From: Pseudomonadota bacterium
GTDB lineage: Bacteria; Pseudomonadota; Alphaproteobacteria; Acetobacterales; Acetobacteraceae
DNA length: 32,241 nucleotides
Direction: 5' to 3'
Assembly (NCBI GenBank): GCA_021826485.1
Contig: JAKAZX010000002.1
Coordinates: 1 to 32,241, forward strand
Shown here: piece after piece, positions 1-32,241 of the stretch
Position numbering within the stretch: the stretch's first letter is position 1
Layout: every line of letters begins with the position of its first letter
Position numbers and translations under genes: made by a program
The notes under the pieces: generated by a model
Databases searched by the model: none
What the model saw: only the letters and a program-made list of their open reading frames with translations
Told to the model about the DNA's origin: nothing

Positions 1-1
1 C

Positions 2-982
2 AGCCGCGCCGCCGCCCGGGAACTGCCGCCCTCCGACGTGCTGGAGATCGCGCCCGACCGCGCCGCCGCGGCGGCCGCCTTCGGGCGGGCGCGCGCGGCC
101 GGCCGGACCGAGCTGGACGCGGCGGAGGCGGCGGCGGTGCTGGCCGCCGACGGCACCGCGCCGCCGCCGCCGCTGCCGCTGACGGTCGCCGACGATGCCG
201 TGTTCGGGCCGGTCATCACGCTCGGCGACGGCGCCGCGGCGCTGCACGACCTGCCGCCGCTCAATCTGCCGCTGGCCCGCGCCCTGGCGCGCCACGCCCT
301 CGGCCGGGCGGACGAGGCGCTGGCCGACCGGCTGGTGCGCGTCAGCCAGCTCGTCGTCGATGCGCCGGAGATCGCGGCACTCGATCTCACGAAGGGCGGC
401 GGCGTCGTGCTGCGCCTGCGGCCGGCCGGCACGGCGGCGCCGAAACTCGCCATCGCCCCCTACCCGGCCGAACTCGCCGCCCCGTTCACTGGCGGGGACG
501 AAACGTTCCTGATCCGGCCGATCCGGCCGGAGGATGCCGCCGCCCACGCGGCCTTCTTCGCCCGCCTGCCGCCGCAGGACGTGCGGTTCCGCTTCTTCAG
601 CGCCGTCCGCGAGCTGTCGCGCGAGCAGGTGGCCCGGCTGACCCAGGTGGATTACGACCGGGAGATCGCCTTCCTCGCGGTGCGGGAGGCCTCGGCCGAG
701 ACCGTCGGCGTCGCCCGGCTCGTCTGCGATGCCGCCGACGGCGCGGCGGAATTCGCCATCGTGGTGCAGCCGGACGTGAAGGGCCGCGGGCTTGCCGCGC
801 ATCTGATGCGCCGGCTGATCGGCTGGGCGCGCCAGCACGGCGTGACCGAGATCGTCGGGCAGGTGCTGGCGGACAATGCGCCGATGCTCGGCTTCGTGCG
901 CCATCTCGGCTTCACGCTGCACCGCGTGCCGGACGATGAGACGGTGGTGGAGGCGCGGCTGCCGATCGGCGCCGCCGGGTAG
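2..982 (+). CDS. C-terminal part of acyl-CoA synthetase (NDP-forming)/GNAT acetyltransferase fusion (Pat-like), truncated by the window start
   Basis: Frame is open from base 2 with no stop. ATP-grasp-like 'FGPVITLGDG..LPPLNLPLARAL..RVSQLVVDAPEIAALDL', then GNAT 'LIRPIRPEDAAAHAAFFARLPPQDVRFRFF...FAIVVQPDVKGRGLAAHLMRRLIGWA'. Confidence 0.85.
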   Translation, partial: SRAAARELPPSDVLEIAPDRAAAAAAFGRARAAGRTELDAAEAAAVLAADGTAPPPPLPLTVADDAVFGPVITLGDGAAALHDLPPLNLPLARALARHALGRADEALADRLVRVSQLVVDAPEIAALDLTKGGGVVLRLRPAGTAAPKLAIAPYPAELAAPFTGGDETFLIRPIRPEDAAAHAAFFARLPPQDVRFRFFSAVRELSREQVARLTQVDYDREIAFLAVREASAETVGVARLVCDAADGAAEFAIVVQPDVKGRGLAAHLMRRLIGWARQHGVTEIVGQVLADNAPMLGFVRHLGFTLHRVPDDETVVEARLPIGAAG

Positions 983-1021
983 CGCTCGACCGGCGCGGCC
1001 GGCCTGGGTTAGGGTCGCGTA

Positions 1022-1948
1022 ATGGCCTCCTCGCTCGCGGCACTGCCCGCCTTGCCCTCCGCCGCCGCCGCGCGACGCCGTGCCATCTGGTGCGTGCTGG
1101 GCGAAGGCTTCTGCTTCGCGATCGCCGCCGCCCTGATCAAATCGACGCGGCCGACCGCAATTCCGATCAGCGAAATGGTGGTGATCCGCAGCGTCGTGAT
1201 TTCGCTGGTCATGGCAGCCATGCTCGGCCGTGCGCCGGGCGGCTTTGCCGGGATGCTGCGCACGCGCCATCCGCTCGGCCATCTGGTGCGCACGGTGCTC
1301 GGCTTCTTCGCCATGCTCACTTCCTATCTCGGCTATCTGCGGCTGCCGCTGGCGACGGTGACGGCGCTGAACTTCGCCATGCCGATGTTCCTCACTGCCC
1401 TGTCGGTGCCGCTGCTGGGCGAGCGTGTCGGCTGGCGGCGCTGGCTTGCCGTGCTGGCCGGGTTCGCGGGCGTGCTGCTGATCGTGCGGCCGTGGCGGGA
1501 CAATGTGGGCGGCGCGCCGCTGTCCGTCGTCGGGCTGGTGCTCGGCGGCGTGTTCGCCTGGGCGCTGACCACCATCACCATCCGCCGCCTCGGCGCGGCC
1601 GGGGAGCGCAATGCGACCATCGTGCTGTGGTACGCGCTCGGCAGCCTGGTGATCTCGCTCGCGATCGCGCTGCCGGCCTGGGTGATGCCCAGCGCGCGCG
1701 AAGCGGCGCTGCTGATCGCCGCCGGGCTGGTGACCGCGGCGGCGCAATGGCTGATGACCGAGGGCTATCGCGGCGCCGAGGCAACCGCGGTGGCGCCGTT
1801 CGAATACGGCGCGATCGTGCATGCGACGCTGCTCGGCGCGCTGCTCTGGGGCGAATGGCCGGACCGCACCAGCATCGCCGGCATCGCCGTGCTGGTGGCC
1901 GCCGGCCTGTATATCTGGCAGCGCGAGACGCGAGTGCGGCGGACATGA
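1022..1948 (+). CDS. DMT superfamily (EamA-type) transporter
   Basis: 308 aa, multiple hydrophobic helices, EamA-like 'ALNFAMPMFLTALSVPLLGERVGWRRWLAVLAGFAGVLLIVRP'. Confidence 0.88.
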   Translation: MASSLAALPALPSAAAARRRAIWCVLGEGFCFAIAAALIKSTRPTAIPISEMVVIRSVVISLVMAAMLGRAPGGFAGMLRTRHPLGHLVRTVLGFFAMLTSYLGYLRLPLATVTALNFAMPMFLTALSVPLLGERVGWRRWLAVLAGFAGVLLIVRPWRDNVGGAPLSVVGLVLGGVFAWALTTITIRRLGAAGERNATIVLWYALGSLVISLAIALPAWVMPSAREAALLIAAGLVTAAAQWLMTEGYRGAEATAVAPFEYGAIVHATLLGALLWGEWPDRTSIAGIAVLVAAGLYIWQRETRVRRT

Positions 1949-4887
1949 CGGAGGATGTCGCCGGCACGCTGATCCACGAGCTGACATCGCCGCTGTTCGC
2001 CATCCCGCCGCCGCGCATCGACAATGCGGACATCATCCCGCCCGATGTCGCCCGGCGGTGCGGCGGCGCATGGCACCACGGCGCGTTTGCCGCGCGGCCG
2101 GTGACCTTCCGCCTGCTGCGCGACGTGCTGGTGGCGCAGGAGGGCCTGGTGTTCACCCGCGCGCTCGATCTGGTCGCCGCCAGCGTCACCGGACATGCGC
2201 CGGCGCTCGTGGCGCAGGGACGCGCCGACGTGGCCGCGGCGATCGCGCGCGGCGATGCGCCGGTGCTCGACGGCACGCTGATCCTCTGCAAGAAGCGCGG
2301 CGTCGGCAACTATGCCCACTGGCTGCTGGAAATGCTGCCCAAGGCGGCGCTGGCGCGGGACCATCTCGCGCTGCCCGACATGCGCTTTCTGGTGGCCGAT
2401 GTCGTCGGCCCGCTCGGCCGCGCGATGCGCGACAGCCTGGGCTGGCTCGGCATCGCGGAGGCCGCGATCGTGCCCACCGGCACCGCGCCGGTCCTGGTGC
2501 CGCGCCTCGTGCTGATCGACGGGCTGACCGAGCATGGCGGCTACATGTCGCCGCTGGCGGTGGATGCGGTGCGGCGGGCGGCGGCGGCCATCGCGCCAGC
2601 GGCGCCGCAGCCGCTCTATGTTCCGCGTCTGCGATCCGGACCGCGCATGTTCGCCGACGAAAGCGCGGTGATCGCCCGCGCCCGCGCCGCCGGGTTCGCG
2701 GCGTTCGATCCGGGGGACGTGCCGATCGCCGCCCAGGTCGCGGCGTTCGGCGCAGCGCCGCGCGTGGCGGGGGTGATGGGCGCCGGGCTTGCCAACATCG
2801 TGTTCGCCCCGCCGGGCTGCGAGGTCACCGTGTTCGCGCCCGCGGCGATGCCGGATACGTTCTTCTGGTTCATTGCCGGGCTGTGCGGCCTGCGCTACCG
2901 GGAAATCCGCTGCCTCGCGGCCGGCCCGCCGACCGGCATCGTGCCGTGGGATGCACCGCTGCAACCGCCGCCGCAGTTTGGGGAAGTGTTCGCGTCCATG
3001 CCGTCCGCGCCTCCCGTTCCGCAGGCGACGCTCAATCTGCCGTTCCGCGATGTCGTCGCGGATTTCGAAAGCCTGGGCGACAACTGCGAATTCGGGCTGG
3101 TGCAGCGCGCGGCGGGGCTGGAGCCGCTGGGCTTCTTCCGCTTCAACTTCGCCCACATGGCACCGCTGTTGCGCGCACTCGACAGCGATTTCGCCGATGC
3201 CGCCGATCCCGAGCGCGTCGAAATCTACGCCGAACCGCCGCCGAACCATGAATACATGGTGCGCATCCGCGGCTACGGCTTCCAGTACCATACCGAGCGG
3301 CGCGAGGGGGAGATCACGCCGCAGGCGCTGCATGCGCAGCAGGTCCGCGCGATCGGCCTGCTGGTGCGCAAGATGCTGGAGGATCTGCGCGCGGCCGAGA
3401 AGATCTTCGTGCGCAAGGGCGAGGATTCGACGCGGGTCGAGGACATCCGGCCGCTGCTGGCGGCGCTGCGCCGGCACGGGCCGGCCACGCTGCTGTGGGT
3501 TGCCGCCGCCGACGGCAGCGCACTGCCGGGCACGGTGGAAGTGCTGGAGCCGGGGCTGCTGAAGGGCCATATCAGCCGCTTCGCGCCCTACCACCGTGCC
3601 TATGACATTGCCGATGAGTGGGTGGACATCTGCTATGGCGCGCATCTGCTGTGGCGGGAACGGGCGCCGGCCGGCACCGTCATCCGTGGCGCCACCCGCA
3701 GCGTCGCGCCGGCGCGTCGCCCCGCATCCGGCCTGGCCGACGCCGCGCGGAACGCGCGGATGCGCCCGGACGCCGCGCCGCCGCCCCGGCCACCGGTGAC
3801 GGCACTGGCCGAGCTTGCGCCCACGCTCGACCCCCTCCCCGACGGCCGGCCGCGCATTGAGCCGCACCCGCTGCTGGCGGCGGAGACGCTCGATCTGCCG
3901 CCCTTCGCCTTCGGGCCGCTGGAGGCGCCGGCGGCGCAGGCGGAATCGGCCGCCGGCCGCATCGTCGCGCCCGCCCTGCCGGCCTGGATCCTGCGCGACG
4001 TCGAAGTGCATGGCAGCCACGGCGCCGTCACCCTGGACGCGACCGCCATCGCCGAGACCGTCCGCCATGTCGATCCCGGCCACCTGCCGCGCTTCGACCG
4101 GCCGCACGCGGCGACGCTGCCCGTCGCCTACCATCTGCTGCCGGGCGATCCGGACAGCTATTTCCTGTGGCTGACCGAAGCGCTGTTCCGCTTCGGTGCG
4201 GCGCAGTTCACCGCCCTCGGCTCCGTGCAGCAGGCGCCGGGCGGGCCGGTGCTGCTGGTGCCGGAACTCGACCGGTTCTGGAAATGGGAGACGCTGAACG
4301 ACTTCGTGCCCGGCGAGGTGCCACGCATCGCGCTGTCCGCCGCCGCCCGCTTGGTGGTGCAGCGGCTGTTCTACGTCCCCGGCCTGGATGCGGCTTCGGT
4401 TCCGCGGCGGGTGGTGCTGGCGGGGTTCGATGCGCTGGCGACGCGCTGCGGCCATCCGCCGGCCGCCCCGCCGGCGCGCTGGCGGCGCGTGTATCTTTGC
4501 CAGCCGGCCGGGGATTCGCCGCCGCTGCTGAACGAGGCCGCGATCATCGCGCAACTGGCCGAAGCCGGCTTCGTCGCCGTCACGCTCAGCGACCTGTCGA
4601 TCCCGTTGCAGGCGCGGCTGTTCGCCGAGGCGTCCCACATCATCGCGCCGCACGGGCCGGGGCTGGCGAATATCGGCTTCTGCGGCGCCGGCGCCGCGCT
4701 GTGCGAACTGCAATCCATCCGCCGGCCGCGCTGGCGCTACCGCCGCCTCGCCGCCCTGCGCGGGCTGCATTACGGCTGCCTGCTCGGTGCCCCGGCATTG
4801 CAGGCGGAGGCGCCGCATGCCGGCTTCTGCATCGCGCCGGACGCGCTGGCGGCGCTGCTGCGCGACCCGCGCTTCAGGCCGGCCTGA
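1945..4887 (+). CDS. Large protein with two GT61/DUF563-like glycosyltransferase domains flanking a 'SLGDNCEFG' (DUF1796-like) domain
   Basis: Start ATG overlaps the EamA stop (ATGA at 1945-1948). 'NYAHWLLEMLPKAAL...VMGAGLANIVFAPPG' (N-terminal GT61-like), 'FESLGDNCEFGLVQRAAGLEPLGFFRFN' (middle), 'SYFLWLTEALFRFG...IIAPHGPGLANIGFCGAGAALCEL' (C-terminal GT61-like). Confidence 0.8.
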   Translation: MTEDVAGTLIHELTSPLFAIPPPRIDNADIIPPDVARRCGGAWHHGAFAARPVTFRLLRDVLVAQEGLVFTRALDLVAASVTGHAPALVAQGRADVAAAIARGDAPVLDGTLILCKKRGVGNYAHWLLEMLPKAALARDHLALPDMRFLVADVVGPLGRAMRDSLGWLGIAEAAIVPTGTAPVLVPRLVLIDGLTEHGGYMSPLAVDAVRRAAAAIAPAAPQPLYVPRLRSGPRMFADESAVIARARAAGFAAFDPGDVPIAAQVAAFGAAPRVAGVMGAGLANIVFAPPGCEVTVFAPAAMPDTFFWFIAGLCGLRYREIRCLAAGPPTGIVPWDAPLQPPPQFGEVFASMPSAPPVPQATLNLPFRDVVADFESLGDNCEFGLVQRAAGLEPLGFFRFNFAHMAPLLRALDSDFADAADPERVEIYAEPPPNHEYMVRIRGYGFQYHTERREGEITPQALHAQQVRAIGLLVRKMLEDLRAAEKIFVRKGEDSTRVEDIRPLLAALRRHGPATLLWVAAADGSALPGTVEVLEPGLLKGHISRFAPYHRAYDIADEWVDICYGAHLLWRERAPAGTVIRGATRSVAPARRPASGLADAARNARMRPDAAPPPRPPVTALAELAPTLDPLPDGRPRIEPHPLLAAETLDLPPFAFGPLEAPAAQAESAAGRIVAPALPAWILRDVEVHGSHGAVTLDATAIAETVRHVDPGHLPRFDRPHAATLPVAYHLLPGDPDSYFLWLTEALFRFGAAQFTALGSVQQAPGGPVLLVPELDRFWKWETLNDFVPGEVPRIALSAAARLVVQRLFYVPGLDAASVPRRVVLAGFDALATRCGHPPAAPPARWRRVYLCQPAGDSPPLLNEAAIIAQLAEAGFVAVTLSDLSIPLQARLFAEASHIIAPHGPGLANIGFCGAGAALCELQSIRRPRWRYRRLAALRGLHYGCLLGAPALQAEAPHAGFCIAPDALAALLRDPRFRPA

Positions 4888-6328
4888 AACCCAGGCTGGC
4901 GGCGTGCCGCGGCACCGCGGCCGCCAGCGTCGAACGGCCGGCGAGCGTGCGGGTGCGCAGCGCCGCCATCGCCTCGGCCGCGTCGGCCAGCGCCGCCGCC
5001 TCGTCGAACGCCAGGATGCGGCCGTCGCGCAGCACCCAGGCGCCATCGACCATCGCGGCGGTGACGTGTTCCGGCCCGGCATGCTGCACCAGCGCGTCCG
5101 CGCTGGCATCGAAGGCGAGCGTGGCCGCCGCGCCCCGCCGCACCAGCACGAGGTCGGCAAGCTGCCCCGGCGCGATCCGCCCCAGCTCCCCGGCGCGATC
5201 GAGCACGCCGGCGCCATTGCGCGTCGCCATCGCCAGCGCCTCCGCGCCGTGCGGCCAGGTGCGATGGTCGGCATCGGCGACGCGCGGCAGCATCATCGCC
5301 AGCCGCATCGTCGCGAAATGGTCGTGCCGGCCGCCGGTGTTCGACGAATCGGTGCCGAGCGCGACCGGCAGGCCGGCGTCGCGCGACTCGGCCAGCGGCA
5401 GGATGCCGCTGCCCAGCATCAGGTTGCTCGCCGGATTGTGGACCAGCGTGACGCCGTGCGCCGCCAGCACCTCCCGCTCGGCGCGGGAGAGCCAGATGCC
5501 GTGCGCGACCGACAGATTGCCGTCCAGCAGCCCCTCCTGCGCCATCGCCGCGACCAGACCGCCGGGATACAGCCGCGCGCCGATCTCCGCCTGCGCGCGC
5601 GTCTCCATCAGGTGCGTGTGCACGGCCACCCCGTGGCGATCCCGCAACTCGCGCCACAGCGCCCAGGCCCGGGCGGAGCAGCGCTGCGGTGCGTTCGGGC
5701 CGAGCAGCACGCGCACCCGGCCGGACCCGCCCGCCGCGCGGGCCGCCATTTCGGCGAAGCGCACCGCATAGGCGTCCGGGTCCAGCACCGGCGCGCCGCC
5801 GGCAATGCCGGCCACGTCGGGCGGCAGATGCACGCCCAGCAGCGTCTCATCGCCGGTATCGTGCAGGAACGGCGCATAGCCGACGCGCAGGCCGCTCGCC
5901 TCGTGCGCCGCGATCGCCGCATCCGCCAGATGCTGCATCGGCGAATGGTCGATCCAGCCGGTGATGCCGGCGCGGATGCGTTCCGCTGCCCCCAGCAGCA
6001 CCGCCGCGCGCAGCGTCGCCGCGGTGAAGGCGCGGCCGTACAGCACCGTGAACAGCGCCCACAGTTCCAGCGGCATCGCATTCTCGGTGCCGCGCAGCAG
6101 GGTCGCGTAGCCGTGCGCATGTGCGTCGATCAGGCCGGGGATCAGCCAGTGGCCGCGCCCGTCCTCGATCCGCGTCGCCCGCGCGCGCAGCGCCGCACGG
6201 TCGTCCACGCGCGTCGCCACCGCGGCGATGCGGCGCCCCTGCACCAGCACGCTCGCCTCGGCGAAACGGCCGCCGGGCGGCGGCTCATCCAGCAGCGCAA
6301 AGGCGCCATCGATCACGAGTTCCGTCAC
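4874..6328 (-). CDS. Amidohydrolase, TRZ/ATZ (8-oxoguanine deaminase / hydroxyatrazine hydrolase-like) family
   Basis: 'LIPGLIDAHAHGYATLLRG', 'VAVHTHLMETRAQAEIGARLYPGG', 'VTLVHNPASNLMLGSGILPL', 'ALGTDSSNTGGRHD'. GTG start overlaps the LysR stop. 3' end overlaps the convergent GT61 gene by 14 bp. Confidence 0.87.
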   Translation of the reverse strand: MTELVIDGAFALLDEPPPGGRFAEASVLVQGRRIAAVATRVDDRAALRARATRIEDGRGHWLIPGLIDAHAHGYATLLRGTENAMPLELWALFTVLYGRAFTAATLRAAVLLGAAERIRAGITGWIDHSPMQHLADAAIAAHEASGLRVGYAPFLHDTGDETLLGVHLPPDVAGIAGGAPVLDPDAYAVRFAEMAARAAGGSGRVRVLLGPNAPQRCSARAWALWRELRDRHGVAVHTHLMETRAQAEIGARLYPGGLVAAMAQEGLLDGNLSVAHGIWLSRAEREVLAAHGVTLVHNPASNLMLGSGILPLAESRDAGLPVALGTDSSNTGGRHDHFATMRLAMMLPRVADADHRTWPHGAEALAMATRNGAGVLDRAGELGRIAPGQLADLVLVRRGAAATLAFDASADALVQHAGPEHVTAAMVDGAWVLRDGRILAFDEAAALADAAEAMAALRTRTLAGRSTLAAAVPRHAASLGFRPA

Positions 6329-7224
6329 TTCGCGCGTTCCAATTCCGGCAGACTGGTTTTCAACGTGTCCAGGAGGGCGCTGGCCGCCGGCAGCAGCGTG
6401 CGCCGCGCCGGCGCATAGAGGCCGAGCTTCAGCGCATTCAGCTTCGGTGATTCAAGGCGCAGCCACTGCAACTGGCCCTCCGCGATCTCGCGGCGGAAGC
6501 CCATGCGGGTGAAGAAGGCGACGCCCATGCCGGCCTGCACAGAGCGGCCGAGCATCGCCAGCGAATTGGACAACAGCCGCCGGCTGGCGCCGGCGCAGAA
6601 CGCGGCGAAATCGGGGTCGATCTCGGCCGGCAGCGTCTCGTGCTGCAACAGCACCGGCCGCCCGGCGAGGGCGGCGAAGGTCACCGGCTGCACCCGCCGC
6701 AGCGGATCGTTATGGGCGGTCAGCAGGCCGATCGGCGTCGAGACCGCGGCGACCAGCTTCACCGCGGGGCTCGCGGGGGCGACGAAGGTGAGGCCGAGTT
6801 CCGCCTCCCCGGCGACGATTTCCTGGAACACCGCGGTCGGTGCTGCGGTCTGCACGGAATAGCTGACGGCGCCGTGGTTGGTCGCGAAGCGCGCCAGCAC
6901 GCGCGGCAGGAAATCCACCAGCAGGCTGTCCAGCGCGACGATCCGCACATGCCCGCTGCGCAGCCCGCGCAGCCCGTCCAGCTCCGCCAGCAGCCGTTCG
7001 TAGCTGCCGAGCGTGTCGCCGACATGGCGCAGCAGCAGCGCGCCGGCCGGGGTCGGCCGCACGCCCTGCGGCAGCCGGTCGAACAGCCGCACGCCGAGCT
7101 GCGCCTCCAGCGCCAGCAACTGCCGGTTCACCGCGGTCGAGGCGACGTTGAGCCGCAGCGCCGCGCGACGGATGGAGCCGCTGCGCCCGATCTCCCGCAC
7201 ATAGCGCAGGACGGTCGCGTGCAT
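6325..7224 (-). CDS. LysR family transcriptional regulator
   Basis: N-terminal HTH 'MHATVLRYVREIGRSGSIRRAALRLNVASTAVNRQLLALEAQLGVRLFDRLPQGVRPTPAGALLLRH' and substrate-binding-like C-terminus. Confidence 0.9.
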   Translation of the reverse strand: MHATVLRYVREIGRSGSIRRAALRLNVASTAVNRQLLALEAQLGVRLFDRLPQGVRPTPAGALLLRHVGDTLGSYERLLAELDGLRGLRSGHVRIVALDSLLVDFLPRVLARFATNHGAVSYSVQTAAPTAVFQEIVAGEAELGLTFVAPASPAVKLVAAVSTPIGLLTAHNDPLRRVQPVTFAALAGRPVLLQHETLPAEIDPDFAAFCAGASRRLLSNSLAMLGRSVQAGMGVAFFTRMGFRREIAEGQLQWLRLESPKLNALKLGLYAPARRTLLPAASALLDTLKTSLPELERAK

Positions 7225-7997
7225 CAGCGCCCGGACCAGACCGGGGCGCGCTTCTCGCGGAAGGCGCGCACGCCTTCCTCCCCGTCCGCCGATTGCAGGC
7301 ATTCGATCAGCGCCGGCAGCCGCATCGCCTGCGCCGCGGCCGGCGCAAGCTCCGCGGTGCGCCGCACCGTCTGCTTGATGGCGCGCAGCGATAGCGGCGC
7401 GCAGGCGAGGATGTCGGCGAGCCAGCGATCGACCGCGGCATCCAGTTCGGCGCGCGGCACCACCTCGTTCACCAGCCCCATCGCCCGCGCCTCCGCCGCC
7501 GCAATGCGCCGGCCGGTCAGCAGCATGCCCATCGCCTGCCGGTGCGGCACCTGCCGCTGCAGCAGGACCATGCCGCCATCCAGCGGCAGCCGGCCGACGC
7601 GCGGTTCCGGCAGGCCGAAGCTCGCGGTCTCGGCGGCGATCACCAGGTCGCAGCCCAGCACCATCTCGAACCCGCCGCCCAGCGCATGGCCGTTGACGCG
7701 CGCGATCACCGGGATGTCGAGCGTGCTGCGCAGCGCGATGCCGCCGAACCCCGCCGGCCGCGCCGCCGCCCAGTATTCCAGGCCGGAGCGGCCGACCGAT
7801 TTCATGTCCGCCCCGGTGCAGAAGGCCCGCTCCCCCGCGCCGGTCAGCACCACCGCGCGCACGTCCCGATCCGCCTCCAGAAGCTGCCAGATCGCTTCCA
7901 GCTCGGCCTCCGCCGCCGCATCCAGCGCGTTCAGCACCTCCGGCCGGTCGATGGTGACGCGCGCGACATGCCCGGCAATGTCCAGCCGGACGGTCAT
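7224..7997 (-). CDS. Enoyl-CoA hydratase/isomerase family protein
   Basis: 'VARVTIDRPEVLNALDAAAEAELEAIW...AFCTGADMK...IARVNGHALGGGFEMVLGCDLVIAAETASFGLPEPRVG'. Confidence 0.93.
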   Translation of the reverse strand: MTVRLDIAGHVARVTIDRPEVLNALDAAAEAELEAIWQLLEADRDVRAVVLTGAGERAFCTGADMKSVGRSGLEYWAAARPAGFGGIALRSTLDIPVIARVNGHALGGGFEMVLGCDLVIAAETASFGLPEPRVGRLPLDGGMVLLQRQVPHRQAMGMLLTGRRIAAAEARAMGLVNEVVPRAELDAAVDRWLADILACAPLSLRAIKQTVRRTAELAPAAAQAMRLPALIECLQSADGEEGVRAFREKRAPVWSGR

Positions 7998-9211
7998 GCC
8001 ACCACCCCGTCGGCGCGCAGGCCGGCAATCGCCTCCATCGTGTAGCCGTGCTGCTCCAGGATCGCCGCACCATCCGCACCCAGCGCCGGCGGCGGATAGC
8101 GCAGCGCGGTCTCGCCGGCCGACAGATGCACCGGCGAGCCGACCAGCCCAAGCGAATCGCCGCGCATCACCATGTGGTTCACCGTCGCCTGTTCGTCCTC
8201 CAGCGCCTCGCCCAGCGTGCGCACCGGCGCGCACAGCAGGTCGCGCGCCTCCAGCCGCTCCAGCCAGTGCGCGGTGCTGGCGGTGGCGATGCGGGCGCGC
8301 AGGATGTCGTGCAGCGCGGCGCGGTGCTGGCGCGCCACGTCCAGGCTGGCGAAGCGCGGATCGGCGGACAGGTCCTCCAGCCCCAGCGCGAGGCAGATTT
8401 CGCGCAGCGGATTGGCCTTGAACGCGCCGACGATCACCACCGCGCCGTCGGTGGTGGCGAACGCGCCGGTGAACGGCATCGCGCCCCAGGAAAACTCGCG
8501 CTGGCGCATCAGCCACATCGCCGCTTCCTGCATCTGCATCGCCAGCATACTGTCGTACAGCGAGACTTCGACGCATTGCCCGCGCCCGGTGCGCTCGCGT
8601 TGCAGCAGCGCAACCAGGATGCCCTGCACCAGATGCATCCCCGCCGAGTAGTCGGCAAGTGCTGTGGGGTAGATGGTCAGCGGCTCCGACGGGTCGCATT
8701 TGCGCGCCATCACGCCGCTCATCGCCTGCGCCAGGATGTCCTGCCCGCCCTTGTGCGCATAGGGTCCGGCGGTGCCGAACCCGGTGCCGAAGGCGAAGAT
8801 GATGCGCGGGTTGATCGCCGACAGTGTGTCGTAGCCGAGGCCCATGCGCTCCATCACGCCGGCGCGGAAATTGTTGACCACGACATCGGCGCTTTCCACC
8901 AGCCGGCGCGCGATCGCCAGCCCCGCCTTGGCCTTCAGGTCCAGCGCGATGCTGCGCTTGTTGCGGTTGAGGCTGCAGAACACCGGATTGAGCGGCCCCG
9001 CCGGATCGTCGATCGAGGTGCGCGATAGGTCGCCGGCGCCGATGCGCTCGATCTTGATGACATCGGCGCCCCAGTCGCCGAGCATCTGCGTGCAGCAGGG
9101 GCCGAGCATGACCTGGGTGAAGTCGATCACCCGCACGCCGGCCAGCGGCAGTGCCGTCTTTTGCGTCAACGCCTCGCTCCTTCCGTTCACCGGCGCATCC
9201 GGCGGGCTCAT
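7994..9211 (-). CDS. Family III CoA-transferase (CaiB/BaiF)
   Basis: 'LPLAGVRVIDFTQVMLGPCCTQMLGDWGADVIKIERIGAGD', 'NRNKRSIALDLKAKAGLAIARRLVESADVVVNNFRAGVMERMGLGYDTL'. Confidence 0.94.
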   Translation of the reverse strand: MSPPDAPVNGRSEALTQKTALPLAGVRVIDFTQVMLGPCCTQMLGDWGADVIKIERIGAGDLSRTSIDDPAGPLNPVFCSLNRNKRSIALDLKAKAGLAIARRLVESADVVVNNFRAGVMERMGLGYDTLSAINPRIIFAFGTGFGTAGPYAHKGGQDILAQAMSGVMARKCDPSEPLTIYPTALADYSAGMHLVQGILVALLQRERTGRGQCVEVSLYDSMLAMQMQEAAMWLMRQREFSWGAMPFTGAFATTDGAVVIVGAFKANPLREICLALGLEDLSADPRFASLDVARQHRAALHDILRARIATASTAHWLERLEARDLLCAPVRTLGEALEDEQATVNHMVMRGDSLGLVGSPVHLSAGETALRYPPPALGADGAAILEQHGYTMEAIAGLRADGVVA

Positions 9212-10539
9212 TGCGCCGCCACCAGCGCCACCTCCGCGCCCGGGTCGGCACCCTGCGCACGCAGCCGGCGCTGCAACGCGCCGACATCGACATTCCGCAC
9301 CGCGACGCCGGATGCCAGCGCCAGCGCCGCCGCGGTGCCGGCGGCCTCACCCATCGCCATGCAGGGCGGGATTTCGCGCGACACCTTCTGCGCCGGCGGC
9401 GTCGCCGAATAATGCCGCCCGGCGACCAGCAGCCCTTCGATCCCGCGCGGCAGCAGCGCGCGATACGGCGTGTAGTAGTCGCGCCCGCGCGCGATGCTGT
9501 CGGGGAAGCGCACGCGGCCGGCGACATCCTCCTTCGTCACCACGTACTCGCCTTCCAGCAGCCGCGTCTGCCGCACGCCGGTCTGCGGCGCGATATCGAC
9601 GATGTGGCAGTGGGCGAAGCCGGGAATCTTCGCCCGCGCATACTCCACCATCGCGTGGATGCGGCGCCGCCCCTCGAACTCGGCTTCCGTCAGATCCTCG
9701 ATGCGCAGCCCGTCCAGCCCGGTCATGTGCGGGCAGTTGCACCACACCACGCCGGGCAGCGGCGTCTTCAGCCACCAGTAATCCCACGAGCCGCCGATGA
9801 TCCGCCGCGCCTCCTTGTCGATCGCCTCGAACTCGGCCGGATGCTCGAACTGGAAGCGCTCCGCCGCGTCGGTATCGACGCCGCCGAGGCGGAACACCGT
9901 CGTCACCATGTAGCCGGCATGGACATGCGCGGCGCCGGCATCCGCCGCCACGTCCAGGTCGCCGGTCGCGTCGATCACGATGCCGCCCAGGATCGCCTGC
10001 CGCCCCGCCTTGCCGTCCACCACAACGCCGGCCATCGCGCCGTCCCGCACCAGCGCGTGGGAGAACCAGCTATGCAGCCGGAGCTGCACGCCCGCCTCCT
10101 GCACCATCTCGTCGGACACGCGCTTCCAGCCGTCGGGATCGAACGATGCGGCATAGCAGATCGGGTGCGGGCGGGTGCGCACGTTGAAGTCGAACAGGCC
10201 CCAGCGCGACCATTTGCGCCACATCGCCGGGTCGTGCCCGCGCTCGGGCTCCGGCGGATAGACCGCAAGCCCGTAGCGACGCAGCCGCTCGATCATCTCC
10301 TCGCACAGGCCGCGCACGCTGATCTCAGCGCCTGCGCACATGTCGTCCAGCACCAGCACCATGCCGCCGGAGGCAAGGCCGCCGAGATACGGATAGCGTT
10401 CCAGCAGGCAGACGGAGGCCCCGTTGCGCGCCGCCGCGACCGCCGCACTGAACCCGGCCGGCCCGCCGCCCACCACCACCACGTCCGCCCGCGCCGCGAC
10501 CGGCACGCGCCGCCCGGGTTCGTCCACGAAGTCGGTCAT
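9208..10539 (-). CDS. FAD-dependent oxidoreductase
   Basis: 'ADVVVVGGGPAGFSAAVAAARNGASVCLLERYPYLGGLASGGMV' dinucleotide-binding motif; C-terminal 'IEGLLVAGRHYSATPPAQKVSREIPPCMAMGEAAGTAAALAL'. Start placed at MTDFVDEPG; the ORF opens at 10566. Confidence 0.9.
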   Translation of the reverse strand: MTDFVDEPGRRVPVAARADVVVVGGGPAGFSAAVAAARNGASVCLLERYPYLGGLASGGMVLVLDDMCAGAEISVRGLCEEMIERLRRYGLAVYPPEPERGHDPAMWRKWSRWGLFDFNVRTRPHPICYAASFDPDGWKRVSDEMVQEAGVQLRLHSWFSHALVRDGAMAGVVVDGKAGRQAILGGIVIDATGDLDVAADAGAAHVHAGYMVTTVFRLGGVDTDAAERFQFEHPAEFEAIDKEARRIIGGSWDYWWLKTPLPGVVWCNCPHMTGLDGLRIEDLTEAEFEGRRRIHAMVEYARAKIPGFAHCHIVDIAPQTGVRQTRLLEGEYVVTKEDVAGRVRFPDSIARGRDYYTPYRALLPRGIEGLLVAGRHYSATPPAQKVSREIPPCMAMGEAAGTAAALALASGVAVRNVDVGALQRRLRAQGADPGAEVALVAAQ

Positions 10540-10573
10540 GCCGATGCTCCTGTCATGCCGCTGCAATCATCCC

Positions 10574-10966
10574 TCAACACTGCCCCCTCTCCGCCCCTGG
10601 GGGCGGAGAGGGCCGGGGTGAGGTGGGGGAACCCGCACAAGCGTCCCGTATTTGCTCCAGCACGCCCGCACAGTTGCCGAGAACCTCGTTGTTCCAGAAC
10701 CGGATCACCCGATAGCCATGCGCCGCGAGCGACGCGGACCGTGCCGCATCGGCGGCCTGCTGCGCTGCGTGCTGCCCGCCGTCAATCTCGATCACCAGCT
10801 TCGCCGCGGGACATGCGAAGTCCGCAATATGTCCACCGATCGGATGCTGCCGGCGAAACCGCCACGGCAGCACCGCTTCGCGCAGCGCGCGCCACAACAG
10901 CCGCTCGGCGTCCGTGCCATCCCTGCGCAGGCGGCGTGCGATCCGTGTCCTCGCCCGCACCGTCAT
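10574..10966 (-). CDS. DUF559 domain-containing protein (Vsr/very-short-patch-repair-like endonuclease fold)
   Basis: 'ARRLRRDGTDAERLLWRALREAVLPWRFRRQHPIGGHIADFACPAAKLVIEIDGGQHA...RVIRFWNNEVLGN'. The last ~20 aa (SPTSPRPSPPPGAERGQC) are encoded by repeat copy 1. Confidence 0.9.
   Translation of the reverse strand: MTVRARTRIARRLRRDGTDAERLLWRALREAVLPWRFRRQHPIGGHIADFACPAAKLVIEIDGGQHAAQQAADAARSASLAAHGYRVIRFWNNEVLGNCAGVLEQIRDACAGSPTSPRPSPPPGAERGQC
10585..10638 (+). repeat. Hairpin+tail repeat copy 1 (hairpin 10585-10612, tail 10613-10638)
   Basis: CCCTCTCCGCCC-CTGG-GGGCGGAGAGGG then CCGGGGTGAGGTGGGGGAACCCGCAC. Confidence 0.92.
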
Positions 10967-10973
10967 CGTCGAT

Positions 10974-11018
10974 CCCCCACCTCACCCCAACCCTCTCCGC
11001 CCCAAGGGGCGGAGAGGG
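10974..11018 (-). repeat. Hairpin+tail repeat copy 2, inverted relative to copy 1 (tail 10974-10990, hairpin 10991-11018)
   Basis: CCCCCACCTCACCCCAA then CCCTCTCCGCCC-CAAG-GGGCGGAGAGGG. Confidence 0.92.
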
Positions 11019-11061
11019 AGTCTCGACGCTTCACCGTCCCTCTCCGATCCGGCCGCCCTGC

Positions 11062-11115
11062 CCCTCTCCGCCCTCGGGGGCGGAGAGGGCCGGGGTGAGA
11101 TGGGGGAACCCGCAC
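11062..11115 (+). repeat. Hairpin+tail repeat copy 3, same orientation as copy 1
   Basis: CCCTCTCCGCCC-TCGG-GGGCGGAGAGGG then CCGGGGTGAGATGGGGGAACCCGCAC. Ends 8 bp from the permease stop codon. Confidence 0.92.
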
Positions 11116-11122
11116 GCCCACC

Positions 11123-11965
11123 TCACGCCGCCACGCCCGCGTCCCAGCGCACCACCAGCCGCTCGATCAGCCGGATCACCAGGAAGAACAGCACCGAGAA
11201 TGCCGAACCGCACAGCACCGTCGCGTACAGCAGCGCCGAGTCGAAGTTGTAGGTCGCCTGCACGATCAGCGCGCCGATGCCGACCTGTGAGCCGATCCAT
11301 TCGCCGACGATCGCGCCCACGGTTGCCGTGCTGGCCGCAATCTTGAGGGCGGAGAACAGGAACGGCAGCGAGCTTTGCAGCCGCAGCTTGAAGAAAACCT
11401 CGCGCTTGCTGGCCGACAGCACGTGCATCAGCTCCATCGCCTGCGGGCTGACCGCCTGCAGGCCACGCACCATGTTCACCAGCGTCGGAAAGAAGCAGAT
11501 GATGGCGGCGATCGCGACCTTCGGCGCCAGGCCGTTGCCCAGCAGCAGCAGCAGGATCGGCGCCTTGGCGACCACGGGGATGGAGTTGATCAGCACGGCG
11601 ACGGGGAAGAACGCGAGTTCGACGGTGCGGCGATGCACGAACAGCGTCGCCAGCAGCACAGCGCCGAAATTGCCGATGATGAAGCCGCCCACCGCCTCGA
11701 TCGCGGTCGGCAGCAGGTTCGCCATCAACATGCCGAAACGGTCGTACAGCGTGTGCGCGACGACCTCGGGGGACGGCGCGATGAACGGCTTGACGTGCAG
11801 CAGCGCGACCAGCGCCCACCAGACGAACAGCAGGCTGAGGCCGCCGGCGATCGGCAGCAGGATGCGGCGGGCGCGTTCGCGAATCAGGGCCGCACGTTCG
11901 GCGCGGTCCGCCGGATCGGCCTGCGGTTCGGCGGTCACCGGCGCAGCGGCTTGCATCGTCGGCAT
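11123..11965 (-). CDS. ABC transporter permease (NitT/TauT/SsuC type)
   Basis: 'NSIPVVAKAPILLLLLGNGLAPKVAIAAIICFFPTLVNMVRGLQAVSPQAMELMHVLSASKREVFFKLRLQSSLPFLFSALKIAASTATVGAIVGEWIGS'. Confidence 0.94.
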   Translation of the reverse strand: MPTMQAAAPVTAEPQADPADRAERAALIRERARRILLPIAGGLSLLFVWWALVALLHVKPFIAPSPEVVAHTLYDRFGMLMANLLPTAIEAVGGFIIGNFGAVLLATLFVHRRTVELAFFPVAVLINSIPVVAKAPILLLLLGNGLAPKVAIAAIICFFPTLVNMVRGLQAVSPQAMELMHVLSASKREVFFKLRLQSSLPFLFSALKIAASTATVGAIVGEWIGSQVGIGALIVQATYNFDSALLYATVLCGSAFSVLFFLVIRLIERLVVRWDAGVAA

Positions 11966-11966
11966 G

Positions 11967-12761
11967 TCAGCAGGTCTCCAGCACGGCGCGCAGGTGCGCC
12001 GCCTGGCGCATGAACTCCGCCGTCTCGCGCACCGGCAGGCGCCGCGGCTCCGGCAGGTCGATCGGGACCAGGGCGCGCACCCGGCCCGGCCGCGCCGCCA
12101 GCACCAGCACCTCGCGGCCGAGGAACGCGGCCTCGTAGATGCTGTGCGTCACGAACACGATGGTCGTGCCGGTTTCCTGCCAGATGCGCAGCAGTTCCTC
12201 GTTCAGCCGGTCGCGCGTGATCTCGTCCAGCGCGCCGAACGGCTCGTCCATCAGCAGGATGCGCGGGCCGCCGAGCAGGGCGCGGGCAATGGCGACGCGC
12301 TGGCGCATGCCGCCGGACAGTTCGTGCGGCAGCGCCCGCTCCCACCCCGCCAGCCCGACCAGCGCGAGCAGCTCCTCCGGCCCCTTGCTGCCCGGCGGCA
12401 GGGGGCGCCGGCCGCCCACTTCCAGCGGCAGCCGCACGTTGTCGAGCGCGCTGCGCCAGGGCAGCAGGGCGGCATCCTGGAACACGAAGCCGATCTGCCG
12501 CGCCCGCCGCGCCGCCTCGGGCGTGCCGCCCAGCACGCGCATGCTGCCGGTATGCGGCGGCACGATGTCGGCGATCACCCGCAGCAGCGTCGATTTGCCG
12601 CAGCCGGAGGGGCCGAGCACGGTCAGCAGACTGCCGGCCGGCACGCGCAGCGTGATGCGCTCCAGCGCCGTCACGGTGCGCCGCTCGGCGCGGAAGCGTA
12701 CGCCGACATCCTCGCATTCCAGGGCGGGGCAGTCGCCCGCCGGCGCCACCGGCCCCAGCAT
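11967..12761 (-). CDS. ABC transporter ATP-binding protein (NitT/TauT type)
   Basis: Walker A '[16 protein letters not shown]', signature '[36 protein letters not shown]'. Confidence 0.96.
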
Positions 12762-12762
12762 G

Positions 12763-13767
12763 TCAGCCGAGCTTCGGCCGCGCGTCCGCCGTCGCGTCCA
12801 GGATCGCCGTCGTCATCACCTCGTCGAGTTTCGGCGTGCGCTTGGTGAACTGGCCGAGCTTGCTCCACATGTCGATCTGCTCCTGCCAGACCGCCGGGTC
12901 CATGGTGCCGTAGCCGTGCGCGCGCGTGCTCTCATCGAAGCAATAGGACAGCATCACGTCGGCCGCCGCCCGCTCGTCCGCCGCGACCAGGTTGGGGAAC
13001 GCACGCAGCAGCATGGCGATCGCCTTGTCCCGGTTCTGGTCGGCATAGCCCCAGCCGCGCGCGGCGGCGCGCAGGAACCGCACCAGCAGGTCGCGCCGGC
13101 CGTCCAGCGTGTCGGTGGTGGCGTAATAGGGGTTGGCATAGAGCCGCACGCCGGTATCCCACAGCCGCAGCGAGATGCGGTCCGGCCCCAGCACCTTCAG
13201 CGCGGTGGTGTTGGTCAGCCAGCCGCTGACCACGTCCACCTGCCCGGTCAGCAGCGGCGCCATGTCGGAGCCGATGGTGACGATCGTCACGTCCGTCGGG
13301 TCGATCGCGTTCTTCGCCATCATGGCGCGCAGCAGGATCACCGCGGTCGCCTGCACGCCGACCCGCTTGCCGCGGAAATCGGCTGCCGTGCGCACCGGGT
13401 TCTTCGGCAGCGAGTAGTACGCATACGGGTGCTTCTGCGCCGACACGGCGAAGCACTTGATCGGGATGTCCTGCGAGGTCGCCAGCATCAGCGAGGGGGA
13501 GGAGGAGACCTGCCCGACATCGCCGCGCCCCGAGGCGACGATGGCGATGCCGTCATTGTTCGGCCCGCCCGGGCGGATATCCAGGTCCAGCCCCTCGGCG
13601 GCGAAATAGCCCAGTTCCTTGGCGCACGCCTCGCCGAGCTGGTTGCCGCCGCCGAGCCAGCCGAGCTGCATGGTCACGGTGGCGGTGGCGGCGGTGGCGC
13701 GGTCCGTTACGATCGCGGTGGCAATCCCGCCGAGCAGCAGGCGGCGGGGGAGAACCGGCTTGGGCAT
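12763..13767 (-). CDS. ABC transporter substrate-binding protein (NMT1/THI5-like)
   Basis: N-terminal signal-like '[22 protein letters not shown]', '[38 protein letters not shown]', '[21 protein letters not shown]'. Confidence 0.9.
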
Positions 13768-13856
13768 GGCGGATCATCCTCGGTTGCGGCCAGCGTGAAG
13801 GGGGGGACCGTGGCACGCGCGGGCGAGCGAAAAAAGCACATTTCCGAGCCGCCCCC

Positions 13857-13873
13857 GATGCCGAATCGGCATC
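13857..13873. promoter_or_regulatory. 17-bp perfect palindrome (operator-like) between formamidase and NMT1 ABC genes
   Basis: GATGCCGA-A-TCGGCATC. Confidence 0.45.
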
Positions 13874-13881
13874 ACCCCAAC

Positions 13882-14859
13882 TCACCGCAAACGCCCGTGC
13901 ACGCCCCCGAAAATCGCGGTTTTTCGCGGCAGATCGGCTTTTTCCAGCATGGCCGCGACGGTGAATACCGGGTTCACCAGATTGGCGATCCGCAGCCGGG
14001 CGCATTGCGCCACCAGTTGCAGCGCGTCGTCGCCCGCCAGTCCGCACAGCCCGGCAACCCATTGAACAAGCCCGTGGGTCGCGATCCGCACCGCGTCCTC
14101 GAGCGGCCTGGTGGCGCCGATCACGCCGATCGCGGCATCGGTCTCCAGCCGCGGCCAGTCGATCCCGTCCGCCGCCCGCACCACGCCGATGCGCAGCGTG
14201 GTGTGCATCGCCCCTTCCACGCCGGTGCCGCCGATCTCCCCGTCGCCCTGGGCAAAATGGCCGTCGCCGACGAACAGTTTGCCGCCGGGCACGGCGACCC
14301 GCAGATACAGCGTGGTGCCCGCCGCAAGGTCGGGCAGATCGAGATTGCCGCCGAACGCATCCGGGACCACGCTGTTCCGCACCTCCCCATGCGCCGGGGC
14401 GACGCCGACGCTGCCGTGGAACGGCCGCAGCCAGGCGCGCAGCGGCGTGCCGTCGCGCGCGCGCGTCGTGACCACCCCTGCCGCGCGATCGACCTGCCAG
14501 ATCCACACCCGCTCGGCCTGCGCCGGCTGCATGTTGGGCGCGAGCCGGCTGCCCGAGAGCAGGCCGAAATTCGGCGACACGGTGGAAACCCCCCAGTCCC
14601 GCGCCGGCTCGACGGACACGAAATGCACCGCCAGCAGGTCGCCCGGCATCGCCCCCTCGACCGCGATCGGGCCGGTCAGCGGGTTCACCCGCGGAAACGG
14701 CGCCACCTCCCGCGGCTGGCCATCTTCGTGCGTCAGCCGGCCGGAAAAGCAATCCTCCGTGAACAGTTCGATGGTTTCCCAGGGCGCGACGTGCGCGATC
14801 GGCGCGGCGTCCGCGTAGTGGAACGCGAACCCGTCCGGCGCCGGGCGGATGCGCGTCAT
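13882..14859 (-). CDS. Acetamidase/formamidase family protein
   Basis: 'VNPLTGPIAVEGAMPGDLLAVHFVSVEP', 'LFVGDGHFAQGDGEIGGTGVEGAMHTTLRIGVV'. Confidence 0.93.
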   Translation of the reverse strand: MTRIRPAPDGFAFHYADAAPIAHVAPWETIELFTEDCFSGRLTHEDGQPREVAPFPRVNPLTGPIAVEGAMPGDLLAVHFVSVEPARDWGVSTVSPNFGLLSGSRLAPNMQPAQAERVWIWQVDRAAGVVTTRARDGTPLRAWLRPFHGSVGVAPAHGEVRNSVVPDAFGGNLDLPDLAAGTTLYLRVAVPGGKLFVGDGHFAQGDGEIGGTGVEGAMHTTLRIGVVRAADGIDWPRLETDAAIGVIGATRPLEDAVRIATHGLVQWVAGLCGLAGDDALQLVAQCARLRIANLVNPVFTVAAMLEKADLPRKTAIFGGVHGRLR

Positions 14860-15605
14860 GGCCGCGCCGCCAGGGATTCGACCAGGGCGACGAAGCGCTC
14901 AGTCATGTCCCGGTGGACGCTGTGGCCCGCGCCCGGCACCACCACGACGGCGGCCGTCCCGACATCGCGGATCAGCCGTTCGCGGTCCGCGACCGGCACG
15001 AACCGGCTGACCTCCGGCACGATCCAGGCGGTGCGGGTGATGGCCGCGACCCGGGCGGCGCGCGGGCGCATGTCCCACGGCGCGTTGCCGGCGAATGCGG
15101 CGCGGGCATCGGCGAAGTCGATCTGCTCCAGCGACAGCAGCTTCCACGCCGCATCCAGCCGGTTCCAGCCGGGATTGAGCGCCAGCAGCCCGTCGATGCT
15201 GCGCGGCAGATTGGCTTCGTCCCAGGCCAACATCGCGGTCGGCACCGCGGCATCGGGCTGCACGGACACCGGGTCCTCCAGCAGTAGCGCGCGCGGCCGC
15301 ATCACCCGGTCCAGCACCGCGATCTGCGCGAGATAGCCGCCGAAGGAGTGGCCGATCAGCATGTCCGGCGCCGTCGGCACGCTCTCGGCGATGTCGGCGA
15401 GCAGGGTCGCGGTGCGGAAATCGCCGTCCGCGCGCGGGCTTTCGCCGTGGCCGCGCAGATCCGGCGCCAGCACGCGCCAGCCGCGTTCGGCGAGCAACCG
15501 CGCCGGGCGGGTCCAGGACCCGGCATTGGCGGTGATGCCGTGCAACGCGACGCAGACGCGCGGCGCGTCCGGCGCGCCCCAGCTCAGCACGTTCAGATGC
15601 GCCAT
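14856..15605 (-). CDS. Alpha/beta hydrolase
   Basis: 'VCVALHGITANAGSWTRPARLLAERGWRVLAPDLRGHGES', nucleophile elbow 'LIGHSFGGYLA', C-terminal 'GAGHSVHRDMTERFV'. Confidence 0.93.
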   Translation of the reverse strand: MAHLNVLSWGAPDAPRVCVALHGITANAGSWTRPARLLAERGWRVLAPDLRGHGESPRADGDFRTATLLADIAESVPTAPDMLIGHSFGGYLAQIAVLDRVMRPRALLLEDPVSVQPDAAVPTAMLAWDEANLPRSIDGLLALNPGWNRLDAAWKLLSLEQIDFADARAAFAGNAPWDMRPRAARVAAITRTAWIVPEVSRFVPVADRERLIRDVGTAAVVVVPGAGHSVHRDMTERFVALVESLAARP

Positions 15606-15608
15606 CGC

Positions 15609-16370
15609 TCAGCCCCCCGCCGCGCCGGCCGCCCAGCCGGCGATCTGCTGCCACAGCCGCGCATAGCCTGGCCAATTCACGAACTCCGGCGGCGCCCAGT
15701 GCGGCCCGCAATCGGAGGCGAATGCCACCGACCGGCCGCGGCCGAACCCGCCGGCCACGATCAGCGGATGGCCGCCCGCCCGGGCCACGAGTTCCGCCCC
15801 CGGCTTCACCGCCACCGTATTCAGCCCGAGCAGCCACGGCCACGCGCCGTCCAGCCCCGCGAGGATCGGATGGGCGGGCAGCATGGTTTCCGGCCGCAGG
15901 CCCTGCGGCGCCTCCACCCGGTCATCGGCGGCGGCGATGGTGACGGGCAGCGCGTCCTCCACCGGCGTGCCGCGATAGCGCGCCTTGCCGTCGATGCCCT
16001 GGAAGCTCATGTAGCCGCCGATCATCACCAGGCCGCCGCCGCCGCCGACATAGTCGCGGATCGCCGCCAGCCGGTCCGGCAGCGTGCGGGAGCGGGCGAA
16101 GGTATCCGGATGCAGCAGCAGCGTGTTGCTGCCGATATCGCTCAGCATCACGCAGGCGAACTCGCCCAGCGCCGCCGCGGTCATCGGAAACGACCGGGCG
16201 GCGACGTGGGAGGGCTGGAACGTCACCTGCCAGCCGCCCGCCTCCAGCGCATCGCGCAGCCACTGCACGCCTTCGGCATATTCGGTGGTGGTGAAGCTGT
16301 CGAAGCCCTTCTGATGGATGCTGTGGACGGTCCAGGATTCGCCGGCGATGAGGATGCGCCGAGTGCTCAT
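15609..16370 (-). CDS. Putative glutamine amidotransferase-like protein (class I GATase fold, cytoplasmic)
   Basis: 'MSTRRILIAGESWTVHSIHQKGFDSFTTTEYAEGVQWLRDALEAGGWQVTFQPSHVA', 'DYVGGGGGLVMIGGYMSFQGIDGKARYRGTPVEDALPV', 'FGRGRSVAFASDCGPHWAPPEFVNWPGYARLW'. Start overlaps the stop of the upstream permease gene. Confidence 0.82.
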   Translation of the reverse strand: MSTRRILIAGESWTVHSIHQKGFDSFTTTEYAEGVQWLRDALEAGGWQVTFQPSHVAARSFPMTAAALGEFACVMLSDIGSNTLLLHPDTFARSRTLPDRLAAIRDYVGGGGGLVMIGGYMSFQGIDGKARYRGTPVEDALPVTIAAADDRVEAPQGLRPETMLPAHPILAGLDGAWPWLLGLNTVAVKPGAELVARAGGHPLIVAGGFGRGRSVAFASDCGPHWAPPEFVNWPGYARLWQQIAGWAAGAAGG

Positions 16371-17278
16371 GCGGGGTCGCCTTCTGCCAGGGGTTTCACG
16401 TCGGTCGGCCGGACCGGACGGACGGCGGCGGGGCGCAGCCGGGCGATCGCCCGCAGCCGTGCCGCCGTCAGCGCCACCACCGCGGTCGCATAGGGCACCA
16501 TCAGCACGAATTCGGACGGCACCTGCCACGCCTGCAACCGATCCGCCGCGGCGCCGGCAATGCCGAACACGAAGGCCGCCGCCGCCGTGCCCCAGGGCGT
16601 GCCGCCGCCGAACAGCATCGCCGCCAGCCCGATGAAGCCGCGGCCGCTGGTCATCGCCGGCAGGAAGAAATGCAGCTTATCCATCGCCAGCTCGGCCCCG
16701 CCCAGCGCCGCCACCGCCCCGCTCAGCAGCACCGACAGCAGCCGCATGCGCGCAACCGAGATGCCGGCGGCGCGCGCAGCGGCGGCATCCTCCCCCGCCG
16801 CGCGCAGCGCCGCACCCAGCGGCGTGCGATAGAGGAACACCGCGCTGATCGGCACCAGCAGCAGGGATGCGAGCACGATCACGCTCTGCCCTTGCAGCGC
16901 CGGCAGATCGGGGAAGTTGTCGGGCCGCAGGCCGCCGGGGCTGTCATAGACTTCCTCCAGCACGAACAGCGTCCCGCCGCTGGCCAGCAGGTTGATGCCG
17001 AGGCCGGCCACGATGGCATCGGCGCCCAGCCCGACCGTGATCCCGCCGAACAGGCCCGCCAGCGCCAGCGCGACCCCGAGCGCCGCCGCCACGCCCAGCG
17101 CGATGCTGCCGGACGCCTGCCCGACCGCGATCGCCGCCAGTGCCGCCGCCAGCATCATCCCCTCTACTGCGACGTTGAGGATGTTGGCGCGCTGCGTGAA
17201 CATCGCCGCCAGCGCCGCGAGCAGGATCGGCGCCGTCTGCGACAGGGCCGCCCCGGCAAACAACCCCGCGGCAGTCAT
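16367..17278 (-). CDS. ABC transporter permease (BMP/nucleoside-type importer, NupQ/YufQ-like)
   Basis: 'LLAALAAMFTQRANILNVAVEGMMLAAALAAIAVGQ', 'GLGADAIVAGLGINLLASGGT'. Confidence 0.92.
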   Translation of the reverse strand: MTAAGLFAGAALSQTAPILLAALAAMFTQRANILNVAVEGMMLAAALAAIAVGQASGSIALGVAAALGVALALAGLFGGITVGLGADAIVAGLGINLLASGGTLFVLEEVYDSPGGLRPDNFPDLPALQGQSVIVLASLLLVPISAVFLYRTPLGAALRAAGEDAAAARAAGISVARMRLLSVLLSGAVAALGGAELAMDKLHFFLPAMTSGRGFIGLAAMLFGGGTPWGTAAAAFVFGIAGAAADRLQAWQVPSEFVLMVPYATAVVALTAARLRAIARLRPAAVRPVRPTDVKPLAEGDPA

Positions 17279-18300
17279 GACGTGACCGCGCGGCGGAACC
17301 GCCGTCCGGGTTCGACCGTCATCAGCAGCACCAGCAGGCCGGTCAGCACATCCACCAGCGATCGCGGCACGTCGGTCGCGATCTGCATGTAGGCGGCGCC
17401 GTTCAGCAGCAGCGCGAAGATCAGGCTGGTCGCGATCAGACCCAGCGGATGCAGCCGCGCCAGCAGCGCCACCGTCAGCGCCATCAGCCCGAACCCCGGC
17501 GAAAAATTCTGCTCGAACCGATGCCCGATGCCGAGCACGTAGAGGCCGCCGGCCAGCCCCGCCAGCGCGCCCGACAGCGCCATCGCCGACAGCACGTCCC
17601 GCCGCGCGCGGATGCCGACCGCCTCGGCGAAGCGCAAATTGCTGCCGGCCGCGCGCAGCCCGGCGCCCCAGACCGTGCGGAACAGCACGACCCAGCCGAG
17701 CACCGCCAGCAGCACGGCAACCGGCAGCCCGATCGTCGCATTCGGCAGCCCCGGAATCGCCGGCAGCCAGGACGACGCGGGCAGCAGCCGGCTGGTGGCG
17801 CCGTACGCGGCGGGATCGCGCAGCACGCCGGTCACCAGGAAATTGGTGGCCAGCAGCGCCACGAAATTGCCCATCAGCGTCGTCACCACCTCATCCACGC
17901 CGAGCCACAGCTTCAGCGCGCCCGGCCACCACGCCCATGCGGCGCCGGCAAGGGCGGATGCGATCACGGCGGCGAGCGGCAGCAGCGGCGCCGGCAGATG
18001 CGGCAGGCCGATCCCGACCGCCGCGCAGGCGATCGCGCCGGCATAGAGCTGGCCTTCACCGCCCACGTTGAACAGCCCGGCGCGGAACGACAGCGCGACA
18101 CCAAGCCCGATCAGGATCAGCGGCATCGCGCGGTTGAGGTAGAGCGCGAAATTGGCACCCGACGCGAAGCTCGCGAACAGCAACTGCCGGTACGACAGCA
18201 GCGGATCGTCGCTGACCGCGAGCACGACGAGGAAGCCGAGCAGCAGCGCCGCCAGCAGCGCCCCCGCCGGGCCGCGGATCGCGGTCCACAGCCCCGTCAT
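17275..18300 (-). CDS. ABC transporter permease (BMP/nucleoside-type importer, NupP/YufP-like)
   Basis: 'PLILIGLGVALSFRAGLFNVGGEGQLYAGAIACAAVG', 'EVVTTLMGNFVALLATNFLV'. Confidence 0.92.
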   Translation of the reverse strand: MTGLWTAIRGPAGALLAALLLGFLVVLAVSDDPLLSYRQLLFASFASGANFALYLNRAMPLILIGLGVALSFRAGLFNVGGEGQLYAGAIACAAVGIGLPHLPAPLLPLAAVIASALAGAAWAWWPGALKLWLGVDEVVTTLMGNFVALLATNFLVTGVLRDPAAYGATSRLLPASSWLPAIPGLPNATIGLPVAVLLAVLGWVVLFRTVWGAGLRAAGSNLRFAEAVGIRARRDVLSAMALSGALAGLAGGLYVLGIGHRFEQNFSPGFGLMALTVALLARLHPLGLIATSLIFALLLNGAAYMQIATDVPRSLVDVLTGLLVLLMTVEPGRRFRRAVTS

Positions 18301-19817
18301 GCCGGCCGCCCCGTGCTCATCATCGCGCCGATGCGCGCCTCGGTCGCGGCGGCGCGATCGACCACGCCCACCAGCCGGCCACCGAACAGCACGCCGATCC
18401 GGTCCGCAAGCGAGAGCACTTCCGACAGTTCGGAGGAGATCAGCAGGATCGCGCAGTCGCGCCCGGCGGCATCCAGCAACTGCCGATGCACGAACTCGCC
18501 CGCGCCGATATCGATGCCGCGGGTCGGCTGTGCGACCAGCAGCAGCTTCGGACGGCGTGCCAGCTCCCGCGCCACGACGATCTTCTGCATGTTGCCGCCG
18601 GACAGTGTCCCCGCCGGCACCCCGGCCCCGCCGCCGCGAATGTCGAACCGGCGGAGCAGATCGCGCGCGAAGCGGTCGCGCGCGCGCAGCGAAACCACGC
18701 CGAAGCGGGCGAGCCGCGCCGCGCGATACAGCGACAGCGCGAGATTCTCGGCAACCGGCAGTCCGGGGCTGAGGCCGCGATCCAGCCGATCCTCGGGAAT
18801 GAAGCCAAGCCCGCGGTCGCGCCGGGCGCGGGCGCTCGCCCGTGTCACGTCGCGGCCGTCAAGCATGATGCGCCCGGCCTGCACCGGCAGCAGGCCGGCC
18901 ACCGCCTCGGCCAGCTCGCTCTGGCCGTTGCCGTCAACGCCCGCGATGCCGAGGATTTCGCCCGGACGGACGCTGAGCGTGATCGAATCCAGCCGCCGCC
19001 GTCCGCCCGGCGCCGTCACCGTGACATCGTGCAGCGAAAGCCCACCGCGCGTTGTGAGGACAGGCGGCGCGCCGCGTTGCGGCGGCACCACATCACGCCC
19101 GACCATCGCCACCGCAATCTCCGCCTCGCTGGCGCCGGCAGTCGGCCGGTGCAGGATGCTGCGCCCGTCTCGGATCACCGTGACGTTGTCCGAAACGGCG
19201 ATCGCCTCCCGCAGCTTGTGGGTGATGAACAGGACCGACGTGCCGCCGTCCCGCAGCGTCCGCACCACGCGCAGCAGCTCGTCCGCCTCGCGCGGCGTCA
19301 GCACCGCGGTCGGCTCGTCGAGGATCAGGATGCGCGGCGAGTCCAGCGCCAGCGCCTTGAGAATCTCCGCGCGCTGCCGCTGGCCGACCGAGAGCGTCGC
19401 GACCGGCGCGCGCACGTCCAGGCCGAACCCGTAGCGTTCGTTCAGCGCCGCCGCACGCACGCGCATGGCGGCCACGTCGGTCAGCAGACCGAAGCGGCGC
19501 GGCTGCCGGCCCAGGAACGTGTTTTCCGCAACCGTCATCGACGGAACCAGCGTGAAATGCTGGTGGACCATGCCGATGCCGAGCCGCCGCGCCGCCGCCG
19601 GGTCGGGGATCGCCACGCGCGCCCCGTCGATGACGATCTCCCCGCGGTCGGGCAGATGCACGCCCGCGAGGATGTTCATGAGCGTCGATTTGCCGGCCCC
19701 GTTCTCGCCGCACACGGCATGGACAGAGGCGACGGCGACCGTCAGGTCGATGCGCTCGATCGCCACCGTCGCGCCGAAGCGCTTGCCGATATCCCGCAGT
19801 TGCAGCCTGGGTTGCAT
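18297..19817 (-). CDS. ABC transporter ATP-binding protein, duplicated ATPase (BMP/nucleoside-type importer)
   Basis: Two ATPase halves: 'CGENGAGKSTLMNILAG..LSVGQRQRAEILKALALDSPRILILDEPTAVLTPRE' and 'LGIAGVDGNGQSELAEAVAG..LSGGNMQKIVVARELARRPKLLLVAQPTRGIDIGA'. Confidence 0.95.
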   Translation of the reverse strand: MQPRLQLRDIGKRFGATVAIERIDLTVAVASVHAVCGENGAGKSTLMNILAGVHLPDRGEIVIDGARVAIPDPAAARRLGIGMVHQHFTLVPSMTVAENTFLGRQPRRFGLLTDVAAMRVRAAALNERYGFGLDVRAPVATLSVGQRQRAEILKALALDSPRILILDEPTAVLTPREADELLRVVRTLRDGGTSVLFITHKLREAIAVSDNVTVIRDGRSILHRPTAGASEAEIAVAMVGRDVVPPQRGAPPVLTTRGGLSLHDVTVTAPGGRRRLDSITLSVRPGEILGIAGVDGNGQSELAEAVAGLLPVQAGRIMLDGRDVTRASARARRDRGLGFIPEDRLDRGLSPGLPVAENLALSLYRAARLARFGVVSLRARDRFARDLLRRFDIRGGGAGVPAGTLSGGNMQKIVVARELARRPKLLLVAQPTRGIDIGAGEFVHRQLLDAAGRDCAILLISSELSEVLSLADRIGVLFGGRLVGVVDRAAATEARIGAMMSTGRPA

Positions 19818-19830
19818 GCCCCGCCCGGCA

Positions 19831-20865
19831 TCACGTGGGGCTGGTCACGCCCGCCACCTTGACGGTGCCGTCCAGCACCTTCTGCTTCTCGGCGTCGATC
19901 CGCTGCCGCACGGATGCCGGCACCAGCTTGTCGTTGTACACGAGGCCGACGCCGTCGTTCTTCAGACCGTAGATTTCCAGCGTGCCGAACTTCGCCTTGC
20001 CGGCCTCGATGGCCGCGATGCTGTCATAGATCGAATTGCCGATCTGCTTGAGCATCGAGGCGACCACGGTGTCCGGATGCAGGCCGTTCTGGTCGGAATC
20101 GACGCCGATCGCGTATTTCCCGGCATCCGCCGCCGCCTTGAGGATGCCGAGGCCGGCCGGCCCAGCCACGTTGTAGACGATGTCGGCACCGCCCGACAGC
20201 ACCGTGCGCGTCAGGTCGTAGCCCTTCTGCGCGTCGGAGAAATTGCCGATGAACGACACCTGCACGCGCGCCTGCGGCGCCACCGATGCCACGCCCTGCT
20301 TGAACCCGACGATGAAATCCTCGATCACCGGCAGGTCCTGGCCGGCCACCAGCCCGACCGCGCCGCCGCCCGAGGATTTCGGGAATGCCTGCTTGTCGGT
20401 GGCAACGATCGCCGCCAGCACGCCGGCGAGGAACGAGCCTTCGTTCTGCGCGTACTTGATCGACAGCACGTTCGGCAGCTTCAGCTCATCGTCGAAATAG
20501 ACGTATTTCTGCTGCGGATGCTGCGGCGCCACCGCTGCCAGGTTGTCGTGCATGCCCGGCCCGGTGAAGATCACCTTGTAGTTTCCCGCGTTCGACACGG
20601 CTTCCAGATTCTGCCGCCAGAGCTGCGGATCGGTCGGCGAGGCCTGCAACAGCTTCGCCTGCACGCCGAGCGATTTTTCCGCCCGGCGGAAGCCGGATGC
20701 GGCGGAGTCGTTGAAGCCCTTGTCGCCGAGATTGTCGGACATCACGTACACCACGCGCCACGCCTCCGCCGCCTGCGCCGCCAGCATGCCGGCGGGCATC
20801 GCCGCCGCGGCCGTGAGCAGCGCGCGCCGCCCGATGCCGCCCGTCCTTCCTGCGATCTGCGTCAT
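19831..20865 (-). CDS. BMP family ABC transporter substrate-binding protein
   Basis: 'WRVVYVMSDNLGDKGFNDSAASGFRRAEKSLGVQAKLLQ', 'YAQNEGSFLAGVLAAIVA', 'AGKYAIGVDSDQNGLHPDTVVASMLKQIG'. Confidence 0.94.
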   Translation of the reverse strand: MTQIAGRTGGIGRRALLTAAAAMPAGMLAAQAAEAWRVVYVMSDNLGDKGFNDSAASGFRRAEKSLGVQAKLLQASPTDPQLWRQNLEAVSNAGNYKVIFTGPGMHDNLAAVAPQHPQQKYVYFDDELKLPNVLSIKYAQNEGSFLAGVLAAIVATDKQAFPKSSGGGAVGLVAGQDLPVIEDFIVGFKQGVASVAPQARVQVSFIGNFSDAQKGYDLTRTVLSGGADIVYNVAGPAGLGILKAAADAGKYAIGVDSDQNGLHPDTVVASMLKQIGNSIYDSIAAIEAGKAKFGTLEIYGLKNDGVGLVYNDKLVPASVRQRIDAEKQKVLDGTVKVAGVTSPT

Positions 20866-20898
20866 TGTCCTGTCCCCTGTTGCGAAGTTGCCGTGTGG

Positions 20899-21966
20899 TC
20901 AGCCGGCGCGCGGCCCGGCGACCGAGCGACGTTCGATCAGCGTCACCGGCAGCCGCGTGATCGGCCGGTCGTCCGGTCCGGGATCGCCGTCGAGCAGTTT
21001 CAGCACCGCGGCCACGCCCTGCTCGCCAATCAGGCCGATCGGCTGGCGCACCGTGGTCAGCGGCGGGTCGAGCAGATCGGCGAAGGCCATGTCGTCGAAG
21101 CCGACCAGCGACATGTCGCGCGGCACCGCCAGTCCGCGGCTGCGCAGCGTGTCGAGGATGCCGATGGCGATGTAGTCGCTGGCGGCGAAGATCGCGGTCG
21201 GCGGGTCGGCGCGGTCCAGCAGCGCCGCCGCCGCGCTGCGGCCGAAGCCGCGCTCGTACGCGCCGTGCAGGATCAGCGCCGGATCGACCGGCACGCCTGC
21301 CGCCTGCATGCCGCGGCCGAAGCCGGCGAGCCGCTCGCGCACGCTGAACAGGTTGGCCGGGCCGGTCACATGCGCGATGCGGCGATGGCCGGCGCGCAGC
21401 AGACAGGTGGTGGCCAGCATGCCGCCCAGATCGTTCTCCACGAACACGCGGGGCGCCTGCACGCCGGGCACGTCCTCGTCCAGCAGCACCACGTGCCGAT
21501 GGCGATGCAGCGCTGCCCGCAACGCCCCGTCATCGCCGCGATTGGTCAGGAACAGCAGCGCGTCCACATGCCCGGCGGCCAGCCGGCGCAAATGCGCCAG
21601 TTCCTGCTCCAGCCGGTTGCCGGTGCTGCACAGGATCACGTGATAGCCACGCGCCGCCGCCTGCTCCTCCACCGCAGCGGCGAGCGCGGCGAAGAACGGG
21701 TTGGCGATGTCGGGGGTGGCGAGGCCGATCGCCTCGGTGGTGCCGCGCATCAGGCGCTGGGCGGTGATGCTGGGCTGGTAGTCGAGGCGGCGGATGGCGT
21801 GATCGATCCGCTCCGCCGTCTCCTGCGGCAGCCGCAGCGTCTTGCCCAGATAGCGCGAGACGGTGGTCGCCGAAACCCCCGCGGCCTGCGCGACATCGCG
21901 GATTCTCGCCCTCAATCCGCCCTCGTAAACCGGTTGCGTAGGCAGATTAGGCCGGGTTCCCGCCAA
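20899..21966 (-). CDS. LacI family transcriptional regulator
   Basis: 'RIRDVAQAAGVSATTVSRYLGKTLRLPQETAERIDHAIRRLDYQPSITAQRLMRG', 'DMSLVGFDDMAFADLLDPPLTTVRQP'. A TTG at 21915 is an alternative start closer to the HTH. Confidence 0.94.
   Translation of the reverse strand: MAGTRPNLPTQPVYEGGLRARIRDVAQAAGVSATTVSRYLGKTLRLPQETAERIDHAIRRLDYQPSITAQRLMRGTTEAIGLATPDIANPFFAALAAAVEEQAAARGYHVILCSTGNRLEQELAHLRRLAAGHVDALLFLTNRGDDGALRAALHRHRHVVLLDEDVPGVQAPRVFVENDLGGMLATTCLLRAGHRRIAHVTGPANLFSVRERLAGFGRGMQAAGVPVDPALILHGAYERGFGRSAAAALLDRADPPTAIFAASDYIAIGILDTLRSRGLAVPRDMSLVGFDDMAFADLLDPPLTTVRQPIGLIGEQGVAAVLKLLDGDPGPDDRPITRLPVTLIERRSVAGPRAG
21928..21935. promoter_or_regulatory. Candidate LacI-family operator core AACCGGTT (minus strand context CGCAACCGGTTTACG)
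   Basis: 8-bp palindrome with central CG, 13 bp upstream of the alternative TTG start of the LacI gene. Confidence 0.4.
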
Positions 21967-22072
21967 GCCGCAAGCGCGATCCGCGACGCCGGGCGGAACG
22001 GGTCAGAGCGTGTGAGAGAAATCGAGGGAGCGGTTCGTTATTTATCCAATTCCCATGCCGGACATCCAAAAT

Positions 22073-22101
22073 CATATAATTGAATGTGCCCGAATTGCCA
22101 A
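22073..22101 (-). promoter_or_regulatory. Candidate sigma70 promoter for the LacI-BMP operon
   Basis: Minus strand TTGGCA (22096-22101), 17-nt spacer, TATATG (22073-22078), in an AT-rich intergenic stretch of a very GC-rich window. Confidence 0.5.
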
Positions 22102-22111
22102 GTATCCTCCC

Positions 22112-22199
22112 CCGTCATTGCGAGCGCAGCGAAGCAATCCAGGCCCAGCCCATTGTCGCCGCCCGCCTGGATTGCTTCGCCTGCGGCTCGCAATGACGG
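22112..22199. repeat. 88-bp near-perfect inverted repeat (MITE-like / palindromic intergenic element)
   Basis: Left arm CCGTCATTGCGAGCGCAGCGAAGCAATCCAGGC (22112-22144); right arm GCCTGGATTGCTTCGCCTGCGGCTCGCAATGACGG (22165-22199). Arms complementary apart from two single-base indels. Confidence 0.92.
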
Positions 22200-22249
22200 C
22201 GGTAAATCTGATCTGCTTGTCCAATCAGATGGCATTCCTTGACGCGCGC

Positions 22250-23647
22250 TCAGTCGGCGAAGGCGGTGCGCGCCTCCGGCAGGTCCCAGATGCGCCCGAT
22301 GGCGGCAGCGCCGGCCGCGGTGATCGCGGCCTCGTCGCCGTGGACGAGCTGCCCGCGATCGATCAGCACCCGCCCGTCCACCACCACGAGGTCGATATTC
22401 GCCCGGTTGCCGAGCGCGACCAGGCCGCGGCGCGGGTCGGCCAGCGGTTGCAGATGCGGGTGGGTCATGTCGATCACCGTCAGGTCGGCGGTCGCCCCCG
22501 GCGCGATCACCCCCAGGTCCGGCCGCCGGATCGCCGTCGCGGCCGACCATGTCACCGCGTCGATCAGCTCCGGCGCACTGGCCGCGTACATGTCGGTGGC
22601 GGCGATCTTGGAGATCAGGGAGGCAGCGTTGATCTCACCGAGCAGATCGGCGTTGTAGCCGTCGGTCGCGACCAGGGTGCGGATGCCGAAGCCGGCGAAC
22701 CGGCCGAAGGCGGCGACCGTGCCGGTGCGGGCGAACACGCGCGGACAGTTCAGCACCGTGGCGCCGCGCGCCGCCATCAGCCGCAGATCGTCGTCGCTGC
22801 TGGCGATGCAATGGGCGGCCAGCAGGTCGGGGGCCAGCAGGCCGAGCCAGTCGAGATACTCCGCCGGCGACCGCCCGCCGTGGCGGCGGCCGATGGTCGC
22901 CACCTCGGCCGCGCTCTGCGCCAGATGGGTGGTGATCGGCGCGCCAACCTCGCGCGCCCGCGCGGCAGCGGCGCGCAGCAGATCCGGCCCGCAGGTGTCG
23001 GTGGCGTGCGGGCTCATCGCCAGCCGGATGCGGCCGTCCGCCGCCCCCTCCCAGCGCGCATGGGCGGCATTCCAGGCGGCCAGGTCCGCCGCGCCGTCAT
23101 CGCCGGCATAGCGCACCGTGCCGTCCGCCCCCGCCACCGCATCGCCGGTCGAGAACAGATAGGGCGCGCCATAGAACCGGATGCCCAGCTCCGCCGCGGC
23201 GTCGAACATCTCGCCCAGCCCGTTGCGGAACGGCTCCATCACCGTCGCCACCCCGCCCTTCAGCAGTTGCAGGATGCCGAGCCGCGCGACCGCCAGCCGC
23301 TCCGCGGGCGTCAGGATGTCCAGCCCCCGCCGCGTCAGCGGCAGCAGCACGGTGTAGATGATGCTCGGGTTGCGCCGGCGGCCGTGCCCGTCCTCGGTCT
23401 GGCTGCGCGCCACCGCCTCGCTGAAGGCGTGGTTGTGCAGGTTCAGCAGGCCCGGCAGCACGAAGCGGCCGGGCCGGTCGAACACCTGCTCCGCCGCCGG
23501 CCGCGCGGCGGTGATTGCGGCGATGCGCCCGCCCTCCAGCAGCACCCAGCGGTCGTGCAGCACCGCCTGCGCGCCGTCGCTTCGGGTCAGCAGGTGGCTG
23601 GCGAAGATCGCGGTGCTGCGGGGCGGGAGCGGCGCGGTCGGGGCCAT
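22250..23647 (-). CDS. Amidohydrolase family protein (TRZ/ATZ-like)
   Basis: 'GRFVLPGLLNLHNHAFSEAVARSQTEDG', 'ITTHLAQSAAEVATIGRRHGG', 'LLAAHCIASSDDDLRLMAARGATVLNCPRV', 'LVATDGYNADLLGEINAAS'. AAAGGA ribosome-binding site precedes ATG at 23647; the ORF opens at 23677. Confidence 0.9.
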   Translation of the reverse strand: MAPTAPLPPRSTAIFASHLLTRSDGAQAVLHDRWVLLEGGRIAAITAARPAAEQVFDRPGRFVLPGLLNLHNHAFSEAVARSQTEDGHGRRRNPSIIYTVLLPLTRRGLDILTPAERLAVARLGILQLLKGGVATVMEPFRNGLGEMFDAAAELGIRFYGAPYLFSTGDAVAGADGTVRYAGDDGAADLAAWNAAHARWEGAADGRIRLAMSPHATDTCGPDLLRAAAARAREVGAPITTHLAQSAAEVATIGRRHGGRSPAEYLDWLGLLAPDLLAAHCIASSDDDLRLMAARGATVLNCPRVFARTGTVAAFGRFAGFGIRTLVATDGYNADLLGEINAASLISKIAATDMYAASAPELIDAVTWSAATAIRRPDLGVIAPGATADLTVIDMTHPHLQPLADPRRGLVALGNRANIDLVVVDGRVLIDRGQLVHGDEAAITAAGAAAIGRIWDLPEARTAFAD

Positions 23648-23717
23648 CGGCGGGTCCTTTCGGTCGCCCGCCATCATGCCCCTGCCTTCGCGGGCCGGCC
23701 AGGACGAAGCCGCCCGC

Positions 23718-25235
23718 TCAGGCGTCCCCCACGAAGCGGCGGAGCGCGTCCAGCAGCGCCGGGTCGGTGATCACCCGCGGCACCTTGTTCTGCCCGCCGA
23801 GCTTGCCGCGCGCGCGCATCCAGGCGGCGAAGCTGCCCGGCGGCACCAGCACCACGCGCGGGTCGCGCAGGCCGAACCCGCCCTGGCGGTGCGCCGCGTA
23901 ATCGGCATTCCCCTGCGCCAGCGCCGCGTCCAGCGCGGCGGCGAAGGCCTCATCGGCGTCCGGCGGCGCGCCGTGCAGTTCGGCGATGAACAGGTGCCCG
24001 CCGCGCGGATCGGCGGCGTCCGGCGGCAGCGCGGCGGCGGCATAGTCGGCGGCGCTGCCGCCCACCGCGGCGGCAGCGGCGGCGATGGCGGCGTCCAGTT
24101 CCTCGCCCGTCAGATGCTCGCCCGCGACCGACAGCGACCACGACACCCGGCCGCTGACCTTCAGGCGCGGCGGGTCGCCCCCGAGCAGCGTCACCGTGTC
24201 ACCGAGCACGTAGGACCACAGGCCGGCATTGGTGCTCAGCACGATCGCGTATTCGGTGCCGGGCTCGGCATCGGCGATCCAGCGCCGTTCGGGGAACGGC
24301 CGGCCGAGATCGGCGGGGCGGACGAATTCGTAGAAGATGCCGTTGTCCAGCAGCAGCCGCAGCCCCTCCCCTTCGCCGCGGTCGGCGATCGCGATGAAGC
24401 CCTCGCTGGCCGGATAGACCTCCCGCGTTTCGGCGGCGCTGCCGTCCAGCCACTCGGCGAAGGCGCGGCGATAGGGCGCGAAGCCGACGCCGCCATGCAC
24501 CAGCAGTTCGAGGGCCGGATACAGCGTGGCGAGCCGCGCGCCGGGATGCAGCCGGCCGAGCTGCTCGAAGAACAGCAGCAGCCAGCTCGGCGTGCCGGCG
24601 ATGCTGGTGATGCCGGCGGTGAGCGACAGCGGCGCCAGCGCCGCCGTCTTGCGCTCCCAGTCCTCGGTCAGCGCCAGCGCCGGCGGCGGGAAGGTGCGGC
24701 GGCGCGCCCAGGCCGGGATGTCGGCGGCGGCGATGCCGGACAGGTCGCCGGCGGTGATGCCGGGCGCCAGCCGCTCCAGCGCCGTACTGCCGCCGAGCAG
24801 GAAATTGCGCCCGGCCAGCACCCGGCTGCGCGGCCGGCTGGCGAGGTGGAACACCAGCACGTCCAGCGCCGCCCGCCGGTTGGCGCGCAGCATGGCGCGG
24901 CTGACCGGGATGCGCTTGGTGGCGGCGCCGGTGGTGCCGGAGGTGTTGGCGAAACAGGGGATCACCCCCGGCCAGCTCGCATCGGCAAGGCGCGGGAAGC
25001 TGCCGGCCCACCAGTCGCGCCAGAAATCCTCCCACCGGCGCAGCGGCACGCGCCGCTGATAGGCGGCGACATCGGCGATGCCGGCGAACTCATGCGCCCG
25101 GCCGAAGCGGGTGGCGCGGGCGCGGTGCAGCAGCCGCCGCAGCGTTTCCCGCTGCGCGGCAACCGCGTCCTGGCGCTCCAGCACCGCCAGCCGGCGCCGC
25201 GCATGGACCCGCAGCAGCGGCGTCGCGTCCAGCAT
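23718..25235 (-). CDS. GH3 family protein (acyl-acid amido synthetase-like; 'GH3 auxin-responsive promoter' family)
   Basis: 'VIPCFANTSGTTGAATKRIPVSRAML' nucleotide-binding motif, 'TREVYPASEGFIAI', 'LWSYVLGDTVTLLGGDPPRLKVSGRVSWSLSVAGEHLTGEELDAAI'. Confidence 0.88.
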   Translation of the reverse strand: MLDATPLLRVHARRRLAVLERQDAVAAQRETLRRLLHRARATRFGRAHEFAGIADVAAYQRRVPLRRWEDFWRDWWAGSFPRLADASWPGVIPCFANTSGTTGAATKRIPVSRAMLRANRRAALDVLVFHLASRPRSRVLAGRNFLLGGSTALERLAPGITAGDLSGIAAADIPAWARRRTFPPPALALTEDWERKTAALAPLSLTAGITSIAGTPSWLLLFFEQLGRLHPGARLATLYPALELLVHGGVGFAPYRRAFAEWLDGSAAETREVYPASEGFIAIADRGEGEGLRLLLDNGIFYEFVRPADLGRPFPERRWIADAEPGTEYAIVLSTNAGLWSYVLGDTVTLLGGDPPRLKVSGRVSWSLSVAGEHLTGEELDAAIAAAAAAVGGSAADYAAAALPPDAADPRGGHLFIAELHGAPPDADEAFAAALDAALAQGNADYAAHRQGGFGLRDPRVVLVPPGSFAAWMRARGKLGGQNKVPRVITDPALLDALRRFVGDA

Positions 25236-25238
25236 CGC

Positions 25239-27377
25239 TCAGGCCGGGGCGATCGGCGTGTGGTGCGGCCAGACCTGCGCCGCCGCCGGGGTCAGCGGCA
25301 GCGTGACGTATCCGCCGTCCCGCCACAGCGCCGTCTGGTCGGCGAAGGTCAGGCTGCCCGGCCAGCCGTCCTGCCCGCCCAGCAGCACGACGGCGCTGCT
25401 GTCCGGCATCGCCAGATCGGCGATGAACCGGGCGGAGGCGCCGTAGCTGACCGCGTGCCGCCCGCGCACCGCCGGATGGCCGGTCTTGTTCAGCGTGTCG
25501 TTGCCGCCCGGGGACGGCCAGTCGGCATAGGTGAAGCGCCGCGCCAGCAGCGGCAGCATCCCCAGATGATGGCGCAGCCGCATCCGGTGCGCCTCACCCC
25601 AGGTGCCGTGCCGGCGCAGCGCCCGCCCGGCGGTGCGCAGCGCCGCCGCCAGCAGCGGCCGCAGCGCGTCGTCGGGCATCGCCGCGATGTCCTCGGCCAG
25701 CAGCACCCGCGCGGTCCACACCGCATCCGCCCCGCGCCGCCGGCCGCGCCGGCCGAGCCGTCGGGCGAGGTCGGCCAGCAGCACCTCGAAGGCCAGCGCG
25801 CCGGCGGCACCGGGCGCGTAGTCCCCGCCCCAGCCGCGCAATGCCGCGACCGCCGTGCCGCTCGCCTGCGGGCCGAGGCGGGCGAGCAGCGCATCGCGCA
25901 GCGCCGGCGCGCCCATGGCCACCACGTCGCGCTGCAATTCGGCCAGATCGCCCGCGCCCAGCGTCCCGGTGCCGCCGAGCAACTGGCGCATCCGCTGCAC
26001 CCGGTCGGCGGGGGAGAAGAAGAAGCCGACCGGCAGGTCCCCCGCCGGCGGCCGGTCATTGGCGGAGGCGGCGAAGCCCGCCGCCGGGTCCGGCCAGTGC
26101 GGCAGCTCGCCGGTGCCGACCGGCGCCGTCCAGTGCGCCGCCGCCGCCGGCGACGCGATCAGGTCGGGCGGCGGCCCCGCCGGGCGGCGCGGCAGGTGCG
26201 CGGCCAGCACATGGCCGATCCGCCCGTCCCGCCCGGCATGGAGCATGTTCTGGCCCGGCAGCGCGAACCGCGCGAGGGCGGCGCGGAACTCGCCGCCGTC
26301 GCGCGCCTGCATCACCCCCAGCATGGCGCCCATCTCGTCGCTCGGCCGGTGGCCGATCCAGGCCAGCGCCAGCGGCGCATCGTGGCGCAGCAGCATCCCG
26401 TCGCTGACGATCGGGCCGAGCGGGCAGTCCCGCAGCACGATGCGGCGGGGTGCGGCGCCGCGCACGCGGATCGTCTCCTCCCGCTCGGTGATCGGCAGGC
26501 CGCGCGCATCGAACAGGTCGCTGCTGGCGGCGTGCAGGCTGGTGCCGGCCCAGGCGATATCCCGGTTGCGGCCGATCGCGACGATCGGGAAGCCGGCCGG
26601 CATCAGGCCGCAGACCGCAAAGCCGGGCGAGCGGACGGCGCAGGCGAGCCAGATGTTCGGCAGCCCGACCGACAGATGCGGGTCGGCCGCCAGCAGCGCC
26701 GCGCCGCTCAGGCTGCGCCAGCCGGCGACCGCGGCGGCGTTGCTGCCGGTGCGGGCGAAGGCGGTCACCGCCTGCTCCGCCGCCGCCGCCGGCACCGGCG
26801 GCGCGGCGGTGCCGAGCAGCCGCGGCCACAGCCGCCGCCACTCCTCCGCCGGCAGCGCCGCCCGGCTGCGCAGCAGCCGCGCCCACACCATCCAGTTCAC
26901 GTCCGCCCCTGCCAGCCGCGCGGCGGTGAACAGGTCGGCGAGCGTCCAGGGTTCGGCGCGGATGCCGAGCAGCGCGAATTCCGGCGGCGGCGGGGCGGTC
27001 GCGATCACCGCATTGACCCCGGCGACGAACCCCTCCGCCCAGGTGCGCGTGGCGGGGGCGAGGCCGGCGATGATCTCCGGCACCGCGCGGGCGAAGCCGA
27101 ACAGGCGCAGCGCGCGGTCCAGCTCGATCCCCAGCGGCCCGATCGCCTCCGCCACCCGCCCCTGCGACAGGCGGCGCAGCATCTCCATCTGCGCCAGCCG
27201 CAGATGCGCGTGAACGGCGCCGAGCGCGACCGCGAGATCGGCGTCCGCCGCCGCCTCGATGAACGGGATCTGGTGGGCGTCCCAGTGGATCGCGACCGGC
27301 GCGCCGAGCGGCAGGCGGCGCGGCAGGGCGGCAAGCCGCTCCGCGACATCGCGCGCCGGCGGCCGGGGCAGGCGCAT
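25239..27377 (-). CDS. Penicillin acylase family protein (Ntn hydrolase; AHL/penicillin acylase-like)
   Basis: 'VAIHWDAHQIPFIEAAADADLAVALGAVHAHLRLAQMEMLRRLSQGRVAEAIG', 'FARTGSNAAAVAGWRSLSGAALLAADPHLSVGLPNIWLACAVRSPGFAVCGLMPAGFPIVAIGRNRDIAWAGTSLHAASSDLFD'. Start uncertain. Confidence 0.87.
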   Translation of the reverse strand: MRLPRPPARDVAERLAALPRRLPLGAPVAIHWDAHQIPFIEAAADADLAVALGAVHAHLRLAQMEMLRRLSQGRVAEAIGPLGIELDRALRLFGFARAVPEIIAGLAPATRTWAEGFVAGVNAVIATAPPPPEFALLGIRAEPWTLADLFTAARLAGADVNWMVWARLLRSRAALPAEEWRRLWPRLLGTAAPPVPAAAAEQAVTAFARTGSNAAAVAGWRSLSGAALLAADPHLSVGLPNIWLACAVRSPGFAVCGLMPAGFPIVAIGRNRDIAWAGTSLHAASSDLFDARGLPITEREETIRVRGAAPRRIVLRDCPLGPIVSDGMLLRHDAPLALAWIGHRPSDEMGAMLGVMQARDGGEFRAALARFALPGQNMLHAGRDGRIGHVLAAHLPRRPAGPPPDLIASPAAAAHWTAPVGTGELPHWPDPAAGFAASANDRPPAGDLPVGFFFSPADRVQRMRQLLGGTGTLGAGDLAELQRDVVAMGAPALRDALLARLGPQASGTAVAALRGWGGDYAPGAAGALAFEVLLADLARRLGRRGRRRGADAVWTARVLLAEDIAAMPDDALRPLLAAALRTAGRALRRHGTWGEAHRMRLRHHLGMLPLLARRFTYADWPSPGGNDTLNKTGHPAVRGRHAVSYGASARFIADLAMPDSSAVVLLGGQDGWPGSLTFADQTALWRDGGYVTLPLTPAAAQVWPHHTPIAPA

Positions 27378-27423
27378 TGCCCGCAGCACGAGGCCGAGTG
27401 CGACCCCGGCCCCGCCGACCCGG

Positions 27424-27984
27424 TCACGCAGGCGGCGCAGGGAACAACTCGGCGTAGATGTCGGCAAGCGGCAGGTCCACCCCGATCTCCGGCATCGCGA
27501 GCGTCGCATCCGCGGTCAGCAGGCGGCCGACCCAGTCCGTCCCCGCCCGCTCGAACACGGTCGCGGCGGCCTCGCTCTGCTCCAGCAGCACGTAGCGGCG
27601 GATCGACGGCGTCTCGCCATACTCGCGGGTCTTGGCGATGCGGTCGGTGCGCTGCGTGCCGGGGGAGATGATCTCGAACACCACCACCGGCTCGGCGATG
27701 ATGTCGCTGTCGAGCGCGACCGGCGCGCAGGTGACCAGCGCATCCGGGTAGCGGACGCGGCCGCTGACGATGATCTTGAGATCGCCGCGGAAGGCGCGGC
27801 ACGGCCGGCCGCGCAGTCGTTCGCGCAGCAGTTCCACCAGCCGCGTGCCGATCAGCGAATGCGCCACCGTCCCGCCGGTCATCGCGACCGGCGCGATGCC
27901 GTCAAACTCCCAGCGTGCATCCTGCGCGCGCTCCCACGCCAGGAACGCGTCCAGCGTCATCGGGACCTGTACCGCAGCGCTCAT
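27424..27984 (-). CDS. Uma2 family (DUF820) putative restriction-endonuclease-fold protein
   Basis: 'MTLDAFLAWERAQDARWEFDGIAPVAMTGGTVAHSLIGTRLVELL', 'IIVSGRVRYPDALVTCAP', 'PVVVFEIISPGTQRTDRIAKTREYGETPSIRRYVLLEQ'. Confidence 0.92.
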   Translation of the reverse strand: MSAAVQVPMTLDAFLAWERAQDARWEFDGIAPVAMTGGTVAHSLIGTRLVELLRERLRGRPCRAFRGDLKIIVSGRVRYPDALVTCAPVALDSDIIAEPVVVFEIISPGTQRTDRIAKTREYGETPSIRRYVLLEQSEAAATVFERAGTDWVGRLLTADATLAMPEIGVDLPLADIYAELFPAPPA

Positions 27985-29330
27985 TCACCGGCCATGAACC
28001 GTTCCAGCCAGTGGATATCATATTCGCCCGACTGGAAGGAGGGGGCGGCGACGATGCGCTGGTGCAGCGGCAGCGTGGTCTTGATGCCGACCACGGCGAA
28101 CTCGGCGAGGCTGCGTTCCAGCCGCGCGATCGCCTGCGCGCGGGTCGGCGCATGCACGATCAGCTTGGCCACCATGCTGTCGTAATAGGGCGGCACGCGA
28201 TAGCCGGCATACAGCGCCGAATCGACGCGCACGCCAAGGCCGCCGGGCGCGTGGTAGGCGGTGACCATGCCGGGCGTCGGCGCAAACGTCTCCGGGTCCT
28301 CGGCGGTGATGCGGCACTCGATGGCGTGGCCGGTAAACCCGATCTCCGCCTGGCCGTAGCCGAGCGGCTCCCCGGCGGCGAGGCGGATCTGCTCGCGCAC
28401 CAGATCGACACCGCACAGCATCTCCGTCACCGGATGCTCCACCTGCAGGCGCGTGTTCATCTCGATGAATGCGAACTGGCCGTCCTGGTACAGGAACTCC
28501 AGCGTGCCGGCATTGCGGTAGCCGAGCTGGCGCAGCGCCGCGGTCGCGGTCTCGCCCAGGCGGGCGCGCTGCTCGGCGGACAGCACCGGGCAGCCGGCCT
28601 CCTCCAGCAGTTTCTGGTGGCGGCGCTGCAGGCTGCAATCGCGCTCGCCGAAATGCACCACCCCGCCGGCGCCGTCGGCCAGCACCTGCAATTCCACGTG
28701 GCGCGGCCGGTCGAGATATTTCTCGACATAGACGGCATCGTTGCCGAACGCGGCGCGCGCCTCGGTGCGGGCGACACGCCACGCCTCCTCCAGCCCGTCG
28801 GCGTCCTGCGCCACCTTCATGCCGCGCCCGCCGCCGCCGGCCGCCGCCTTCACCAGCACCGGGTAGCCGATCTGCGCGGCGATGCGGCGGGCATCCTCGA
28901 TGCTTGCCACCTCGCCGTCCGATCCCGGCACCAGCGGCACGCCGAGTTCCGCCATCGCCGCCTTGGCGGCGATCTTGTCGCCCATCATGCGGATATGCGC
29001 GGCGGTCGGGCCGATGAAGGTCAGGCCGTGCGCCTCCACCATGTCGGCGAACTCGGCATTCTCCGACAGGAAGCCGTAGCCGGGATGGATCGCGTCGGCG
29101 CCGGTGATGATGGCAGCCGACAGGATGGCGGCGGCGTTGAGGTAGCTGTCGCGGGCCGGCGGCGGGCCGATGCAGACGCTTTCGTCGGCCAGCCGGACGT
29201 GCATCGCCTCCCCGTCCGCGGTGGAATGGACGGCGACCGTGGGGATGCCCATTTCGCGGCAGGCACGCTGGACGCGCAGCGCGATCTCGCCGCGATTGGC
29301 GATCAGCACCTTGTGAAACAGGGCGGCCAC
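27981..29330 (-). CDS. accC: Acetyl-CoA carboxylase biotin carboxylase subunit
   Basis: 'KVLIANRGEIALRVQRACREMGIPTVAVHSTADGEAMHVRLADESVCIGP', 'PVLVKAAAGGGGRGMK', 'FIEMNTRLQVEHPVTEM'. Confidence 0.97.
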   Translation of the reverse strand: MAALFHKVLIANRGEIALRVQRACREMGIPTVAVHSTADGEAMHVRLADESVCIGPPPARDSYLNAAAILSAAIITGADAIHPGYGFLSENAEFADMVEAHGLTFIGPTAAHIRMMGDKIAAKAAMAELGVPLVPGSDGEVASIEDARRIAAQIGYPVLVKAAAGGGGRGMKVAQDADGLEEAWRVARTEARAAFGNDAVYVEKYLDRPRHVELQVLADGAGGVVHFGERDCSLQRRHQKLLEEAGCPVLSAEQRARLGETATAALRQLGYRNAGTLEFLYQDGQFAFIEMNTRLQVEHPVTEMLCGVDLVREQIRLAAGEPLGYGQAEIGFTGHAIECRITAEDPETFAPTPGMVTAYHAPGGLGVRVDSALYAGYRVPPYYDSMVAKLIVHAPTRAQAIARLERSLAEFAVVGIKTTLPLHQRIVAAPSFQSGEYDIHWLERFMAGE

Positions 29331-29336
29331 CTGCCG

Positions 29337-29804
29337 CTACTCCAGGATCAACAGGGGTTCGCCGTATTCCACCGGGGCGCCGGACGCGATCAGGATGCGC
29401 GTGACGGTGCCCGCCTTGGGGGCCTTGATCTGGTTGAAGGTCTTCATCGCCTCGATCAGCAGCAGCGTCTGGCCGGCGGCGACGCTCTGCCCCGGCGTGA
29501 CGAAGGGCTGCGCCCCCGGCTCGGGCACCAGATAGGCGATGCCGACCATCGGGCTGAGCACCGCGCCGGGGTGCCGCACCAGATCCTCCGCCGGCGCCTC
29601 GGCGGGAACGCCGGCGGCGACCGGGGCGGGTGCCGCGGCGGGCGGCGCCAGCGCCGCGGCAGGCATGGCCACCGTCGTCGGCGCCGGGGCGCGGGCGACG
29701 CGGATGCGGCCGTCCTTGCCCTCGATCTCGATCTCGGTCAGCCCGGTTTCCGCCAGGATGGTGGCCAGCGCCCGCACCGCGGAGGGGTCGAAGGGAATGG
29801 CCAT
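29337..29804 (-). CDS. accB: Acetyl-CoA carboxylase biotin carboxyl carrier protein
   Basis: Ala/Pro-rich linker then 'LLLIEAMKTFNQIKAPKAGTVTRILIASGAPVEYGEPLLILE' biotinyl motif; adjacent to accC. Confidence 0.96.
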   Translation of the reverse strand: MAIPFDPSAVRALATILAETGLTEIEIEGKDGRIRVARAPAPTTVAMPAAALAPPAAAPAPVAAGVPAEAPAEDLVRHPGAVLSPMVGIAYLVPEPGAQPFVTPGQSVAAGQTLLLIEAMKTFNQIKAPKAGTVTRILIASGAPVEYGEPLLILE

Positions 29805-30265
29805 CAGCCGGCATCCTCCAGCAGGTCCGCCATCGCCGTCAGCGCCAGCGCGTAGCCACGGATGCCCAGGCCGCAGATCACCCCCGTCGCCATGCGCGAG
29901 ACATAGGAGTGGTGGCGGAATTCCTCGCGCTTGTGGATGTTGGAGATGTGCACCTCGATCACCGGCAGTTCCACCGCCATCAGCGCGTCCAGCAGCGCGA
30001 CCGAAGTGTGGGAATAGCCCGCCGGGTTGATGATGATGCCGCCGGCATGGCCGCGAAACTCATGCACCCAGGAGATCAGCTCCCCCTCCCCGTTGGTCTG
30101 GCGGAAATCGATCGCCAGCCCCAGCCGCTCCGCCGTCTCGGCGCACAGCGCCTCCACATCGTCCAGGGTCGCCCGCCCGTACACCTCGGGCTGGCGCAGT
30201 CCCAGCATGTTCAGGTTCGGGCCGTTGAGCACCGCGACCAGCGGCATCTTGGCGGATTGCTGCAT
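29804..30265 (-). CDS. aroQ: Type II 3-dehydroquinate dehydratase
   Basis: '[60 protein letters not shown]', '[19 protein letters not shown]', '[22 protein letters not shown]'. Confidence 0.97.
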
Positions 30266-30389
30266 GGGGGCGCCGTAGCACGGCCCGAGGCGTCGGGACA
30301 ATCGGGCTGACGGACGGCGGCCGGTGGCGGCTTCCCTTGACGCCGCGGATCGGACAGGCTGGGCCGGTCCGCCGAGGGGAGTGAAACCC

Positions 30390-32009
30390 ATGCTGTTCCG
30401 GCTTCTCGCCGTCGCCGCCCTGGCGGCGCTGCCATGCCTCGCCCTGCCCGGCCCCGCGCGGGCCCAGGTGGTGGCCACGCCGATCCCCGGCGATCCAGTG
30501 GCGACCGACAGCGGCGCGGTCGCCGGCAAGGTGCTCGGCTCGGGGGTGAAGGCGTGGTTCGGCATCCCCTACGCCGCCGCCCCGGTGGGCGACCTGCGCT
30601 GGCGCCCGCCGCAGCCGGTGGCGGCGTGGCAGGGCGTCTATCACGCCGACCGGATGGCGCCGGAATGCATCCAGGTGCTGCGCCGGCACAATCTGAACAA
30701 TTATTTCGGCGAGGAGGCGACCAGCGAGGACTGCCTCTACATGAACGTCTGGGCCGCCCCGGACGCCAAGCCCGATGCCAGGCTGCCGGTGGTGGTGTGG
30801 ATCTACGGCGGCGGGTTCACCATCGGCTCCTCCGGCATGGCGGTCTATGGCGGGGAGAATGTCGCGCGCCACGGCGTCATCTTCGCCAGCTTCAACTACC
30901 GCGTCGGCATCCTCGGCAATCTGGCGCATCCCGAACTGACCGCCGAATCGCCGCACCACGCCTCGGGCAATTACGGGTTCCTCGACCAGGTGGCGGCGCT
31001 GCAATGGGTGCAGCACAACATCGCGAAATTCGGCGGCGATCCCGCCAACGTGACCATCGTCGGCCAGTCCGCCGGCGCCATGTCGGTCTCGGCGCTGGAG
31101 GCGAGCCCGCTGGCGCATGGCCTGTTCCAGCGCGGCCTCGCGATGAGTCTCAGCATGTTCGACGACCGCTTCCACTTCGCGCCGCTGGCGGAGGCGGAAC
31201 AGACCGGCCTCGAAGTGCAGAAGGCGCTCGGCGCCGCCTCGCTCGCCGAGCTGCGGCAGGTGCAGGCGAACAAGATCCTGGACGTGCAGCGGGACTGCCA
31301 GCTCGGCTGCGCCGGCACGATCAGCGTCTGGCCGGACATCGACGGCTGGTTCCTGCCGGCCAGCGTGCCCGCCATCTTCGCCGCCGGCAAGCAGAACGAC
31401 GTCGCCACCGTCTCCGGCTTCACCAGCGACGAGAGCTTCAACGATCTGCGCAACGCCGGCAGCCTCGCCGCCTATACCGAGGCCGCGCACACGCTGTACG
31501 GCGCGCAGGCCGACCGATTCCTCGCGCTGTTCCCCGCCCACAGCGATGCCGAGGCGAAGCGCATGGGACTGCTGGCGGCGCGCGAGGCGCTGGCCGAGGC
31601 CGGCACGCGCAACTGGGCGCTGGCGCAGACCGCGACCGGCAAGGCGCCGTTCTACATGTACATGTTCTCGCGCGTGCATCCGTTCGCGCCGGCCGTGCGG
31701 TTCTTCGACAACCCGCAGTCGATCGGCGCGTATCACGGCGCCGACATCCCGTACTGGTTCGGCACGCTGGACGCCTTCAACATGTTCCGCACCACCCGCA
31801 ACTGGACCGATGTCGACCGCGACCTGTCGCAGCGGATGATGGACAGCCTGCTCGCCTTCGCCCGCACCGGCGATCCGGCGAGCGCCGCGACTCCCTGGCC
31901 GCGCTGGACCGACGCGCAGGAGAACTATGTCGAGTTCGGCGACCACAGCGGCGTGCGGCAGGAGGACACGGCGGCGATGGCCTTCTTCGCTCAGGCCGCG
32001 CATGACTGA
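30390..32009 (+). CDS. Type-B carboxylesterase, probably exported
   Basis: Signal peptide-like '[26 protein letters not shown]', '[23 protein letters not shown]', '[13 protein letters not shown]', nucleophile elbow '[15 protein letters not shown]'. GAGGGGAG ribosome-binding site upstream of the ATG. Confidence 0.94.
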
Positions 32010-32047
32010 GCGTCCGTGAAGCAATCCCGCCGGAGCCGCGAATCGCT

Positions 32048-32093
32048 CCCTCTCCGCCCCTGGGGGCGGAGAGGGCCGGGGTGAGGTGGGGGA
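32048..32093 (+). repeat. Hairpin+tail repeat copy 4
   Basis: CCCTCTCCGCCC-CTGG-GGGCGGAGAGGG then CCGGGGTGAGGTGGGGGA. Confidence 0.92.
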
Positions 32094-32148
32094 TCAGGCG
32101 ATGCGGGAAGTTACAGTAGCCAACTGCGGATTTTCGCGACACTGGCAC

Positions 32149-32195
32149 CACCCCCACCTCACCCTCACCCTCTCCGCCCCTGGGGGCGGAGAGGG
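32149..32195 (-). repeat. Hairpin+tail repeat copy 5, inverted relative to copy 4
   Basis: CACCCCCACCTCACCCTCA-like tail then CCCTCTCCGCCC-CTGG-GGGCGGAGAGGG. Confidence 0.9.
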
Positions 32196-32241
32196 AAGCG
32201 GGTCACGCGCACCGACCCGCCTGCCACGACCTCGCTTGCCC

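Follow-up and report, generated by a model that had tools for sequence, protein, structure and literature searches.

DUF559 nuclease genes bracketed by inverted BoxC/PIT/TM-type repeats: candidate small mobile elements

When a small gene encoding a DUF559 protein lies between two inverted hairpin repeats, do gene and repeats form a mobile unit, and is the protein the function that moves it? Both partners are familiar. The repeats resemble BoxC/PIT/TM motifs, recognized since the 1990s, present in hundreds of genomes and linked to genome instability, and DUF559 is a widespread nuclease family that has, to our knowledge, no agreed function.

The locus, its repeats and its protein

The window (the whole stretch of DNA analyzed) is a complete contig of 32,241 bases (G000:C95) from a genome of 3.97 Mb in 528 contigs, in which no second DUF559 gene was found. 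The features considered are the following.

10585-11018, no strand assigned: whole DUF559 unit, 434 bp between the outer edges of both hairpins
10574-10966, minus strand: DUF559 gene, 130 aa, open reading frame with a PF04480 profile match
10585-10629, plus strand: left repeat, with a hairpin at 10585-10612 (12-bp stem) and a tail at 10613-10629 toward the gene
10974-11018, minus strand: right repeat, inverted, with a hairpin at 10991-11018 and a tail at 10974-10990 toward the gene
11062-11106, plus strand: third repeat, without a gene, with a hairpin at 11062-11089 and AACCCGCAC beyond the tail
32048-32195, no strand assigned: gene-less inverted repeat pair, MITE/REPIN-like, 148 bp, with hairpins at 32048-32075 and 32168-32195

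A perfect palindrome of 28 bp, CCCTCTCCGCCCNNNNGGGCGGAGAGGG, is present in five copies without any mismatch (10585-10612, 10991-11018, 11062-11089, 32048-32075 and 32168-32195), and its pattern had no match among 100 shuffles of the window. In agreement with the preliminary description, the inverted copies 10585-10629 and 10974-11018 turn their tails (GGGTGAGGTGGGGG) toward each other across the gene, pointing inward at about 10613-10629 and 10974-10990, the same repeat recurs in the window without the gene (hairpins at 11062-11089, 32048-32075 and 32168-32195), and the unit is set among catabolic and transport genes, those of a FAD oxidoreductase, an ABC permease, an ABC ATPase and an NMT1-type binding protein, the DUF559 gene being placed between the genes of the FAD oxidoreductase and of the permease. 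Its statement that the gene lies exactly between the repeats has to be amended: the gene is indeed bracketed by inverted copies, but its stop is at 10574 and its C-terminus runs through the left repeat, which encodes the last ~20 residues (SPTSPRPSPPPGAERGQC). The nonamer AACCCGCAC is common to the 11062-11106 copy and to the left end of the unit, on its inner side; this copy therefore looks like the detached end of that unit and, as far as such likeness can tell, is probably a detached or truncated one. Elsewhere in the window (23721-27509), a GH3-family gene and a penicillin-amidase family gene lie side by side in the same orientation.

The host genome as a whole contains 10 copies of the palindrome, up to two mismatches being allowed, as well as 14 copies of the stem with its tail. 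These copies are mostly arranged as inverted pairs of about 148 bp with a conserved interior (contigs C86, C223 and C402, and positions 32048-32195 of the window). This genome thus carries one gene-bearing unit and several gene-less pairs that have their ends in common. A derivation of the interior of these MITEs from the DUF559 gene by deletion was considered and rejected, no similarity being seen. The locus is not conserved within the host genus: a search for the orthologous site turned up no syntenic locus, and the ABC genes next to the unit have many paralogues. In one congener (G150), DUF559 lies between repeats of a different subtype and in different surroundings.

By its architecture, the window repeat matches the BoxC/PIT/TM intrastrand-triplex motif (PMC4666352), an attribution made on sequence. 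In such motifs, a pyrimidine arm is followed by a loop, a purine arm and, on the 3′ side, a purine-rich tail; this tail is the mirror image of the purine arm, A of the arm being matched by T or A (PMC4666352). The tail of the left repeat is purine-rich (CCGGGGTGAGGTGGGGG, 10613-10629; class II intrastrand-triplex or BoxC type); read as GGGTGAGGTGGG, the tail mirrors the reversed arm GGGAGAGGCGGG along its entire length, all triads being standard (G.GC, A.AT, T.AT) save one T opposite the C interruption. A second version of the stem, in which A-T replaces the G-C interruption, is found in the host genome, and stem and tail covary there: stems with G always have T in the tail and stems with A always have C (12/12 distinct sequences). 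Across DUF559 loci, tails agree more closely with the arm of their own repeat than with swapped ones (114 cases vs 52). It should be emphasized that a parallel (direct-repeat) and a mirrored reading of stem and tail barely differ because the motifs are near-palindromic strings; the triplex reading is therefore based on published work and on two kinds of change, A-to-T and C-to-T/T-to-C. The hairpin is predicted to be stable in DNA (z from -2.3 to -4.4). Triplex formation in solution was reported for an E. coli motif, not for the window sequence, and in vivo footprinting in E. coli detected little stable triplex (PMC4666352), a result that we count against the explanation preferred below. A search for a known RNA family returned only sub-threshold hairpin matches to microRNA models. 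In the flanks of six loci (L060, L063, L116, L118, L126 and L133), a second small hairpin (CGGCGAGCGAAGCGAGCCG- or GGCGCGAAGCGCC-like) separates the stem from the tail, as though, in several subtypes, the second loop of the triplex were perhaps itself structured.

The product of the window gene matches PF04480 (E 4e-37, 126.8 bits, curated cut-off 20.6), and the search for other Pfam domains in the unit gave only a sub-threshold match to the MTES_1575 nuclease. The invariant residues of the family are intact (E21, Q40, D49, E60, D62, R89, F90 and W91), H66 is near-invariant, and the candidate catalytic residues are conserved, catalysis itself being inferred. The AF2 model (pLDDT 84) retrieved with Foldseek a DUF559 structure (3hrl, 6e-6), the catalytic domain of I-Bth0305I (3r3p, 7e-5) and, weakly, 1vsr (0.35), and a profile comparison also led to 3r3p (E 9e-4). 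The protein is thus, according to profile and predicted fold, a Vsr-like PD-(D/E)XK nuclease. Its nearest DUF559 relatives are found in Rhodospirillales; from these and from the related genomes sampled, we infer an alphaproteobacterial host, probably one of the Acetobacteraceae. A search for membership of a defence system (PADLOC) gave weak partial matches only.

Some DUF559 frames (L083, L099, L101, L116 and L131) continue via proline-rich linkers encoded by the repeat into downstream ORFs, up to 918 aa; several of these extensions begin with a VEFEIFEPK-like sequence, and we read these ORFs as natural fusions built through the repeat. A plasmid of Synechocystis sp. B12 (L353) has a DUF559 gene immediately upstream of one for a BREX-type PglX methyltransferase; close to the ends of this DUF559 gene are two triplex-type repeats, in an orientation unlike the usual inward arrangement.

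Association of DUF559 genes with the repeats

The flanks of DUF559 genes were scanned, with a repeat finder independent of the gene, in a first sample of 97 loci; 80 of them, from many phyla, came from a protein similarity search, and the others belong to the host family. Within 300 bp, repeats with their tail toward the gene reach a density of 2.43 per kb; farther than 1 kb away, both strands counted, it falls to 0.08 per kb. At least one such repeat lies within 300 bp at 82 of the 97 loci, and 43 loci have them at either end. The picture was very similar in another sample, 90 loci picked among 349 Pseudomonadota genomes by their Pfam match (74 loci with a facing repeat within 300 bp, 34 with repeats at either end, 2.24 vs 0.12 per kb). 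The density near the gene is thus 18-30 times the distal one in the two samples, and 14-18% of DUF559 loci have no facing repeat under the criteria used. As a control, Vsr genes (PF03852), which encode the same fold and were taken from the same genomes, have a repeat within 500 bp in only one case out of 29 (p 7e-15 for DUF559 vs Vsr loci). The general association that had been put forward only as plausible is therefore borne out, and its named refutation, an absence of enrichment beside the repeat, is ruled out by the same counts. From repeat to repeat, most of the other DUF559 loci measure 395-490 bp, and their inverted identity generally stops at the edge of the hairpin. A general outer terminal inverted repeat was considered and rejected, most loci showing no inverted identity beyond the hairpin. 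Overall, the bracketing of DUF559 by inverted repeats is confirmed across most bacterial groups examined.

Genes and repeats also occur together at the scale of genomes. Among the 349 Pseudomonadota genomes, 106 carry a strong DUF559 match and 243 do not; repeats are present in 89 of the former compared to 29 of the latter (odds ratio 39, p 1.4e-39), with a mean of 34 copies compared to 1.5, about 23 times as many. The search pattern covers only the three commonest repeat subtypes, and these figures are therefore conservative. The p value is inexact, the genomes being related by descent, and contrasts within a genus are a safer test: read by hand, 18 of the 19 informative ones show more copies in the DUF559-positive species. 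These counts include the repeats that flank the gene, and a few low-count contrasts vanish once these are subtracted. In the sample of the host family (at least 102 genera), repeats were found in 16/17 genomes with DUF559 and in 23/133 without. The presence of Vsr has no significant effect among DUF559-negative genomes. The repeats of the 29 DUF559-negative Pseudomonadota genomes could be relics.

The subtype of the repeat follows the protein. Across different genomes, repeat similarity tracks DUF559 protein similarity (156 loci, Mantel r 0.31, maximum of 1000 permutations 0.13). The two repeats that bracket a given DUF559 gene resemble each other more (0.64) than do repeats from separate DUF559 loci of a single genome (0.45), and the repeat of a paralogue is closer to that of the most similar protein from another genome than to that of the sister gene in 42 comparisons vs 17, these comparisons not being independent. 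Part of this cognate pairing reflects vertical inheritance of a linked unit.

Dispersal of the units and the ycjD loci of Enterobacteriaceae

Mobility is documented in the Spirochaetes genome RBG_16_49_21 (G153). It carries two DUF559 units (472 and 480 bp) that share 91% identity over their full length but have unrelated surroundings; outside their hairpins lies a further terminal inverted repeat, CTCGAGTTAGGCGAA. Thirteen inward pairs of CTCGAGTTAGGCGAA were detected: the two DUF559 units, two derivatives of 285 bp, eight MITEs and one pair 3 kb apart that has ordinary genes inside. The derivatives, which arose by internal deletion of the DUF559 unit, are 100% identical at two sites; the MITEs measure 154-189 bp, and two of them are 99.5% identical. 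Direct repeats of 6-7 bp (TAATAA, TTAATTA, TAATTA) flank 6/14 units compared to 16/182 swapped combinations (p 0.002), and no transposase was found inside the 13 terminal-repeat pairs. This genome therefore harbors a family whose only gene is DUF559 and which ranges from a unit that looks autonomous, through deletion derivatives, to MITEs. Dispersal of DUF559 together with its repeats, raised beforehand as one possibility, is thus documented in at least one genome by these units, derivatives and MITEs. Within species, no empty site was found on the Azospirillum megaplasmids, the gene being present in all seven strains that have the region, and no clean empty site was identified in S. meliloti among the matches listed.

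In E. coli K-12, BoxC repeats coexist with a DUF559 gene, ycjD. This gene lies between sapF and fabI in E. coli phylogroups A, B1 and C, and eefRABCD is found there in the others (PMC12817139). The swap between ycjD and eefRABCD (L135, L148, L149) may be a rearrangement associated with BoxC and DUF559. In Enterobacter, Leclercia and Lelliottia, ycjD lies instead beside yggN, downstream of a putative hemW (which we take to be hemW from the gene order of E. coli). At both sites, the 3′ end of ycjD runs into a BoxC repeat, and no repeat was found on its 5′ side at either sapF-fabI or hemW-yggN. Across Enterobacteriaceae, the hemW-yggN interval is empty, contains a BoxC pair alone (L303) or contains ycjD with a BoxC pair, without any base-precise pair of empty and occupied sites. 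At L303, either the gene has been lost or a pair without a gene was inserted in the same position. At hemW-yggN, ycjD looks like a long resident that has been vertically inherited in several genera. Among 59 E. coli records, the median number of BoxC places is 13 with ycjD compared to 3.5 without; this relation is only suggestive, being confounded with phylogroup. An ancestral DUF559 locus beside which repeats were inserted later, the other refutation named beforehand, therefore keeps some support from ycjD in Enterobacteriaceae but is contradicted in general by the congener G150, by the likeness of left and right repeats and by the dispersal in the Spirochaetes genome.

What moves the units

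The association and the mobility of the units are observed, and DUF559 doing the moving is inferred. With a probability of roughly 0.6, we favor the explanation that this repeat family is mobilised by the DUF559 nuclease, whose gene forms with the bracketing repeats a small autonomous mobile element. DUF559 would recognise the repeat, most likely in a folded single-stranded or extruded form in which the purine tail may fold back as a third strand, and would cut at or near it. The freed or copied unit would then be re-inserted, and host repair or replication, rather than a classical strand transfer, would finish the joints. Besides the gene that encodes it, the protein would move, in trans, those gene-less pairs and single repeats that have the same ends, so that the many BoxC/TM repeats of bacterial genomes would be non-autonomous DUF559 derivatives. 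Orientation, cognate left and right subtypes, co-occurrence, dispersal in one genome, intact residues and a predicted nuclease fold are all established. They support the enzyme fold and the product side of this scheme (dispersed units and, in one genome, target duplications); recognition, cleavage with the folded repeat as substrate and joining of the ends are inferred. The mobilising role attributed to DUF559 in the preliminary description is thus the best inference, resting on the association and on the dispersal in the Spirochaetes genome, and remains to be demonstrated. We know of no PD-(D/E)XK enzyme that transposes DNA alone. Also counting against this explanation are the 14-18% of DUF559 loci without a facing repeat, the one-sided repeat and apparent vertical inheritance of ycjD in Enterobacteriaceae, and the 29 repeat-bearing genomes that lack DUF559. 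For the wider proposal that DUF559 mobilises the BoxC/PIT/TM superfamily across phyla, autonomously and in trans, E. coli YcjD included, the evidence appears evenly balanced.

DUF559 could instead follow the repeats without spreading them, as a homing-like parasite: the Vsr-type nuclease would cut gene-less repeat pairs and be copied in by recombination across the repeats. This possibility, which we judge unlikely, draws on the fact that the nearest characterised relative besides the DUF559 structure, by profile and by fold, is the homing endonuclease I-Bth0305I, on the three states of hemW-yggN in Enterobacteriaceae (no repeat, pair only, ycjD with pair) and on gene-less repeats being commoner than gene-bearing ones. 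It leaves unexplained the ~23-fold excess of repeats in DUF559 genomes, as well as the identical 285-bp derivatives and the MITEs with target duplications, and the interior of the gene-less pairs of the host is unrelated to the DUF559 unit. Vsr/EDxHD homing endonucleases (I-Bth0305I, 3r3p) share the fold and offer a precedent for an enzyme spreading its own gene; DUF559 stands alone between repeats, outside any intron or intein, and Vsr genes are devoid of such repeats (1/29).

It is also conceivable, if improbable, that an unlinked transposase (DDE or Y1) moves the units and that DUF559 is its cargo or a helper. In the Spirochaetes genome such a transposase is not excluded because the additional outer inverted repeat and the 6-7 bp target duplications resemble those of DDE elements; moreover, repeats persist in some genomes without DUF559. 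However, the 13 inward pairs of that genome contain no other gene, save the 3-kb pair with its ordinary genes, and the same cargo associated with the same repeat in many phyla, with a subtype that follows the DUF559 protein, is unlike a casual passenger. Holder et al. saw neither transposase nor integrase remnants near these motifs (PMC4666352). As in MITEs and their autonomous transposons, full units, deletion derivatives and short MITEs have common ends, with target duplications in the Spirochaetes genome, but DUF559 units contain no DDE transposase and most genomes lack the further terminal repeat.

A pairing without mobility, in which a Vsr-like repair or surveillance nuclease would have adjacent repeats as co-selected regulatory or target sites, is very unlikely: it can invoke Caulobacter VsrA, a DUF559 protein described as a Vsr-like repair nuclease that sets off a DNA-damage response upon loss of methylation (PMC12907096), and the larger BoxC number of ycjD-positive E. 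coli (n = 59), which follows phylogroup, but predicts neither inverted bracketing with cognate subtypes, nor a uniform length, nor the dispersal of derivatives.

The preferred reading, with DUF559 as the mobiliser, recalls the REP/RAYT system, in which the repeat subtype also follows the enzyme (PMC2817692): a small gene lies between inverted hairpin repeats, with many dispersed copies and MITE/REPIN/BIME-like pairs. The enzymes are different (a Vsr-like PD-(D/E)XK nuclease for DUF559, an HUH/Y1 transposase for RAYT), and the window repeat has a triplex-capable purine tail and no GTAG/GTGG head. Therefore, "REP-like", as the unit had been called, holds for the functional resemblance, a gene between inverted dispersed hairpins, and not for the repeat, which is of the BoxC/PIT/TM kind rather than a GTAG-type REP. 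With BoxC/PIT/TM motifs the window repeat shares the arm-loop-arm-tail architecture, the intergenic position and the frequent inverted pairs; these motifs were described without any gene or mobility function (PMC4666352), whereas here they bracket DUF559. E. coli YcjD and Caulobacter VsrA belong to the same Pfam family, and ycjD ends in a BoxC repeat; in the portions of these studies available to us, both were treated as orphan or repair genes without any note of the repeats (PMC1189080, PMC12907096, PMC12817139). Outside subscription literature, we found no paper linking DUF559 with BoxC/PIT/TM repeats, and an earlier mention remains possible. Each family is known, and their link is new as far as the open literature shows.

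Since ycjD and BoxC occur together in E. coli K-12, the hypothesis is directly testable in this laboratory strain. If it is true, what moves these repeats and what DUF559 proteins are for would have one and the same answer, and DUF559 would represent a new class of enzymes driving the dispersal of repeats.
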